Of a stretch of DNA of 64,000 bases, positions 1 through 64,000 are shown one piece after another. The notes beneath the pieces were generated by a model that was not told the DNA's origin, did not search any database, and saw nothing but the letters and a program-made list of their open reading frames with translations. Source of the DNA: Blastococcus saxobsidens DD2 (GTDB lineage: Bacteria; Actinomycetota; Actinomycetes; Mycobacteriales; Geodermatophilaceae); assembly GCF_000284015.1 (NCBI RefSeq), contig NC_016943.1, positions 4,567,541 to 4,631,540 of the forward strand, written 5' to 3'. A program made the translations under genes and the position numbers. Every line of letters begins with the position of its first letter. The first letter of the stretch is position 1.

Positions 1-1
1 C

Positions 2-1510
2 GACATCAGCGACTACCAGGACATCGATCCGCTCTTCGGCTCGCTGGAGCAGCTGGACGAGCTGATCTCCGCGATGCACGCGCGGGGGATGAAGCTGGTC
101 ATGGACCTGGTCGTCAACCACACCAGCGACCAGCACCCGTGGTTCCTGGAGGCCCGGTCGTCCACGGACTCCGCCAAGCGCGACTGGTACTGGTGGCGGC
201 CGCCGCGCGCCGGGATGGCGGCCGGCGAGCCGGGTGCCGAGCCGACGAACTGGCAGTCGTTCTTCTCGGGCCCCGTGTGGGAGCTCGACGAGCCGTCGGG
301 CGAGTACTACCTGCACCTGTTCGACCGCCGCCAGCCGGACCTGAACTGGGAGAACCCGGACGTCCGGCAGGCGGTCTACGCGATGATGCGCTGGTGGCTC
401 GACCGCGGGGTCGACGGCTTCCGCATGGACGTCATCAACATGATCAGCAAGGACGTCGGACCGGACGGGCACCTGCACGACGGCCCGCCGCTGCCCGGAT
501 CCTCGCTGGGTGACGGCTCGGCGTCCTACCTCTCCGGGCCGCGGATCCACGAGTTCCTGCAGGAGATGCACCGCGAGGTGTTCACCGGGCGCTCGGACGC
601 GCTGCTGACCGTGGGGGAGATGCCGGGCGTGACGGTGGAGCAGGCACGGCTGTTCACCGATCCGGCCCGCGGCGAGGTGGACATGGTGTTCCAGTTCGAG
701 CACGTGGGGCTGGACCACGGGACGTCGAAGTGGGACGTCCACCCGCTGCGGCTGCGCGACCTCAAGGCGTCGTTCGGCCGCTGGCAGGCGGGACTGGCCG
801 AGGTGGGGTGGAACTCTCTCTACTGGGACAACCACGACCAGCCGCGCGCGGTCTCCCGCTTCGGCGACGACTCCCCCGAGTTCCGCCGCGACTCGGCCAC
901 CTGCCTGGCCACGCTGCTGCACCTGCACCGCGGGACGCCGTACGTCTACCAGGGCGAGGAGATCGGGATGGCGAACTTCCCGTTCACCGCCCTGGAGGAG
1001 TTCCGCGACATCGAGTCGCTCAACCACCACGTGCAGGCGGTGTCGGCCGGGGACGACCCGGCGCACGTGCTCGCCGCCCTGCGGACCATGGGCCGGGACA
1101 ACGCGCGCACGCCGGTGCAGTGGGACGCCACTCCGAACGCGGGCTTCACCACCGGGACGCCGTGGATCGCGGTCAACCCCGACCATGCCGAATGGAACGT
1201 CGCCGCCCAGCGGGACGACGAGCAGTCGGTGCTGGCCCACCACCGGCGGCTGATCGCCCTGCGGCACACCGACGACGTCGTCGCCCTGGGCGACTTCCAC
1301 ATGCTGCTGCCCGGCCACGACGAGGTGTACGCCTTCACCCGGTCCCTGGACGGCGACACGTTGCTGGTCGTCTGCAACCTGTCCCGGACGCCGTACCGGC
1401 TGGCCGAGCTGCTCCCGGAGGCGCCGGGGGCCGAGCTGGTGCTGGGCAACCTGCCGGACGACGACCCGGCGCAGCTGCGCCCCTGGGAGGCCCGCGTGCT
1501 GCGCGTGTGA
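2..1510 (+). CDS. GH13 alpha-glucosidase / oligo-1,6-glucosidase (5' end outside window)
   Basis: Hydrolyses terminal alpha-glucosidic bonds in small glucans; expected to be cytoplasmic. The frame is already open at base 2, so the start lies upstream and about 503 residues are visible. Seen motifs match the GH13 barrel: VVNHTSDQHPWF, the nucleophile region GFRMDV, the acid/base region GEMPG and the transition-state motif DNHDQPR, followed by a beta-sandwich C-terminus that ends naturally with TGA. The insertion of about 25 residues holding SAKRDWYWWRPPR is typical of GH13 subfamilies 17/31 (oligo-1,6-glucosidase, alpha-glucosidase). Trehalose synthase is a related alternative, less likely because residues expected of that family were not recognised. 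Substrate cannot be fixed from the sequence. Confidence 0.9.
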   Translation, partial: DISDYQDIDPLFGSLEQLDELISAMHARGMKLVMDLVVNHTSDQHPWFLEARSSTDSAKRDWYWWRPPRAGMAAGEPGAEPTNWQSFFSGPVWELDEPSGEYYLHLFDRRQPDLNWENPDVRQAVYAMMRWWLDRGVDGFRMDVINMISKDVGPDGHLHDGPPLPGSSLGDGSASYLSGPRIHEFLQEMHREVFTGRSDALLTVGEMPGVTVEQARLFTDPARGEVDMVFQFEHVGLDHGTSKWDVHPLRLRDLKASFGRWQAGLAEVGWNSLYWDNHDQPRAVSRFGDDSPEFRRDSATCLATLLHLHRGTPYVYQGEEIGMANFPFTALEEFRDIESLNHHVQAVSAGDDPAHVLAALRTMGRDNARTPVQWDATPNAGFTTGTPWIAVNPDHAEWNVAAQRDDEQSVLAHHRRLIALRHTDDVVALGDFHMLLPGHDEVYAFTRSLDGDTLLVVCNLSRTPYRLAELLPEAPGAELVLGNLPDDDPAQLRPWEARVLRV

Positions 1511-1540
1511 CGACCGTTCGCTGACCTAAGGTCCTCCTCC

Positions 1541-2000
<460 letters not shown>

Positions 2001-2083
2001 GCATGGGATCCGGGCGGACCCGCGCGGCCCGTGGTGCAATGCGAGGCGGGCCGGCCGAGGCACCAGGGACGGGACAGGACGAG

Positions 2084-3199
2084 ATGCAGGACCACAGCTC
2101 CCGCTCCGGCGACGCACTCCCTCGCCGTCCCCGCGGGTGGGGGTCGGTGCAGCGCACGTGGGCCCGGCACCCGCGGTTCGGGCTGGCCGTCCGGGCGGCC
2201 GTCGCCGCGTCGGCGGCCTGGGGGCTGGCCCAGCTGCTCCCCGCCCCGCTGGCCGACTACCCGTACTACGCCCCCCTGGGCGCGGTCATCGCCACGACCG
2301 CCACCACGCTCGCGGGATCGGTGCGGACGTCGGCGCAGACGGTCGCCTCGATCGCGCTCGGGGCCGCCGTCGCCGTTGCCGGGGACGCGGTGCTCGACCA
2401 CCGGCTGGTCACCGTGGCCGTGGTCGTGGCCGCCGGCGTGCTGCTGGCCGGCTGGGAGCGGCTGGGCAGCCCCAGCAGCTGGCTGCCCACCTCGGCGCTG
2501 TTCGTGCTGATCCTCGGCCACGACAACCCCGCCGCCTACGTCCTGGGCCTCGGAGGGGTCACTTTCCTCGGCGCACTCGTCGGCGTCGCCGTGGCCGCGG
2601 CGTTCCCCCCGCTCCCGCTGGTGCCCGCGGAGCAGACCCTGGCGGCGCTGCGCGACACCCTCGCCGGGCAGCTCGACGACGTGGTGGACGGGTTGCGGCA
2701 GGAGCACCCGCCGACGCAGGACGAGTGGCGCGGGCGGAGGCGGACGATCGACCCGCTGCTCGCCCAGATGCGCTCGGCGGTGCAGCAGACCGACGAGGCC
2801 CGGCGCGGTAACCGCCGCGCCGGGCGGTACCGGCTCGCCGCGGACCGGCTGTACCGGCAGGCCCGCGCGCTGGAGAGCCTCACGCTCCTGGTCGAGGACC
2901 TCACCCTGGTGATCGCCGAGACGGAGATCGCGGAGAACGAGCGGGTGGCGCTCGGGCCGCACCTGCGCCCGGCGGCGGGGCAGACCCTCGCCGCGCTGGC
3001 CGGTGCGCTGCGGTCGGTCGACGGGGCGGCGGCCGACCCCGGCGCGATCGGCCGGGCGGACGCCGCCGTCGAGGCGTTCACCGCGGAGCTGCGCCGGGCG
3101 CGAGCCACCACCGACGACGACCTGTTCGAGGCCGGGAACATCGTGGAGAACGTTCGCCGGTCGCTGGCCGCGGTGCGTCCGACCGTCCACGACGCCTGA
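2084..3199 (+). CDS. FUSC / aromatic acid exporter family membrane protein
   Basis: Protein of 371 residues. The N-terminal third is strongly hydrophobic (about residues 25-150, four to six membrane segments, with DYPYYAPLGAVIATTATTLA), typical of the FUSC/ArAE family that exports aromatic acids. The rest is charged and helical (about residues 185-360) and should be cytoplasmic. No transported substrate is known for the actinobacterial members. The start is uncertain: ATG 2084 is used here; in-frame ATG 2039 and ATG 2003 (after GGAG at 1992) would add 15 or 27 residues. It follows the broken MFS gene directly but no shared role is implied. Confidence 0.8.
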   Translation: MQDHSSRSGDALPRRPRGWGSVQRTWARHPRFGLAVRAAVAASAAWGLAQLLPAPLADYPYYAPLGAVIATTATTLAGSVRTSAQTVASIALGAAVAVAGDAVLDHRLVTVAVVVAAGVLLAGWERLGSPSSWLPTSALFVLILGHDNPAAYVLGLGGVTFLGALVGVAVAAAFPPLPLVPAEQTLAALRDTLAGQLDDVVDGLRQEHPPTQDEWRGRRRTIDPLLAQMRSAVQQTDEARRGNRRAGRYRLAADRLYRQARALESLTLLVEDLTLVIAETEIAENERVALGPHLRPAAGQTLAALAGALRSVDGAAADPGAIGRADAAVEAFTAELRRARATTDDDLFEAGNIVENVRRSLAAVRPTVHDA

Positions 3200-3248
3200 C
3201 CCTCGACCACGACGGCGCCGGCCTGCTCGTGCCTGCGCGGCGGTCAGC

Positions 3249-4034
3249 TCAGCGAGACGTCCGGTCCAGCACCAGCCCGACGGTCTCCGCCGGTCGGTCC
3301 CACAGCGGGAAGTGCCCCGACCCGGTGAACCAGTACAGCTCGGCGTCGGGGAACGCCGCGGTGGCCCGGGACGCCTGGCGGGCCAGGGTCACCCGGTCGC
3401 GGCGGCCCCAGCCGATGGTCAGGCGCCCGGGCAGCGTGCCGGCCGGCGCTCCCTGCTGCTTCGGACCACGAGCCAGGTCGTCGAGCACCACGTCGAAGGA
3501 CGGCGAGGCGACGTAGCCCTCGAGCTCGGTGCGGACGACGTCGGCGTCCAGGGCCCACGGGCGGGCGGAGAACTGCGCCAGCAGCGCCGTCCGGCCGGCC
3601 GGGTTGCCCAGCAGCGCGGGCAGCACCGGGCGGATGCGGCGCAGCAGGGCCACGGATGCGGCGATGCTGGTGCGGAAAACGGCCGCCTCCCGGTCGGTCC
3701 AGAAGCCACCCGGATCGAGGGCGACGTTGTCCCGCCCGACCCCCCGGCGGCTGAGCTCCAGCACCATGCGGGCGCCCAGCGAGGTGCCGACCAGCGGCGC
3801 GTCGGCCAAGCCCTCCCGGACCAGCCACTCCTGGAGCGCGTCGTTGAGCCCGGCGAGCGTCGGGTCGGCCAGCGGCGGGGTGTCCCCCGCGAAGCCGGGG
3901 AGGTCGACGGCGACGACCTCGCGCTCGGCGGACAGCCCGGGGAGCACGGGCTGCCACGTGCGCCATGAGCCCCCGAGGCCGTGCACGAGGACGAGCGGAG
4001 GTCCGGATCCTGCGCGGTGCGCGGCCATCGTCAT
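3249..4034 (-). CDS. alpha/beta hydrolase
   Basis: A 261-residue alpha/beta-fold hydrolase. The oxyanion region HGLGG lies near residue 19, the nucleophile elbow GTSLGAR near residue 85, and the C-terminal catalytic histidine in GSGHFPLWD near residue 238. No signal peptide, so cytoplasmic. The start ATG 4034 has AGGGG upstream; ATG 4028 is an alternative two codons in. Stand-alone gene, 103 bp from the convergent side of the acyl-CoA dehydrogenase end. The substrate (ester, lactone or other) cannot be read from the sequence. Confidence 0.85.
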   Translation of the reverse strand: MTMAAHRAGSGPPLVLVHGLGGSWRTWQPVLPGLSAEREVVAVDLPGFAGDTPPLADPTLAGLNDALQEWLVREGLADAPLVGTSLGARMVLELSRRGVGRDNVALDPGGFWTDREAAVFRTSIAASVALLRRIRPVLPALLGNPAGRTALLAQFSARPWALDADVVRTELEGYVASPSFDVVLDDLARGPKQQGAPAGTLPGRLTIGWGRRDRVTLARQASRATAAFPDAELYWFTGSGHFPLWDRPAETVGLVLDRTSR

Positions 4035-4137
4035 CGGGAGCCCCTACCCGCCCCTGCGGCGACATCACCATCGCGCGCTGATCGTGGTTCCGGCCCGCTC
4101 ATGACCACGCCCACCGCGCACTCGCGGGCCGGACGGC

Positions 4138-5397
4138 TCAGCCCAGCGGGCTGCGCGGCAGCAGGCGGTCGCTGATGATCCGCTTCTGGATCTCGCTGGT
4201 GCCCTCGAAGATCGTGGTCAGCCGGGCGTCGCGCCAGTGCCGCTCCACCTGCCGCTCGGTGGTGTAGCCGTTGCCGCCGTGCAGCTGCATGGCCTGGTTG
4301 GTCACCCGCACCGACATCTCGGTGGCCTCCAGCTTCACCATCGAGGCCTCCTTCGCGCAGGGCAGCCCGAGGTCGAGCAGGTGGGCGACCTGCCGGTAGA
4401 AGGCGCGGGACTGCTCGATCTGCGCGGCCATCTCGGCGATGGTGAACCGCAGCGCCTGGAAGTCGGCGATCGGGTGGCCGAACTGCTCGCGCTCCTGCAG
4501 GTAGCGGATCGAGTCCTCCAGCGCGGCGCGGGCCAGGCCCACCGCGCGGGCGGCGGTGTGCACCCGGGCGGTGTTGAGGAACTTCTGCGCCTCGGCGAAC
4601 CCTGCCTGCTCGGCGGCCTCGCCGTCGGCGTCGCTGTCCTCCTGCGCGGCCTTGGCCTGGTCGATCACGTTCTCGCGCGGGATCCGGACGCCGTCGAACT
4701 GCAGGTCCCAGGTGAGGAAGCCGTGGTAGCCGATCTTGTCGATCGGGGAGCCGGACAGGCCCTCGGGGAACTCGCCGCGCTCCTTCTCCAGCAGCAGGTT
4801 GAGCAGGCCGGCCGAGCGCGACTCCCCCTCCTCCGCGGCGCGCTCGCGCACGAGCACCTGGATGAAGTCGGCGGCCTTGGCGTTGCCGCACCAGCGCTTG
4901 TGCCCGGTGACCACCCATTCGTCGCCCTCGAGGACGGCACGGGTGGAGACGCCGGCGAGGTCGGACCCGGCGTCGGGCTCGGACAGGGCGATGGCGCCGA
5001 TCCAGTCGCCGCGCGCGCTGCGCCGGAGCAGCTCGTGCCGCCGGTCGGCGTCGAGGACCGCCGTCCCCAGGCCCTGCGAGCGGGCCAGGATGCTCGCGGT
5101 CGACATCCACGCGCGGGCCAGCTCCTCGCTGACCATGCAGTACTCGAAGACGCCGAGCCCCAGGCCGCCGTGCTCGGCGGGGACGGTGATGCCGAACCAG
5201 CCCAGCTCGGCCAGCCGGGCCAGCAGGGACGCCGGGATCTCGCCCTTCTGCGGGTCGAGCTCGTCGGCCACCGGGAGGACCTCGTCCATGGCGAACCGGC
5301 GCGCCTGCTCCTGCAGCTTCTCCCGCTCCGGGGTGTGCCACGGCGGCAGCAGCGCCGGCGGCTCGGGCTGCCACGTCTCCTTCGCGCTCGACGTCAT
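4138..5397 (-). CDS. acyl-CoA dehydrogenase
   Basis: FAD enzyme that introduces the alpha-beta double bond in acyl-CoA, passing electrons to ETF; cytoplasmic. 419 residues, the usual length. Seen: N-terminal helical domain, the FAD/substrate motif SEPDAGSDLAGV near residue 145, the C-terminal LHGGNGYTTE and the motif FEGTSEIQ, whose Glu is the catalytic base in this family. ATG 5397 is preceded by GGAGGAG at good spacing, so the in-frame extension to 5430 is rejected. Lies 115 bp downstream of acetoacetyl-CoA synthetase on the same strand, which suggests a shared role in fatty-acid or branched-chain acid breakdown. Chain-length specificity unknown. Confidence 0.92.
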   Translation of the reverse strand: MTSSAKETWQPEPPALLPPWHTPEREKLQEQARRFAMDEVLPVADELDPQKGEIPASLLARLAELGWFGITVPAEHGGLGLGVFEYCMVSEELARAWMSTASILARSQGLGTAVLDADRRHELLRRSARGDWIGAIALSEPDAGSDLAGVSTRAVLEGDEWVVTGHKRWCGNAKAADFIQVLVRERAAEEGESRSAGLLNLLLEKERGEFPEGLSGSPIDKIGYHGFLTWDLQFDGVRIPRENVIDQAKAAQEDSDADGEAAEQAGFAEAQKFLNTARVHTAARAVGLARAALEDSIRYLQEREQFGHPIADFQALRFTIAEMAAQIEQSRAFYRQVAHLLDLGLPCAKEASMVKLEATEMSVRVTNQAMQLHGGNGYTTERQVERHWRDARLTTIFEGTSEIQKRIISDRLLPRSPLG

Positions 5398-5512
5398 CGT
5401 CGGGTCTCTCCTCCGCTGTCGCGCTGCCACGTGATCGCCGACCTCACCATGCGGGCGCCGTCCTCGTGCTGCAGCGCGAGGTTCGCGCTCCGGCCGCGAG
5501 TCCCGCGACCGG

Positions 5513-7519
5513 TCAGGACCCGCCGCGCTGCCGCGCCAGCGTGATGTAGTGCTCGACCAGCGACGCGTCGTCGACCGTGCCGGTGTTGACCGCCTTCGCC
5601 GGGTCGACGCCCTGGAACAGCCGCTTGAGCGGCACCTCCAGCCGCTTGCCGGTGCGGGTGTGCGGCACGCCGGGGACGGCGATGACCTCGTCGGGCACGT
5701 GCCGCGGCGAGGCCTGGGACCGGATCGCCGCCTTCAGCCGGTCCACCAGCTCGCCGGTGAGCTCGTCGGCCGGCGCGAGCTGCACGAACAGCGGCATCCA
5801 GTAGCCGCCGTCGGGCAGCTCCACCCCGAGCACCACGCAGTCGACGACCTCGGGGAAGGCCTCCACGACGGCGTAGATGTCGGCGGTGCCCATGCGGACG
5901 CCGCCGCGGTTGAGCGTGGAGTCCGACCGGCCGGTGATCTGGCACGTGCCGCGCTCGGTGATCTCCAGCCAGTCGCCGTGCCGCCACACGCCGGGCCACG
6001 GCTCGAAGTAGGCGGCGCGGTAGCGGGCGCCGTCGGGGTCGTTCCAGAAGTGCAGCGGCATCGAGGGCATCGGCTCGGTGATGACCAGCTCCCCGAGCTC
6101 GCCGGTCACCGGTTCGCCGCGCTCGTCCCACGACGCCGCGGCGACGGCCAGCATCGGCCGCTGCAGCTCGCCGGCGGTGACCGGCAGCAGCAGCGAGCTG
6201 CCGATGAACCCGGTGGCGACGTCGGTGCCGCCGGACAGCGACCCCAGGAAGACCTCGCGGGACACCGCGTCGTACACCCACCGGAACGTCGACGCCGGCA
6301 GCGGCGAGCCGGTGACGCCGATCGACCGGACGGCGGAGAGGTCGTAGCGCTCCCCCGGCCGCTGGCCGGCCTTCTCGCAGGCGCCGAGGTAGCCCGGGCT
6401 GGCGCCGAAGTAGGTGATGCCCGTGCGCGCGGCCAGGGCGAACAGCGCATCGACGGCCGGGTAGGTCGGCGCGCCGTCGTAGACCACCACCGTCGCCCCG
6501 CAGAGCAGGGTGGAGGTGGAGATGTTCCACATGATCCAGGCGGTGGAGGCGTACCAGAAGAAGCGGTCCCCGGGGCCGACGTCCATGTGCAGCGCCGCCT
6601 GCTTGCGCTGCTCCAGCACCACCCCGCCGTGCCCGTGCACGATGCCCTTCGGCAGCCCGGTGGTGCCCGAGGAGTAGACGATCCACAGCGGGTGGTCGAA
6701 CGGCGTCGGCTCGAACTCCGGGTCCTGCGCGTCGGCGACCGCGTCGGCCCAGGACAGCGCACCGTCCGGCACCTCCGAGGGGAAGAGCCGGGGGAGGCTG
6801 ATCGTCGTCTGCACGGTGGGCAGGGCCTCCCGCAGCTCGGCGACGACGTCCCGCCGGTCGTGCTCCCGGCCGTTCCAGCGGTAGCCGTCGACGGCGACGA
6901 GCACCGTCGGCTCGATCTGGGCGAACCGGTCGAGCACCGCGCGGGTGCCGAAGTCGGGCGCGCACGAGGACCACACCGCGCCCACCGTGGCCGCGCCGAG
7001 GAAGGCGACGATCGCCTCCGGCACGTTCGGCAGGTAGCCGGCCACCCGGTCGCCGGGGCGCACGCCCAGCCGGCGCAGGGTGGCGGCGAACGCGCCGACC
7101 TGACCGCGCAGCGCGGCCCAGGAGATCTCCTCCGGCTCGACGTCCTCGGCCACCGAGACCAGCGCCGGGCGGTCGGCGGCGGCCTGGCGGAACACCTCCT
7201 GGGCGAAGTTGACTCCTGTTCCCGGGAACCAGACGGCGCCGGGCATCTGCCGGCGGGGCAGCACCTGCTCGTCCGGGACGCCGGGCAGCACCCCGGTCCA
7301 CTCCGCGACGTCGCCCCAGAACTGGTCCAGGTGCTCCACCGACCAGCGCCACAGCCGGTCGTAGTCGACCGGATCGCCGAAGGACAGCCCGCGCCGTTCG
7401 GCCACCCAGGCGGCGAACGCGGCGATGCGCGTACCGGCGATCGTCTCGGGGGTGGGCTGCCAGAGGACCTCGGGATCGGGCACGCCCGCACGATGCCACT
7501 CCCGGCCGGCAGGGTCCAC
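5513..7519 (-). CDS. acetoacetate--CoA ligase (acetoacetyl-CoA synthetase)
   Basis: Activates acetoacetate to acetoacetyl-CoA with ATP through an adenylate; cytoplasmic. 668 residues, as expected for AacS and longer than acetyl-CoA synthetase. The N-terminal domain of this family is present (LWQPTPETI near residue 19), as are the adenylation P-loop YSSGTTGLPKG at 282-292, the GGTDVATGF motif and the C-terminal GRSDSTLNRGGVRMG hinge. Start is GTG 7519 with GAGGAGGAG upstream. Head-to-head with the DUF2237 gene, so the 68-bp gap must carry both promoters. Likely helps reuse ketone bodies or PHB breakdown products. Confidence 0.93.
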   Translation of the reverse strand: MDPAGREWHRAGVPDPEVLWQPTPETIAGTRIAAFAAWVAERRGLSFGDPVDYDRLWRWSVEHLDQFWGDVAEWTGVLPGVPDEQVLPRRQMPGAVWFPGTGVNFAQEVFRQAAADRPALVSVAEDVEPEEISWAALRGQVGAFAATLRRLGVRPGDRVAGYLPNVPEAIVAFLGAATVGAVWSSCAPDFGTRAVLDRFAQIEPTVLVAVDGYRWNGREHDRRDVVAELREALPTVQTTISLPRLFPSEVPDGALSWADAVADAQDPEFEPTPFDHPLWIVYSSGTTGLPKGIVHGHGGVVLEQRKQAALHMDVGPGDRFFWYASTAWIMWNISTSTLLCGATVVVYDGAPTYPAVDALFALAARTGITYFGASPGYLGACEKAGQRPGERYDLSAVRSIGVTGSPLPASTFRWVYDAVSREVFLGSLSGGTDVATGFIGSSLLLPVTAGELQRPMLAVAAASWDERGEPVTGELGELVITEPMPSMPLHFWNDPDGARYRAAYFEPWPGVWRHGDWLEITERGTCQITGRSDSTLNRGGVRMGTADIYAVVEAFPEVVDCVVLGVELPDGGYWMPLFVQLAPADELTGELVDRLKAAIRSQASPRHVPDEVIAVPGVPHTRTGKRLEVPLKRLFQGVDPAKAVNTGTVDDASLVEHYITLARQRGGS

Positions 7520-7587
7520 GCCGCGCTCCTCCTCGCGCGGACCGATCCACCTGGCCGACGGGGCTCCCTGGCGGCATCCTGAGCGGC

Positions 7588-7992
7588 GTGCTGCCCGACC
7601 CCGCCGACGAGCGCAACGTCCTCGGCGGCCCGCTGGAACCCTGCGGCACCGACCCGGTCACCGGCTTCTACCGCGACGGGCACTGCGCCTCCGGGCCGGA
7701 CGATCTCGGCCGGCACACCGTCTGCGCCGTCGTCTCCACGGAGTTCCTGGCGATGCAGCGGGAGCTGGGCAACGACCTGACCACCCCGCGGCCGGAGTAC
7801 GGCTTCCCGGGACTGCGGCCCGGCGACCGGTGGTGCGTCGTCGCCGTCCGCTGGCTGCAGGCCTACCAGGCGGGTGCGGCGTCGGGGGTCGTGCTGGCCG
7901 CCACCAACGCCCGCGCACTGGAGGTCGTCCCGCTGGAGGCGCTGCGCCGGTACGCCGTCGACGTGCCCGACGACGCCAGCGGCCTGGAATGA
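7588..7992 (+). CDS. DUF2237 family protein
   Basis: 134-residue soluble protein. NVLGGPLEPCGTDPVTGFYRDG at the N-terminus and GDRWCVVAVRWLQAYQAG in the middle are the conserved blocks of DUF2237 (COG3651). Two family-typical cysteines are seen (in EPCG and RWCVV). Function unknown across the family. GTG 7588 is the first start in frame. Followed after 28 bp by glutathione peroxidase on the same strand. Confidence 0.85.
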   Translation: MLPDPADERNVLGGPLEPCGTDPVTGFYRDGHCASGPDDLGRHTVCAVVSTEFLAMQRELGNDLTTPRPEYGFPGLRPGDRWCVVAVRWLQAYQAGAASGVVLAATNARALEVVPLEALRRYAVDVPDDASGLE

Positions 7993-8020
7993 ACCCGCGC
8001 CGCCGGGTGCTGGCGCCGGC

Positions 8021-8515
8021 ATGACCGATCTCCTCGACCTGCCCGTGACCACGCTGCAGGGGACGCCGACCACGCTGCGGGAGCTGACCGGCGGCGCACC
8101 GGCGCTCGTGGTGAACGTGGCCAGCCGGTGCGGGCTCACGTCCCAGTACGCGGCCCTGGAGGCGCTGCACGAGGAGTTCCGCGACCGCGGCTTCACCGTG
8201 ATCGGCGTGCCGTGCAACCAGTTCAAGGGGCAGGAGCCGGGCACCGCCGAGGAGATCGCCGAGTTCTGCTCCGCGACCTACGGCGTCACCTTCCCGATGA
8301 CCGAGAAGCTCGAGATCAACGGCCCGGGGGCGCACCCGCTGTTCCAGGAGCTCACCGGCGTCCCGGACGTGGACGGGACGGCCGGTGACGCCCAGTGGAA
8401 CTTCGAGAAGTGGGTGCTCAGCGGCCAGGGCGAGGTGGTCGCCCGGTTCCGGCCGCGCACCGAGCCCGACGCCCCCGAGGTGCGCGCCGCGATCGAGTCG
8501 GTGCTCCCCGGCTGA
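8021..8515 (+). CDS. glutathione peroxidase family peroxidase
   Basis: Thiol peroxidase that reduces hydrogen peroxide and organic peroxides; 164 residues, cytoplasmic. The peroxidatic residue is Cys37 in NVASRCGLT (not selenocysteine), with the Gln of CNQFKGQEPG and the Trp-Asn pair of WNFEKW completing the usual tetrad. In bacteria such Cys enzymes generally take electrons from thioredoxin rather than glutathione, and actinobacteria make mycothiol, so the name describes the fold. ATG 8021 gives the standard N-terminus. Sits before a mycothiol-dependent nitroreductase homologue, forming a small redox group. Confidence 0.92.
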   Translation: MTDLLDLPVTTLQGTPTTLRELTGGAPALVVNVASRCGLTSQYAALEALHEEFRDRGFTVIGVPCNQFKGQEPGTAEEIAEFCSATYGVTFPMTEKLEINGPGAHPLFQELTGVPDVDGTAGDAQWNFEKWVLSGQGEVVARFRPRTEPDAPEVRAAIESVLPG

Positions 8516-8533
8516 GCGGGTTACGTTCGCCCC

Positions 8534-9253
8534 ATGGCCTCTCCCGACCTCCGCTTCTGGTTCGACCCGGTCTGCCCGTTCGCCTGGATGACCAGCACGT
8601 GGGTCCGCCAGGTGTCGGCCCAGCGGGAGTACGCCGTGGAGTGGCGGTTCATCTCGCTGCGGCTGCTCAACGCGCACATCGACTACGACACCCACTTCCC
8701 GCCCGAGTACGAGGCGGGGCACACCGCGGGCCTGCGGCTGCTGCGCGTGGCGGCCCGCGCCCGCGCCGAGCACGGCCCGGACGCCGTCGGCCCGCTGTAC
8801 GCGGCGCTGGGCGCGCAGATCTTCGAGACGCCGAACGAGCCCGGCGACGAGGTCCGGCGGGGCACCCGCGAGTTCCTCGAGCCGGTCCTGGCCGAGGTGG
8901 GCCTGCCGGCCGACCTGGCGGATGCCCTGGACGACACCGCCTGGGACGAGCAGATCCGGGCGGAGACCGACGAGGCGCTGGCGCTCACCGGCAAGGACGT
9001 GGGGACGCCGATCCTGCACTTCCGGCCGCCGGAGGGCGTGGCCTTCTTCGGCCCGGTCATCAGCCGGCTGCCCAGCGAGGAGGAGGCCGTGGCGCTGTGG
9101 GACCACGTCGTGGGTCTCGCCTCGTTCCCGGGGTTCGCCGAGCTCAAGCGCAGCCTGCGCGAGCGGCCGCAGCTGCCGGCCTTCGGCGTGCGGCCGGGCG
9201 AGGCGGGCACGCAGGAGGACTGGCACGGCGGCAGCCGGCGGCAGAAGCGCTGA
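8534..9253 (+). CDS. DsbA-fold mycothiol-dependent nitroreductase (Rv2466c family)
   Basis: 239 residues, no signal peptide, thioredoxin/DsbA fold with helical insert. The active site reads DPVCPFAWMTS near residue 12: a single-cysteine CPFA where M. tuberculosis Rv2466c has CPWC. C-terminal blocks GKDVGTPILHF, GVAFFGPVISRLP and LASFPGFAELKR match Rv2466c closely. Rv2466c is a mycothiol-dependent enzyme whose first Cys is the catalytic one, so loss of the second Cys is compatible with activity. Starts 18 bp after the peroxidase stop, suggesting co-transcription. Confidence 0.85.
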   Translation: MASPDLRFWFDPVCPFAWMTSTWVRQVSAQREYAVEWRFISLRLLNAHIDYDTHFPPEYEAGHTAGLRLLRVAARARAEHGPDAVGPLYAALGAQIFETPNEPGDEVRRGTREFLEPVLAEVGLPADLADALDDTAWDEQIRAETDEALALTGKDVGTPILHFRPPEGVAFFGPVISRLPSEEEAVALWDHVVGLASFPGFAELKRSLRERPQLPAFGVRPGEAGTQEDWHGGSRRQKR

Positions 9254-9275
9254 CCCACCGGGCCGGGAGCCGAGC

Positions 9276-9294
9276 TAAGGTAAGCCTTATCTGA
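9276..9294 (+). promoter_or_regulatory. DtxR/IdeR-type iron box upstream of the siderophore importer
   Basis: The 19-mer TAAGGTAAGCCTTATCTGA is a near-palindrome that agrees with the DtxR/IdeR consensus (half-sites TTAGGTTAG and CTAACCTAA) at 13 of 18 half-site bases. It lies 30 bp before the GTG of the first FecCD permease, where bound repressor would block transcription under iron sufficiency. Regulation is inferred; the sequence match is observed. Confidence 0.75.
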
Positions 9295-9323
9295 CCTTTC
9301 GCCGTCCGTCCCGGGAGCTGCTC

Positions 9324-10379
9324 GTGGCCACCACGGTCGACGTCCCGGCCCGGGGCGCGGCACGACCGAGCGCGCGTCCGCTGCGCGCCCGCCGGCTGGG
9401 CACGCTGCTCCTGCTGCTGGTGCTCGTGGTCGCCGCCGCGCTGGCCAGCATCGCCGTCGGCACCCGTGCCATCGGGCTGGGCGAGGTGTGGGGCGCGCTG
9501 CTCGACTCCTCGCTGGACACCGAGGAAGCAGTGATCATCCGCGAGCTCCGGGTGCCGCGGACGGTGCTCGGGCTCATGGTCGGGGCCGCCCTCGCCCTGG
9601 CCGGTGCCCTCATGCAGGGCCACACCCGCAACCCGCTGGGCGACCCGGGGCTGCTCGGGGTCACCGCGGGCGCCTCGCTCGCCGTCGTCCTGGCGATCTC
9701 GACCCTGGGCATCACCCATCCGGGCGGTTACGTCTGGTTCGCCTTCGCCGGGGCGCTGGCCGGCACCGTGCTGGTCTACGCGATCGGCTCGGCCGGGCCA
9801 GGCGGGGCGACGCCGGTCACCCTCGCGCTGGCCGGGGCGGCGCTGTCGGCCCTCCTGTTCGCGCTTGTCCGGGCCATCGTGGTCGCCGACGAGCAGACGC
9901 TGGACAGCTTCCGCTTCTGGGTGGTCGGCTCACTGGCCGGCCGGGACGCCGCGGTGGCCTGGCAGGTGGCCCCCTCCCTCGCCGCCGGCCTCGTCCTCGC
10001 GCTGGTCAACGCGCCCGCGCTGAACCTGCTGGGCCTGGGCGACGACGTGGCGCGCGGGCTGGGGCAGCGCATCTGGCTGGCCCGCGCGGTGGGGCTGGCC
10101 GCCGTCACGCTCCTCGCCGGCGCCGCCACCGCCGCTGCCGGGCCGATCGCGTTCGTCGGCCTGGTGGTGCCGCACGCCGTCCGCGCGCTCACCGGCCCCG
10201 ACCACCGCTGGCTGCTGCCCTGCTCGGCGCTGCTGGGCGCGACCCTGCTGCTGGTCGCCGACGTGCTCGGCCGGATCGTCGCCCGCCCTGGCGAACTGCA
10301 GGTGGGCATCGTGCTGGCGCTGATCGGCGCACCCTTCTTCGTCGCGCTCGTGCGCCGGCGCCGGACGGCCGGGCTGTGA
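9324..10379 (+). CDS. iron-siderophore ABC transporter permease (FecCD family), first subunit
   Basis: Inner-membrane channel half of a ferric-siderophore importer. 351 residues, about ten hydrophobic segments. FecCD family marks: RVPRTVLGLMVGAALALAGA, then GHTRNPLGDPGLLGV, and the cytoplasmic loop GPIAFVGLVVPHAVRAL that contacts the ATPase. GTG 9324 has GGGAG upstream. Stop overlaps the GTG of the second permease by 4 bp, so the two are translationally coupled. An iron box lies just upstream. Confidence 0.92.
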   Translation: MATTVDVPARGAARPSARPLRARRLGTLLLLLVLVVAAALASIAVGTRAIGLGEVWGALLDSSLDTEEAVIIRELRVPRTVLGLMVGAALALAGALMQGHTRNPLGDPGLLGVTAGASLAVVLAISTLGITHPGGYVWFAFAGALAGTVLVYAIGSAGPGGATPVTLALAGAALSALLFALVRAIVVADEQTLDSFRFWVVGSLAGRDAAVAWQVAPSLAAGLVLALVNAPALNLLGLGDDVARGLGQRIWLARAVGLAAVTLLAGAATAAAGPIAFVGLVVPHAVRALTGPDHRWLLPCSALLGATLLLVADVLGRIVARPGELQVGIVLALIGAPFFVALVRRRRTAGL

Positions 10380-11485
10380 GCGTCGCGGCGCCGGCCCGCC
10401 GGCCCGGCGCGGACAGCGGGGCGCGGACACCCGTCCGCGGCGGCCGGACGGTGCGCGTGGGCCCGGTCTCGGCCCTGCTGCGCTGGCGGCAGCTGGCCGT
10501 CCCGGTGGCCGCGCTCGCCCTGCTGGTGCTGGCCGCCGCGCTCAGCATGGGCCGCGGGGACTACCCGATCGGCATCGGCGAGGTGCTGCGCACGCTGGCC
10601 GGCCTGGCGGACGACCCCCAGGAGTTCGTCGTGCTGCAGCTCCGGGCGCCGCGCGTGGTCGTGGGGGCGCTGGTCGGGCTGGCGCTCGGCGTCTCGGGCG
10701 CGCTGTTCCAGACCTTCGCCCGCAACCCGCTCGCCTCACCGGACACCCTGGGCATCACCAGCGGCGCCTCGGTCGGTGCCGTGGCGGCGATCGTGCTCAG
10801 CGGCGGATCGTCCGCCGGCGCGGTGCTGGGCGGGCTGGGCATCCCGGTCGCCGCCCTGCTCGGTGCCCTGCTCACCGGGGCCCTGCTGTTCGCCCTCACC
10901 TGGCGGGCCGGGGTCGACGGGTACCGGCTGGTGCTGATCGGCATCGCCCTGTGGTCGGTCGGCGCCGCCCTGGTCGACTGGCTGCTCACCAACGCCGAGA
11001 TCTACGACGCCGCATCGGCCTACGTGTGGATCACCGGGTCGCTCAACGCGCGCACCTGGGACCACGCCCTGCCGCTCGCCCTCGCCGTGGCGGTCCTGCT
11101 CCCGCTCGCGCTCGCCGCCGGGCGGGCGCTCGGCGTCCTGCAGTTCGGCGACGACACCGCCCGCGGGCTGGGGCTGCGGCTGGCCGGCACGCAGACCGCC
11201 GTCGTCCTGCTGGCCGTGGGCCTGGTCGGCTTCGCGGTGTCGGCGGCCGGACCGATCACCTTCGTCGCGCTGGTCGTGCCGCAAATCGCGGTGCGGCTCA
11301 CCGGGGGCTCGCGGCCGCCGCTGCTGGCCTCCGGCGTCCTGGGGGCACTGCTCGTGGTGGCCGCCGACCTGGTCACCCGCACCGTGCTGCCCCAGGCGCT
11401 GCCGGTCGGCATCCTCACCGCCGCCATCGGCGCCCCGTACCTGCTCTGGCTCCTGATCCGCGGAAGGCGGCGGTCCACGATATGA
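10376..11485 (+). CDS. iron-siderophore ABC transporter permease (FecCD family), second subunit
   Basis: 369 residues, partner channel subunit forming a heterodimer with the preceding permease. Family motifs: RAPRVVVGALVGLALGVSGA, FARNPLASPDTLGI and GPITFVALVVPQIAVRL. A basic proline-rich cytoplasmic N-terminus of about 40 residues precedes the first helix. GTG 10376 overlaps the upstream stop; its own stop overlaps the ATG of the ATPase gene by 4 bp, so all three are one translational unit. Confidence 0.92.
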   Translation: MSVAAPARRPGADSGARTPVRGGRTVRVGPVSALLRWRQLAVPVAALALLVLAAALSMGRGDYPIGIGEVLRTLAGLADDPQEFVVLQLRAPRVVVGALVGLALGVSGALFQTFARNPLASPDTLGITSGASVGAVAAIVLSGGSSAGAVLGGLGIPVAALLGALLTGALLFALTWRAGVDGYRLVLIGIALWSVGAALVDWLLTNAEIYDAASAYVWITGSLNARTWDHALPLALAVAVLLPLALAAGRALGVLQFGDDTARGLGLRLAGTQTAVVLLAVGLVGFAVSAAGPITFVALVVPQIAVRLTGGSRPPLLASGVLGALLVVAADLVTRTVLPQALPVGILTAAIGAPYLLWLLIRGRRRSTI

Positions 11486-12345
11486 CCCAGCTCCTGACCC
11501 CCCGGACGGAGGCGCGCACCGGACGGGTCCGTCTCAGCGCCGAACAGGTGCGCCTCGCCTACGACGACCGGGTCGTCGTCGACGGCCTCGACCTGGAGCT
11601 CACCGAGGGCTCGTTCACGGCGATCGTCGGGCCCAACGGCTGCGGCAAGTCCACCGTGCTCCGCGCCCTCGGCCGGCTGATGCGGCCGACGTCGGGGCAG
11701 GTGCTGCTGGACGGCCGGGCCATCGCCCGCACGCCCACCCGCGAGGTGGCCAGGATCCTGGGCCTCCTCCCCCAGACCCCGGTGGCGCCGGAGGGGCTCA
11801 CCGTGGGCGACCTGGTGGCCCGTGGCCGGCACCCGCACCAGACCTGGCTGCGCCAGTGGTCCCGGGACGACGAGGCGGTGGTGGCCGAGGCGCTGTCCTG
11901 GACCGACATGGCCGACCTCGCCGACCGCCCCGTCGACACGCTGAGCGGAGGGCAGCGGCAGCGGGCCTGGATCTCGATGGCGCTGGCCCAGGGCACCGAC
12001 CTGCTGCTGCTCGACGAGCCGACCACCTACCTCGACCTCTCGCACCAGATCGACGTCCTGGAGCTGGTGGGCCGGCTGCACGCCGAGCTGGGCCGCACGG
12101 TCGTCCTGGTCCTGCACGACCTCAACCTCGCCGCCCGGTACGCCCAGCGGCTGGTGGCCATGAAGGACGGCGTCCTGGTGGCTTCCGGGACGCCGGAGGA
12201 GGTGCTCACCGAGCGGCTGCTGGCCGACGTCTTCGAGCTCGAGGCGCGGGTGCTGCCGGACCCGGTGGCCGGCACCCCGATGGTCGTCCCCGTGCGCCGA
12301 CTGCGGCGGACCACCCCCTCGCCGCAGCCACTTAGGGCAGGCTAA
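11482..12345 (+). CDS. iron-siderophore ABC transporter ATP-binding protein (FecE-like)
   Basis: 287-residue ATPase that powers the FecCD permeases. Walker A GPNGCGKST at 50-58, Q-loop LLPQTPVAP, signature LSGGQRQRAW and Walker B LLLLDEPTTYLDL, then the switch His in VLHDLN. An N-terminal extension of about 18 residues precedes the ABC core. ATG 11482 overlaps the permease stop. The second iron box overlaps the last codons and stop of this gene. Confidence 0.93.
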   Translation: MTQLLTPRTEARTGRVRLSAEQVRLAYDDRVVVDGLDLELTEGSFTAIVGPNGCGKSTVLRALGRLMRPTSGQVLLDGRAIARTPTREVARILGLLPQTPVAPEGLTVGDLVARGRHPHQTWLRQWSRDDEAVVAEALSWTDMADLADRPVDTLSGGQRQRAWISMALAQGTDLLLLDEPTTYLDLSHQIDVLELVGRLHAELGRTVVLVLHDLNLAARYAQRLVAMKDGVLVASGTPEEVLTERLLADVFELEARVLPDPVAGTPMVVPVRRLRRTTPSPQPLRAG

Positions 12346-12350
12346 CCTTC
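12332..12350 (+). promoter_or_regulatory. DtxR/IdeR-type iron box upstream of the siderophore-binding lipoprotein
   Basis: TTAGGGCAGGCTAACCTTC matches the DtxR/IdeR consensus at 14 of 18 half-site bases and overlaps the stop codon of the ATPase gene. Its position 43 bp before the TTG start of the binding protein suggests that gene also has its own iron-controlled promoter, allowing extra binding protein relative to the membrane parts. Confidence 0.75.
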
Positions 12351-12393
12351 CTCACGACCGGGATGATCATGCATCCCCGATGAGGGAGTTCCG

Positions 12394-13401
12394 TTGCACC
12401 ACACCGCGCGCCGCCTGACGGGCGGCCTCCTGGCCCTGGGCATGACCGTCGGCGTCAGCGCCTGCGGCGACGACCCGGCCACCGACCCCGAGCCCGCCGC
12501 CGAGGGCAGCTGGTCGTTCACCGACGACCTCGGCCGGACCGTCACGCTCGACGAGGCCCCCGACCGGATCGCCGGCCTCAACGACCTGACCGCCTCGCTG
12601 TGGAACTACGGCATCGAGCCGGTCGCCACCTTCGGGCAGACCTCGGCCGACGACGACGTCGCCTTCGAGGGCCGCGACCTCGACGACGTGGCGATCGTGG
12701 GCTCCACCTACGGCGAGATCGACCTGGAGGCGCTGGCCGCCGCCGACCCCGACGTCATCGTCACCACGATCTACCCCGACGACTCCTCCGGCGAGATCCC
12801 GGCGGACAAGGCGGGTTACGGCTTCAACGACCTGGCGCAGCAGGAGCAGGTCGCGCAGATCGCGCCGATCATCCACATCGCCTACCGCGGCTCGGCCGCC
12901 GACGTGATCGAGCGCGTGGTCGAGTTGGCCGACGCGCTCGGCGTGGACACCGAGGGCGGCGAGGTCGCCGCGGCGCGCGCCGACTTCGAGGCGGCCTCCG
13001 CGGAGCTCACCGAGGCCGCCGCCAGCGGCGTCACCGTGCTCCCGGTGTTCGCCACGCCGGCCGACGGCTGGTGGATGGCCAAGGCGTCCGACGACCCCCA
13101 GCTGGCCCTCTACCAGGACCTGGGCGTGACCTTCGTCGAGCCGGGCGGCGACGGCTACTTCTGGCACTCGGTCGGCTGGGAAGAGGTCCCCGGCCACCCG
13201 AGCGACGTGCTCCTGTACTCGCTGCGGTTCAGCATGACGCCCGAGGAGATCGCCGCGCAGCCGACCGCCGCCCTGCTGCCCGCCGTGCAGGCGGGACAGC
13301 TGCGCCCGTGGAAGTACATCGGCCCGGACTACGTCTCCCAGGCCGCTTACATGGCGGAACTGGCCGGCTACCTCTCCGAGGCCGAGGACGTCACGCCCTG
13401 A
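12394..13401 (+). CDS. iron-siderophore ABC transporter substrate-binding lipoprotein
   Basis: 335 residues. Signal sequence with lipobox GVSAC, lipidated Cys24, so anchored outside the membrane. The body is a class III (FecB/FepB-like) binding protein: TDDLGRTVTLDEAPDRI, then GLNDLTASLWNYGIEPVATF and DLEALAAADPDVIVTT. Start is TTG 12394 with GAGGGAG five bases upstream; no ATG gives a signal peptide. Fourth gene of the siderophore importer block and preceded by its own iron box. The siderophore is unknown; no siderophore biosynthesis genes are visible nearby. Confidence 0.9.
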   Translation: MHHTARRLTGGLLALGMTVGVSACGDDPATDPEPAAEGSWSFTDDLGRTVTLDEAPDRIAGLNDLTASLWNYGIEPVATFGQTSADDDVAFEGRDLDDVAIVGSTYGEIDLEALAAADPDVIVTTIYPDDSSGEIPADKAGYGFNDLAQQEQVAQIAPIIHIAYRGSAADVIERVVELADALGVDTEGGEVAAARADFEAASAELTEAAASGVTVLPVFATPADGWWMAKASDDPQLALYQDLGVTFVEPGGDGYFWHSVGWEEVPGHPSDVLLYSLRFSMTPEEIAAQPTAALLPAVQAGQLRPWKYIGPDYVSQAAYMAELAGYLSEAEDVTP

Positions 13402-13423
13402 TACCCGCGACCCCGGCTCCGCG

Positions 13424-14383
13424 TCACGACGACAGCGGGGCCGGGGTCTCCGGCACCAGGGGCTCGGTGGTGCGAGCGGTCTGGGCGAGCAGGATCCCGG
13501 TGAGGACGACGACGCCACCGACGATCTGCCAGCCGGTGAGCACCTGCTCCACCCACAGCCACGCGACGATCGAGGCGAACACCGGTTCGGCCGTGGCGAC
13601 CAGCCCCGCCGCCGTGGGCGGCAGGTGGCGCAGGGCGGCGATCGACAACCAGAAGGGCATGATCGCGCCCATCACCGCGATCCACGCGACCAGGACCCAG
13701 AGCGGCAGCTCCAGCGAGCCGATCGAGACCGGCACGCTGCGGCCGAGCACCCCCGCGTCGAACTGCCACCACGGCGCGGCTCCGGACCAGAAGATGGCCG
13801 CGGCCACGAAGGCCCAGCAGGTGAGGGTCACCGGATCGCGGGTGACCGTCCCCCGCTCGCCGATGAGGTAGTAGGTCGCCAGGGCGACGGCGGCACCGAG
13901 CCCGGCCGCGACGCCCAGCACGTCCAGCGATCCGCCACCGGTCCAGATCTCGGTCACCAGGGCCAGCCCCGACAGCGACAGCACGAGCGCCAGCCACACC
14001 CGGCTGCGCACCTTCTCGCGCCGGACCAGCCAGACGTAGAGGGCGATGAGCACCGTCCCGGTGAACTCGAACACCAGCGCGATGCCCACCGGCAGCCGGC
14101 CGATCGCCACGTAGAACAGGTACTGCGTCATGGCGATGCCGATGACGCCGAGCACGGCCAGCAGCGGGAGCTCCCGGCGGGCGACCTTCAAGCGGCCGGG
14201 TGCGGTCACCAGCAGGACGGCGAGCAGCCCGATGGCGGCCCCGGTGCACCGGAGGGCGGTCAGCCGCGGTGCGGATATCCCCGCCTCGAGCGCGAGGGTC
14301 GAGACCGTGCCGTTGACGGCGAAGAACCCGGCTGCGGCGAGGGTGAGGCCGTAGCCGAGGGCGGGGCGGGCGTTGCGGTGCAC
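13424..14383 (-). CDS. EamA family (DMT superfamily) transporter
   Basis: 319 residues with ten predicted membrane segments in two EamA repeats. Seen: AAAGFFAVNGTVSTLALEAG in the first helix and GLVATAEPVFASIVAWLWVE in the ninth, the usual end-of-repeat motif. GTG 14383 is chosen because helix 1 follows at the normal distance; the open frame continues far upstream only because of GC content. Members export amino acids or other small metabolites; the substrate is unknown here. Convergent with the siderophore lipoprotein gene, 22 bp apart. Confidence 0.85.
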   Translation of the reverse strand: MHRNARPALGYGLTLAAAGFFAVNGTVSTLALEAGISAPRLTALRCTGAAIGLLAVLLVTAPGRLKVARRELPLLAVLGVIGIAMTQYLFYVAIGRLPVGIALVFEFTGTVLIALYVWLVRREKVRSRVWLALVLSLSGLALVTEIWTGGGSLDVLGVAAGLGAAVALATYYLIGERGTVTRDPVTLTCWAFVAAAIFWSGAAPWWQFDAGVLGRSVPVSIGSLELPLWVLVAWIAVMGAIMPFWLSIAALRHLPPTAAGLVATAEPVFASIVAWLWVEQVLTGWQIVGGVVVLTGILLAQTARTTEPLVPETPAPLSS

Positions 14384-14427
14384 TCCGGCACGGTAGCGGG
14401 CTAGCTCCCCCGAGCCACCTACGACGC

Positions 14428-14874
14428 CTAGAAGAGCGCGAGGTCCTGCACGGGCGGGCGCGGGGCCGGCCCGGAGGCGGTGAAGACCGCATCGAGGCCG
14501 GTCACCTCGAACACCCGCCACACCGACGGCTGCACGTCGCACAGCTGCAGCGCGATGCCTCGCTGCAGGCACCAGCGCCGCACGGTGAGCAGCACCGAGA
14601 GCCCCACGGAGCCGAGGGAGGGCACGCCGCCGAGGTCCAGTTCCAGGACGGTGCAGCCGGCCAGCGGCCGCGCGGCGACGAACGCCTCCAGCTGCGGTGC
14701 GGTGACCAGGTCCAGGTCGCCGTCCACCGCGACGCGGGCGTGCCCGCCGGCGGTCTCCCACTCCAGGCGCAGTGCCGGCGCCTCGGGCGCGGGGTGCGTG
14801 ACCCACCACGGGCGGCGCCCACCCGGCGGCCGCGCCAGCCGCCGGCTGACGTCCCACTCGTGCGCCCGCACCAT
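14428..14874 (-). CDS. STAS domain protein (anti-sigma-factor antagonist type)
   Basis: 148 residues. A non-conserved basic N-terminal stretch is followed by a STAS fold from about residue 50: HARVAVDGDLDLVTAPQLEA, then ELDLGGVPSLGSVGLSVLL, where the Ser in LGSVGL is at the usual phosphorylation position for SpoIIAA/RsbV proteins. Suggests a partner-switching role in sigma-factor control, but no anti-sigma kinase is adjacent. Start ATG 14874 with GGGGGACGA upstream; the frame stays open to 15027. Confidence 0.75.
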   Translation of the reverse strand: MVRAHEWDVSRRLARPPGGRRPWWVTHPAPEAPALRLEWETAGGHARVAVDGDLDLVTAPQLEAFVAARPLAGCTVLELDLGGVPSLGSVGLSVLLTVRRWCLQRGIALQLCDVQPSVWRVFEVTGLDAVFTASGPAPRPPVQDLALF

Positions 14875-15079
14875 GCCCAGTCGTCCCCCGGTCACCGGGG
14901 ACTCCGCCCCGTCGGGCCGGACGGTACGTGCGGCGACCAGGGGGTAGGACGGGTTCCGGCACCGGATCGGCCGCCACGCCGCGCCCCTCACCGGACGTGA
15001 CGGGCCCGTTCCGCTGGGTCCGGCCATGGGGCCTGGTCATCGCGGGCAGCGGCGGACCGGTCGGAGGAGAGGAGGCTGC

Positions 15080-15448
15080 GTGGAGCGTCGCCCGCCGTGG
15101 TCGGACCGCCGGCGCCGCACCCTGCTCGTGCTGGCGATCGGCAGCGTCGCCGGTGGCCTGGGCGCGCTCGCGTTGCCCGACCAGTTCGGCCTCACCGCCG
15201 CCGCGATCGGTGCGCTGAGCGCGTTCCTGTTCGTGGCCGCCGCGGTGGTGTTCGTCGTCGTCCCGGGGCCCGGGACCGCCGGCACCCTGGCCCGCACCGC
15301 ACCGCTGGCCGGCGCGGTCCTCGTGGTCGCCGTCCTCCTGCTCTTCTCGACGTCCGCGGAGCTGCGCCGGCTGTGGTCGCTGACCGCCGTGGCCGCCGCC
15401 GGCTGGACCGCCTACGCGGTGTGGCAGACCCGGCGGCACGAGGGCTGA
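15080..15448 (+). CDS. small membrane protein of unknown function
   Basis: 122 residues with a basic start (ERRPPWSDRRRR) and about four hydrophobic segments spanning residues 13-30, 38-60, 70-88 and 100-115. GTG 15080 is preceded by a strong GGAGGAGAGGAGG purine run, which decides the start over ATG 15026. No family recognised. Divergent from the STAS gene and 23 bp upstream of a thioesterase on the same strand. Confidence 0.65.
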   Translation: MERRPPWSDRRRRTLLVLAIGSVAGGLGALALPDQFGLTAAAIGALSAFLFVAAAVVFVVVPGPGTAGTLARTAPLAGAVLVVAVLLLFSTSAELRRLWSLTAVAAAGWTAYAVWQTRRHEG

Positions 15449-15471
15449 CCGGCGGCGACAGACTGCCCGTC

Positions 15472-16260
15472 ATGGACGTGCCCGAGGCCCTCTACCTGCC
15501 CGACGGCGACGGCTTCACGGCCACCGCCCTCACCATCGGCCCCTGGGACGCGGCGCACCAGCACGCCGGGCCGCCGGCGGCGTTGCTGCTGCGCGCCGCG
15601 GAACAGGCCAGCGGGATCGACGGCGGCCAGACGGTGCGGCTGGCCTACGACATCCTCGGCCCGGTGCCGGTCGGACCGGTGCAGGTGCGCACCTCGGTGC
15701 TGCGCCCCGGCCGGCGGGTCGAGCTGGTCGAGGCGGCGCTGTCCGCCGGGAACGACCGCCCGCTGATGCGGCTGTCGGCCTGGCGGATGCGCTCGCGCGG
15801 GGACGCCGCACCGGCGACGCCGCTGACGCACCCGGCACCGGCCGGTCCGGAGGAGAGCCGCCCCGAGCGGGCGGCGTTCTTCACCACCGAGGTCGCCTAC
15901 CACCGGGCGCTGGAGTGGCGGTTCGCCGCCGGCACCTTCAACGGGCCCGGCCCGGCCATCGCCTGGACCCGGCCGGAGTGCGCCCTGGTCGCCGGGGAGA
16001 CGATGACGCCGCTGCAGCACCTGCTGGTCATGACCGACGCGGCCAGTGGCATCTCCGCGACGCTGGACTGGACCCGCGCCACGTTCGCCAACGTCGACCT
16101 CTCCGTGGCCCTGCACCGGCCACCGCGCGGCGAGTGGCTCGGCATGGACGCCGCCACCGTCCACGGCGGCACGGGGGCGGCCCAGTGCAACGCGCTCCTC
16201 TTCGACGCCGACGGGCCGATCGGCCGGTCCAGCCAGTCGCTGTTCGTGGAGCCGCGGTGA
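15472..16260 (+). CDS. acyl-CoA thioesterase family protein (TesB-like double hotdog)
   Basis: 262 residues. Two hotdog halves are apparent: the first with [16 protein letters not shown] and VRLAYDILGPVPVGPVQV, the second with FANVDLSVALHRPPRGEWLG and the closing PIGRSSQSLFVEPR. This layout is the thioesterase family (TesB/4HBT_3) that hydrolyses acyl-CoA. ATG 15472 gives the standard MDVPEALYLPDGDGF start. Substrate unknown; the linker at residues 105-125 is Pro/Ala-rich. Confidence 0.8.
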   Translation: MDVPEALYLPDGDGFTATALTIGPWDAAHQHAGPPAALLLRAAEQASGIDGGQTVRLAYDILGPVPVGPVQVRTSVLRPGRRVELVEAALSAGNDRPLMRLSAWRMRSRGDAAPATPLTHPAPAGPEESRPERAAFFTTEVAYHRALEWRFAAGTFNGPGPAIAWTRPECALVAGETMTPLQHLLVMTDAASGISATLDWTRATFANVDLSVALHRPPRGEWLGMDAATVHGGTGAAQCNALLFDADGPIGRSSQSLFVEPR

Positions 16261-16356
16261 CCGGTCCGCCCCGGACGGAAGAGGTGCCTCCGCGCCCGCA
16301 CCGGCCGCCTGCCACTGTGGAAGGGTCGCTTCCCCCGACGATTGGAGCTCAGCGCA

Positions 16357-17256
16357 GTGGACGCGTGGAGAGAGGTGCTGGGCTGGCTGTCCGGGCGCGG
16401 CCTCGAGGTCGTGCTGATCATCCTCGGGTCGGTGCTGCTGGCCCGGTTCGTCGGCTGGGCCGGCACCCGGATCACCGACCGGATCGACCGCAACGCCACC
16501 GGGGGCGACGCGCTCGTGCGCTCCGAGGCGGCCAAGCACCGGCACTCGCTCACCCAGGTGCTCACCTGGGCGGCGATCGTGCTCATCTACTCGATCTCGG
16601 TCTTCTTCGCCCTCGACCGCCTCGGCGTCCCGATCACCGGCCTGGTCGCGCCGGCCACCGTGCTCGGCGTCGGCCTGGGCTTCGGCGCCCAGCGCATCGT
16701 CGGTGACGTGCTGGCCGGCTTCTTCATCATCACCGAACGGCAGTACGGGTTCGGCGACGTCGTCGCCATCCAGGTCCTGGGCGGGATGGAGCCCGCGTCG
16801 GGCACCGTGGAGGACGTGACGCTGCGCGTCACCCGACTCCGGTCCCCCGACGGGGAGGTGGTCACCGTGCCCAACGGGCAGATCGTCAAGGTGATCAACC
16901 TGTCCCGCGACTGGGCGCGGGCGGTCGTCGACGTGCCCGTCCCGACCAGCGTGGACGTCAACCGGGCGAACGAGGTGTTGCGCGAGGTGGGCCGTGCGGC
17001 CTTCCGCGATCCGGCGCTGCGGCCGCTGCTGCTGGACCCGCCGAGCGTGATGGGCGTGGAGAGCCTGGACCTCGAGCAGGTCAACATCCGGGTGGTCGCG
17101 CGCACGCTGCCGGGCAAGCAGTTCGAGGTGGGCCGGGACCTGCGGGCGCGCGTGGTCCAGGCCTTCCGGAGCCAGGGCATGCAGGTGCCGCAGGCGGCGA
17201 CCGTCCACGACCCCGCGGACGACGGCGCGACCGCCGTGCAGGAAGGAGTCCGATGA
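16357..17256 (+). CDS. mechanosensitive ion channel, MscS family
   Basis: About 299 residues: three N-terminal membrane helices, the pore helix region VGLGFGAQRIVGDVLAGFFI, and the soluble beta/alpha-beta vestibule with VEDVTLRVTRLRSPDGEVVTVPNG. Opens under membrane tension to release solutes. GTG 16357 is chosen because TTGGAG at 16342 then serves as its ribosome site at 9 bases; TTG 16342 itself would add five residues. Its stop overlaps the ATG of the repeat-rich membrane protein by 4 bp, so the two are coupled. Confidence 0.9.
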   Translation: MDAWREVLGWLSGRGLEVVLIILGSVLLARFVGWAGTRITDRIDRNATGGDALVRSEAAKHRHSLTQVLTWAAIVLIYSISVFFALDRLGVPITGLVAPATVLGVGLGFGAQRIVGDVLAGFFIITERQYGFGDVVAIQVLGGMEPASGTVEDVTLRVTRLRSPDGEVVTVPNGQIVKVINLSRDWARAVVDVPVPTSVDVNRANEVLREVGRAAFRDPALRPLLLDPPSVMGVESLDLEQVNIRVVARTLPGKQFEVGRDLRARVVQAFRSQGMQVPQAATVHDPADDGATAVQEGVR

Positions 17257-17816
17257 GCGCGCCCGGCCAGGACCGGGCCGACGGCGGGGCACCCCCCGCC
17301 CCCACGGTGAGCACCGCCCCGGCCGCCGCGGGCACCACGTCCCCCGACGTCGCGCCGGGTCACCGCTGGTGGTCGGCGATCCCCCGGAACCTGGGCCGGG
17401 CACGCACGTCGACCGTCGTCCTCGGGCTGCTGTTCGTCGGCGTCTTCGCGCTCTACCTGAACGTCCGCCCGCCGGACCCCGGCCGGGCGCCGGCCGCACC
17501 CGGCGACACCGTCGAGCAGCCGGTGACGACGACGGAGCCGACCGAGCCGACGGAGGACGAGCCGACGGAGATCGAGCCGACGGAGATCGAGCCGACGGAG
17601 ACCGGGCCCACGGAGACCGGGCCCACGGGAACCGGGCCCACGGCACCGACCACGCCGCCGCCCACGAGGACCGGCTCTCCCTCGCCGACGGCGCCGCCCA
17701 CCACGGGCCCGTCCCCGGATGGCGAACCGACCGAGCCGACCACGCCGGAGACCACCGCACCCGCGCCGACCGGCGGCACGGGCGGCGGCAGCGTCCCCGA
17801 CTCCCCGACGGGCTGA
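17253..17816 (+). CDS. membrane-anchored Pro/Thr/Glu-repeat protein
   Basis: 187 residues: about 50 cytoplasmic residues, one membrane helix (STVVLGLLFVGVFALYL, about 52-70), then roughly 115 residues made almost only of Pro, Thr, Glu, Gly and Ser, including repeats of EPTEI/GPTET. The tail should lie outside the membrane and be unstructured. No domain recognised. Translationally coupled to the MscS channel, so an accessory role for the channel or a spacer through the cell wall is possible but unproven. Confidence 0.75.
   Translation: MSAPGQDRADGGAPPAPTVSTAPAAAGTTSPDVAPGHRWWSAIPRNLGRARTSTVVLGLLFVGVFALYLNVRPPDPGRAPAAPGDTVEQPVTTTEPTEPTEDEPTEIEPTEIEPTETGPTETGPTGTGPTAPTTPPPTRTGSPSPTAPPTTGPSPDGEPTEPTTPETTAPAPTGGTGGGSVPDSPTG
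17559..17650 (+). repeat. 15-bp tandem repeat inside the Pro/Thr-rich gene
   Basis: About six imperfect copies of a 15-bp unit of the type GAGCCGACGGAGATC, drifting to GGGCCCACGGAGACC downstream. Each encodes five residues (EPTEI to GPTET). Whole-codon period means length changes keep the frame, as expected of a variable-length surface stalk. Confidence 0.75.
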
Positions 17817-17850
17817 CGGGACGTCGCGCCCGGGTACGGCGGTACCGGTG

Positions 17851-17879
17851 TTTCACGTGGGACAACGGCGTCCTAGGAT
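17851..17879 (+). promoter_or_regulatory. putative sigma-A-type promoter of the metYX transcript
   Basis: TTTCAC (17851-17856) and TAGGAT (17874-17879) are separated by 17 bp, and a start point about 7 bases later would place the riboswitch P1 helix at the very 5' end of the RNA. Position relative to the riboswitch is the main support. Confidence 0.5.
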
Positions 17880-17882
17880 CGG

Positions 17883-17970
17883 GCCTGGCTCCTGAGGGGC
17901 AGCGCGAAGCACCTGGCTGGCTGCCCGGCAACCTCTACTCCGTCTGAGGTGCTCCAGGGGAAGAGCCGGC
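17883..17970 (+). ncRNA. SAM riboswitch (SAM-I/IV clan) upstream of metY
   Basis: Seen helices: P1 pairs GGCTC (17887-17891) with GAGCC (17963-17967), extendable by GCC/GGC with one bulged base; P2 pairs GGCAGC with GGCTGCC around 17897-17925; the following GCCCGGCAACC is the conserved SAM-binding core shared by SAM-I and SAM-IV aptamers; then AGGTGCTCCAGGGG forms the next strand. Placed between a promoter and metY/metX, it should shut the operon when S-adenosylmethionine is high. Actinobacteria mostly use the SAM-IV class; the exact class needs a covariance model. Confidence 0.8.
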
Positions 17971-18045
17971 TGGACGGCGCCCGCCGCCCGGCAAGGACGG
18001 AGCTCCCGTGCGCCGCGGGTCTCCGCGAGCGAGAGGAGACGGCGC

Positions 18046-19338
18046 ATGACCGACCCTGCAGCCTGGAGCTTCGAGACCCGGCAGATCCACGCCGGCACGA
18101 GCCCCGACCCGGCCACCGGCGCCCGCGCGCTGCCGATCTATGCGACCACCGCCTACCAGTTCCGCGACACCCAGCACGCCGCGGACCTGTTCGGCCTGGC
18201 CGAGATGGGCAACATCTACACGCGGATCATGAACCCCACGCAGGACGCGCTGGAGCAGCGCGTCGCCTCCCTGGAGGGCGGCGTCGCGGCGCTCGCGGTG
18301 GCCAGCGGCCAGTCGGCGACCACGCTGGCGATCCTGAACATCGCCGAGGCCGGTGACCACGTCGTCGCCTCCGCCTCGCTCTACGGCGGCACCTACAACC
18401 TGCTGCACCACACGCTGCCCAAGCTCGGCATCACGGTCTCCTTCGTCGAGGACCCGGACGACCCGGAGGCATGGCAGGCGCTGGTGCGGGACAACACCAA
18501 GGCGTTCTTCGGGGAGTCGATCGGCAACCCCAAGGGCGACGTCCTCGACATCGAGGCCGTGGCCGGGGCGGCGCACCGCAACGGGGTCCCGCTGATCGTG
18601 GACAACACCATCGCGACGCCGTTCCTCATCCGGCCCCTGGAGTTCGGTGCCGACGTCGTCGTGCACTCCGCCACCAAGTACCTGGGCGGGCACGGCACGG
18701 CGATCGCCGGGATCATCGTGGACGGCGGCGGCTTCGACTGGACCGCCGGCAAGCACCCCGGCTTCACCACACCCGACCCGACGTACCACGGCGTGGTCTA
18801 CGCCGACCTCGGCGCGCCCGCGTTCGCGCTCAAGGCCCGCGTGCAGCTGCTGCGCGACCTCGGCCCGGCGATCTCGCCGTTCAACGCCTTCCTCGTGGTC
18901 CAGGGCATCGAGACCCTGTCGCTGCGCATGGAGCGGCACGTCGAGAACACCCTGGAGGTGGCCCGGTTCCTCGAGGGGCACGACGAGGTGGACCGGGTGA
19001 ACTACCCGGGCCTGGAGTCCTCGCCCTGGCACGCGGCCCAGCAGAAGTACGCGCCGAAGGGCGCCGGGGCCGTCCTCACCTTCGAGTTGCACGGCGGGCG
19101 GGAGGCCGGGCAGCGGTTCGTGGAGGCGCTCGAACTGCACAGCCACGTGGCGAACATCGGTGACGTGCGCAGCCTGGTCATCCACCCGGCCTCGACCACG
19201 CACTCGCAGCTCACCGCCGAGGAGCAGCTCACCACCGGGGTCACCCCCGGCCTGGTGCGGCTGGCCGTGGGCCTGGAGGGCATCGAGGACATCCTGGCCG
19301 ACCTGGAGGCCGGTTTCCGCGCCGCCAAGTCGGCCTAG
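18046..19338 (+). CDS. metY: O-acetylhomoserine sulfhydrylase (aminocarboxypropyltransferase)
   Basis: PLP enzyme making homocysteine from O-acetylhomoserine and sulfide (or methionine with methanethiol); cytoplasmic. 430 residues, the normal MetY length. Seen: ETRQIHAGTSPDPATGARA near the N-terminus, NIYTRIMNPTQD, SASLYGGTYNLL, and the PLP lysine K211 in HSATKYLGGHG. ATG 18046 follows GAGAGGAGAC. First gene after the SAM riboswitch and 36 bp upstream of metX, its substrate supplier. Confidence 0.95.
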   Translation: MTDPAAWSFETRQIHAGTSPDPATGARALPIYATTAYQFRDTQHAADLFGLAEMGNIYTRIMNPTQDALEQRVASLEGGVAALAVASGQSATTLAILNIAEAGDHVVASASLYGGTYNLLHHTLPKLGITVSFVEDPDDPEAWQALVRDNTKAFFGESIGNPKGDVLDIEAVAGAAHRNGVPLIVDNTIATPFLIRPLEFGADVVVHSATKYLGGHGTAIAGIIVDGGGFDWTAGKHPGFTTPDPTYHGVVYADLGAPAFALKARVQLLRDLGPAISPFNAFLVVQGIETLSLRMERHVENTLEVARFLEGHDEVDRVNYPGLESSPWHAAQQKYAPKGAGAVLTFELHGGREAGQRFVEALELHSHVANIGDVRSLVIHPASTTHSQLTAEEQLTTGVTPGLVRLAVGLEGIEDILADLEAGFRAAKSA

Positions 19339-19374
19339 GAACCACGTCGGCCGAGGACAGGGAGCGCCGCAGAG

Positions 19375-20448
19375 ATGGGCGGGTGGGTCGAGGGCGATCC
19401 GGTGGGCGACCGCCGGTTCCTCGACCTGCCCGGCCCGTTCGAGCCGGAGCGTGGGGGCCGCCTGCCGGGCGTGCGCATCGCCTACGAGACCTGGGGGACG
19501 CTCGCGCCCGGCGGGGACAACGCCGTCCTGGTGGAGCACGCGCTGACCGGCGACAGCCACGTCACGGGCAGCGCCGGGCCGGGGCACCCGACGCCGGGAT
19601 GGTGGAGCGGCCTCGTCGCCCCGGGCGCCGCGCTGGACCCGGCGCGGTTCTTCGTCGTCTGCGCCAACGTCCTGGGCGGGTGCCAGGGGACGACCGGGCC
19701 GTCGTCGCGGGCGCCGGACGGCCGCCGCTGGGGCGCCCGATTCCCCGAGGTGACCGTGGGCGACCAGGTGCGGGCGGAGGAGGCCTTGGCCGACACGCTC
19801 GGCATCGACCGCTGGGCCTGCGTCATCGGCGGATCGATGGGTGGCATGCGCGCCCTGGAGTGGGCGGTGGCGCTGCCCTCCCGCGTGGACACGCTGTTCT
19901 TCCTGGCCTCCGCCGCGGTCTCCTCGGCCGACCAGATCGGCACGCAGACCACCCAGCAGGCCGCGATCCGCGCCGACGCCCGCTGGTCCGGGGGCGACTA
20001 CCCACTCCACGCGGCTCCGGAGGACGGTCTGGGCATCGCCCGGCGGATCGCCCACCTCACCTACCGCAGTGCCCTCGAGCTCGATGCCCGGTTCGGCTCG
20101 CGGGTGCAGGAGGACCACCGGTTCGCCGTCGCCTCCTACCTCGAGCACCACGCCGGCAAGCTGGCCCGCCGGTTCGACGCCGGCAGCTACGTGCTGCTCA
20201 CCGAGGCCATGAACAGCTGGGACGTCGGCCGCGGCCGGGGCGGGGTCGAGGCCGCGCTGGGACGGATCACCGCGCGTGCGCTGGTCGCCGGCGTGGACAC
20301 CGACCGCCTCTACCCGCCCGAGCAGCAGCAGCGGGTCGCCGACGCTCTCGGCGTGCCCCTGCGGCTGATCTCCTCCCCGTACGGCCACGACGGCTTCCTG
20401 CTCGAGACCGCCGCCGTCGACGGGCTGCTGCGCGAGCTGCTCGCCTGA
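19375..20448 (+). CDS. metX: homoserine O-acetyltransferase
   Basis: Acetylates homoserine with acetyl-CoA, the first committed step of methionine synthesis here. 357 residues, alpha/beta hydrolase fold: AYETWGTL, HALTGDSHV, the family block ANVLGGCQGTTGPSS, nucleophile Ser154 in GGSMGGM, Asp in VDTDRLYPP and His in GHDGFL. ATG 19375 follows GGGAGCGC. Second gene of the riboswitch-controlled metYX unit. Confidence 0.95.
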   Translation: MGGWVEGDPVGDRRFLDLPGPFEPERGGRLPGVRIAYETWGTLAPGGDNAVLVEHALTGDSHVTGSAGPGHPTPGWWSGLVAPGAALDPARFFVVCANVLGGCQGTTGPSSRAPDGRRWGARFPEVTVGDQVRAEEALADTLGIDRWACVIGGSMGGMRALEWAVALPSRVDTLFFLASAAVSSADQIGTQTTQQAAIRADARWSGGDYPLHAAPEDGLGIARRIAHLTYRSALELDARFGSRVQEDHRFAVASYLEHHAGKLARRFDAGSYVLLTEAMNSWDVGRGRGGVEAALGRITARALVAGVDTDRLYPPEQQQRVADALGVPLRLISSPYGHDGFLLETAAVDGLLRELLA

Positions 20449-20454
20449 TCGTCG

Positions 20455-20512
20455 GCGAGGGCGACGAACTCGTGGTGATCAGCGGCTGATGGCCACGAGT
20501 TCGTCACGCTCG
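20455..20512. terminator. long palindrome after metX (terminator-like hairpin)
   Basis: Perfect 13-bp arms GACGAACTCGTGG (20463-20475) and CCACGAGTTCGTC (20493-20505) enclose a second palindrome ATCAGC/GCTGAT; outer bases GCGAG/CTCGC extend it. No T-run follows, so it may end transcription in the GC-rich actinobacterial manner or be a dispersed palindromic element. Lies between metX and the next gene on the same strand. Confidence 0.6.
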
Positions 20513-20535
20513 CGCCGTCGGTAGCGTCCGGGCGC

Positions 20536-21750
20536 ATGAGCTACGACGTCGCCGCGCTGCGCGCCTCCTTCCCGTCGCTGGTGAGCGGCACCGCACACTT
20601 CGACGGCCCCGGCGGCACCCAGGTGCCCGACGCGGTGGGCCGGGCGGTGGCCGCGACCCTGACCGCGCCGATCAGCAACCGCGGCCCGGTGACCAGCGCG
20701 GAACGGTTCGCCGACGCGACGGTGCTGGCGGCGCGGGCGGCGATGGCCGACCTGCTCGGCGTCGACCCGGGCGGCGTCGTGTTCGGGCGCAGCGCCACCC
20801 AGCTCACCTTCGACCTGGCCCGCACGCTGGCGGCCGGCTGGGGCCCCGGCGACGAGGTGGTGGTCACCCGGCTCGACCACGACGCGAACATCCGGCCGTG
20901 GGTGCTGGCCGCCGGCGCGGCCGGGGCGACCGTGCGGTGGGCCGCCTTCGATCCGGCCACCGGCGAGCTGACCGCCGACGACGTCGCCGCCGTGCTCACC
21001 GACCGGACCCGGCTGGTCGCGGTGACCGGGGCGTCGAACCTCATCGGCACCCGCCCGCCGATCGCCGCGATCGCCGAGCGGGTGCACGCGGCCGGCGCGC
21101 TGCTGGTCGTCGACGGCGTGCACCTGACCGCGCACGCGCCGGTGGACGTCCCCGCCCTCGGCGCCGATGTGCTCCTCTGCTCGCCCTACAAGTTCCTGGG
21201 CCCGCACTGCGGCGTCCTGGCCGCCGACCCCGCGCTGCTGGCACGCCTGCAACCGGCCAAGCTGCTGCCGTCGTCGGACGCGGTGCCCGAGCGCTTCGAG
21301 CTGGGCACGCTGCCCTACGAACTGCTGGCCGGGACGACGGCGGCGGTGGACTTCCTGGCCGACCTCGGGGGTTCCGGAACGCGCCGGGAGCGGCTGGTGG
21401 CGGCGATGACCGCGATCGCGCAGCACGAGGACCGGCTCCGCGAGCGCCTGGAGGCGGGGCTGGCGCAGCTGCCCGGGGTCCGGCTGTGGTCGGGGGCGGC
21501 GCACCGCACCCCGACGCTGCTGCTGACCTTCGAGGGGCGCGGTGCCACCGAGCATGCGGCCGCCGACGCCTACCGGTTCCTCGCCGACCGGGGCGTCAAC
21601 GCGCCGGCCGGCTCCTTCTACGCCGTCGAGGCCAGCCGGTGGCTCGGCCTCGGCGACACCGGCGGCCTGCGGGTGGGCCTGGCCCCCTACAGCGACACCG
21701 AGGACGTGGACCGGCTGCTGGCCGGGCTGCGCGAGTGGCTCGCCGCCTGA
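20536..21750 (+). CDS. cysteine desulfurase-like protein (class V aminotransferase fold)
   Basis: 404 residues, PLP fold type I. Seen: HFDGPGGTQVPDAV near residue 22, SNRGPVTSAE, VVVTRLDHDANIRPW, DGVHLTAHAPVDV and the PLP lysine in CSPYKFLGPHCG. This matches the VC1184 subfamily of cysteine-desulfurase-like proteins, whose reaction is not established; it lacks the SufS/IscS sulfur-carrying loop signature I would expect. No Fe-S assembly genes adjoin. Follows the met genes, so a role in sulfur-compound turnover is possible only by context. Confidence 0.8.
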   Translation: MSYDVAALRASFPSLVSGTAHFDGPGGTQVPDAVGRAVAATLTAPISNRGPVTSAERFADATVLAARAAMADLLGVDPGGVVFGRSATQLTFDLARTLAAGWGPGDEVVVTRLDHDANIRPWVLAAGAAGATVRWAAFDPATGELTADDVAAVLTDRTRLVAVTGASNLIGTRPPIAAIAERVHAAGALLVVDGVHLTAHAPVDVPALGADVLLCSPYKFLGPHCGVLAADPALLARLQPAKLLPSSDAVPERFELGTLPYELLAGTTAAVDFLADLGGSGTRRERLVAAMTAIAQHEDRLRERLEAGLAQLPGVRLWSGAAHRTPTLLLTFEGRGATEHAAADAYRFLADRGVNAPAGSFYAVEASRWLGLGDTGGLRVGLAPYSDTEDVDRLLAGLREWLAA

Positions 21751-21824
21751 CGCTGCCTCCGGCACAGGAAGCCATGCCTACGGTTTCGGCTCACGACCCA
21801 TAGGCAAAGCCTCCTATGCCTGGA

Positions 21825-22403
21825 TCAGGTCATGTCGTCGCCGGGCTGGTGCCCGGCCGGAGGCAGCTTCCCGCGGACGACGGGGCGCACGGTGCGCGCC
21901 GACTCCAGCCGGTCGGTGTAGCTGATCGCGTTGCCCTGGATGTGCAGCTGGTCGTCGTCGGTGGCCTCGCGCAGCACCTTGGCGGGGACGCCAGCGATGA
22001 GCGAGCGGGGCGGGAACACCTTGCCCTGGGTGACGACGGCGCCCGCGGCGACGATGGAGCCCGACCCGATGTGCGCGCCGTTCATGACGATGCTGCCCAT
22101 GCCCACCAGCACGTCGTCGTCGATCCGGGCGCCGTGCAGCACCACCCGGTGCCCCACCGAGACGCGCTGCCCCACCACGAGCGGGAAGCCCTCGTCGGAG
22201 TGCAGGGTGCAGCCGTCCTGGATGTTGGAGTCGGCGCCGATCTCGATGACCTCGGCGTCGGCCCGGGCCACCGCGCCGTACCAGATGCTCGACCGCGGGC
22301 CCATGGTCACCGCGCCCACCACCACCGCCGTGGGCGCGACGAAGGCGTCGTCGGCGATCGCCGGGGCGCCGAAGGGCAGTTCTGCGATGTAGTTGTCCGC
22401 CAC
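21825..22403 (-). CDS. gamma carbonic anhydrase family protein
   Basis: About 192 residues of left-handed beta-helix hexapeptide repeats (AVVVGAVTMGPRSSIWYGAV, then GADSNIQDGCTLHSD). The three zinc-ligand histidines of gamma carbonic anhydrases are in TLHSD and GHRVVLHG. Members hydrate CO2 or act as related transferase-like proteins. Start uncertain: GTG 22403 gives MADNYIAELPFG; GTG 22415 adds four residues. Divergent from the metE-like gene with a 62-bp gap. Confidence 0.85.
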   Translation of the reverse strand: MADNYIAELPFGAPAIADDAFVAPTAVVVGAVTMGPRSSIWYGAVARADAEVIEIGADSNIQDGCTLHSDEGFPLVVGQRVSVGHRVVLHGARIDDDVLVGMGSIVMNGAHIGSGSIVAAGAVVTQGKVFPPRSLIAGVPAKVLREATDDDQLHIQGNAISYTDRLESARTVRPVVRGKLPPAGHQPGDDMT

Positions 22404-22465
22404 GTCGCCCAGCACAGCACAGGCCCGCGTGACGCGCACCGGCCGGGCCCGGCAGACTCGCCGGC

Positions 22466-23500
22466 ATGCCGGCGTCCCTCCCTCCCTTTCCCACGTCGAT
22501 CGTCGGGAGCCTGCCCCAGCCGGGCTGGCTGATCGACCGCGACCGCCTCGCCCACCAGTTCCCGCCGCGGGTGCGCGCGCGGGAGCTGTGGCGGGTGGCA
22601 CCCGAGCTGCTCGCCGAGGCGCAGGACGACGCGACCCGGCTGGCGATCCGCTCGCAGGAGGAGGCCGGGCTCGACATCGTCACCGACGGCGAGATCCGGC
22701 GGGAGTCGTACTCCAACCACTTCGCGACGGCGCTGACCGGCGTGGACGTCGACGACCCCGGCACCGTGCTGAACCGGTCGGGGAAGCCGATCCCGGTGCC
22801 GCGGGTGCGGAGCGCGATCTCCCGGCCCGCCCCGATCCAGGCCGACGACGTCCGCTTCCTGCGGGCGCACACCGACCGGACCGTGAAGATCACCGTCCCC
22901 GGCCCGTTCACCATGGCGCAGCAGGCCCAGGACGACCACTACGGCGACGACCGCGCGCTGGCGCTGGCCTACGCCGACGTCGTCCGCGCGGAGATCGCCG
23001 ACCTCTTCGCCGCCGGCGCCGACATCGTGCAGATCGACGAGCCCTGGCTGCAGGCCCGCCCCGACGTCGCCCGGAAGTACGGCGCGGAGGCGGTGACCCG
23101 GGCGGTGGAGGGCGCTCCCGGTCCGGTGCACCTGCACCTGTGCTTCGGCTACGCGGCGATGGTGTCCGAGCGCCCCGAGGGCTACTCGTTCCTGCCCGAG
23201 CTCGCCGACACCCCGGTCCACACCGTCGCCGTCGAGACGGCGCAGTCGCACCTCGACCCGGCCACCCTGCGGCCGCTCCGGGGCAAGGGCATCGCCCTCG
23301 GGGTCCTCGACCTGTCCACGCCGGAGGTCGAGAGCCCCGAGGTCGTGGCCGACCGGGTGCGCCGCGCGCTGGACGACGTGGACGCCGACCGGCTGGTGCT
23401 CACCAGCGACTGCGGGCTCAAGTACCTGCCGCGGGAGTCCGCGGCGGGCAAGATGCGGTCGCTGGCGCTGGCCGCCGCGGTGCTGCGCGCGGAGCGGTAG
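22466..23500 (+). CDS. cobalamin-independent methionine synthase, catalytic-domain-only (MetE family)
   Basis: 344 residues, about half the length of classical MetE, corresponding to its C-terminal catalytic barrel. Seen: TSIVGSLPQPGWL, VTDGEIRRESYSNHF, QIDEPWLQ, and zinc-ligand candidates His and Cys in HLHLCFGY plus Cys in TSDCGLKYLPRE. Transfers a methyl group to homocysteine; short forms often use a methyl donor other than methyltetrahydrofolate-polyglutamate. ATG 22466. Its place next to metYX suggests it completes methionine synthesis, although no riboswitch was seen before it. Confidence 0.87.
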   Translation: MPASLPPFPTSIVGSLPQPGWLIDRDRLAHQFPPRVRARELWRVAPELLAEAQDDATRLAIRSQEEAGLDIVTDGEIRRESYSNHFATALTGVDVDDPGTVLNRSGKPIPVPRVRSAISRPAPIQADDVRFLRAHTDRTVKITVPGPFTMAQQAQDDHYGDDRALALAYADVVRAEIADLFAAGADIVQIDEPWLQARPDVARKYGAEAVTRAVEGAPGPVHLHLCFGYAAMVSERPEGYSFLPELADTPVHTVAVETAQSHLDPATLRPLRGKGIALGVLDLSTPEVESPEVVADRVRRALDDVDADRLVLTSDCGLKYLPRESAAGKMRSLALAAAVLRAER

Positions 23501-23509
23501 CCCCCGGCG

Positions 23510-24967
<1,458 letters not shown>

Positions 24968-25996
24968 TCAGCCGGTGGGGCGGACGCCGAACCGGAAGCC
25001 GCCCTGGTCGACGCTCGTCACCGACAGGGGCGTGCCGTAGGTCCGGGCGTGCACGATCATCCCGTTGCCGATGTAGAGGGCCACGTGGCTGATCGGCGAG
25101 TAGTAGAAGACCAGGTCACCGGGCTGCAGCTCCCCCCGGGAGAGCTGCGGGCCGATCGTGGACTGGCCGCCACTGGTCCGCGGGAGCGCGATGCCGGCGG
25201 CCGCGTAGGCGTAGGACGTCAGCCCCGAGCAGTCGAAGGCGTCGGGGCCGGTCGCGCCCCGGCGGTAGGGCGAGCCCACCTGGGCCAGCGCCACCTGGAT
25301 CGCGGTTGCCGCGGCGCTGCCCGGTACGACCGGCAGTTCGTCGACCGCCGGCGTCGGCAGCCTCGGGCCGGCCACGACGGTGGAGACCCGGGCCTGCTCC
25401 TCGGCCGACAGGCGGGCGTAGTCGGACTCGTACTGGGCCGCCCGCCGCTCGACCTCCGCCTGCTGGCCCTGGAGCTCCGTCAGGCCGGCCCGGGCGGTGG
25501 CGGTCGCCTGGTCGGCGGCCACCTGGGTCTGCTCGGCGGCGGCCCGGGCCGCGGCGACCTCGGCGATGACCGCATTGGTGTGCGAGGCGATCATGTCCAG
25601 CGTCGTCATCTGCCGGATCAGGTCGTCGGCGGAGTCGCTGGTGAGGAAGGCGGCCAGCCGAGAGGTCGAGGTGCCGGTGAAGCTGCTCTGGACGATCGCC
25701 CGGATCTGCGGCTCGTGGACGGCGAGCGCCTGCCGGGCCGCCTCGGCCTGGGCGGCCGCCTCGGCTGCGGCCGCCTGCTGGGCGGCGACGATCTCCTCCG
25801 CCTCGTGCACCTGGGCCTCGACGAGGGTGAGCTGCTGAGCGGCCTCGGCCACCAGCGCGGCGGCCTCGGCGACGGTGCCGGGTGTCGCAGCGGCCGTCGT
25901 GGGGGTGAGGACGCCGGTGGCGCCGGCGACCAGGGCCGCGGCGAGAGCGAGAGCGGCACGCGGACGGCGATGAGTGATCCTGCGCTGCGACTGCAC
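24968..25996 (-). CDS. secreted NlpC/P60 (C40) peptidoglycan endopeptidase
   Basis: 342 residues. Signal peptide with basic start and hydrophobic core (about residues 13-37, Ala-rich cleavage region). Residues 40-200 are Ala/Glu/Gln-rich coiled coil, as in RipA-type regulators of access to the active site. The C-terminal NlpC/P60 domain begins near residue 230 with catalytic Cys in FDCSGLTSY, His in SPISHVALYIG and the third polar residue in VHARTYG. Cleaves peptide stems in peptidoglycan, likely in cell separation. The 313-bp leader upstream is unusually long. Confidence 0.9.
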   Translation of the reverse strand: MQSQRRITHRRPRAALALAAALVAGATGVLTPTTAAATPGTVAEAAALVAEAAQQLTLVEAQVHEAEEIVAAQQAAAAEAAAQAEAARQALAVHEPQIRAIVQSSFTGTSTSRLAAFLTSDSADDLIRQMTTLDMIASHTNAVIAEVAAARAAAEQTQVAADQATATARAGLTELQGQQAEVERRAAQYESDYARLSAEEQARVSTVVAGPRLPTPAVDELPVVPGSAAATAIQVALAQVGSPYRRGATGPDAFDCSGLTSYAYAAAGIALPRTSGGQSTIGPQLSRGELQPGDLVFYYSPISHVALYIGNGMIVHARTYGTPLSVTSVDQGGFRFGVRPTG

Positions 25997-26309
25997 CGTG
26001 ACCTCCGATCACTCGCGCCGGGCCCGGGGAAGGGGCCGCACTCATGCGCGTCAGGACGGAACGTAGGGATGCAGTGTCGACGAGTAGTGGACGGCGCGCG
26101 GAGCGGGGACCGTGGGATGCCCCGCTCGTCACATGCGTCCCACCGGCGCTCACCCGCCCCGGGCGGGACCGCGCCGCGGTGTGCCACGCCGGAGGTGCCC
26201 CGGCCGCGCAGCCCGGTCGCCGCCCAGACGCACGAAGGGCACCGACGGCGACGTCGGTGCCCCAGTGCAGGCGGTGGTTGCGCGCGGACGGGCCGGCGGA
26301 GCCCGTCGT
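25997..26309. other. long intergenic stretch between the NlpC/P60 gene and the Cys-rich gene
   Basis: Holds the promoter and leader of the NlpC/P60 gene. On the minus strand it can form several strong stems, for example AGCGGGG with CCCCGCT around 26110-26140. It also carries the hairpin at 26237-26262. No protein-like frame was found. A c-di-AMP riboswitch, common before such genes in actinobacteria, was looked for but not recognised. Confidence 0.5.
26237..26262 (-). terminator. perfect hairpin downstream of the Cys-rich gene
   Basis: Eleven-bp perfect arms GGGCACCGACG (26237-26247) and CGTCGGTGCCC (26252-26262) with a 4-base loop, 48 bp past the stop of the minus-strand Cys-rich gene. No T-run on either side. 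Best read as its terminator. Confidence 0.65.
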
Positions 26310-26612
26310 TCAGCCGGGGAGGCGCTCCTGCACCTCGATGCCGGCCACGGCCGCGAAGTCGCGCAGGATCGCCGCGAGCTCCTCGGAGGTCCACGGCTCG
26401 CAGCAGTTGCAGCCACCCTCGCTGAAGGTGACCAGGCCGATGGACCCGCCGGCCTGGTCCTCGGCGATGGCGAGGTGCCCGGCGGCCGGGTGGCGGTGGC
26501 AGGCGCAGGCCGCGGCGCAGAGGCCCAGGCCCCAGCCGGAGATCACGACGGTGTGCCCGTCGTCGCGGACCTTGCCCACCTGGAAGACGGACGGCTTGCG
26601 ACTCCTGCTCAC
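26310..26612 (-). CDS. small cysteine-rich protein of unknown function
   Basis: 100 residues, soluble. Two cysteine clusters stand out: LCAAACACHRHPAAGH (three Cys, three His within 14 residues, about 33-47) and GGCNCCEPW (three Cys, about 70-75), separated by a segment typical of a beta-rich core. The spacing suggests a metal site, zinc or copper, but no known family was recognised. GTG 26612 is chosen for GAGGGGAGG just upstream; an open extension to 26732 has poorer codon use. A small leader hairpin (26629-26652) lies in front of the ribosome site. Confidence 0.65.
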   Translation of the reverse strand: MSRSRKPSVFQVGKVRDDGHTVVISGWGLGLCAAACACHRHPAAGHLAIAEDQAGGSIGLVTFSEGGCNCCEPWTSEELAAILRDFAAVAGIEVQERLPG

Positions 26613-26628
26613 GGAGTCCTCCCCTCGA

Positions 26629-26652
26629 CAACCCCGTGGGAAGCGGGGCTTG
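26629..26652 (-). other. leader hairpin before the Cys-rich gene
   Basis: CAACCCCG (26629-26636) can pair with CGGGG(C)TTG (26644-26652) across a 7-base loop, with one bulge. It lies between the end of tldE and the ribosome site of the Cys-rich gene, so it could end tldE transcription or tune the downstream gene. Confidence 0.35.
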
Positions 26653-26840
26653 TGTTCGGTTTCCCAGAAGAACTGGGGTGCGAGAGGTTTCGGCACATCC
26701 AGGCCCGGGGTGAAGCTCTCAGTCACCAGCACTTCCGCAACCGAGCGTAATTCCGTCGATACGTTTCGTCCCCGGCACTTTCCGCCAGCGGTTCACGATC
26801 CACTTGTCGAGAACTACGCCGTTGTCATTCGCCGCCGCGC

Positions 26841-28244
26841 TCAGCTGGCCGGGCTCACGCTGCTCATGTTGAAGTCCGGCACCCGCAGGGCCGGCATGGC
26901 GGTACGGGTGAACCAGTCGTTCCACTCCCGCGGCAGGGTCCGCTCGGTGACGCCGGCCTGCACCGCCCGGGCGAGCAGGTCGACCGGCGACTCGTTGAAC
27001 CGGAAGTTGTTCACCGCGCCGGTGACCTCGCCGTTCTCGACCAGGAACACGCCGTCGCGGGTCAGCCCGGTGAGCAGCAGGGTCTGCGGATCAACCTCGC
27101 GGATGTACCACAGGGTGGTCAGCAGCAGGCCCCGGTCGGTGGCCGCCACCATCTCCTCCTGCGTGGCCGTGACGCCCGGCTGCTCGAGGATCAGGTTGTC
27201 GACCGCGGCGATGGCGGGTGCCGTGGTCGTCAGCGCCCACGCCCGGGGACGGATCAGGTTGGCGAGCACGCCCTCGGAGATCCAGTCGACCGCCGGGGTG
27301 GCCATGCCGTTGTCGAAGACCGACGCCGAGCCCGACGACGAGCCCACCACCTGGAACGGCGCGGCCTCCAGGCCGGGGAAGCACGGATCGCTGCGCAGGG
27401 TCAGCGGCAGCGCCGCGAGCCGGTCGCCGACCCGGTTGCCCCCGCCCGGCCTGGCGAAGACGTTGCGACCCTCGTCGGCGTCCCGGGCCTCCATCGTCCA
27501 GTAGAGATAGATCATCAGGTCGCTGACCGCCGAGGGCGGCAGCAGCGTCTCGTAGCGCCCGGCCGGCAGGTCCACCCGCCGCTGGGACCAGGCCATCTTC
27601 CGCTCGACGTCGGCGGCCAGGTCGGCCACCGACACGTCGCTGAAGTCCCGGGTGCCCGTGCCGGCCCAGACCGAGCGGCCGAAGTCCGGCGTCTTGCCGT
27701 TGAGCTCCACCCGCCCGGTGGGCTGGTCGTGCCGCAACCGCAGCCCGGTGGAGCTGCCCACAAAGGTGGTGCGCATCGTGTGCTCGGCGAACCCGAACAG
27801 CAGCTCCCCCCGGTCGCGCGCCTCACCGAACGCCTGTCCCAGCGCGGGCGCGAAGTCGGCGAAGACACCGATCGAGGTCTCCGCCGGGTCGGCGGCCCAG
27901 TTCCCGTCCCCCGGCGGCACGCCGCGGTCCGGATCCGGGGCGATCAGCGGCATCGCGTCCTCGGCCGGGCCGGCGTCGCGGGCGGCCTGCTCGCTGGCGG
28001 CGACCAGCTCGGCGATGTCCGGCGTCCCGCTGCGGGTCACCGTGCCGACGGCCGTGCCGGCGCCGCCGTCGACGAACGAGATCACCACGACCTGGCGCGA
28101 GCGCATGGCCCCGTTGGTGGTGAGGCTGTTGCCCGCCCACCGGAGGTTGGCCTCCGAGCCCTCGACCACGACGGTGATCTGCCCGTCGGCGGTGGAGGCG
28201 GCCAGCGCCTGCTCGACGACCTCCTGCGGACGCTGGTACCTCAT
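26841..28244 (-). CDS. TldD/PmbA family protein, TldE-type subunit
   Basis: 467 residues. N-terminal half with the family's beta-sheet pattern (VVVEGSEANLRWAGNSLTTN), C-terminal half with the closing blocks LLLTGLTRDGVFLVENGEV and NNFRFNESPVDLL. It lacks the HExxxH zinc motif, as TldE/PmbA subunits do; the active metal site sits in the TldD partner. ATG 28244 overlaps the stop of the upstream tldD-like gene by 4 bp, so a coupled heterodimer is expected. Such pairs trim peptides, including microcin and CcdA substrates in E. coli. Confidence 0.88.
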   Translation of the reverse strand: MRYQRPQEVVEQALAASTADGQITVVVEGSEANLRWAGNSLTTNGAMRSRQVVVISFVDGGAGTAVGTVTRSGTPDIAELVAASEQAARDAGPAEDAMPLIAPDPDRGVPPGDGNWAADPAETSIGVFADFAPALGQAFGEARDRGELLFGFAEHTMRTTFVGSSTGLRLRHDQPTGRVELNGKTPDFGRSVWAGTGTRDFSDVSVADLAADVERKMAWSQRRVDLPAGRYETLLPPSAVSDLMIYLYWTMEARDADEGRNVFARPGGGNRVGDRLAALPLTLRSDPCFPGLEAAPFQVVGSSSGSASVFDNGMATPAVDWISEGVLANLIRPRAWALTTTAPAIAAVDNLILEQPGVTATQEEMVAATDRGLLLTTLWYIREVDPQTLLLTGLTRDGVFLVENGEVTGAVNNFRFNESPVDLLARAVQAGVTERTLPREWNDWFTRTAMPALRVPDFNMSSVSPAS

Positions 28245-29752
28245 CGGCCGGCCTCCTCGACGGTGTTGAGGATGCTGACGTCCTCGAACAGCGCCGTCGG
28301 GCAGCCGTGGCTGACCGCCGCGGTCTGGCCGGGCTGGGCCTTGCCGCAGTTGAAGGCACCGCCGAGCACGTAGGTCTGCGGGCCGCCGACCGCCGACATC
28401 GAACCCCAGAAGTCCGTCGTCGTCGCCTGGTAGGCGACGTCGCGCAGCTGGCCGGCCAGCTTCCCGCCCTCGATCCTGTAGAAGCGCTGCCCGGTGAACT
28501 GGAAGTTGTAGCGCTGCATGTCGATCGACCAGCTCTTGTCGCCGACGACGTAGATGCCGCGCTCGACCCCGGCGATGATCGCTTGCGTCGAGGGGCCGTC
28601 GGGCGCGGGCTGCAGCGACACGTTGGCCATCCGCTGCACCGGCACGTGCCCCGGCGAGTCGGCGTAGGCGCAGCCGTTCGAGCGGTCCATGCCCTGCCGC
28701 CGGGCCATGTTCCGGTCGACCTGGTAGCCGACCAGGACGCCGTCCCGGACGATGTCCCACTGCTGGCCGGCGACGCCCTCGTCGTCCCAGCCGACGGTGG
28801 CCAGTCCGTGCAGGGCGGTGCGGTCGCCCGTCACGTCCATCAGCGCGGAGCCGTACTGCAGGCTGCCGAGGAGGTCGGGCGTCGCGAACGAGGTGCCCGC
28901 GTAGGCGGCCTCGTAGCCCAGCGCCCGGTCCAGCTCGGTGGCGTGGCCGATCGACTCGTGAATGGTCAGCCAGAGGTTCGACGGGTCGACGACCAGGTCG
29001 TAGCGGCCCGACTGCACCGAGGGCGCCGTGGTCTTCTCGCGCAGCAGGTCGGGGAGTTCGGCCAGCTCGGCCCGCCAGTCCCAGCCGGTGCCGGTGAGGT
29101 ACTCCCAGCCGCGGCCGGCCGGGGGGGCGAGGGTGCGCATGCTCTCGAACGAGCCGGTGGCGCGGTCGACGGCGAGCGCGGTGACGTCGGGGTTGATCCG
29201 CACCCGCTGCTGGCGGGTGCGCGTCCCGGCCGTGTCGGCGTAGTACTTCTGCTCCTTGACCAGCAGGCAGGTGGCCTGCACGTGCTCGACGCCGTCGGCG
29301 GACAGCAGCTGCTCGGAGAACTCGGTGAGCAGCGCCGACTTCTCCGCGTCGGGCACCGTGAACGGGTCGACGTCGTAGGCGGAGATCCAGGTGCCGTCGT
29401 AGGCCGGCTCGGGCGCCAGCTCGACCCGGTCCTGGTTGAGCGCGGCGGCCACCCGGGCCACCGCCACGGCCTCCTCGGCCAGCCGCACCGCCTCGGCCGC
29501 GGTGAGGACGACGCCCGCGGCGAACCCCCAGGTGCCCTCGTGCACCACGCGGACGGCGAGACCCAGGTCCTCCCCGTCGGTGAACGACTCGGGCCGGGCG
29601 TCGCGCAGGCTGATCGTCTGGGTGCGGATCCGCTCGACCCGGAGGTCGGCGTGCTCGCAGCCGAGGTCGACCGCGCGGGTCAGCGCGGCGTCGGTGAGCG
29701 CGGACAGCGGCAGCGCGAGGAACGCCTCGTCGATGGCGCGGGGTGCTGGCAC
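28241..29752 (-). CDS. TldD family metalloprotease, catalytic subunit
   Basis: 503 residues. The zinc motif HESIGHATELDRALG near residue 265 fits TldD's HExxxH. The C-terminal block FNCGKAQPGQTAAVSHG is also characteristic. Acts with the TldE-type protein encoded next, with which it overlaps by 4 bp. GTG 29752 gives a normal N-terminus; the open frame upstream to 31168 is an artefact of GC bias. No RiPP precursor adjoins; the mycofactocin precursor is 31 kb away, so a link to it is speculation. Confidence 0.9.
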   Translation of the reverse strand: MPAPRAIDEAFLALPLSALTDAALTRAVDLGCEHADLRVERIRTQTISLRDARPESFTDGEDLGLAVRVVHEGTWGFAAGVVLTAAEAVRLAEEAVAVARVAAALNQDRVELAPEPAYDGTWISAYDVDPFTVPDAEKSALLTEFSEQLLSADGVEHVQATCLLVKEQKYYADTAGTRTRQQRVRINPDVTALAVDRATGSFESMRTLAPPAGRGWEYLTGTGWDWRAELAELPDLLREKTTAPSVQSGRYDLVVDPSNLWLTIHESIGHATELDRALGYEAAYAGTSFATPDLLGSLQYGSALMDVTGDRTALHGLATVGWDDEGVAGQQWDIVRDGVLVGYQVDRNMARRQGMDRSNGCAYADSPGHVPVQRMANVSLQPAPDGPSTQAIIAGVERGIYVVGDKSWSIDMQRYNFQFTGQRFYRIEGGKLAGQLRDVAYQATTTDFWGSMSAVGGPQTYVLGGAFNCGKAQPGQTAAVSHGCPTALFEDVSILNTVEEAGR

Positions 29753-29815
29753 GAACCCCTGTCTACCAGCGGAAGGGGCACGGGTGAGGCGGCACGCCCC
29801 GGGTAAGCGCCTGCC

Positions 29816-30619
29816 ATGGCCGAGCGCGCGGACGACGTGACCATGACCTTCGGCGGCAACGCCACGATGCTGCTGCGCATCGGCGGGTTCACGCTCCTGA
29901 CCGATCCCAATTTCCTGCACCGCGGCCAGCGGGCGCGCCTGGGCTACGGCCTGCGCAGCAAGCGGCTGACCGAGCCCGCGCTGCTGCCGGCCCAGCTGCC
30001 GGCGCTCGACGGGATCCTGCTGTCGCACATGCACGGGGACCACTGGGACCGCGTCGCGACGAAGTCGCTGCCGAAGGAGACGCCGGTCGTCACCACCCCG
30101 GAGGCGGCGACGTGCCTCTCCGACCGCGGGTTCACCGGCACCGCCGACCTGCAGGCCTGGCAGACCCACGTCTTCTCCCGCGACCGCGAGGCGCTGCGGG
30201 TGACCTCGGTGCCCGGGGTGCACGGGCCCGGCCCGCTCGCGCGGATCCTCCCCCAGGTGATGGGGAGCGTGCTGGAGCTCGTGCGCGACGACGAGGTGAC
30301 GTGGCGGGGATACATCAGCGGCGACACCCTGTACCGGCCGTTCCTCGGCGAGGTGCTGGAGCGGTGCGGCCCGCTCGACGTCGTCATCCCGCACCTGGGC
30401 GGCACCAAGGCACTGGGGCTGACGGTCACCATGGACGGCCGCCAGGGTGCGGACCTGGTGGAGCTGCTGAAGCCGCCGGTGACCGTGCCGGTGCACTACG
30501 ACGACTACAGCTTGTTCAAGAGCCCACTCGGGGAGTTCGTCGCCGAGGTCGCCCGCCGGGAGCTGCCGGGCACGGTGCGCCCCGCCTACCGCGGCGAGAC
30601 GATCAGCCTGCGCGCCTGA
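29816..30619 (+). CDS. MBL-fold metallo-hydrolase (UlaG/L-ascorbate-lactonase-like)
   Basis: 267 residues, soluble. Begins with MTFGGNATMLLRIGGFTLLTDP, then the metal motif SHMHGDHWD (HxHxDH), a further ligand region SVPGVHGPGP, GYISGDT and the final His in VPVHYDDY. This order is the UlaG-like/MBL subgroup with varied substrates. ATG 29816. Divergent from tldD with a 63-bp gap; 61 bp before the flavin reductase. Confidence 0.85.
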   Translation: MAERADDVTMTFGGNATMLLRIGGFTLLTDPNFLHRGQRARLGYGLRSKRLTEPALLPAQLPALDGILLSHMHGDHWDRVATKSLPKETPVVTTPEAATCLSDRGFTGTADLQAWQTHVFSRDREALRVTSVPGVHGPGPLARILPQVMGSVLELVRDDEVTWRGYISGDTLYRPFLGEVLERCGPLDVVIPHLGGTKALGLTVTMDGRQGADLVELLKPPVTVPVHYDDYSLFKSPLGEFVAEVARRELPGTVRPAYRGETISLRA

Positions 30620-30680
30620 TCCACACCCACCTGGGCGGGGGCATCCCCCGTCGCCGCCGCAGACCCGCAGGAGCCGCCCC

Positions 30681-32120
30681 GTGCCGAAGCCCCCGACGAG
30701 CGAGACCGTCGACCTGCTGGTCGTCGGCGGTGGCACCGCCGGGCTCGTCGGGGCGCACACCGCCGCCACCCTCGGGGCCCGCACGATGCTGGTCGAGCAG
30801 GACCGCACCGGCGGCGACTGCCTGTGGACCGGCTGCGTGCCCTCCAAGGCCGTCCTCGCCGCCGCGACCGCCGCCGCCGACGCCCGCGCGGCCGGTCGCC
30901 TGGGCGTCGACACCGGGAAGGTCACCGTCGACTTCGCCCGGGTGCGCGCCCACGTCGCCGAGGCCATCGCCACCATCCAGCCGCAGGACTCCCCCGAGGC
31001 GCTCACCGCGGCCGGGGTGCGCGTCGTCCTCGGCAGGGCGGCGCTCACCGGGCCCGACACCGCGCTCGTCGACGGGCGGCCGGTCCGCTTCCGCGCCGCG
31101 CTGCTGGCCACCGGTGCCGCCCCGCTGGTGCCACCGATCGAGGGCATCGACACCGTCGATGCGCTCACCAGCGAGACGCTGTGGGATCTCGAGGAGCTCC
31201 CTCGCCGGCTGGTCGTCCTCGGCGGCGGCCCGATCGGCTGCGAGCTGGGTCAGGCCTTCGCCCGCCTGGGGTCGGAGGTCACGGTCGTCGACGGCCTCGA
31301 CCGGGTGCTCGGGCCCGAGGACGCCGACGCCGCCGCCCTGGTCGCGGCGGCGCTGCGCCGCGACGGCGTGCAGCTGCGGCTCGGCGCGGAGGGGACCCGG
31401 GTGGAGCCCGGCCTGCTGCACCTGGACGGCGGCAGCTCGGTGCCCTTCGACCGGCTGCTGGTCGCGGTCGGTCGCCGGCCGCGGACGAGCGACCTCGGCC
31501 TGGCGGCCGCCGGGGTGGAGCTGGACGAGCACGGCGCCGTCGCGGTCGACGGCTCGCTGCGCACCAGCAACCCGCGGGTGTGGGCCGCCGGTGACGTCAC
31601 CGGCACGCCCTTCTTCACCCACCTGTCCGGGATGCACGGCAGCATCGCGGCGGGCAACGCCGTCCTCGGGCTGCGCCGCACCGTCGATCCGGTGGTCCCC
31701 CGCGTCACCTACACCTCCCCCGAGGTGGCCTCGGTGGGCGTGAGCCCGGCCGAGGCCCGGGAGCGGGGGCTCACCGTCCGCCGCGTCGAGCACGCCACGG
31801 TCGACCGCGCCGTCGCGGAGGGTGGAACGGACGGGTTCACCTCCCTGGTCGTCGACGGTCGCCGGCTCGTCGGCGGCGTCGTCGTCGGCCCGCGCGCGGG
31901 CGAGACGCTCGGGGAGCTGACCCTGGCGATCCGCAAGGGGCTCACCACCTCCGACCTCGCCGGGACCACCCACGCCTATCCGACCTACAACGACGCGCTG
32001 GTCGACGCCGCAGTCGAGGACCTCCGCGCCCGGCTGGCCGACCCCCTGATCAGCGGCGCGCTGAGAGCCGCGGTGTGGGTGCGCGGGCGTCTGCGGGGCA
32101 CTCAGCGCAGCGAGCGGTAG
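30681..32120 (+). CDS. FAD-dependent disulfide reductase (dihydrolipoamide dehydrogenase / mercuric reductase-like)
   Basis: 479 residues, class I pyridine nucleotide-disulfide reductase. FAD fold VVGGGTAGLVGAHTA near residue 14, redox-active CxxxxC in GGDCLWTGCVPSK near residue 46, NAD(P) fold VLGGGPIGCELGQAFARLG, AAGDVTGTPFFTHL, and a C-terminal dimer domain with TTHAYPTYND. The usual His-x4-Glu of lipoamide dehydrogenase is HAYPTYND here, as in mercuric-reductase-like oxidases of unknown substrate. GTG 30681. Its 3' end overlaps the convergent CDP-alcohol transferase by 19 bp. Confidence 0.85.
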   Translation: MPKPPTSETVDLLVVGGGTAGLVGAHTAATLGARTMLVEQDRTGGDCLWTGCVPSKAVLAAATAAADARAAGRLGVDTGKVTVDFARVRAHVAEAIATIQPQDSPEALTAAGVRVVLGRAALTGPDTALVDGRPVRFRAALLATGAAPLVPPIEGIDTVDALTSETLWDLEELPRRLVVLGGGPIGCELGQAFARLGSEVTVVDGLDRVLGPEDADAAALVAAALRRDGVQLRLGAEGTRVEPGLLHLDGGSSVPFDRLLVAVGRRPRTSDLGLAAAGVELDEHGAVAVDGSLRTSNPRVWAAGDVTGTPFFTHLSGMHGSIAAGNAVLGLRRTVDPVVPRVTYTSPEVASVGVSPAEARERGLTVRRVEHATVDRAVAEGGTDGFTSLVVDGRRLVGGVVVGPRAGETLGELTLAIRKGLTTSDLAGTTHAYPTYNDALVDAAVEDLRARLADPLISGALRAAVWVRGRLRGTQRSER

Positions 32121-32728
32121 CCGATCCACATCCGGTGCGCGGCGCTGATCGCCACCACGACCGCCCAGACCCATGCCACCTGCCAGGCGATCGCGGGCAG
32201 CAGCAGCCACAGCGCGTGGACGGCGATCGTCTCGGTGCCCTCGGCCAGCCCACCGAGGAACGACAGCGACCGGCCGTCGTCGAGCTGCCGGCCGGCGCGC
32301 TCGGCGATGGAGGAGAACGCCAGGAAGGCCGTGCCGTTCACGTAGTAGGCCAGCAGGACGACGGCGAAGGGCTCCCACGGGGCGTCGAAGCCGCGGGTCG
32401 CGCCGATGGCCACGCCGAGCACCGTGCTGCCGTAGACGCAGAAGTCGGCGGTGATGTCGAAGAACCCGCCGCTGCCGGCGCCCCCCGGCGCACCAGCCGC
32501 ATGCCGCCGCCGGGCGAGCGGCCCGTCCAGCCCGTCGGCCAGCCGGGAGACCAGCCACAGCACCAGCGCCGCCGTCCACGCCTGGAGGCCGGCGGCCAGC
32601 GCGCTGCCCAGGCCCAGGACGAGCCCCGCGGCGGTGAGCCGGTCGGGGCTCAGCCACGGCCGGTCGAGCGCGCCCGCGGCGCGCGCCAGGGGCGCGTCGA
32701 GCACGCGCCGCGCCGCAGGATCGAGCAC
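32102..32728 (-). CDS. CDP-alcohol phosphatidyltransferase family protein (YnjF-like)
   Basis: About 208 residues with several membrane segments. The catalytic CDP-alcohol motif is present in extended form: SRLADGLDGPLARRRH (DGxxxxxAR), then after a Gly/Ala insertion GGFFDITADF giving the two last aspartates. Members join a CDP-linked lipid to an alcohol. GTG 32728 is used; GTG 32704 is alternative. It is divergent from the YnjB-like importer gene. In E. coli ynjF, of the same family, also sits beside ynjBCD, so this pairing may be meaningful. Confidence 0.82.
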   Translation of the reverse strand: MLDPAARRVLDAPLARAAGALDRPWLSPDRLTAAGLVLGLGSALAAGLQAWTAALVLWLVSRLADGLDGPLARRRHAAGAPGGAGSGGFFDITADFCVYGSTVLGVAIGATRGFDAPWEPFAVVLLAYYVNGTAFLAFSSIAERAGRQLDDGRSLSFLGGLAEGTETIAVHALWLLLPAIAWQVAWVWAVVVAISAAHRMWIGYRSLR

Positions 32729-32854
32729 GCCACCGTCCCCGGGGTCCGGGCGCCCGCCTGGCGGACGCGATCTAGGTCGGGCACGATCCTGTCGTAGCGA
32801 ACCCGTCGCGGCCACATCCGAAGGCGCCGCTCCGGAGGAGGAGGTCCCCGATTC

Positions 32855-34105
32855 ATGGCCCGACGACGCCCCGCGAACGGACGCGCCCGCTGGGCGGCAG
32901 CGGCGACCTGCGCGCTCGCCCTGGCGCTGACCGCGTGCTCGGCACCGGCGAGCGAGCCGGCGACCGCCGCGGACCGCGACTGGGACGACGTCCTCGCCGA
33001 CGCGGAGGGCCAGACGGTGCGGCTGTGGATGTACGGCGGCGACGACAAGGGCAACGCCTACGTCGACGACGTCCTCGCCCCCGCGGCCGCCGAGCTCGGC
33101 GTGACCCTGGAACGGGTGCCGATCGCCGACACCGCCGACGCGGTCAACCGGGTGCTCTCCGAGCGGCAGGCCGACGTCACCGACGGCGAGGTGGACCTGG
33201 TCTGGATCAACGGGGAGAACTTCGCGACCGGCCAGCAGGCCGGCGCCTGGCTGTGCGGCTGGACGTCGATGCTGCCGAACATGGCCTACGTCGACCCCGA
33301 CGACCCGCTGGTCAGCACCGACTTCGGGCGCGACGTGGAGGGCTGCGAGGCACCGTGGCACAAGGCCCAGTTCGCGCTGGTCTACGACGCGGCACGGGTC
33401 GAGGACCCGCCGGGCAGCGTCGCGGAGCTGCTGACCTGGATCGAGGCGAACCCGGGCCGCTTCACCTACCCCGCTCCGCCGGACTTCACCGGCTCGGTCT
33501 TCGTGCGCCAGGTGCTGTACGAGGTGTCCGGCGGGGTCGACGAGGTGCCGCTGGAGTTCTCGCAGGAGGCGTACGAGGAGCTCACCCCGGAGCTGTTCGA
33601 GACCCTGCAGGAGATCGAGCCCGAGCTCTGGCGCGGCGGTGAGACCTACCCGCAGGACCTCGGCGCGCTCGACCAGCTGTACGCCGACGGCCAGATCGAC
33701 TTCACCATGACCTACGGCCCGGCGACACTGCCCGACCTGGTGGCCGACGGCACCTTCCCGGAGACCACCCGGGTGCTGCTGGTCGAGGACGGCACGATCG
33801 GCAACGTGTCCTTCCTGGCCATCCCGGCGACGTCCGGCAGCCGGGCCGGCGCCATGGCGGTGGCGAACCTGGCGCTCTCCCCCGAGCAGCAGTTCCAGAA
33901 GGCCCGGCCGGAGGTGTGGGGGCAGTACACCGTCCTGGACCCGGACCTGCTCCCCGAGGAGTTCGGGGCCCGCTTCGCCGAGCTGCCGCAGTCGGAGGTC
34001 CTGCCGCCGTACGCCGAGCTGAGCGACGGCGCCGACCCCGAGGTGGAGGCGGAGTGGGTGACCGCCCTGGACGAGGGCTGGCGCCGGCAGATCGCCGCCG
34101 GCTGA
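32855..34105 (+). CDS. ABC transporter substrate-binding lipoprotein, YnjB family
   Basis: 416 residues. Signal sequence with lipobox LTAC, lipidated Cys28. The mature part is a family 1-like binding protein with WMYGGDDKGNAYVDDVLAP, VPIADTADAVNRVLSE, VDLVWINGENF and QFALVYD, all typical of the YnjB group (COG4134). ATG 32855 follows GGAGGAGGAGG. First of four genes (binding protein, two permeases, ATPase) packed with 0-10 bp gaps. Substrate unknown in any organism as far as I know; thiamin was once suggested by annotation only. Confidence 0.85.
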   Translation: MARRRPANGRARWAAAATCALALALTACSAPASEPATAADRDWDDVLADAEGQTVRLWMYGGDDKGNAYVDDVLAPAAAELGVTLERVPIADTADAVNRVLSERQADVTDGEVDLVWINGENFATGQQAGAWLCGWTSMLPNMAYVDPDDPLVSTDFGRDVEGCEAPWHKAQFALVYDAARVEDPPGSVAELLTWIEANPGRFTYPAPPDFTGSVFVRQVLYEVSGGVDEVPLEFSQEAYEELTPELFETLQEIEPELWRGGETYPQDLGALDQLYADGQIDFTMTYGPATLPDLVADGTFPETTRVLLVEDGTIGNVSFLAIPATSGSRAGAMAVANLALSPEQQFQKARPEVWGQYTVLDPDLLPEEFGARFAELPQSEVLPPYAELSDGADPEVEAEWVTALDEGWRRQIAAG

Positions 34106-34115
34106 GCGGCCCCCC

Positions 34116-34976
34116 GTGACGTCGACCGAGCGCCCGACCGGCCCGCGGAGGGGCGCGGTGCTCCTGGTGCTCCCGGCGCTGGTCCCCGTCGTCGCCGTCG
34201 TCGGTGCTGCGCTCGTCTCCGCCGCGCTGCTCAGCCTGGGGCTCGCGCCCCTGGTGGGCGAACCGCGGCTCTCCCTCGACGCCTACCGGGACGCCGCCGG
34301 CGACCTCGGCACCGGCATCGGCCTCTCGCTGGGCATCGCGGCCACCGCCACCCTCGTCGCCACCGTGGTCGGGCTGTGCCTGGCCCTGGCCGCGACCGCC
34401 GCCGTCCGCCGCAGCCGGCTGCTCGGCGCGCTGGCCGCGCTCACCATCCCCATCCCGCACCTGGTCGGGGCGGCCGCGATGGGCCTGCTGCTCGCCGACG
34501 CCGGCTTCCTGTCCCGGCTGCTCGGCGTCGACCCGTCGTCGTGGCCGCCGCTGGTGGGCGGCCCGCTGTGGCTGGCGGTCGTCGCCGAGTACGCCTGGAA
34601 GGAGTCGGCGTTCGTCGCCCTCGTCGTCGCGGGGGTGCTCTCCTCCCGGGCGGCGTCCTACGGGGAGACGGCGGCGCTGCTCGGCGCCGGCCGCTGGGCC
34701 AGGCTGCGGCACGTCACCCTGCCGCTGGCTGCCCCTGCGCTGGGCGGCACGGCCGCGGTCAGCTTCGTGTACACGCTGGGCTCCTACGAGGTGGCCGCGC
34801 TGCTCGGCCGCGCCCATCCGGAGCCGTTGCCGGTGCTGGCCTACCGGCTGTTCACCTCCATCGACCTGGCCGCGCGACCGCAGGCCGCCGCGGTGGCGCT
34901 CACCACGGCGGGGCTGGCCCTGGTCGTCGTCCTCCTCTCGCTGCGCGCGCTGCGGCGGCTGGCGGCCGAGCAGTGA
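34116..34976 (+). CDS. ABC transporter permease, YnjC N-terminal-half type
   Basis: 286 residues, six membrane segments. The BPD permease EAA loop reads AALLGAGRWARLRHVTLPLAAPAL near residue 185. E. coli YnjC is one fused protein of two such halves; here the halves are separate genes. GTG 34116, 10 bp after the binding-protein stop; its stop overlaps the next GTG by 4 bp. Confidence 0.85.
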   Translation: MTSTERPTGPRRGAVLLVLPALVPVVAVVGAALVSAALLSLGLAPLVGEPRLSLDAYRDAAGDLGTGIGLSLGIAATATLVATVVGLCLALAATAAVRRSRLLGALAALTIPIPHLVGAAAMGLLLADAGFLSRLLGVDPSSWPPLVGGPLWLAVVAEYAWKESAFVALVVAGVLSSRAASYGETAALLGAGRWARLRHVTLPLAAPALGGTAAVSFVYTLGSYEVAALLGRAHPEPLPVLAYRLFTSIDLAARPQAAAVALTTAGLALVVVLLSLRALRRLAAEQ

Positions 34977-35761
34977 CGGCTCCACCGGCGGTGCTGGCCG
35001 CCTCCCGGGCCGGGCGCGCGCTGCTGGCGCTGTGGCTGGTGCTGCCGCTGCTCCCGCTGCTGCTGTGGGCCTTCGCCGACCGGTGGACCTTCCCCGCCGT
35101 CCTGCCGCAGGAGTGGGGTACCCGGGGGGCCGAGGAGGCGCTGGCCGCGGGTGCCGGTGGGGCGTTCCTGACCTCGACGCTGCTCGGCGCCGTCGTCGCG
35201 CTGCTGGCCACGCCGCTGGGCGCCATGGCCGGGCGGGCGCTGGCCGCACGGCAGGTGCCCGGCGGCACCGCCGTCCTCGCCGTGCTGCTCTCGCCGCTGG
35301 CGCTCCCCCCGTTCGCCGTGGCGCTCGGCCTGGACGTGCTGCTGCTGCGGCTGGGCATCCCGGCGGCGGCGGGCGTCGTCGTCCTGCTGGTCGTCGCCGC
35401 GCTGCCGTACACGACCCTGACCATGCGGGCGGCCTACGCCGCCCACGACCGGGGCTTCGAGGACGAGGCGCGCGTCCTCGGCGCCACCCGATGGCAGACC
35501 GTGCGCTCGGTGCAGCTGCCGCTGGTCGCCCCGGCGCTGGCGGGGGCTGCCTTCCTCGCGTTCCTGGTCGGCTGGAGCGACTACATCGTCACCGTGCTGG
35601 TCGGCGGTGGGCGGCTGACCACGCTGCCGCTGCTGGTGGCGTCCGCTGCGTCGGCGACCGGGAGCGACGCCCAGGTGGCGACCCTGTCGCTGACCTCGGT
35701 CCTGCCGCCGGTCGCGCTGCTGCTGATCGTCGGCGCACTGGGACGGAGGGGGCGCCGGTGA
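34973..35761 (+). CDS. ABC transporter permease, YnjC C-terminal-half type
   Basis: 262 residues, six membrane segments. EAA loop ARVLGATRWQTVRSVQLPLVAPAL near residue 160, then FLVGWSDYIVTVLVGGGRLTTLPLL, matching the second half of YnjC-like permeases. GTG 34973 overlaps the first permease stop; its own stop overlaps the ATPase GTG by 4 bp. Forms the channel with the other half. Confidence 0.85.
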   Translation: MTAPPAVLAASRAGRALLALWLVLPLLPLLLWAFADRWTFPAVLPQEWGTRGAEEALAAGAGGAFLTSTLLGAVVALLATPLGAMAGRALAARQVPGGTAVLAVLLSPLALPPFAVALGLDVLLLRLGIPAAAGVVVLLVVAALPYTTLTMRAAYAAHDRGFEDEARVLGATRWQTVRSVQLPLVAPALAGAAFLAFLVGWSDYIVTVLVGGGRLTTLPLLVASAASATGSDAQVATLSLTSVLPPVALLLIVGALGRRGRR

Positions 35762-36858
35762 GCGGCGGCGCGCTGCGGCTGACCGGGCTGACCCGGGTGC
35801 ACGGCAAGGGCTCGGTGCCCGCGCTGGCCGACGTCGACCTGGAGGTGCCCGCGGGCTCCTGCGTGGCCGTCCTCGGCCCCTCGGGGTCGGGCAAGAGCAC
35901 GGTGCTGCGGCTCACCGCCGGTCTGGACGAGCCGACCGCGGGCAGCGTCCACCTCGACGGCGTGGACCTGGCCGGCGTCCTGCCCGAGCGCCGGGGGATG
36001 GCGATGGTCTTCCAGCGGCCGCTGCTGTTCCCGCACCTGTCCGTGCGGGACAACGTGGCCTTCGCCGACCGGGTACGCGGGGCGCCGCGGCGGGCGGCGC
36101 GGCGGCGGGCGGAGGAGTTCCTCGAGCTGGTGCAGCTGGGCGGCTACGGCGGCCGGCCGGCGCGGGCGCTGTCGGGCGGGCAGGAGCAGCGGGTGGCCCT
36201 GGCCCGGGCGCTGGCCGCCGAACCTCGGGTCCTGCTGCTCGACGAGCCGTTCAGCGCGCTCGACGCCCGGCTGCGCGAGGAGATGCACGAGCTGCTGGCC
36301 GGCCTGCGCATGCGCCTGGACCCGACGATCCTGCTGGTCACCCACGACCACGCGGAGGCCGCCGCGCTGGCCGACCGCGTCGCGGTGCTCGACGGTGGGC
36401 GGTTGCTGCAGGCCGGGCCGATGCGCGAGCTCTACGCCCGCCCGGCCTCGCTGGCGGTCAGCCGGCTGCTGGGCGGGCGCACGGAGGTCGCGGGCGTGGT
36501 GCGCGACGGGCGGCACGAGTCACCGCTGGGGGCGCTGGACCTCGCTGCGCCGGTGCCGGACGGCCCCGCCGTGCTCGTCGTCCGGCACGAGGCGGTGCGA
36601 GTGACCACCGCCGCCGATCCCGCCGCCGACGCCGTCGGGACCGCGGTCCGGGTGCGCCCGCGCGGGCTGCGCGCCCTGGTCACCGTCGAGGTGACCGGCG
36701 ACGGCCGGACGGCCACGGTGGACGCCGAGCTCGGCCCGGGCGAGGACGTGGCCACGGGCCGCACGGTGGGGTTGCGGCTGCCGGTGGCCGACCGCTGGGT
36801 CGTGCCAGTGGACCACGACGCGCCGGCGCAGCCGGTGCCATCGCCCAGCGACGCCTGA
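35758..36858 (+). CDS. ABC transporter ATP-binding protein, YnjD type with TOBE domain
   Basis: 366 residues. Walker A GPSGSGKST at 40-48, Q-loop MVFQRPLLFPHLSVRDN, signature LSGGQEQRVALARAL, Walker B LLLDEPFSALDAR, switch His in VTHDHAEA. Residues 240-355 form a TOBE-like regulatory tail absent from E. coli YnjD, more like PotA/CysA ATPases. GTG 35758. Last gene of the importer unit. Confidence 0.88.
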   Translation: MSGGALRLTGLTRVHGKGSVPALADVDLEVPAGSCVAVLGPSGSGKSTVLRLTAGLDEPTAGSVHLDGVDLAGVLPERRGMAMVFQRPLLFPHLSVRDNVAFADRVRGAPRRAARRRAEEFLELVQLGGYGGRPARALSGGQEQRVALARALAAEPRVLLLDEPFSALDARLREEMHELLAGLRMRLDPTILLVTHDHAEAAALADRVAVLDGGRLLQAGPMRELYARPASLAVSRLLGGRTEVAGVVRDGRHESPLGALDLAAPVPDGPAVLVVRHEAVRVTTAADPAADAVGTAVRVRPRGLRALVTVEVTGDGRTATVDAELGPGEDVATGRTVGLRLPVADRWVVPVDHDAPAQPVPSPSDA

Positions 36859-36899
36859 CTCCGGGAGCACCTGCGGCGCGCGGCCGGCCAGTCGTCGAC

Positions 36900-36913
36900 T
36901 AATATTCTGGTCT
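36900..36913 (+). promoter_or_regulatory. -10 element for a leaderless antitoxin transcript
   Basis: TAATAT (36900-36905), rare in such GC-rich DNA, ends 8 bases before the ATG of the antitoxin, so the RNA should begin at or near the start codon. No ribosome site is seen, consistent with leaderless translation. Confidence 0.6.
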
Positions 36914-37201
36914 ATGACTACCCTGCCGCTGTCCGAGGTGAAGGCGCGCCTGTCGGAGATCGCCGAAGGCGTAGCGACGACGCATGAGCGTGTCCAGATC
37001 ACCAAGAACGGGCGCGACTACGTGGTGCTCCTTGCCGCCGAGGACCTCGAGTCCATCGAGGCCACCCTCGAGTTGCTCAGCGACCACGATGCTCGGTCGC
37101 GCGTGGCCCGCGCCGAGGAGGACATCGAGCGGGGGAACGTGCTGGACGAGGCCCAGGTGCGCGCGCTGCTCACCGCGCGGCGGTCCGGATCGACTGGGTG
37201 A
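36914..37201 (+). CDS. Phd/YefM family antitoxin
   Basis: 95 residues. The N-terminal PhdYeFM DNA-binding fold is clear: LPLSEVKARLSEIAEGV, then RVQITKNGRDYVVLLAAEDLESIEATLELL. The C-terminal acidic helix (about 60-85) would wrap the toxin. Antitoxin and complex normally repress their own promoter. Stop overlaps the toxin GTG by 4 bp. Codon use has lower GC at third positions than neighbours. Confidence 0.9.
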   Translation: MTTLPLSEVKARLSEIAEGVATTHERVQITKNGRDYVVLLAAEDLESIEATLELLSDHDARSRVARAEEDIERGNVLDEAQVRALLTARRSGSTG

Positions 37202-37449
37202 CCTTTTACATCGTGGTGACCCGGACGGCCGGACGGCAGCTCGCCGAACGCCTATCGGAGTCAGCTGCCACAGCATGCGTCGAGTTCTTGTTCGGCCCGT
37301 TGGCAGACGAGCCGCATCGCGTCGGTGCGCCGCTGCGTGCCCCGTTCACCGGTCAATGGCGCGCGCGCCGAGGCGAGTACCGCGTCCGCTATCGCATCGA
37401 TGATGCGAACGGCATCGTCTACGTGCTCGACATCGATCACCGAAGGTGA
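37198..37449 (+). CDS. RelE/ParE superfamily toxin
   Basis: 83 residues. TFYIVVTRTAGRQLAERL at the start and the core WRARRGEYRVRYRIDDANGIVYVLDIDHRR at the end fit RelE-type ribosome-dependent mRNA endonucleases; the basic residues and the closing HRR are typical. GTG 37198 overlaps the antitoxin stop, giving coupled synthesis. ParE-like gyrase poison is the alternative; RelE is favoured by the Phd/YefM partner. Confidence 0.88.
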   Translation: MTFYIVVTRTAGRQLAERLSESAATACVEFLFGPLADEPHRVGAPLRAPFTGQWRARRGEYRVRYRIDDANGIVYVLDIDHRR

Positions 37450-37452
37450 CGT

Positions 37453-37623
37453 CTACCACAGCTGAGCCGCACGGGATGGCTGGGTGACAGCTCGCGTTGA
37501 GCTCGTTGCCGCGTTGAGGTGTCGCCCCACGTGCCGACTCAGCGCCTCCGCACCGGCCATGCGTCCGCGCTCACGTAGATCGACCAGATCCTGCTCGATC
37601 GCCGCGACGAGAGGCTCGAACAC
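37453..37623 (-). CDS. possible small protein convergent with the toxin gene
   Basis: 56 codons from GTG 37623, stop 4 bp from the toxin stop. The sequence FEPLVAAIEQDLVDLRERGR, then MAGAEALSRHVG, is helix-like and charged rather than the Arg/Pro/Ala noise of shadow frames, and codon use resembles the toxin-antitoxin pair. No ribosome site or family recognised. Could be a remnant of an antitoxin-like gene. Confidence 0.35.
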   Translation of the reverse strand: MFEPLVAAIEQDLVDLRERGRMAGAEALSRHVGRHLNAATSSTRAVTQPSRAAQLW

Positions 37624-37764
37624 CCCGGCAGCGTAACGCCCGATCTCTGGAGGCTGCCGTGAGCGAGTGCGCGCCCGCCGGCTCGCCGCCGTCCGCGGAC
37701 CGACCGCGGCACCCGCAGAACATCCCGGGCATGGACGGCAACGGGCACGGGTAGCGCGCTCACC

Positions 37765-38121
37765 GTGAGCGAGCAGACGGACGACGGCGTCGACAAGATC
37801 ACGGTGACCGCGGCGAGCACCGGCGAGATGGGCCAGCGGTACCTGGCCTCCGGCTCCCGGGTGGCCATGCGGCTGTGGGACGAGCAGCCCACCAGCGAGG
37901 GCAAGCCCCAGGCGGCGCGCGACTACGAGACGGTCGGGTACGTCGTCTCCGGGCGGGCCCGGCTGCGCACCGGCGACGACACGCTCGACCTCGGACCGGG
38001 CGACTCGTGGGTCGTGCCGGCCGGCGTCGAGCACACCTACGAGATCGTCGAGGCGCTCACCGCGGTGGAGGCCACCTCCCCGCCCGCGCGGGAGGCCGGC
38101 CGGGACGCCCCACCCGCCTAG
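37765..38121 (+). CDS. cupin domain protein
   Basis: 118 residues, single small beta barrel. Motif 2 is clear (GDSWVVPAGVEHTYEIVE); motif 1 (YVVSGRARLRTGDD) lacks the usual HxH, so only one of the metal histidines remains and catalysis is doubtful. May act as a binding or stress protein. GTG 37765. Its TAG and the stop of the convergent radical SAM gene share the tetranucleotide CTAG. Confidence 0.8.
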   Translation: MSEQTDDGVDKITVTAASTGEMGQRYLASGSRVAMRLWDEQPTSEGKPQAARDYETVGYVVSGRARLRTGDDTLDLGPGDSWVVPAGVEHTYEIVEALTAVEATSPPAREAGRDAPPA

Positions 38122-39527
38122 ACAGGGGTGAGCGGCAGCAGCTTCCGCAGCCCGGCGTTCTCGACCGGGTCCAGCACCGAGTGCTGGGCGCAGGCGGGCA
38201 CCAGCTGCCCGGTCTCCGGGTGGGCCATCGAGTAGGTGCAGGCGGCCAGCCGCTCCTGGGTCGCCCGGATCCGGGGGTCGCCGGCCTCGACGCCCTGCTG
38301 CATCAGCTCCCAGGCCGGCCCGACGTCGGCGGCGTCCATGAAGCTGTGCACCTCGAACGTCATCAGTCCGAGCCGCCCCGCACGGGCGCCCCGGGCCAGC
38401 CGCCGCACCCCGCCGGCCCGGCGCAGCAGGCTGCGCGCCCAGCGGAGCGCGATCCGCAGGTCGCCGGGGTGGTGGCGCGCGGCGCGCAGCACCTTGACCA
38501 GGAGCAGGGCCGGCGGGGTGTTGCTGAAGGCGATGCCGCCGTAGTGGGCGAAGAAGGCGTCGCGGGCAGCGGTCTCGGCCGGCACCTCCGGGTCGACGAA
38601 CGGGTGCCAGCGGCGCTCGAGCAGGAAGCCGAAGGCGAGCCGGTTGCAGCGCGGATCGCCGAAATCGACGCCCTGGTGGGCGATCGGCTGTCCCATGCCC
38701 TTCTCCAGCTCGGTCCAGACCGCATCGGCGTCGACCGCCGTGTAGGACTCCTTCCACCGCCGCTCGTCGCCGACGTGCGCGGCCGGCTGGAAGCTCATCA
38801 TCGAGTAGCCCATGCCGATCACCTCGCGCACGGTCTCGGCGACCTGCCCGACGTTGGCCGGCGTGACGGTCATGTTGTGGGCCAGGTAGTAGCGCAGGCC
38901 GGTCTCGGCCCGCAGGTCGCGGAACATCTGCACGAACCGCTCGCGGAACGGGTTCAGCTCGGCCTCGCTGCGCGGGCGGACGGCGCCGCGGCGGCCGCGC
39001 ATCAACGAGTCGACGTGCGCGGCGAAGCTGACCCGGTCGAACCGCAGCGCGCCGTCCGGTCCGGTGACCAGCGCCCGCAGGTACTCGGGGTCGAAGTCAC
39101 CGTGCGTCATCGACATCGGCGACCGGCCGGCGTCCCGCATGGCCTGCAGCGCGGCGGCGTGGTCGTCGGGGGTCAGCAGGCTGACCTCGCCGCCGATCAG
39201 CTGGGCGTGGGCGTAGGGGCCGCGGCGCTCGCGCAGGTAGGCCATCTGCCGGGTGACCTCACCGAGGGTGTGCCCGCCGTCGATCCGCACCTTGTTCGCG
39301 TCGGCCGAGTGGTAGCAGGGCGTGCAGGTCAGGTTGCACTTCGGGAAGACGCCGTGGGTGCCCTCGCAGCCGACGGCGTGCCGGCCCAGGCTCTGCGCCG
39401 GCGTGCGCACATGGTCCGGCAGCGCGGCCCACCGCTCGGCGAGCGCTCGCTCGGTCTCCGGGTGGACCGGGCGGGTGCGCTCCCGCAGCTCCTGCCACCG
39501 TGCGCGCAGTTCGCGGCGCCGTCCCAT
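38118..39527 (-). CDS. radical SAM protein of unknown substrate
   Basis: 469 residues. The Fe-S/SAM motif is CNLTCTPCYHS (CX3CX2C; Cys64, 68, 71), preceded by GCEGTHGVFPK and followed by HAQLIGGEVSLL, the GGE-type SAM-binding strand. The C-terminal third carries further Cys (about residue 285 in GDPRCNR, and in AACTYSMAHPETGQLVPACAQH) that could bind another cluster, but it is not a textbook SPASM domain. ATG 39527 follows GAGGAGG. Third gene downstream of the amidohydrolase and FAD oxidoreductase, 86 bp from the latter. Function not recognised. Confidence 0.82.
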   Translation of the reverse strand: MGRRRELRARWQELRERTRPVHPETERALAERWAALPDHVRTPAQSLGRHAVGCEGTHGVFPKCNLTCTPCYHSADANKVRIDGGHTLGEVTRQMAYLRERRGPYAHAQLIGGEVSLLTPDDHAAALQAMRDAGRSPMSMTHGDFDPEYLRALVTGPDGALRFDRVSFAAHVDSLMRGRRGAVRPRSEAELNPFRERFVQMFRDLRAETGLRYYLAHNMTVTPANVGQVAETVREVIGMGYSMMSFQPAAHVGDERRWKESYTAVDADAVWTELEKGMGQPIAHQGVDFGDPRCNRLAFGFLLERRWHPFVDPEVPAETAARDAFFAHYGGIAFSNTPPALLLVKVLRAARHHPGDLRIALRWARSLLRRAGGVRRLARGARAGRLGLMTFEVHSFMDAADVGPAWELMQQGVEAGDPRIRATQERLAACTYSMAHPETGQLVPACAQHSVLDPVENAGLRKLLPLTPV

Positions 39528-39613
39528 GCCGTCCTCCTCGGTGTGCGTCGCGGCACCCCGGGGCGCCATCCCCCGACGCTCCCATCCCGATCGGTCGCCC
39601 GCCACCGATCGCC

Positions 39614-41152
39614 TCAGCCCAGGTCGCGCAGCAGCACCCGGGCGGCCGAGCGGCCGCTCGCCCCGGCGATGCCGCCCACCGGCGCGGTCCCGGCCCCGGC
39701 GACGACCAGGCCGCGCACCGGCGTCCGGTGCCGGGCCAGCGCACGGGTCGGCCGGAACCGGCCGAGCTGGTCGAGGTTGAGATCGCCGTACATGGGGTGG
39801 GCCCCCGGCCAGCGCAGGTCGGCCGCCATCTGCTCCGGGGTGTACACCGCGCGCCCGGTGATCGAGGCGGTGAACCCGGGCGCCCGGGCCTCCACGGTCG
39901 CGACCATGCGGTCGGCGAACTCCTCGGCGACGGCGGCCCACCCGCCACGCACCCGGTACGGCGCGCACGGGCAGGCGAGGTAGACGGTGTGCCGGCCGGG
40001 CGGGGCCAGCGTGTCGTCGATCGCGCTCGGGGTGAACGCGTAGGTGGGCACCGGGTCGTCGGGCAGGTATCGGGCCCCGGCCGCGGCGAACCCGTCGGAG
40101 AGCGACTCCAGGCCGTCCACGAACGACTGCAGTCCGGACCAGTCCCCCGGGCGGGCTCCCGGGTAGGCCGGGAGCCCGGTGGTCGCGACGTGCACGAGCA
40201 TCTGGACGGCGTTGCTCCGCGTGGTGCTGCCCAGCCGGTCGGCCTCCGGCCCGTCCAACGGGGGGTCGAGCAGGTCGAGCAGCGCCGTCCCGGGATCGAG
40301 GGCGGTGAGGACGGCGTCGGCCGGCAGTCGCTCGCCCGACTCGAGCTCCACCCCCGTCGCGCGGTCACCCCGCCGGGTGATCCGCGCGACCGCCGCGCCG
40401 GTGCGCCAGGACCCGCCCAGGGCGGCGAGGCGAGCGGCGAGCGCGTCGATCAGTCCCTGCGACCCGCCCACGGCGTGCCACTGGCCGACCTGGTGGTAGA
40501 AGGCCTGCCACATCGCGAAGGTGGCGCTGCCGGGGGCGTCCGGCGCCGCGGACGCGTGCGCGGCGAAGGCCGAGACGGGGGCGCGCACCAGGTCCGAGGC
40601 GAACCGCTGCTCCAGGAGCTTCCCGTACGGGGAGAGCAGCACCTGGGCCAGACCGAGCGGACCCCCGTTGCGCGCCACGGCCCGCAGGCCGGCGAACGCC
40701 CGGGCGGGCAGCCGGGACGGCCGGCCGTCGAGCGCGCCCCGCATGGCGGTGACCACCGGCATGGCCTCGCGCATCCAGGCCGCGTACCGGCGGGCCTCGT
40801 CGCGGTCGGCCTCGGCGATGGAGTCGACGGTCGCCTCGACGTCCCGGAAGAACCGGACGATCCGCCCGTCCCGGAAGACCGCCACCGAGAACGGGTCCAT
40901 CTCCCGGTACTCCAGCCCGGCTGCGGGCAGCTCCAGGTCCTCGACGATCCCGGTGGCCTGGATGATGTTGTGCGCCGCGGAATGGGTGTCGAACCGGTGT
41001 CCCGGGAGGACCTCCTCCGTCCGCGCACCGCCGCCGAGCCGGCCGGACTGCTCCAGCACCAGGACGTCCGCACCGCCCCGCGCGAGGTAGCAGGCCGCGA
41101 CCAGCCCGTTGTGCCCACCGCCGACGACGAGGACGCGCCGGGCGGGGGTCAC
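39614..41152 (-). CDS. NAD(P)/FAD-dependent oxidoreductase (phytoene desaturase / CrtI-like)
   Basis: 512 residues. FAD-binding VLVVGGGHNGLVAACYLARGG at residue 7, then LEQSGRLGGGARTEE; the C-terminal FAD block is GLVVAGAGTAPVGGIAGASG. This is the NAD(P)/FAD oxidoreductase group related to carotenoid desaturases and PYROXD2. No carotenoid genes adjoin, so a pigment role is not supported. GTG 41152 overlaps the amidohydrolase stop by 4 bp, which links the two enzymes in one operon. Confidence 0.87.
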   Translation of the reverse strand: MTPARRVLVVGGGHNGLVAACYLARGGADVLVLEQSGRLGGGARTEEVLPGHRFDTHSAAHNIIQATGIVEDLELPAAGLEYREMDPFSVAVFRDGRIVRFFRDVEATVDSIAEADRDEARRYAAWMREAMPVVTAMRGALDGRPSRLPARAFAGLRAVARNGGPLGLAQVLLSPYGKLLEQRFASDLVRAPVSAFAAHASAAPDAPGSATFAMWQAFYHQVGQWHAVGGSQGLIDALAARLAALGGSWRTGAAVARITRRGDRATGVELESGERLPADAVLTALDPGTALLDLLDPPLDGPEADRLGSTTRSNAVQMLVHVATTGLPAYPGARPGDWSGLQSFVDGLESLSDGFAAAGARYLPDDPVPTYAFTPSAIDDTLAPPGRHTVYLACPCAPYRVRGGWAAVAEEFADRMVATVEARAPGFTASITGRAVYTPEQMAADLRWPGAHPMYGDLNLDQLGRFRPTRALARHRTPVRGLVVAGAGTAPVGGIAGASGRSAARVLLRDLG

Positions 41153-42447
41153 GGCTGTGCCAGCCGCGCGGCCCGGGCGGCGACGTCCGTGCGCAGGGCG
41201 TCGACGTCGACCGTGGTGGAGGCGCTGTCGCGCACCACCGGCCGGCCGCCCACCCACACGTCCCGCACGTGCCGTCCCGCACCGGACCACACCAGGTGGG
41301 CCAGCACGTCGGCCGGGTCGCCGACCGGCTCGAAGACCAGGTCGCGGGTGTCGACGTGCACCAGGTCGGCCCGCCGGCCGACGGCGAGCTGTCCCAGGTC
41401 GGGGCGGCCGATCGCGTCCGCGGCCCCGCCGGTGGCCAGCCAGAACGCCTCGGCGGCGGTGAGCGCGGTGGCCGACCGTTCGCGCAGCCGGGCCATCCCG
41501 GCGGCCAGCCGCAGGTCGGCGAACAGGTCGAGCGAGTCGTTGGACGCCGGCCCGTCGGTGCCCAGGCCCACCCGGATGCCGCAGTCCAGCATGGGACGAA
41601 CCGGCGCGACGCCGCTGGCCAGCTTGGCGTTGCTGGCCGGGCAATGGGCGACGGCGACGTCGTACTCCTGCCAGAGCTCGAGGTCGCCGTCGTCCAGGTG
41701 CACGCAGTGCGCGGCGAGGACCCGCCCACCCAGCACGTCGTAGGAGGCCAGCAGCGCCGGCACCGAGAGCCCGTGCGCGGCGAGCAGGTCGGCGCCCTCC
41801 GTGGCGGTCTCGGCGACGTGCAGGTGCAGCAGCAGGCCGTGCTCACGGGCGGCCCGCGCCGCGTCGGCGAGCACGGGGAGCGGAACGGTGTAGGCGGCGT
41901 GCGGTCCGATGCCGTACTCGACGGTGCCGTCGCCGGGCGCGCCGGCGGCCAGGGTGACGGCGGCGTCGAGCTGCTCGGACACCGGCGGCATGCCCGGCAG
42001 GGGCAGCAGCGGGGTGGCGATCACCGCGCGGGCGCCCGTGGCGGTGACGGCGGCGGCGATCCGCTCGGGGTGGAAGTACATCTCGACGCTGGTGGTGATG
42101 CCGCCGGCGAGCATCTCGGCGGACGCCGCGATCATCGCCACCTCGACGTCCTCCGGGGTGAGCCGGGCCTCCCGCGGCCACATGACCTCGCGCAGCCAGC
42201 GGTCCAGCGGCAGCCCCTCGCCCTGCCCGCGGAACAGCACCATCGCGGCGTGCGAGTGCGCGTTGACCAGGCCGGGCGTGAGGACACCGGGCAGCGCCAC
42301 CACGTCGGCGTCGCCGGCGGGCGGGGCCTCCGCGGCCGGACCGACCCAGTCGACGACGCCGTCGGCGACGTCCACCACCGCATCGGGGACGACGGTGCCC
42401 GCGCGGTCGCCGACGACGACGGCCCGGGCGGTGAAGCGCTGCCGCAT
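41149..42447 (-). CDS. amidohydrolase (SAH/MTA/adenosine deaminase-like, TrzA/AtzB family)
   Basis: 432 residues, metal-dependent TIM barrel. Metal and substrate motifs: NAHSHAAM near residue 63, LLHLHVAET, AAHCVHLD and GTDGPASND. The order fits the ATZ/TRZ family that deaminates S-adenosylhomocysteine, methylthioadenosine, 8-oxoguanine or related rings. ATG 42447. First gene of the amidohydrolase / FAD oxidoreductase / radical SAM unit. Exact substrate unknown. Confidence 0.87.
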   Translation of the reverse strand: MRQRFTARAVVVGDRAGTVVPDAVVDVADGVVDWVGPAAEAPPAGDADVVALPGVLTPGLVNAHSHAAMVLFRGQGEGLPLDRWLREVMWPREARLTPEDVEVAMIAASAEMLAGGITTSVEMYFHPERIAAAVTATGARAVIATPLLPLPGMPPVSEQLDAAVTLAAGAPGDGTVEYGIGPHAAYTVPLPVLADAARAAREHGLLLHLHVAETATEGADLLAAHGLSVPALLASYDVLGGRVLAAHCVHLDDGDLELWQEYDVAVAHCPASNAKLASGVAPVRPMLDCGIRVGLGTDGPASNDSLDLFADLRLAAGMARLRERSATALTAAEAFWLATGGAADAIGRPDLGQLAVGRRADLVHVDTRDLVFEPVGDPADVLAHLVWSGAGRHVRDVWVGGRPVVRDSASTTVDVDALRTDVAARAARLAQP

Positions 42448-42518
42448 GGGTCCGAACCTAGCCGCGCCGCCGCCCGGGGGCCCGGCGGCGGGCCGGGAGC
42501 GCCGATACCGTGGAGCCC

Positions 42519-43238
42519 ATGTCGTTCCTCGCCGCTGCAGCCTCCGACGAGGGTGGCATCACCGGATTCCTGCTCGACCTGATCGACACCCTGGGGGCGG
42601 TCGGCGTGGGTCTGGCCATCCTGCTGGAGACGGTCGTCCCCCCGATCCCCAGCGAGGTCGTCCTCGGTGCAGCGGGGGTGCTGATCAACGACGGCCGGAT
42701 GTCGCTCCTCCCGGTGATCCTTTTCGCCACCCTGGGCTCGATCATCGGCGCCGTCTTCTTCTACTACGTGGGCCGGGCCCTGGGTCCGCGGCGGGCGCAC
42801 GCGTTCCTCGACCGGCTGCCGCTGGTGGAGACCGCGGACGTCGACCGCACCTTCGCCTGGTTCGAGCGGCACGGCCGGGGGGCGGTCTTCTTCGGCCGGA
42901 TGGTGCCGATCGTGCGCAGCTTCATCTCCGTGCCCGCGGGCGTGGTCCGGATGCCGTTCCTGCAGTTCATCGTCTACACCGCCGCGGGCAGCCTCATCTG
43001 GAACGGCGTGCTCATCGGCCTGGGCGTAGCCCTCGGCGACGTGGTCAACGAGTACCTGGAGTACGTCGACTACCTGATCTACGCAGCGGCCGCGCTCGGT
43101 ATCGGCTGGCTGGTCTGGAAGCGGGCCAAGGACGTCCGCCGGCACCGCCGAGCACGGGCGACCGCGGACCGTGAGGGGACGGCGACCGCGGACCGTCGGG
43201 GAACGGCGAGCGGGGACACCGGCCGCCCGGCAGCATGA
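42519..43238 (+). CDS. DedA family membrane protein
   Basis: About 239 residues. Family blocks: ILLETVVPPIPSEVVLGAAG, GSIIGAVFFYYVGRALG, FFGRMVPIVRSFISVPAG. DedA proteins are lipid-handling (undecaprenyl-phosphate or phospholipid flippase) or proton-dependent membrane proteins. The C-terminus is a charged tail with a short repeat (TADREGTATADRRGTA). ATG 42519 is chosen because TACCGT at 42506-42511 sits 7 bases upstream as a leaderless-type -10; GTG 42510 would add three residues. Stop overlaps the HAD gene start by 4 bp. Confidence 0.87.
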   Translation: MSFLAAAASDEGGITGFLLDLIDTLGAVGVGLAILLETVVPPIPSEVVLGAAGVLINDGRMSLLPVILFATLGSIIGAVFFYYVGRALGPRRAHAFLDRLPLVETADVDRTFAWFERHGRGAVFFGRMVPIVRSFISVPAGVVRMPFLQFIVYTAAGSLIWNGVLIGLGVALGDVVNEYLEYVDYLIYAAAALGIGWLVWKRAKDVRRHRRARATADREGTATADRRGTASGDTGRPAA

Positions 43239-43915
43239 CGCCCATGACCCGCGCCCGGCCCGAGGTGGTCGCCTTCGACGTGAACGAGACCCTGCTGGAC
43301 CTGGCGCCGGTGCGGGCGGCGCTCGTGGAGGCCGGGGAGCCCGAGTCGCTGCTGAGCACGGTGTTCGCGCGCACGCTGCTGACCGGCTTCGCCGCGGCCG
43401 CCGTCGGCTCGTGGTGCCGCTTCCGGGATGCCTTCGACGACGCGCTGGCCCAGGAGGCCGACCTGTCCGCGGACCGGCGTGCAGCGGTGGCGGACTCCTT
43501 CGGGGAACTGGCGCCGCACCCCGACGTCGAGCCGGCACTGCGCCGCCTGACCGAGGCCGGCGTCCGGGTGATCACGCTGACGCACGGCTCGCCCGGGGTG
43601 GCCGAGGCCGGCCTGGAGCGCGGTGGGGTGACCCCGCTGGTCGAGCGGAGCCTGTCCAGCGAGGTGATCCGCGTCTGGAAGCCGTCTCGCGAGGTCTACG
43701 TGTGGGCGGCCGGCAGCTGCGACGTCGCGCCGGAGCGGATGGCCCTGGTCGCTGCGCACGGCTGGGACGTGCAGGGGGCGCAGCGGGCGGGCCTCACCGG
43801 TGCCTGGTTCCCGCGCAGCGAGCGGATCTTCCCCACCGTGTACGGCCAGGCGGACGTCGTGGCCGCCGACCTCGCCGGGGCGGTGGACGCGCTGCTGGCG
43901 CTGCCGCCGCGGTGA
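43235..43915 (+). CDS. haloacid dehalogenase type II family hydrolase
   Basis: 226 residues, HAD fold. Nucleophile Asp15 in AFDVNETLLDL, motif II in ITLTHGSPG, Lys in VWKPSREVY, motif III in AAHGWDVQGAQRAGL. Type II L-2-haloacid dehalogenases share this pattern, but many members have other small-acid substrates. ATG 43235 overlaps the DedA stop; ATG 43244 is an alternative. Stop overlaps the next GTG. Confidence 0.87.
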   Translation: MTPMTRARPEVVAFDVNETLLDLAPVRAALVEAGEPESLLSTVFARTLLTGFAAAAVGSWCRFRDAFDDALAQEADLSADRRAAVADSFGELAPHPDVEPALRRLTEAGVRVITLTHGSPGVAEAGLERGGVTPLVERSLSSEVIRVWKPSREVYVWAAGSCDVAPERMALVAAHGWDVQGAQRAGLTGAWFPRSERIFPTVYGQADVVAADLAGAVDALLALPPR

Positions 43916-44527
43916 GCGCCCTCGGCATCGGCACCCCGCACGGCCCCGCCCGCGCCCACCTGACCGACGGCGGGCGGCGCGGGACGCTGCTGCTCGGGCA
44001 CGGCGCCGGGGGTGGCGTGGAGTCGGCCGACCTGGTGGCGGTGACCCGGGACGCCGCCGAGGCCGGCTGGCGGGTGCTGCTGGTGGAGCAGCCGTGGCGG
44101 GTGGCCGGGAAGAGGATCGCGCCGGCGCCCGCGCGGCTGGACGAGGGCTGGCGGGCGGTGCTCGCGCACCTGTCCGGGACCGGGCACCTGACGGGGCCGC
44201 TGGTCGTCGGCGGCCGCCGCCGGCGCGCGGGTGGCCTGCCGCACCGCGGCGCAGGTCGGCGCCGACGGCGTGCTTGCGCTGGCCTTCCCGCTGCACCCGC
44301 CGGGCCGGCCGGAGAAGAGCCGTGCCGGCGAGCTGACCGCCGTCGCGCTGCCCCTGGTGGTGATCCAGGGCGAGCGGGACGCGCTCGGCGCGCCGGCCGA
44401 CGTGGCGGCCGTGCTCACCGGCCGCGCCAGTGCATCGGTGTACGCGGTGCCCGGCGACCACTCGCTCGAGCGGAACCCCGATGTCGTCGGCGCGGCCGCC
44501 GCATCCTGGCTGTCCGAGGTCGTCTGA
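43912..44527 (+). pseudogene. alpha/beta family hydrolase, frameshifted at the nucleophile
   Basis: From GTG 43912 the frame reads GTLLLGHGAGGGVESADL and GPLVVGGR, the start of a small alpha/beta hydrolase (KANL3/Tex30-like group). At about 44212-44220 the frame breaks; from 44231 another frame gives VACRTAAQVGADGVLALAFP, GERDALGAPADV and GDHSLERNP, with Asp and His of the triad. Normal members read GGRSxGARVA across the break: two bases appear missing exactly where the catalytic Ser codon should be. Either inactivated or a sequencing error in GCCGCCGCCGG. Otherwise about 205 residues. Confidence 0.8.
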
Positions 44528-44542
44528 GCAGCTCGACGGTGA

Positions 44543-44585
44543 GCGCCGATGCGCAGTCTTAGCGAACAGAACTGCGCATCCGCGC
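44543..44585. terminator. bidirectional hairpin between convergent genes
   Basis: GATGCGCAGT (44548-44557) pairs perfectly with ACTGCGCATC (44571-44580); beyond a C-C mismatch, GCGC pairs with GCGC. It lies in the 71-bp gap between the hydrolase remnant and the convergent VKOR-like gene, so it can serve both. Confidence 0.65.
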
Positions 44586-44598
44586 ACCCTGTCAAGGG

Positions 44599-45135
44599 CT
44601 ACCTCTTCCGCAGCTGCCGCCAGGCCCTCCGTGCCTCGGGCAGCGCGAGGGCGAGCGAGACGCCCGACAGCGCGGTGGCGGTCTGGCACCAGGCGCAGAA
44701 CGCCTTGTTCTCCTGCCACTCCTCCCGGGCGAGCTTCACGTCGATGGCGACGTCGGAGGCGACCTTCGCGGCCATCAGCAGCGGCAGGATCGGCCGGTGC
44801 TGCGCCCGGTTCGCGCCGCCCGCGCCGGCCAGCCAGGCCGTGAACGCGTAGGTCACGATCATGATCAGCCCGTCAGGCGTCGAGGCCCGCTCGTACGCGT
44901 ACTCCGAGGCGTCGACCCGGTCGGAGTCGAACGGGCCGACCGGCGGATCGGGCAGGTGCCGGAGGAGGCCCACCTGGTAGGCGCCGACGACCTGACCGAT
45001 GGTCACCCCGGCCAGCGACAGCCCGACCAGCCAGCGGCGCCGGCCCAGGTCGGGGTCGGATCCGGTGCGCAGGTACCGCGACAGCTGAGCCGGGCTGGGG
45101 TTCTTGCCGCCGTACCGGGGGTCCGGGGTGTTCAT
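44599..45135 (-). CDS. vitamin K epoxide reductase (VKOR)-like membrane protein
   Basis: 178 residues with about four membrane segments. The CxxC of VKOR-type oxidases is in AFCAWCQTATALSG near residue 148; upstream is GLSLAGVTIGQVVGAYQVGLL and an extracytoplasmic loop FDSDRVDASEYAYERASTPD. Only this Cys pair is seen; the second loop pair of full VKOR enzymes is missing, so it may be a reduced form with a different partner. ATG 45135. Confidence 0.7.
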   Translation of the reverse strand: MNTPDPRYGGKNPSPAQLSRYLRTGSDPDLGRRRWLVGLSLAGVTIGQVVGAYQVGLLRHLPDPPVGPFDSDRVDASEYAYERASTPDGLIMIVTYAFTAWLAGAGGANRAQHRPILPLLMAAKVASDVAIDVKLAREEWQENKAFCAWCQTATALSGVSLALALPEARRAWRQLRKR

Positions 45136-45247
45136 GGCTGCGTGTGTCCCATCCGAGGTCTCCTTGCGTCGACGGAGCGGCGGCTGCTGGCCTACCCGCT
45201 CGCTGTGCCGCGACACTCCGATGCACGCCCGCCCGCGCGGACCCCGC

Positions 45248-46480
45248 TCAGCCGCGCCGGCGACTCCGCCGGCGACGGACCAGCAGCGTGACGACCAGGG
45301 CGACCATCGCCGCTCCGGCCGCCGGCCCCGCGTAGCGGGACAGCGCGGCGCCGCCGGCGACCTCGAGCAGGTCGATCGGCTCCGGCTCGGCCGGCTTCGG
45401 CTTCGGGCGGTCCGCCGACGGCCCGGTACCCGGCACGCTGCGCAGCGGGGCACCCGTCGCGGGCCGGGTCGGCGGGGCGGTGGTGCCCTTCGGTGGCGTG
45501 CTGGGCGCCTTCCCGGCGGGCGCGGTGTCCCGGGCAGCAGCGGGCGCGGTGCCGGCCGCCGCCGCGTCGGCTCCGGGGATGTCGGCGTGCTCCGCCTTGG
45601 CCGCGGTCACCTTCGCCGCGGTCTCCTTGGCCGGCGTCTCCGTGGTCGCCGACTCCTTCCCCGCGGCGCCCTTGCCGGCAGCAGCCTTCTTGGCCGGCGT
45701 GGCCTTGGCCGGCGTGGCCTTGGCCGCGGTCGCCTTCGCCGCGGTCTCCTTGGCCGGCGTCTCCGTGGTCGCAGACTCCTGCTCGGGGGCCTCGCCCGGA
45801 GCGGCCCCCTGCCCGGACACCTTGTCGGTCGCCGACGCGGCCGCCTTCTTCGTGGCCGCCGCAGCCTTCTTGACGGTCGTGCCGGTGGTGCTGTCGCCCG
45901 CGGCCTGCTCGGCCGACGCGGCGATCTCCTCGACCGCGCCCGTGGCCGTCGCCGCCGCCTTCGCCGCCGTGCCCGCATCCGCCGCGGCGCCGGCTCCGGC
46001 CGCGGCGCTGGCCCGGTCGGCGTCGCCCTGCGCGTCGCCCTCGCCGAGCTGGGCGGCGAGCTTGTCGGCGAACTGGCCGAGCAGCTTGTTGCCGACGTCG
46101 GTCATCACGCCCCGGCCGAACTGCGCCGGCCGGCCGGTGATGTTCAGGTCGGTCAGCACGTCGACCCGCGTGATCGACCCCTCGGCGGCCAGCTTCGCGG
46201 TGACCACGGCGGCCGCCGTCCCGTTGCCCCGCTGGTCCTTGCCCCGAGCGTCGATGACCGCCCGGTGCGCCGCCTCGTCCTTCTCGATGAAGGAGGCCTT
46301 GCCCTGGTAGGTCAGGTTGATCGGGCCGAGCTTGACCTTCACCCGGCCGGTGAAGTCGTCACCCTCCACGGAGTCCAGCGCGGCACCGGGCATGCACGGC
46401 GCGATCCGCTCGATGTCGAGCAGCACCCGCCAGGCCTCGTCGATGGGCACCGGGACGGTGAACGAGTTCTCCAGCTGCAC
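45248..46480 (-). CDS. CoxG-type SRPBCC protein with histone H1-like linker and C-terminal membrane anchor
   Basis: 410 residues in three parts. Residues 1-145 are a CoxG/SRPBCC domain (QLENSFTVPVPIDEAWRVL, PCMPGA, GRVKVKLGPINLTYQGKA, GRGVMTDVGNKLL). Residues 150-345 are Ala/Lys/Thr/Pro-rich with AAKATPAKATPAKKAAAGK, like histone H1 tails, and hold two copies of ESATTETPAKETAAK. Residues 382-401 form one membrane helix followed by RRRRSRRRG. CoxG recruits CO dehydrogenase to the membrane in Oligotropha; here the protein carries its own anchor. ATG 46480, 72 bp after coxM. The linker is unusual. Confidence 0.85.
   Translation of the reverse strand: MQLENSFTVPVPIDEAWRVLLDIERIAPCMPGAALDSVEGDDFTGRVKVKLGPINLTYQGKASFIEKDEAAHRAVIDARGKDQRGNGTAAAVVTAKLAAEGSITRVDVLTDLNITGRPAQFGRGVMTDVGNKLLGQFADKLAAQLGEGDAQGDADRASAAAGAGAAADAGTAAKAAATATGAVEEIAASAEQAAGDSTTGTTVKKAAAATKKAAASATDKVSGQGAAPGEAPEQESATTETPAKETAAKATAAKATPAKATPAKKAAAGKGAAGKESATTETPAKETAAKVTAAKAEHADIPGADAAAAGTAPAAARDTAPAGKAPSTPPKGTTAPPTRPATGAPLRSVPGTGPSADRPKPKPAEPEPIDLLEVAGGAALSRYAGPAAGAAMVALVVTLLVRRRRSRRRG
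45595..45780 (-). repeat. 63-bp direct repeat inside the coxG linker
   Basis: Copies at 45595-45657 and 45718-45780, 123 bp apart, differ at two positions. Between them lie shorter repeats of GGCCTTGGCCGGCGT. Frame is kept, so copy number can change without breaking the gene. Confidence 0.8.
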
Positions 46481-46552
46481 TGCAGGACCTCCAGGAGGAG
46501 CGACCGACGGGACGCCGGGACGGACGGGTTCTGACCGGGCGGGAACCCGACG

Positions 46553-47410
46553 CTACAGCCCGGCGGCGGTGCTCACCGCGCGGCGCGTCAGGACCGTCGC
46601 CAGGTGCTGGCGGTAGTCGGCCTGCGCGTTGAGGTCGCTGCTCGGCTCGGTGCCCTCGGCGGCGTGCGCGGCGGCGGCCGCCACGGCCTCGGAAGTTGCC
46701 TCCGCGCCGGCCAGCGCCTCCTCGACCTGCCGGGCGCGCAGCGGTGTCGGGCCCATGTTGGTCAGCCCGATCCGCGCCTCGGCGATCCGCCCGTTCTCGC
46801 GGCGGACCGCGGCGGCGACGGCCACGATCGACCACGCCTGGGCCACCCGGTTGAACTTCTCGTAGTGCATGCCCCAGGACCCGGCGAGCTTGGGCAGCCG
46901 GACCTCGACGAGCAGCTCCCCCTCCTCGACCGCCGTCGTCAGGTAGTCGACGAAGAAGTCCGAGGCCCCGACGGTCCGCCGCCCACCCGGGGCCACGATC
47001 ACGAACTCGGCGTCCAGTGCCAGCGCCACCGCGGGCAGGTCACCGGCGGGGTCGGCGTGCACCAGGGCGCCGCCGAACGTGCCGCGGTGGCGCACCTGCC
47101 GGTCGGCCACCGTGGCGGTCGCCTCCGCGACCAGGGGGGCGTACTGCCGGATCAGCGGGTCGGCGAGGACGTCGGAGTGCGTGGTCATCGCGCCGACGAC
47201 GATCGCGTCGTCCTCCTCCCGCACGCCGCGGAGCTCGGCGACCCGGCCGAGGTCGACCACGGTCTCCGGCGCGGCCAGCCGCAGCCGCATCACCGGGATC
47301 AGCGACTGCCCGCCGGCCAGGATCTTCACGTCCTCGCCGCCCTCGGCGATGGCCTGCAGCGCCTCGTCGACGGTGGTCGGGCGGGCGTACTCGAACGGCG
47401 CGGGGATCAC
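46553..47410 (-). CDS. xanthine dehydrogenase/CO dehydrogenase family FAD-binding subunit (CoxM-like)
   Basis: 285 residues. Starts PAPFEYARPTTVDEALQAI, then the FAD motifs KILAGGQSLIPVMRLRLA and VRHRGTFGGALVHADPAGDLP; closes with a CO_deh_flav_C domain. Passes electrons from the Fe-S subunit through FAD to an acceptor. GTG 47410 follows GGAGG and overlaps the coxL stop by 4 bp. Confidence 0.92.
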   Translation of the reverse strand: MIPAPFEYARPTTVDEALQAIAEGGEDVKILAGGQSLIPVMRLRLAAPETVVDLGRVAELRGVREEDDAIVVGAMTTHSDVLADPLIRQYAPLVAEATATVADRQVRHRGTFGGALVHADPAGDLPAVALALDAEFVIVAPGGRRTVGASDFFVDYLTTAVEEGELLVEVRLPKLAGSWGMHYEKFNRVAQAWSIVAVAAAVRRENGRIAEARIGLTNMGPTPLRARQVEEALAGAEATSEAVAAAAAHAAEGTEPSSDLNAQADYRQHLATVLTRRAVSTAAGL

Positions 47411-49881
47411 AGCGCACCTCCGGTGGTGGACGGGGCGTCGGAGGAGTCGACGGCCTGGGCGTTGGTGCGGGCGGTCGCCCGGTCGCCGCCGTCGCCGCCG
47501 TCGTGGATGGCCCGCCAGACGCGTTCGGGTGTCAACGGCATGCGGATGTCGGTGACGCCCAGGTGCCGGACGGCGTCCAGGGCGGCGTTCACCACCGCCG
47601 GGGTCGAGGCGATGCAGCCGGCCTCGCCCACGCCCTTGGCGCCGATCGGGTTGCCCGGCGCGGTGTGCACGGTGTTGCCGGTGTCGAAGTGCGGCAGGTC
47701 CGAGGCCGCCGGCACCAGGTAGTCGACGAAGGTGCCGGTGGTGAGGTTGCCGTCGGCGTCGTAGACGGCCTCCTCGTACAGCGCCTGCGCGATGCCCTGC
47801 GCCAGGCCGCCGTGCACCTGGCCCTCGACGATCAGCGGGTTGACGATCGTGCCGACGTCGTCGACGCAGGCGTACTTGCGGATCTTCACGAACCCGGTGT
47901 CGGTGTCGACCTCCATCGCGCACAGGTGGGTGCCGTGCGGGAAGGAGAAGTTCTCCGGGTCGAACGTCGCATCGGCGTCGATCGAGGGCTCGATGCCCTC
48001 CGGATAGTTGTGCGCGGCGAAGATCGCCAGCGCGATCTCCTGGATGCCCAGGGAGGCGCCCGGCGTCCCCCGCACGGAGAACTTCCCGCCGGCGAACTCG
48101 AGGTCGTCCTCGCTGGCCTCCAGCAGGTGGGCGGCGATCTTCCGGGCCTTGGCGATGACCTTGTCCGCCGCCTTCACCACCGCCGAGCCGCCGACCACCA
48201 GCGACCGGGAGCCGTAGGTGTCCAGCCCCCGCGAGGAGATGGCGGTGTCGCCGTGCAGCACCTCGACGTCCTCGAACGGGACGCCGAGGGAGTCGGCGAC
48301 CAGCTGGCTCCACGCCGTCTCGTGGCCCTGGCCGTGCGGGGTCGAGCCCGTCACGACCTCCACCTTGCCGGTGGGCAGCATCCGGATGGAGGCGTGCTCC
48401 CACCCACCGGCACCGAAGGAGAGCGAGCCGAGCACCCGCGAGGGGGCCAGGCCGCACATCTCGGTGAACGTGGAGATGCCGATGCCCAGCTGGACGGGGT
48501 CGTTCGATTCCCGGCGGCACTGCTGCTCCGCGCGCAGCTCGTCGTAGCCGAGCAGCTCCAGCGCCTGCTGCGTCGCCGTCTCGTAGTCGCCGCTGTCGTA
48601 GGCCAGCCCCGCCACGGTGGTGAAGGGGAACTCGTCGGCGTTGATCCAGTTCTTCCGCCGCAGCTCCAGCGGGTCCATGCCCAGCTCGGCGGCGAGCTCG
48701 TCCATGATCCGCTCGATGGCGAAGGTGGCCTCCGGGCGTCCGGCGCCGCGGTAGGCGTCGGTGGGCACCTTGTTGGTGAACACGCCGTCGCACTCGAACC
48801 GGTAGGCCGGGAACTTGTAGATGCCCGGGTACATGAAGGCGCCCAGCGCCGGTACACCCGGCGTGATCAGCCGCAGGTAGGCGCCCATGTCGGCCAGCAG
48901 CCGGACGCGCAGGCCCTTCACGTGGCCGGCGCGATCACTTGCGATGTCCACGTACTGGATCTGGTCACGGCCGTGGTGCGCGGTCATCAGCGACTCGCTG
49001 CGGGTCTCGGTCCACTTGACCGGCTTGCCGAGCCGCCGGGCGATCAGGAGGCAGAGGATCTCCTCCGGGTTCACCTGCAGCTTGCCGCCGAAGCCGCCAC
49101 CGACGTCGGGGGCGATGACGCGCAGCTTGTGCTCGGGGATGCCGGTGACCATCGCGGCCATGACCCGCAGGATGTGCGGGATCTGGGTCGCCGACCACAT
49201 CGTGTAGTTGTCGCCCTGCGGCTGGACGACGACCGAGCGCGGCTCCATGAAGGCGGGGATCAGCCGCTGCTGGACCAACCGCCGGCTGACGACGACGTCC
49301 GCGTCGGCGAACGCCTGCTCGGTGTCGCCGCCGGTGCCCATCTCGCCGGCGTCGAAGACGAAGTGGTAGCTGGTGTTGGATTCCAGGTGGTCGTGGACCA
49401 GGTCGGCGCCGGCGGCGACCGCCTGCTCCATGTCCAGCACCACCGGCAGCGGCTCGTAGTCGATGTCGGCGAGCTCCACGGCGTCCTGGGCGGCGACCTT
49501 GCTGCGCGCGACGATCACCGCGACCGCCTCGCCGACGTGGTTCACCTGGTCGACGGCGATCGACGGGTGGCCGGGGTTGACCATCTCCGGGGTGACCGGC
49601 CAGGCGCACGGCAGCGAGCCCTGCTCCTCGGCCAGGTCCTGGCCGGTGTAGACGGCGACGACGCCGGGGGCCTCCCGCACTGCGCTGACGTCCACGTGCG
49701 TGATCCGGGCGTGGGCGACCGGGCTGCGGACGACGGCCAGGTGCAGCATGCCGGGCAGGACCATGTTGTCGGTCCAGGTCGTCCGGCCGGTGATCAGCCG
49801 GGCGTCCTCCTTGCGGCGGCGGGCCTTGCCGATCTCCTTCTCCGGCCCCTCGGTGCCGGTGCGCTCCTCGACGGCGGTCAT
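47407..49881 (-). CDS. molybdenum hydroxylase large subunit, form II CO dehydrogenase-like (CoxL-like)
   Basis: 824 residues. Molybdopterin-cytosine-dinucleotide-binding aldehyde oxidase fold with [10 protein letters not shown] near 260, the active-site loop AYRGAGR at 376-382, and the catalytic Glu in GVGEAG near 760. True (form I) CO dehydrogenases have AYRCSFR with the Cys that binds copper; the AYRGAGR loop marks form II, whose substrate is not CO in tested cases. ATG 49881 overlaps coxS stop by 4 bp. Confidence 0.92.
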
Positions 49882-50429
49882 CGTGCCTCCACCACGTGCG
49901 GAGCCGCGGCGGTGTCGACCTCGGCGGGCGCGACGGAGCCGTTGGTGGGTGGGCCGGAGCCATTGCCGCGCATCTCGGCGGCGGCGTGCCGCACGGCGCG
50001 CACGATGTTCTGGTAGCCGGTGCAGCGGCAGAGGTTGCCCTCGATGCCCTCGCGCACCTCGTCGTCGCTGGGGTCGGGGTTCTCACCCAGCAGGTCGATC
50101 GACGCCATGATCATGCCGGGGGTGCAGTAGCCGCACTGGAGCCCGTGCATCTCGTGGAAGGCCTTCTGCACCGGGTGCAGCTCCCCGCCCTGGCCGACCC
50201 CCTCGATGGTGGTCACCTCGGCGCCGTCGGCCTGGACGGCGAACACGGTGCAGCTCTTCACGGCCTCGCCGTCGAGGTGCACGGTGCAGGCGCCGCAGTT
50301 GCTGGTGTCGCAGCCGACGACCGTGCCGACCTTGCCGAGCTGCTCGCGCAGGTAGTGCACCAGCAGGGTCCGGGGCTCGACGTCGTCGTCGTACGACGCC
50401 CCGTCCACCCGCACGCTGATCCGCGTCAT
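49878..50429 (-). CDS. 2Fe-2S subunit of form II CO dehydrogenase-like enzyme (CoxS-like)
   Basis: 183 residues. Plant-type cluster Cys40, 45, 48, 60 ([16 protein letters not shown]) and the second cluster Cys99, 102, 134, 136 (CGYCTPG and [10 protein letters not shown]). Moves electrons from the Mo site to FAD. ATG 50429 follows GGAGG; the tail beyond residue 155 is low complexity. First gene of the S-L-M-G operon. Confidence 0.93.
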
Positions 50430-50635
50430 CAGTCCTCCGCTTCGTTGCAGGGGTCCCTCGTTGCAGGGGGAACTGCGCCCACGGCCGACCGTGGACCCGG
50501 AGCGGAGTCTCACCCGAAAGCAGTGACTTAGGCCACGCTAAATTTCGATGAACCGGCTGTTCGGGCCCCGATCGCGCCCTGTTCGAGCGGATCCGGGACG
50601 TTGCACGGCGGTTGCAACCTGGGGAGCCGACGTCC

Positions 50636-51883
50636 TCAGACGGCCGCGGAGACCCGCTCGGCCGGCACCTCGGCCACCGGGGCGCGCAGCTCGCGGCGCC
50701 GCAGGACGGCGGAGACCGCCAGCGGGATCAGCCCGGCCGCGGCCAGCCCGGCGCCGACGGCGCTGGGCGCCCGGTAGCCGAGGCCCGCGGCGATGACGAG
50801 CCCGCCGACCCACGCGCCGAGGGCGTTGGCGAGGTTGAGCGCCGCGTGGTTGAGCGCGGCCCCGAGCATCTGGGCCTCCCCGGCGGTCTCCATCAACCGC
50901 AGCTGCAGCAGGATCGCCAGGGTGGAACCGCTGACCGAGACGAGGAAGACCCCGACCACGAGGCCGGGCGCCCACGGCGCCACCAGCGCGGTCGCGGCGA
51001 GCACGGCCATCAGCACGACCAGGGAGCCGCCCAGCGAGCGGAACAGCGCCCAGTCGCCCAGCCGCCCGGCCAGCGCCGTCCCGATGACCCCGCCGACCCC
51101 GTAGACCAGCAGCACCACGGGGAGGGTGCCGCGGGAGAGTTCCGCGACGTCGGTGACGACGGGGGCGATGTAGCTGTAGAGCGCGAACATGCCGCCGAAG
51201 CCGACGACGCCGACCGCCAGGGTGAGCAGCACCTGCGGCCGGCGCAGCGCACCCAGCTCGCCGCGGACCGTGGCGTCGGGCCGCCCCGGCGACGACGGGA
51301 CGACGACCAGCACGGCCACCACGGTGGCCGCGGCCAGGACGACCACCAGCCAGTACGCCGAGCGCCAGCCGGCCGCCTGGCCCAGCCAGGTCGCGGCCGG
51401 GACGCCGGCGACGAGTGCGACGGCGAGCCCGAGCATGACCGAGCTGACCGCGCGACCGCGCAGGTGCGGGGCGACCAGCGACGCGGCCACCAGCGAGGCC
51501 ACGCCGAAGTACGCGCCGTGCGGCAGGCCGGCGAGGAACCGGGCGCCCAGCAGCGTTCCGTAGCCGGGCGCCAGGGCGGTGAGCACGTTCCCGGCCAGGA
51601 AGGCGGCCATCAGGCCGACCAGCAGCGCGCGCCGGGGCAGGCGGGCGCTCATCGCCGCGATCACCGGAGCGCCGACCACGACCCCGAGGGCGTAGGCGGA
51701 GATGACGTGGCCGGCCGAGGGGATGTCGACCCCCACGCCCTCGGCGATGTCGGGCAGCACCCCCATGGTCACGAACTCGGTGGTGCCGATCGCGAACCCG
51801 CCGAGCGCCAGCGCCACGATGGCCACCACGACCCGGACCGGGCTGAGGGACGGGGCATCGACGGCGGGGGGAGCGGCACTCAC
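50636..51883 (-). CDS. MFS transporter, DHA1/AraJ-Cmx type
   Basis: 415 residues, twelve membrane segments. Seen: GGFAIGTTEFVTMGVLPDIA in helix 1, ISAYALGVVVGAPVIAAMSA and the loop ARLPRRALLVG, GLPHGAYFGVASLVAA. This is the sugar-efflux/chloramphenicol-resistance-like group of exporters; substrate unknown. GTG 51883 is taken; the frame remains open upstream. Lies 62 bp downstream of the GAF regulator on the same strand, so it may be its target. Confidence 0.87.
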   Translation of the reverse strand: MSAAPPAVDAPSLSPVRVVVAIVALALGGFAIGTTEFVTMGVLPDIAEGVGVDIPSAGHVISAYALGVVVGAPVIAAMSARLPRRALLVGLMAAFLAGNVLTALAPGYGTLLGARFLAGLPHGAYFGVASLVAASLVAPHLRGRAVSSVMLGLAVALVAGVPAATWLGQAAGWRSAYWLVVVLAAATVVAVLVVVPSSPGRPDATVRGELGALRRPQVLLTLAVGVVGFGGMFALYSYIAPVVTDVAELSRGTLPVVLLVYGVGGVIGTALAGRLGDWALFRSLGGSLVVLMAVLAATALVAPWAPGLVVGVFLVSVSGSTLAILLQLRLMETAGEAQMLGAALNHAALNLANALGAWVGGLVIAAGLGYRAPSAVGAGLAAAGLIPLAVSAVLRRRELRAPVAEVPAERVSAAV

Positions 51884-51945
51884 TCGGACTGCCAAGTGCC
51901 GGCTCGGGGTCGGCATTCCCGCCGTCGGCGCGCCGGTGGGGCAGG

Positions 51946-53259
51946 TCACCGCAGGCGGCCGGCACCCCCGCGCAGCCGCTGCAGGTGCGCGACGGCCGCC
52001 GCCCGGCGCGGCGAGCCCACCGGCAGGGTCTCCTGCAGCGCATGCCACACCGCGGCGTCCCCCTGCCCGTCGGGGAGCTGCACGTAGCGCAGCAGGTGCT
52101 CGGGACGGCGGCCGGAGAGCACGGCCCGGCGCAGCTGGGCGGCCAGCCGGTCGCGCGCCAGGACCACGCCGGGGGCGAGCGACCCGGGCAGCACCGGCCC
52201 GCGGTAGCGCTCCAGCGCCGGGCCGACCTCACCGCGCGCGACCAGCCGGCGCACCTGCTGGGCGTCGGTGGCCAGCCGGCCGACCAGCCGGTACGGGCGG
52301 GAACCGAGCAGGTCCGCCCCGACCAGCCGGCGCAGCCGGGAGAGCTCCGCGCGCACCGTGACCGTCGCGGCCGCCCCGGCGTGGCACTCCACGGCCAGCT
52401 CCGCCGCGGTCCGGCCGCGCCCGGTGGCGGCCGCCTCGGCGAGCAGGAACAGCAGCTCCGAGTGGCGCACCGAGAGCTCCAGGTGTCCACCGGGCAGCGA
52501 GAGCCGGGCCCGGTCGTGCCCCAGCACCTCCAGCCGCGCGGGGCCCGCGGCCGCGGCCGCCGCTGCGCCGGGCGGCCGCTCCCGGTGCAGCCAGCGCAGC
52601 TCGGCCTCGACGGCGGCGACGGTGGCCCGCACCAGCGTGAGGACGTGCGGACTGGCCACGTGGTCGCCCCCGGTGACGTCGATCGCACCGAGCAGCGCGC
52701 CGGTGACCGGGTCGTGCACCGGCGCGGCCGAGCAGCTCCACGGCTGCACCGTGCGGCGGAAGTGCTCGCTGCCGTAGATCTGCACCGGGGAGTCGACGGC
52801 CAGGGCGGTGCCGGGTGCGTTGGTGCCCGCCACGTCCTCCGACCACCGGGCGCCCTCGACGAAGTTCATGCCCTCGGCGCGAGCGCGCAGCTGCCGGTCG
52901 CCCTCCACCCACAGCATCCGGCCCGAGGCGTCGGTGACGGCGACGATCATCCGGTCCGCCTCGGCGTCCTGGACCAGCAGCCGGCGGATCACCGGCAGCA
53001 CCGGGGCCAGCGGGTGCGCGGCACGGTAGGCGAGCAGGTCGGCGTCGAGCAGCTCCACCGGCGGCAGGCCGCCGTCGGGGTCCACCCCGCTGCCGAGGGA
53101 GCGGCGCCAGGACTCCACGACCACGCCGCGGACGGCGCCGTCGGCGGGCAGGTCGCTGGTGGTGACCAGGCGCTCGTGCGCCGCACGCAGCCGGCGGGTG
53201 CGCGCGGCGGTGGGCGCGCCGTCCGGCAGCGCCAGCCAGGGGTTGACGGCGGTCGTCAC
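51946..53259 (-). CDS. GAF domain-containing transcriptional regulator
   Basis: 437 residues. Residues 1-85 are a helical N-terminal region (VVVESWRRSLGSGVDP) typical of AcoR/DhaR-like sensors; 90-215 a GAF domain (MIVAVTDASGRMLWVEGD, WSEDVAGTNAPGTALA, VHDPVTGALLGAIDVTG). There is no AAA+ module. The rest starts with a winged-helix-like stretch (LSVRHSELLFLLA, AAATVTVRAELSRLRRLVG) and ends in helices resembling a BTAD-like domain. Senses a small molecule and binds DNA, by inference. ATG 53259. Confidence 0.78.
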   Translation of the reverse strand: MTTAVNPWLALPDGAPTAARTRRLRAAHERLVTTSDLPADGAVRGVVVESWRRSLGSGVDPDGGLPPVELLDADLLAYRAAHPLAPVLPVIRRLLVQDAEADRMIVAVTDASGRMLWVEGDRQLRARAEGMNFVEGARWSEDVAGTNAPGTALAVDSPVQIYGSEHFRRTVQPWSCSAAPVHDPVTGALLGAIDVTGGDHVASPHVLTLVRATVAAVEAELRWLHRERPPGAAAAAAAGPARLEVLGHDRARLSLPGGHLELSVRHSELLFLLAEAAATGRGRTAAELAVECHAGAAATVTVRAELSRLRRLVGADLLGSRPYRLVGRLATDAQQVRRLVARGEVGPALERYRGPVLPGSLAPGVVLARDRLAAQLRRAVLSGRRPEHLLRYVQLPDGQGDAAVWHALQETLPVGSPRRAAAVAHLQRLRGGAGRLR

Positions 53260-53327
53260 CGGCCGGTCCGCGGAAGGGGGCTCATCTCCCCGTCATCGTG
53301 ACCGGTGACGCGGCTTTCCACCAGAGA

Positions 53328-54593
53328 TCAGGCGGCCGGCACCTCGTCGGCGACCGGGAGCTGCCACGGCCGGACGACGGTCACCAGCACCGCGATCGCC
53401 AGGCTCAGCGCGGTGACGACCACCAGCCCGATCGCGACGGCGTCGTTGCCGAGCAGCCCGACGACCGGCGAGACCAGGGCGCCGACGCCGAACTGGATGG
53501 CGCCGAGCAGCGCCGCGGCGCTACCGGCGGCGTCGCCGTGCCGGGAGAGCGCCAGCGCGGGGGCGTTGGGCAGCGCCAGGCCGCAGGCGAACAGCACCGC
53601 CCACAGCGCGCCGGTGACGCCGACCAGACCGCCGGTGCCCGTCCCCGCCAGTGCCACCAGCGCGGCGCCGGCCAGCGCGCCGAGCACCGTGCCGGCGACG
53701 AGCAGCTGCTGGGGCGACCAGCGGCGCAGCAGCAGCGGGTTGAGCTGGGTGGCCGCGATCAGCCAGAACGCGCCGGCACCGAAGAGCAGCCCGAACTGCT
53801 GCTCGTCGAGGCCGAACTGCCCCTGGTAGACGAAGGAGGAGCCCGACACGTAGCTGAACAGGCCGGCCATCGTCAGCCCCGCCACGAGAACCAGCCCCAC
53901 GTAGGTGCGGTCGTGCAGAAGCCTGCCGTAGGTGCGCAGCGTGCCGCGTACGCCGCTGCTCCGCCGCCGCTCCGGCGGGAGGGTCTCCGGCAGCGTCTTC
54001 CACCCGACGGCCAGCATGCCCACGCCGTACGCGGCGAGCAGCAGGAAGACGCCGCGCCAGTCGGTGAACCGCAGGACCTCCCCACCGATGGTGGGGGCGA
54101 GCACCGGCGCGGCGCCGAGCACGAGGAACAACCGGGAGAGCATCGTGGCCGCGGACCGGCCGACGTACAGGTCGCGCACGACCGCGAGGGCGATCACCGA
54201 ACCGGCGGCGGCGCCCACGCCCTGCAGGACGCGCAGCGAGCCGAGGACGGCGATGTTCGGCGCGACCAGCACGAGCAGGGACGCCAGCACGTGCAGCGCG
54301 GTGCCGGCCAGCAGCGGCCGCCGGCGGCCGAACGCGTCGGACAGCGGGCCGATCACCAGCTGGCCGAGCGCCAGGCCGATCAGGGTGCCGGTCAGCGTGA
54401 GCTGCACCGTGGCCGAGGTGCTCAGCAGGTCGTCGGCGATGCGGGGCAGCGCCGGCAGGTACATGTCGATGGTGAGCGGGCCGAGCGCGACGAACGCGCC
54501 CAGCGTCAGCGCGATCCGTGCGGCGCCGGGGCGCGCGACGGCGGGGGCCGGAGCGACCGCGGGCACGTCGGCGCGGTCCTGGACGGCGGTCAT
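53328..54593 (-). CDS. Bcr/CflA family multidrug efflux MFS transporter
   Basis: 421 residues, twelve membrane segments. Helix 1 LGPLTIDMYLPALPRIADDL and the loop 2-3 motif GPLSDAFGRRRPLL are the Bcr/CflA signature; VLQGVGAAAGSVIALAVVRD follows. Exports drugs or dipeptides. ATG 54593. The apparent run-on frame of mftF covers part of this gene, which is one sign that mftF is frameshifted. Confidence 0.9.
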   Translation of the reverse strand: MTAVQDRADVPAVAPAPAVARPGAARIALTLGAFVALGPLTIDMYLPALPRIADDLLSTSATVQLTLTGTLIGLALGQLVIGPLSDAFGRRRPLLAGTALHVLASLLVLVAPNIAVLGSLRVLQGVGAAAGSVIALAVVRDLYVGRSAATMLSRLFLVLGAAPVLAPTIGGEVLRFTDWRGVFLLLAAYGVGMLAVGWKTLPETLPPERRRSSGVRGTLRTYGRLLHDRTYVGLVLVAGLTMAGLFSYVSGSSFVYQGQFGLDEQQFGLLFGAGAFWLIAATQLNPLLLRRWSPQQLLVAGTVLGALAGAALVALAGTGTGGLVGVTGALWAVLFACGLALPNAPALALSRHGDAAGSAAALLGAIQFGVGALVSPVVGLLGNDAVAIGLVVVTALSLAIAVLVTVVRPWQLPVADEVPAA

Positions 54594-54692
54594 GTGCGGG
54601 TCCTCGTCGATCGGGAAGAGCGGAACCGATGGGGACCGCAGTACGGAGCCGACAAGCGCGCAGCCGCCCCGGGCATTCCGGACGACGGCGCG

Positions 54693-56103
54693 TCAGCCCG
54701 GAGGGCGGGCCGGCAGGAGCGCGCGCACGTCGCGGGCGCGCAGTGCGCCGGCCCACAGCCCGGTCCCGTACGCCAGGTCGTCCAGCCGCCGGGCGAGGAC
54801 GGAACGGACCGGTCCGACCGCTGCCCGGTGCGGCCACCAGGCCAGTAGCCCATCGGCCACGGCGGCGGCGAGCAGCCGCCGCCGGGCCCGCCGCGAGACC
54901 ACCGCCGCGGCGGCCGCCACCGGCCAGTGGTGCCGCGTCGCCTGACCGGGTCAGCCCCCGGCCCGCCGACGCCATGCCACGCACCGCCAGCACCGCGGCG
55001 AGGCCGACGGGGGGCCGCTCCCCCGGCCGAGCCAGCCGGTGCGCCAGCCGGCCGGCGGTGACGGCGACGACACCGAACGCCGCCCACCCGCCCCGGCGCC
55101 CGCCGGCCAGGAGCAGCGCCCACGCCGCGGCGGTCTCCGGCGCGAGGACCAGCGGGGAGACCGCAGCCCCGTGCCGGGCGGCCAGCAGCGCGGCCCCCGT
55201 GCCGTAGAAGGCACGCCGGCGCAGCCACGCGGCGGTGCGCGCCGGGTGCTCGTGCGCCACCGCGGCGGCCGGCTCGTACCGCACCCGCCACCCCGCCCCG
55301 GCGAGCCGCCAGACGAGGTCGACGTCCTCCGCGACCGGCATGCCCTCGTCGAAGCCGGTCCCCAGGGCGGGCCGGCGCACCAGCAGCGCCGCGCTGGGCA
55401 GGTAGGACAGCGCCGAGAGGGGGCGGACCGCCGCCGGGACGGTCCCCATGTCCAGGGCGCCCGCGACGTCCTCGTACGGGCTGGTCCAGCCGCGGGCGGC
55501 GCCGGCCAGCGGCACGATCCGCGGGCCGACGGCGGCGAGCCGGGGATCGGCCAGGTGCGGGCGCAGCCGGGCGAGCCAGCCGGGGAGCGGCACGCAGTCG
55601 GAGTCGAGGAAGGCGACGAGTTCGGTGCCGGCCGCCGCGAGACCGGCGTTGCGCGCGGCCGCGGGGCCGCGCGCGGTCGCGTGCCGGAGCACCCGGACGC
55701 CGTCGGGGACGGCCACCGGCCGCGCGGAGCCGTCGTCGACCACGACGACCGGCAGCGCGGCGGTGCCGGGGTCGGCGCGGAGCGCCGCCAGCAGCCGGGC
55801 CAGCGCGGCCGGACGGTCCTTGACCGGGACGACGACGGTGACGCCGTCCGTGCGGGGGTCCGGCGGCAGATCCGGGTGCGCGAGCCCCGCGTCGAGCAGC
55901 CGGCCGGCCAGGGCGGCGCTCGTCGCGTCATCGACCGCGAGCCGGTCCCCGGCCAGCAGGCCGGCCGCGCGGGGAGCAACCCGGAGCAGCCGCAGCGGCG
56001 AGCCGCCGAGCAGGGTGGCGCCGCCGTCGCGGCGACGGACCCGCGGGTCCAGCCGGACGGCGAACCCGTCGGGCAGCCGGTCGGCCGGCGCGGCCGGGAT
56101 CAC
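54693..56103 (-). pseudogene. mftF: mftF, mycofactocin glycosyltransferase (apparent 1-base frameshift)
   Basis: Family 2 glycosyltransferase that adds glucose units to premycofactocin. The frame from ATG 56103 reads VTVVVPVKDRPAALARLL, VVVDDGSARP, FLDSDCVPLPGW and MPVAEDVDLVWRL. At about 54945 an extra base breaks it: without that base the reading passes from GLTR into QATRHHWPV and on through VVSRRARRRLLAAAVADGLL to the stop at 54693, giving 469 residues, the normal MftF length. As written, the frame runs on to 860 residues across the next gene. Likely a sequencing error or a recent lesion. Start overlaps the isochorismatase stop. Confidence 0.82.
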
Positions 56104-56654
56104 GCGCCCGCCAGCACCTCGTCGGTGGTCGCGAACGTCACCAGCGGGGCGTAGCCGCCCATCACCTGCAGCGCCCGCGCGTGCTCCTCGTCGCCGGCGC
56201 CCGCGCAGGCGTCGGTGACCACGCGCACGTGCACGCCGGCGTCCGCGGCCGGCAGCACGGTGGAGACCACGCAGCAGTCGGTGGCCACCCCGGCCACGGT
56301 GAGCGGCCCCTCACCGACGAGGCCGGCGAGCTCCGGCCCCCACTTGCCGAACGTGGTGGCATCGACGACGGGGTGCGCGCCCGGGTCCTCGACGAGCTGG
56401 TAGCACGGCGCGTCCGGCGGCTGCAGCGCGAAGTCGTACTCCTCGTAGTACTCCTTCCATGCGCCCACCGGCTCGGCCGGCGCCACGAAGCGGGTCCACA
56501 CCACCCGGTCGCCGAAGGCCTCGACCAGCCGGCGGATCCGGGGCCGGACCTCCTCGAACCGCGGCGCCGTCCACGGTGAGTCCTCGTCGCCGAAGACGTG
56601 CTGCAGGTCGACGACGACCAGCCAGCCCTCCGGCCCTGCACCCCCCGTGCCCAC
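56100..56654 (-). CDS. isochorismatase-family cysteine hydrolase
   Basis: About 184 residues, alpha/beta cysteine hydrolase fold. Catalytic Asp in VVVDLQHVFGDED near residue 15, Lys in TFGKWGPEL, Cys in GVATDCCVVSTVL. Substrates in the family are amides such as nicotinamide, N-carbamoyl compounds or isochorismate. GTG 56654 follows GAGGGG; the frame is open to 56744. Overlaps mftF by 4 bp, so it is part of the mycofactocin transcript here. Confidence 0.85.
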   Translation of the reverse strand: MGTGGAGPEGWLVVVDLQHVFGDEDSPWTAPRFEEVRPRIRRLVEAFGDRVVWTRFVAPAEPVGAWKEYYEEYDFALQPPDAPCYQLVEDPGAHPVVDATTFGKWGPELAGLVGEGPLTVAGVATDCCVVSTVLPAADAGVHVRVVTDACAGAGDEEHARALQVMGGYAPLVTFATTDEVLAGA

Positions 56655-56748
56655 GCGGTCCACCCCTCTGCCCCCGTCGTCCCCGACCGGTGGTCCCGGC
56701 ACCCCCGACCCTAACCGCCCCGCCCGGCCGCCCGACCTCGTCATCTGG

Positions 56749-56767
56749 TTAGGTGAGCCTTACCTGT
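56749..56767 (+). promoter_or_regulatory. DtxR/IdeR-type iron box upstream of the second siderophore-binding lipoprotein
   Basis: TTAGGTGAGCCTTACCTGT matches 14 of 18 half-site bases of the DtxR/IdeR consensus, with a clean AGGT...ACCT core, 18 bp before the ATG of the binding protein. It lies in the gap between that gene and the divergent isochorismatase/mftF unit, so it might influence both. Confidence 0.8.
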
Positions 56768-56784
56768 TCGACCGAGGAGAACCC

Positions 56785-57783
56785 ATGCGTTGCCACCCTG
56801 CCCTCCGCAGCGCCGCCACCGTCGCGGCCACCGCTCTCGTCCTCACCGGCTGCGGCGCCGGCGACGAGCCCACCGAGGGCGCGGCGCCCGAGGGGACGAC
56901 CTCGTCGTCCGGCGCCTTCCCGGTGACCGTGGAGACCGCCTTCGGCGACGTCACCGTCGAGGACGAGCCGGCCCGCGTGGTGGCGCTGGGCTGGGGCGAC
57001 GCCGAGACCGCGCTCGCCCTGGGCGTCCAGCCGGTCGGCGCCAGCGACTGGCTGGGTTTCGGCGGCGACGGCGTGGGCCCGTGGGCCGAGGGGCGCTACG
57101 ACACCTCCCCGGAGATCATCGAGACGCTGGAGCCCAGCTACGAGGCGATCGCCGCACTGGACCCCGACCTGATCCTCGACACCAAGTCGGCCGCCACCCC
57201 GGAGCGGCACGAGGCGCTCAGCGCGATCGCACCCACCATCAGCCAGCCCGAGGGTGTCGGGCCGTACCAGACCGGGTGGGAGCAGCAGCTGGAGATGATC
57301 GGCCAGGCGCTCGGCAGGAGCGAGGAGGCCGACGAGCTGCAGGGCGAGGTCGACCAGGCCTTCGCCGACGCCGCCGCGGCGCACCCGGAGTTCGAGGGCA
57401 CCGAGGTCGCCGTCGGCGCCTTCACCTCGGAGGGCTACGGCGCCTACGTCCGCGGTGACGCCCGGGTCGACTTCATGGAGCAGCTAGGCTTCGAGAACGC
57501 GCCGGCCATCCAGGAGATCGCGACGGACAACTTCTTCGTGCCGGTCAGCGAGGAGCAGCTGTCCCTGCTCGACGCCGAGCTGACCGTCGCCTTCCCGATC
57601 TTCGTCGAGGCGTCGGAGTTCACCGCCAGCCCGTTGTGGCAGTCGCTGGACTCGGTGCAGGACGGCCGCGCCGTCGTCCTGGAGGACCCGGACCTGATCA
57701 GCGCCTTCTCCAGCGGCTCGCCGCTGGGCATCCAGTACGCGATCGAGAACGCCGTCCCGCAGTTCGCGGACGCCCTGGGCTGA
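56785..57783 (+). CDS. iron-siderophore ABC transporter substrate-binding lipoprotein (no partner genes nearby)
   Basis: 332 residues. Signal sequence with lipobox LTGC, lipidated Cys23. Class III binding protein of the FepB/DesE group: FGDVTVEDEPARVVALGWGD, ETALALGVQPVGAS, YEAIAALDPDLILDT, then GLY-type linker helix. ATG 56785 follows GAGGAG. No permease or ATPase is adjacent; it may feed the importer at 9.3-12.3 kb or another elsewhere. An iron box precedes it. Confidence 0.9.
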   Translation: MRCHPALRSAATVAATALVLTGCGAGDEPTEGAAPEGTTSSSGAFPVTVETAFGDVTVEDEPARVVALGWGDAETALALGVQPVGASDWLGFGGDGVGPWAEGRYDTSPEIIETLEPSYEAIAALDPDLILDTKSAATPERHEALSAIAPTISQPEGVGPYQTGWEQQLEMIGQALGRSEEADELQGEVDQAFADAAAAHPEFEGTEVAVGAFTSEGYGAYVRGDARVDFMEQLGFENAPAIQEIATDNFFVPVSEEQLSLLDAELTVAFPIFVEASEFTASPLWQSLDSVQDGRAVVLEDPDLISAFSSGSPLGIQYAIENAVPQFADALG

Positions 57784-57802
57784 TCACCGGCCCGCCGACG
57801 AA

Positions 57803-57849
57803 GTGCGCTGACGCCCAGTTCTCGGCGCGGGGACTGGGCGCCAGCGCAC
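57803..57849. terminator. bidirectional hairpin between the lipoprotein and mftE genes
   Basis: GTGCGCTGACGCCCAGT (57803-57819) and ACTGGGCGCCAGCGCAC (57833-57849) pair at 16 of 17 positions, the last being a G-T wobble. It lies between convergent genes and should end both transcripts. Confidence 0.7.
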
Positions 57850-57867
57850 ATCATCCAGCGGGGGGAG

Positions 57868-58563
57868 TCAGCCGCGCAGCCGCCCGGCTCCGTCGACGTC
57901 CCAGCTGCGGACGGCGGTGGCCAGCCGGGCGGTCAGCGCGCCCAGCAGGTCGGCCCCCTCGTCGGCGCTCGCGCCGGCCGGATCGCCGAGGACCCCGTTC
58001 GGGCTCACCGCCCGCACCCCCTCGGCCCGCAGCCGTGGCAGCAGCTCCTCGATCGGCGCGGTCTCACCGGCTCCGGCCCGGTCGCCCCGGACCGCATCCG
58101 GTTCCACGTGCAACATCAGCGACGTCTCGGTGCGACCGGCGTGCGCGTCGGCGCCCGGGAAGCCGCAGGGGAACCACGCGACGTCCCGCCCCTCCGACCG
58201 CACCCACGGCACGGCCGCCCGCAGCGCGTCGAGGTTGCCGCCGTGGCCGTTGACGATCAGCACCCGGCCCGCCCAGCGGCAGGCGGAGCGCCCGTACTCC
58301 ACGAGCAGGCCGGTCAGCGCCTCGGTGCCGAGGGACACGGTGCCGGGGAAGTCCTCGTGCTCACCGCTGGCCCCGTACGCCAGCGCGGGGGCCAGCAGGG
58401 CGTCGTCCAGCAGCTCCACCACCGCCGCGGCGGCAGCCGTGGCGATCACGGTGTCCGTGTCCAGCGGCAGGTGCGGGCCGTGCTGCTCGACCGCGCCCAG
58501 GGGGACGACGAGCAGCGGCCGCGCCGGCAGCTCGGGCCAGGTGGCGCCGACCAGGGAGAACAC
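57868..58563 (-). CDS. mftE: mycofactocin maturation peptidase MftE (creatininase family)
   Basis: 231 residues, creatininase fold. Metal motif PLGAVEQHGPHLPLDTD near residue 22, VNGHGGNLDAL near 105, ETSLML near 145. MftE cuts the modified MftA, releasing the C-terminal Val-Tyr-derived dipeptide, the core of mycofactocin. The start codon at 58563 is non-ATG. On the mftABC strand but separated from mftC by two plus-strand genes. Confidence 0.88.
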   Translation of the reverse strand: MFSLVGATWPELPARPLLVVPLGAVEQHGPHLPLDTDTVIATAAAAAVVELLDDALLAPALAYGASGEHEDFPGTVSLGTEALTGLLVEYGRSACRWAGRVLIVNGHGGNLDALRAAVPWVRSEGRDVAWFPCGFPGADAHAGRTETSLMLHVEPDAVRGDRAGAGETAPIEELLPRLRAEGVRAVSPNGVLGDPAGASADEGADLLGALTARLATAVRSWDVDGAGRLRG

Positions 58564-58607
58564 CGCCGCAGCGTAGCCAGCAGCGGTGGCGGGCAGACTC
58601 GATCGGC

Positions 58608-58997
58608 ATGACCCCCGCGACCACCCCTCGTCGCTGCCCCTGCGGCACCGGCCTGCGCTACGACGAGTGCTGCGGACCCCGGCACGACGGTTCGGCGCCG
58701 GCCGCGACCGCCGAGCAGCTCATGCGGTCGCGCTACAGCGCCTTCGCCGTCGGCGACGCCGGCTACCTGCTGGCCACCTGGCACCCCACCACCCGCCCAC
58801 CGTCCGTGGAGCTCGACCCGGCGGTGCGCTGGACGGGGCTGGACGTGCTCCGCACCGCCGGCGGTGGACTGCTCGACCGCGAGGGCACGGTGGAGTTCCG
58901 GGCGCACTGGCGGTCGGGCGGGGCGCCCGGCGGCCAGCACGAGATCAGCCGGTTCGTGCGTGGGGACGGCGCCTGGCGGTACCTCGACGCGCTATGA
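58608..58997 (+). CDS. YchJ family protein with SEC-C zinc motif
   Basis: 129 residues. The SEC-C metal motif CPCGTGLRYDECCGP is at residues 10-24, followed by the YchJ fold TAEQLMRSRYSAFAVGD and a C-terminal EFRAHWRSGG block. Function unknown. ATG 58608. Divergent from mftE and co-directional with the PPOX gene. Confidence 0.88.
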   Translation: MTPATTPRRCPCGTGLRYDECCGPRHDGSAPAATAEQLMRSRYSAFAVGDAGYLLATWHPTTRPPSVELDPAVRWTGLDVLRTAGGGLLDREGTVEFRAHWRSGGAPGGQHEISRFVRGDGAWRYLDAL

Positions 58998-59035
58998 CGC
59001 GTGTCGGCAGCGGCCGCCGTGGGCACGGCACCGGC

Positions 59036-59515
59036 ATGAGCGCAGAGGACACCCGCAGGGTCGCCGAGCTGATCAAGGGGGAGCGCTTCGGCTTCCTCAC
59101 CACTATCGCTCCCGGCGGGAACCTGACCAGCCGGCCGATGACGCTGCAGGAGGTCGAGTTCGACGGCGACCTGTGGTTCTTCGCCGAGCGCGGCTCCCAC
59201 CCGGTGACGCACGTGACGGCGACCCCGCAGGTCAACGTGGGCATCGGCTCCGGCGGCACCTGGGTGTCGCTGACCGGTTCCGCCCGCGTCGTGGACGACC
59301 TGGCGAAGAAGAAGGAGCTGTGGAACAGCGGGGTCGAGGCGTGGTTCCCGAACGGCCCCGAGGACCCCGACGTCGTGCTGATCAAGGTGGAAGGCGACTC
59401 CGCGGAGTACTGGGACAGCCCCGGCGGCCGGCTGGCCACCGCGTTCAGCTTCGTGAAGGCCAGGGCGACCGGTGAGCGGATCGACGCCGGGGACAACGCG
59501 AAGGTCGACCTGTAG
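59036..59515 (+). CDS. pyridoxamine 5'-phosphate oxidase-fold protein (general stress FMN-binding type)
   Basis: 159 residues, split-barrel flavin-binding fold. Seen: RFGFLTTIAPGGNLTSRPMTLQ, DLWFFAERGSHPVTHV, QVNVGIGSGGTWVSLTG, and VLIKVEGDSAEYWDSPGG. Like general stress protein 26; binds FMN or F420. ATG 59036 is used; ATG 58994 overlapping the YchJ stop would add 14 residues. Lies between mftE and mftC on the opposite strand. Confidence 0.82.
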   Translation: MSAEDTRRVAELIKGERFGFLTTIAPGGNLTSRPMTLQEVEFDGDLWFFAERGSHPVTHVTATPQVNVGIGSGGTWVSLTGSARVVDDLAKKKELWNSGVEAWFPNGPEDPDVVLIKVEGDSAEYWDSPGGRLATAFSFVKARATGERIDAGDNAKVDL

Positions 59516-59524
59516 GCCGGCGGC

Positions 59525-60751
59525 TCAGCGCCGGTCCAGCCCGGCCAGCGGGGACTCGTCGCAGGCCTTCGCCGGCGGCAGCGCCGGCATGCCCAGCAGG
59601 GTGGGCTGCCCGCGCACCGGGCCGGTGTGCGAGTGGTCGACGTGGCTGCGCGGGGGAACCAGCTCGAGGTCGCGGGCGGCCAGCGCCGTCTCGCCGTAGC
59701 CCTGCACGCATTCGGGGTCCGGGCCGTCCAGCGGCAGTCCGGTGAAGAACTTCGCCGCCATGCACCCGCCCCGGCAGGCGTCGAAGTGGGCGCACTTCGT
59801 GCAGGCGCCGCCGGTCTGCGGGCTGCGCAGGTCGGCGAACAGCTCGGAGGACTGCCACACCCCTTGGAAGCCGCCCTCGTCGCGGACGTTGCCGGCGAGG
59901 AAGTTCTCGTGGATGGCGAACGGGCAGGCGTAGACGTCGCCCACCGGGTCGATCAGGCAGACCACCCGCCCGGCGCCGCACAGGTTCAGCCCGGGCAGGG
60001 CCTCGCCGAACGCCGAGAGGTGGAAGAAGGAGTCGCCGGTGAGCACGTCGTCACCGTTGGCCAGCAGCCAGGTGTAGAGCTCGCGCTGCTGGGCCTGCGT
60101 CGGGTGCAGCTGGTCCCAGACGTCGGCCCCGCGGCCGGACGGGCGCAGCCGGGTGATCCGCAGCTGGGCGCCGAAGGAGTCGGTGAGCGCCTTGAACCGG
60201 TCGAGCTGCCCGGCGTTCTCCCGGGTGACGACGACGGAGACCTTGAAGTCCTTCATCCCGGCCTCGGCCAGGTTCTCCAGCGCCCGGGTGGCGGTCGCGA
60301 ACGAGCCGGCGCCGCGAACCCGGTCGTTGACCTCCGCGGTCGCGCCGTCCAGCGAGATCTGGACGTCGACGTAGTCGGTGGCCGCCAGCTGCGCGGCCCG
60401 CCGCTTGTCCAGCTTCACGCCGTTCGTGGAGAACTTGACGCCGACATCGTGGCCGATGGCGTAGTCGAGCAGGTGCCAGAAGTCCGGCCGGACGGTGGGC
60501 TCGCCCCCGCCGACGTTGACGTAGAAGACCTGCATCCGCTGCAGCTCGTCGATGACGCGCTCGGCCTCGGTGGTGGAGAGCTCGCGGGGGTCGCGCCGTC
60601 CCGAGGAGGACAGGCAGTGCACGCACGCCAGGTTGCAGGCGTACGTGAGCTCCCAGGTCAGGCAGATCGGGGCGTCCAGTCCGTACTCGAACTGGTCGAT
60701 CAGCCTTCCGCCGACGGGCCGGTCGGGACGGTCGGGCAGGACGGCGGTCAC
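59525..60751 (-). CDS. mftC: mycofactocin radical SAM maturase MftC
   Basis: 408 residues. Radical SAM Cys39, 43, 46 in ACNLACVHC, GGGEPTVRPDF, then a SPASM domain with Cys in DVYACPFAI, GGACTKCAHFDACRGGC. MftC decarboxylates the C-terminal Tyr of MftA and crosslinks it to Val. GTG/ATG 60751 overlaps the mftB stop by 4 bp. The C-terminal tail is longer than the catalytic core needs, with HSHTGPVRGQ. Confidence 0.95.
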   Translation of the reverse strand: MTAVLPDRPDRPVGGRLIDQFEYGLDAPICLTWELTYACNLACVHCLSSSGRRDPRELSTTEAERVIDELQRMQVFYVNVGGGEPTVRPDFWHLLDYAIGHDVGVKFSTNGVKLDKRRAAQLAATDYVDVQISLDGATAEVNDRVRGAGSFATATRALENLAEAGMKDFKVSVVVTRENAGQLDRFKALTDSFGAQLRITRLRPSGRGADVWDQLHPTQAQQRELYTWLLANGDDVLTGDSFFHLSAFGEALPGLNLCGAGRVVCLIDPVGDVYACPFAIHENFLAGNVRDEGGFQGVWQSSELFADLRSPQTGGACTKCAHFDACRGGCMAAKFFTGLPLDGPDPECVQGYGETALAARDLELVPPRSHVDHSHTGPVRGQPTLLGMPALPPAKACDESPLAGLDRR

Positions 60752-61044
60752 GGGATCTCCTGGCGTTCGATCATCTGCGAGCGGGCGAGGTCGGCCAGCG
60801 CCTTCACGTAGGCACCGCGCTGGGCGTCGGGGACGCCGCAGGCGGTCAGCGTCGCCTCGGCGCTGGGATGGTCACCCAGCGCCTCGACGACGGCGACCAG
60901 CGTCTTCGACTTCAGGAAGGAGAGCTTCCGGTTGCCGAAGTGGTAGACGAGCGCGCCGAACGGCTCGGGCCGCAGCGCGACGGAACGGGCCCGCCGCCAG
61001 GCCAGCGCGGGATCGAACGCGGTCGCCGGGGCGGGCGTGGCCAT
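60748..61044 (-). CDS. mftB: mycofactocin RiPP recognition protein MftB
   Basis: 98 residues with a PqqD-like fold. Seen: AWRRARSVALRPEPFGALVYHFGNRKLSFLKS near residue 16, then helices ending IERQEIP. Binds MftA and presents it to MftC. ATG 61044 follows GAGGGCGG; the extension to 61068 overlaps mftA and is rejected. Nine bp after the mftA stop. Confidence 0.93.
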   Translation of the reverse strand: MATPAPATAFDPALAWRRARSVALRPEPFGALVYHFGNRKLSFLKSKTLVAVVEALGDHPSAEATLTACGVPDAQRGAYVKALADLARSQMIERQEIP

Positions 61045-61052
61045 TTCCGCCC

Positions 61053-61187
61053 TCAGTAGACGCCGCACATGCCGTCGATCGAGACCTCCTCGACGAGGGC
61101 CTCCTCGACGAGGGCCTCCTCGGTGGCGGGCGCCTCGGGGGCCCGGAACTCCACGGCGGGGACGTCGGACTGGGTGGGCTCGGGCAT
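61053..61187 (-). CDS. mftA: mycofactocin precursor peptide MftA
   Basis: 44 residues ending IDGMCGVY, the invariant core end whose last Val and Tyr become mycofactocin. Leader MPEPTQSDVPAVEFRAPEAP, then a doubled EEALV unit. ATG 61187 follows GGAGG at 6 bases. Too short for many gene finders and embedded in a longer open frame. First gene of mftABC and divergent from mftR. Confidence 0.93.
   Translation of the reverse strand: MPEPTQSDVPAVEFRAPEAPATEEALVEEALVEEVSIDGMCGVY
61090..61127 (-). repeat. 15-bp tandem duplication inside mftA
   Basis: Two exact copies and a partial third of a 15-bp unit (GACGAGGGCCTCCTC on the plus strand) encode the repeated EEALV in the MftA leader near 61090-61127. 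Confidence 0.7.
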
Positions 61188-61231
61188 GAGGGCCTCCGTG
61201 AACGCGGTCACATGGACCAGCCGGACGTTAG

Positions 61232-61246
61232 TGACACCGGGTGCCA
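61232..61246 (+). promoter_or_regulatory. candidate MftR operator in the mftA/mftR gap
   Basis: TGACACCGGGTGCCA is an imperfect palindrome (6 of 7 pairs around a central G) in the 117-bp gap between mftA and mftR. TetR-family MftR represses mft genes and responds to long-chain acyl-CoA in mycobacteria; a divergent gap is where its site is expected. Confidence 0.5.
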
Positions 61247-61304
61247 GGAGCAAGACCGGGTCCGGCGGAGCCGGAACGCGCGGGTCACCGGGCAGAATGC
61301 GGCC

Positions 61305-61901
61305 GTGACCGAGACGAGGACGGCGCCGACCGCCGGTCCGGCCGGACGGGCTCGGGTGGAGCGCGCGGCGCTCGACCTCTTCCGGACCCGCGGGTTCGAG
61401 GACGTCACCAGCGACGAGGTCGCCGACTCCGCGGGGATCAGCCGGCGGACCTTCTTCCGCTACTTCCCCACCAAGGCCGACGCCGTCTGGGGCGACTTCG
61501 CCGCGCACGTCGCCCGGCTGGAGGAGCTGCTCTCCGACGCCGACCCCGCCCAGCCGGTGCTGACCTCGGTCTGCGCCGCCTACGTCGAGGTGAACGACTA
61601 CCCGGAGGCGGAGCTGCCGCTGCTGCGGGAACGCATGCGGCTGATCCTCACCGAGCCGGCCCTGCTGGCGCACAGCCAGCTGCGGTTCGCGGAGATCGAC
61701 CGGGTGGTCGCCGGCCACGTGGCCGCACGGACCGGCGACTCCCCCACCGGGCTCCTGCCCCGGCTGGTGGCCGCCAGCACGCGGGCCGCGGCCACGACCG
61801 CGTTCGAGGGCTGGCTCGGGGACGACCGCTCGTCCCTCGCCGAGCACCTGCACGCGGCCTTCGGCGAGATGGCGGCGGGGTTTCCCAGCCTGCGCGCCTG
61901 A
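61305..61901 (+). CDS. mftR: mycofactocin system TetR family regulator MftR
   Basis: 198 residues. N-terminal HTH: ERAALDLFRTRGFEDVTSDE, VADSAGISRRTFFRYFPTKA. C-terminal ligand domain is the MftR type with conserved PLLRERMRLILTEPALLAH. Start GTG 61305; a -10-like CAGAAT lies about 10 bases before it. Divergent from mftA; mftD follows on the same strand. Confidence 0.9.
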   Translation: MTETRTAPTAGPAGRARVERAALDLFRTRGFEDVTSDEVADSAGISRRTFFRYFPTKADAVWGDFAAHVARLEELLSDADPAQPVLTSVCAAYVEVNDYPEAELPLLRERMRLILTEPALLAHSQLRFAEIDRVVAGHVAARTGDSPTGLLPRLVAASTRAAATTAFEGWLGDDRSSLAEHLHAAFGEMAAGFPSLRA

Positions 61902-62034
61902 CCCCTCCGGGCCGGGGGACGCCGTCCTGTGACCCGGGTCTCCCGCGGGACCGCTAGCCTGGCACTCGGTGCCAGCGGCCGTCGTGGCCGGCGCAGCGGC
62001 CCGGGTGAGCCCGGGCGGACAAGGGAGGTCTCCC

Positions 62035-63267
62035 ATGGCGAACGCCTGGTTCGAGTCCGTCGCCGAGGCCCAGCGCCGGGCCAGGAAGCGGCTACCCAAG
62101 GGCGTCTACGGGGCGCTGGTCGCGGGGTCCGAGCGGGGCCTGACCCTGGAGGACAACCTGGCGGCGTTCGCCGAGCTCGGCTTCTCGCCGCACACCGCAG
62201 GCCTGGCCAACGAGCGGAACATGGGCGTGACCGTCATGGGCCAGCCGATGTCCATGCCGATCCTGATCAGCCCGACCGGCGTGCAGGCGGTGCACCCCGA
62301 CGGTGAGGTCGCCGTCGCCCGAGCGGCCGCCGCCCGCGGGGTGGCCATGGGGCTCTCGTCGTTCGCCAGCAAGCCCATCGAGGAGGTCGTCGCGGCCAAC
62401 CCGCAGACGTTCTTCCAGATGTACTGGGTCGGCACCCGCGAGGAGATGCTCGGCCGCATGGAGCGGGCCAAGCGGGCCGGCGCCGTCGGCCTGATCGCCA
62501 CGCTCGACTGGTCGTTCGCCTACGGCCGCGACTGGGGCAGCCCGTTCATCCCGGAGAAGATCGACTTCGAGGCCGCCCGGAAGTACGCGCCGCAGGTGCT
62601 GGTCAAGCCCCGCTGGCTGCTGGACTTCGCGAGGACCGGCACGATCCCCGACCTGACCGTGCCCAACATGGTGCCCACGCCGGGCGACCCGGCGCCCACG
62701 TTCTTCGGCGCCTACGGCATGTGGATGCAGTCGCCCATGCCCACCTGGGAGGACGTCGCCTGGCTGCGCGAGCAGTGGGACGGGCCGTTCCTGCTCAAGG
62801 GCGTCATGCGAGTCGACGACGCCAAGCGCGCCGTCGACGCCGGCGTCACCGCGATCTCGGTGTCCAACCACGGCGGGAACAACCTCGACGGCACGCCCGC
62901 CTCGGTCCGCGCCCTGCCGGCCGTCGCGGATGCGGTGGGCGACCAGATCGAGGTGCTCCTCGACGGCGGCATCCGCCGCGGTGGCGACGTCGCCAAGGCC
63001 CTCGCCCTGGGCGCGAAGGCCGTGCTGATCGGCCGGGCCTACCTGTGGGGCCTCGCGGCCAACGGCCAGGCCGGCGTGGAGAACGTGCTGGACCTGCTCC
63101 GCGACGGGCTGGGGTCGGCCATGGTGGGCCTGGGGCGCCCGGACGTGGCCGACCTGTCCCGCGACGACCTCGTCGTCCCCCCGGGCTTCGAGCGGGCCCT
63201 CGGCGACACCGCCGTGGAGAACGCGCTGCTGGCCACCTCCCCCGCCCGGCGGCGCCGCGAGGCCTGA
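62035..63267 (+). CDS. mftD: pre-mycofactocin synthase MftD (FMN-dependent alpha-hydroxy acid dehydrogenase family)
   Basis: 410 residues, FMN TIM barrel. Seen: LPKGVYGALVAGSERG, ISPTGVQAVHPDGEVAVARA, FQMYWVGTREEML, the catalytic His in SVSNHGGNNLDGTP, and phosphate-binding LLDGGIRRGGDV. MftD oxidises AHDP to premycofactocin. ATG 62035 follows GGGAGG. On the strand opposite to mftABC, behind mftR. Confidence 0.93.
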   Translation: MANAWFESVAEAQRRARKRLPKGVYGALVAGSERGLTLEDNLAAFAELGFSPHTAGLANERNMGVTVMGQPMSMPILISPTGVQAVHPDGEVAVARAAAARGVAMGLSSFASKPIEEVVAANPQTFFQMYWVGTREEMLGRMERAKRAGAVGLIATLDWSFAYGRDWGSPFIPEKIDFEAARKYAPQVLVKPRWLLDFARTGTIPDLTVPNMVPTPGDPAPTFFGAYGMWMQSPMPTWEDVAWLREQWDGPFLLKGVMRVDDAKRAVDAGVTAISVSNHGGNNLDGTPASVRALPAVADAVGDQIEVLLDGGIRRGGDVAKALALGAKAVLIGRAYLWGLAANGQAGVENVLDLLRDGLGSAMVGLGRPDVADLSRDDLVVPPGFERALGDTAVENALLATSPARRRREA

Positions 63268-63292
63268 CGCAGCGCGGCATCGGCCGGCCGCG

Positions 63293-64000
63293 CTAGCTCC
63301 GGGCGGCCGCCACGATGCGGTCGGGGCGGATCCGCACCGAGGTGGCAGCTCCCAGCCAGCGGCGCAGCGTGCCGCTCGGGTCCTCCACGCGGACCGACGT
63401 CCCGTCCGCGCGGCGCACCTCCAGGTCCGCGGACAGCTGGGCCTCGCCGTCCCCCAGGACGTCGTCCAGCCGGCACCGCCGGCCGTCGACGAGCACGTCC
63501 GGCTGCGGCACCAGCGTGCCGGCCAGCCGCCGCCCGGCCCGGCCACGTCGGTCCACCAGCGGCCCACGGCGCAGCGGTGGCGTGCGGCTGTCGGTGGCCA
63601 GCCGGGCCACCGCCGGGATCCGCCGGACGGCGGCCAGCACCGCGCGGCGGGCGACGGCGCCGCTCCGCCCGCCGCCGGTCATGAGCACGCCGAGCAGCAA
63701 CGCCACCCGGATCAGCGCGCGGGCGTGCGGCTCCCGCTCGGCCTGGTAGGTGTCCAGCAGGTCGTCGCCCGCCTCCCCGCGGAGGACGGCGGTCAGCTTC
63801 CAGGCCAGCTGGTGCACGTCACGCAGCCCCAGGCCCAGCCCCTGACCGACGAACGGCGGGGTGAGGTGGGCCGCATCCCCGGCGAGCAGCACCCGCCCGT
63901 CCCGCCACCGGTCGGCCACCTGCGCCCGGAACGTGTACTCGACGGCGCGGTCGACCTCCACGCGGTCCGCCGGGACGACCGGCGCCAGCAGCGCCGCCAG
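63293..64000 (-). CDS. FAD-dependent aromatic monooxygenase (MhpA/PheA-like), 5' end outside window
   Basis: The last 235 residues of a flavin hydroxylase; the frame is open to base 64000. Seen: the FAD/NADPH motif GRVLLAGDAAHLTPPFVGQG and GLGLRDVHQLAWKL, then the C-terminal thioredoxin-like domain with PQPDVLVDG and TSVRIRPDRIVAAA. Most like 3-(3-hydroxyphenyl)propionate hydroxylase-type enzymes. Convergent with mftD, stops 25 bp apart. Confidence 0.85.
   Translation of the reverse strand: MAALLAPVVPADRVEVDRAVEYTFRAQVADRWRDGRVLLAGDAAHLTPPFVGQGLGLGLRDVHQLAWKLTAVLRGEAGDDLLDTYQAEREPHARALIRVALLLGVLMTGGGRSGAVARRAVLAAVRRIPAVARLATDSRTPPLRRGPLVDRRGRAGRRLAGTLVPQPDVLVDGRRCRLDDVLGDGEAQLSADLEVRRADGTSVRVEDPSGTLRRWLGAATSVRIRPDRIVAAARS

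Follow-up and report, generated by a model that had tools for sequence, protein, structure and literature searches.

A YnjBCD-type importer, a YnjF-type CDP-alcohol phosphotransferase and a flavin reductase in Blastococcus saxobsidens DD2: a recurring gene module with a possible role in lipid head-group use

Introduction

What might an ABC importer of the YnjBCD type, a CDP-alcohol phosphotransferase and a flavin reductase do together? The question is raised by a locus of Blastococcus saxobsidens DD2, where the sequence-only reading of the DNA saw a possible uncharacterised system with an imported compound linked to a lipid head group. For the E. coli proteins YnjBCD and YnjF, no known substrate or role was found in the literature searched. 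The window, the 64,000-nucleotide stretch that was analysed, covers bases 4567541-4631540 of the 4.88-Mb single-contig genome; the positions of genes given below are those of the window.

Organization of the locus

All six genes that had been proposed between positions 30681 and 36858 are present at those places. The flavin reductase gene (30681-32120, forward strand, GTG start) encodes a protein of 479 residues, which matches Pyr_redox_2 with 206.7 bits and Pyr_redox_dim with 89.5 bits. The YnjF-type transferase gene lies on the reverse strand (32102-32728, with a GTG start at 32728), and its 208-residue product scores 26.7 bits on PF01066, where the cut-off is 22. The overlap of the two genes, 19 nt long, is real, but they are convergent and thus belong to separate transcripts.

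A divergent gap of 126 nt (32729-32854) separates ynjF from ynjB (32855-34105, forward strand). The 416-residue solute-binding lipoprotein YnjB carries the lipobox LTAC and an SBP_bac_8 domain, and its residues 21-412 match the YnjB family model NF008633/PRK11622 of NCBIfam with 457.9 bits against a curated cut-off of 203. Its nearest relative among the matches listed is the YnjB of Modestobacter (67%), another member of Actinomycetota. On the same strand follow two permeases with BPD_transp_1 domains (34116-34976 and 34973-35761), both of which match the fused YnjC family of E. coli, and a 366-residue ATPase (35758-36858). The assignment as a YnjBCD-type importer therefore holds for YnjB, the permeases and the presence of an ATPase, while the ATPase itself is of the long PotA/CysA type, unlike the 217-residue YnjD of E. 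coli.

The E. coli neighbourhood, comprising ydjXYZ-ynjABCD, ynjE and ynjF, likewise contains YnjB, YnjC, an ATPase and YnjF, but its YnjC is fused and its YnjD short, whereas the window has a split permease and a long ATPase. It lacks the flavin reductase found in the window, has YdjY and the sulfurtransferase YnjE, and includes two linked DedA-family proteins, YdjX and YdjZ, whereas the DedA relative of the window genome is unlinked. According to the parts of the sources consulted, FNR directly activates ydjXYZ-ynjABCD and ynjE (PMC3688515), and the table of the BaeR regulon includes ynjA and ynjB (PMC2731931).

Recurrence of the YnjB neighbourhood

A YnjB profile gave at least 582 confirmed genome loci, of which the best 80 were taken, a non-random sample; adding the window, the locus of E. 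coli K-12 and seven from plasmids brings the set to 89 loci. Their neighbourhoods were clustered all against all without seeds, leaving out antisense shadow ORFs, recognized from where a single representative of each lay. In this set, which includes the best 80 of at least 582, YnjB is found at 89 loci, YnjC at 84 and YnjD at 83, and the commonest further partners are YnjF (47), TVP38/VTT proteins (42), the reductase (38) and a second flavoprotein (17).

Seeded searches used thresholds of 80 bits for YnjF, 50 for TVP38 and 150 for the reductase within 8 kb of the YnjB locus, and were restricted to the 69 of 89 loci flanked by 5 kb on either side; 20 shorter loci were dropped. Among the 60 well-flanked scan loci (from the best 80 of at least 582), YnjF is present at 35, TVP38 at 33, the reductase at 31, all three at 29 and none at 23. 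The reductase accompanies YnjF at 30 of 35 such loci and is present at 1 of the 25 that lack YnjF, in agreement with the suggestion that it belongs to the system. By phylum, all three partners occur at 12/16 of the 69 well-flanked loci in Actinomycetota, 17/24 in Bacillota, 1/4 in Chloroflexota and 1/19 in Pseudomonadota; the single Fusobacteriota locus has YnjF and TVP38, the single Deinococcota locus has the reductase and no YnjF, and none of YnjF, TVP38 and reductase was found at the two Thermodesulfobacteriota and two unplaced loci. The YnjF state changes 8 times along a quick YnjB tree. The YnjB-YnjF pairing, seen in Actinomycetota, Bacillota, Fusobacteriota, Chloroflexota and Pseudomonadota, is thus kept between distant phyla as had been supposed, and it is more than chance.

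Counting from YnjF within single clades gives a similar result in two phyla. In 299 genomes of Bacillota, the phylum of genome G296 (YnjF threshold, E up to 1e-30), YnjB is found in 27, YnjF in 20 and both in 18, and 17 of the 20 YnjF matches lie no more than 3.5 kb from YnjB; the others are on another contig (G563) or in genomes without YnjB (G537, G358). In 296 genomes of Actinomycetota, the phylum of the window, YnjB is found in 27, and 16 YnjF matches reach 190 bits, a line set at the gap above weaker matches. Of the 15 genomes that hold these matches, 14 have YnjB, and ten of the matches are within 3.5 kb of it; the remainder are on another contig (G026, G270, G163, G108), 538 kb away (G076) or in a genome without YnjB (G194). 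Three matches of 154-166 bits below the line (G284, G156, G113) also come from genomes without YnjB.

The 289 genomes of Alphaproteobacteria, the class of the Limimaricola genome G597, contain YnjF in 64 cases, YnjB in 49 and both in 40. Unlike this co-occurrence, linkage is weak: only three of the 64 YnjF genes (G850, G763, G844) have YnjB at 3 kb or less, the next nearest being 23, 29 and 54 kb away, which counts against a tight link. The enrichment of transferase and reductase near YnjBCD, which the sequence-only reading had left to a neighbourhood survey, is therefore found. Bacillota and Actinomycetota show a firm association and Alphaproteobacteria a looser one, and the set of associated parts is wider than first held.

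The transferase YnjF

The window transferase is 36% identical to E. coli YnjF, which bears out its naming as YnjF-type. Its CDP-alcohol motif D1xxD2GxxAR...GxxxD3xxxD4 is complete and, with PF01066 above its cut-off, places it among the class I CDP-alcohol phosphotransferases; D65, D68, G69, A72, R73, G87, D91 and D95 are invariant in all 22 aligned YnjF proteins. In the predicted model, six transmembrane helices follow a first helix. The enzyme has the lowest score (26.9 bits) of the eight PF01066 matches in the whole genome and is for this reason unlikely to be a housekeeping enzyme.

In the sections consulted of PMC4634129, R153 and R191 of the prokaryotic phosphatidylinositol phosphate (PIP) synthase RsPIPS are described as binding inositol phosphate, and mutation of the arginine equivalent to R153 severely lowers the activity of the M. 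tuberculosis enzyme. Neither arginine is conserved in the eukaryotic PI synthases, whose substrate is free inositol (same sections of PMC4634129). The RsPIPS numbering was placed through one offset at which both positions are Arg in the 5d92 chain. At the R191 position YnjF has Arg, the nearly invariant R199, but the R153 position is occupied by Thr, Ala or Gly in 22 of 22 YnjF proteins, which sets them apart from RsPIPS and MtPgsA1, so that YnjF does not classify as a prokaryotic PIP synthase.

An ABC-imported alcohol is joined to CDP-diacylglycerol by a CDP-alcohol transferase when exogenous choline is taken up by ChoXWV and used by phosphatidylcholine synthase (Pcs). The working proposed here for the YnjF module would be alike. 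The proteins differ, as window YnjF scores 24.4 and 20.0 bits on the two Pcs models that it matches, with cut-offs of 400 and 350, and the YnjF module has DedA and reductase partners.

The flavin reductase

The window reductase is an FAD-dependent member of the superfamily of MerA and lipoamide dehydrogenase, in which the redox pair C47/C52 is present. Lipoamide dehydrogenase and glutathione reductase have their active-site His within a C-terminal HxHPT segment. This segment reads HAYPT in the window protein as compared with HAHPT in 1ebd, and since Tyr433 occupies the position of the His, the protein is not assigned to these enzymes and is at most a putative disulfide reductase. Tyr433 and Pro434 are invariant in 16 of 16 aligned reductase rows, row L045 being divergent, and mercuric reductase 5x1y likewise has Tyr at the matching place. 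The best PDB match is a mercuric reductase (250.3 bits), followed by lipoamide dehydrogenases (240.6 bits). MerA is characterized by a C-terminal Cys pair; the window protein has no Cys in its C-terminal part and scores 346.3 bits on TIGR02053, below the cut-off of 454.45, and is thus not MerA.

The DedA partner and lipid-gene context

The module regularly includes one more member, absent from the sequence-only reading: a DedA protein of the TVP38 type, which by similarity to E. coli YdjX and YdjZ is placed in COG0398. In Rhodococcus (L048, L049, L050) its gene stands between ynjF and ynjB, and no DedA gene is found between them in the window or in Modestobacter. The window genome encodes two VTT proteins. 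One, at C1:786234, scores 171-204 bits against module proteins of Rhodococcus, Promicromonospora and Arthrobacter and is unlinked to the locus; the other (42510-43238 of the window), compared by phmmer with eight DedA proteins from the module, gave no match. The window thus links YnjB, YnjF and the reductase, with its nearest DedA relative elsewhere, and does not hold the full YnjB-YnjF-DedA-reductase module.

A single protein combines DedA and reductase in Falsirhodobacter; ynjF and ynjBCD come next, the genes overlapping at their ends. Annotations place the same fusion at ynjF in two plasmids of Paracoccus and one of Pseudooceanicola. The same partner pair is described in PMC10127716, whose sections consulted report COG0398 DedA proteins fused to flavin disulfide reductases, a proposed role as phospholipid scramblases and essentiality in Caulobacter and Dinoroseobacter. 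Those sections mention no YnjBCD, YnjF or CNT partners, and the word "operon" is absent from the main text. No proven role or substrate of the COG0398 family was found in the literature searched.

A lipid context is seen in Alphaproteobacteria, where 31 of the 64 YnjF regions were examined (20 of 24 from genomes without YnjB, 11 of 40 from genomes with it). In seven (L146, L154, L157, L159, L166, L170, L172), psd, pssA and ynjF lie on the same strand with ynjF directly behind. When L157 was checked, its PSD scored 353 bits (cut-off 315) and its PssA 100 bits, just below the cut-off of 107, with CDP-OH_P_transf above its own cut-off. TVP38 and reductase are found in five other regions (L136, L137, L144, L145, L148) and YnjB in one (L174), while 18 of the 31 have no psd-pssA, TVP38, reductase or YnjB. 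The suggested role in lipid head-group use is supported by the psd-pssA-ynjF clusters and the DedA partner; the imported compound itself may become the head group.

A nucleoside-permease relative in place of YnjBCD

A Sphingopyxis plasmid carries a TVP38-reductase fusion, a TonB receptor, a permease of the CNT family and ynjF, in a region without YnjB. In the order of genome G743, 31 of 196 genomes have YnjF, and 31 loci were compared (30 regions and L144; L183 is the Sphingopyxis plasmid again). At 22 of them a CNT gene lies on the same strand no more than 47 nt from ynjF, some overlapping by ORF extents, and the TVP38-reductase fusion is also present at 20 of these and the second flavoprotein at 18. 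TVP38 and reductase, either fused or split, occur with no adjacent CNT at five loci (L194, L197, L198, L200, L201), and four (L199, L202, L203, L204) have neither adjacent. YnjB is absent from all 27 YnjF genomes searched in this order (G906, G926 and G921 were left out) and from G743. The sequences show that a CNT gene beside ynjF replaces ynjBCD here.

In vcCNT, Gln154 touches the base, with Thr155 and Glu156 acting through water; Glu332, Asn368 and Ser371 touch the ribose, and Phe366 both (sections consulted of PMC4139061). The linked CNTs read GVVE where vcCNT (3tij) has GQTE, with Val-Val at the Gln154-Thr155 positions, and keep Glu332, Asn368 and Ser371, all in 22 of 22; the Phe366 position is Val in 17 and Phe in five. 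They therefore lack the full set of contact residues of a nucleoside transporter, and the two that were tested score above the cut-offs of Pfam Nucleos_tra2_C/N and Gate and below that of TIGR00804. Four other CNTs of this order, 6.7-6.8 kb from ynjF (L194, L197, L198, L199), keep GQSE and Phe. Since the ribose contacts are kept and the base contacts lost, the ligand of the linked CNT is probably ribose-like and without a usual base.

Neighbours of YnjB genes without YnjF suggest that the ligands of YnjB proteins may be ribosyl or sugar-like. Five such loci (L085, L091, L099, L102, L103), from four phyla and two groups of the YnjB tree, share families of the DHA-kinase, D-psicose-epimerase-like and nucleoside-hydrolase type, each named from one or two members, and L102 additionally has an ADP-ribosylglycohydrolase and a nucleoside-phosphorylase-type protein. 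Another YnjF-less set, Limimaricola and its kin, speaks less for such ligands, having a DsbD-like protein in place of the sugar and nucleoside genes.

Proposed function and alternatives

Three of the new facts are the most informative: the module has a DedA partner, ynjF stands behind psd-pssA in some genomes, and a CNT subfamily that keeps only the ribose-binding side takes the place of YnjBCD. The genes may form one module that turns an imported alcohol into a special membrane lipid, a proposal that is given an even chance. YnjB, the permeases and the ATPase, or the CNT permease in the order of G743, would import a small hydroxylated, perhaps ribose-like compound, presumably the same one for both importers. 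The six-helix YnjF would couple this soluble alcohol as acceptor to CDP-diacylglycerol as donor, yielding a phospholipid and CMP; the TVP38/COG0398-type DedA would shift the lipid product between leaflets, and the reductase, fused to or beside DedA, might supply electrons for some further step.

A redox role would account for other features of the module, which in this case would handle a redox-active sulfur, selenium or metal compound, taken up by the importer and reduced or transferred by the MerA-like reductase, rhodaneses, ferredoxin-like proteins and the SelD-N-like flavoprotein, with YnjF merely adapting the membrane. The mercuric reductase as best PDB match of the reductase and its Tyr for His are consistent with this, as are rhodaneses in Ilyobacter, a rhodanese-VTT fusion with an ExtH match (91.6 bits, below the cut-off of 200), the match of the second flavoprotein to TIGR03169 Nterm_to_SelD (270.3 bits, below the cut-off of 310), CMD/AhpD-like proteins near the locus, Msr in Metabacillus and the activation of the E. 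coli genes by FNR (part of PMC3688515 consulted). However, a rhodanese is above threshold at only three of the 69 well-flanked loci, drawn from a set that includes the best 80 of at least 582, and the CDP-alcohol transferase as commonest partner, the psd-pssA context and the replacement of the importer by a nucleoside-permease relative would be left unexplained, so that a redox role is regarded as unlikely.

It is more doubtful still that YnjBCD is a polyamine-type importer, with the YnjF linkage arising indirectly from shared membrane-stress regulation. In favour of this are the SBP_bac_8 domain of YnjB, the polyamine-binding proteins that are its closest solved chains by sequence and are also frequent among Foldseek matches, and a review table in which YnjB appears as homologous to a binding protein of polyamine transport (part of PMC9397018 consulted). 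Similarly improbable is a YnjF that would make no lipid and would instead join the imported alcohol to a CDP-linked polar donor, giving a soluble phosphodiester, an osmolyte or cofactor, in the manner of DIPP synthase.

The lipid head-group idea is the best-supported reading, held with a confidence evenly divided between acceptance and doubt. In a more specific form, regarded as rather unlikely, the module would use an imported ribose-like polyol or non-canonical nucleoside as the head group of a phospholipid not yet described. YnjBCD and the base-blind CNT would be interchangeable importers of this compound, YnjF would attach it unphosphorylated, much as eukaryotic PI synthases, in which R153 and R191 are not conserved, work with free inositol, and the COG0398 DedA and reductase would move or maintain the lipid. 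A ribosyl-like ligand is suggested because the linked CNTs keep the ribose contacts and lose those to the base, and because genes for a nucleoside hydrolase, a DHA kinase and a sugar epimerase adjoin some YnjB genes without YnjF in several phyla.

The separate orphans YnjBCD, YnjF and the COG0398 DedA proteins are thereby joined in one question that can be tested, and the exchange of YnjBCD for CNT in nature limits the likely ligands to ribose-like alcohols. If the proposal is true, it would add a class of phospholipids and a route of head-group uptake common to several phyla, E. coli included.

Other genes in the neighborhood of the module

The importer ATPase gene of the Blastococcus module is directly followed on its 3' side by an antitoxin (Phd/YefM-type) and toxin (ParE-type) gene pair at 36914–37449 on the plus strand. 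The window also contains a DedA-family (VTT) gene (42510–43238, plus strand), for which a phmmer comparison with the DedA proteins of the module found no relationship.

At the YnjB locus of a Deinococcus plasmid (L042), a lysophospholipid acyltransferase gene (9051–9938) is located immediately upstream of YnjB, and YnjF was not found at this locus. The Ilyobacter region L045 encodes a fusion of rhodanese and VTT (DedA) domains (8086–9633). A SelD-N-terminal-like flavoprotein, matching TIGR03169 below the cut-off, is encoded on the minus strand of region L077 (5537–6628), and its relatives recur next to the module in Bacillota, on an enterobacterial plasmid and in the order represented by genome G743.

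YnjB-type importers from four phyla (regions L085, L091, L099, L102 and L103) are adjoined by nucleoside-hydrolase, DHA-kinase and sugar-epimerase genes, with an ADP-ribosylglycohydrolase and a nucleoside-phosphorylase-type protein additionally present at L102.

Plasmid and alphaproteobacterial YnjF genes

The module is present on the enterobacterial plasmid L044 (CP063738.1), where the TVP38 gene is shortened and adjoined by IS150. Plasmids of Klebsiella, Salmonella, Citrobacter and Providencia carry YnjF genes that are equally similar, at 48.5%, to E. coli YnjF (matches H71–H91).

In Alphaproteobacteria, the gene order psd-pssA-ynjF is found in seven regions (L146, L154, L157, L159, L166, L170 and L172), ynjF being here an additional CDP-alcohol transferase gene downstream of the phosphatidylethanolamine genes.
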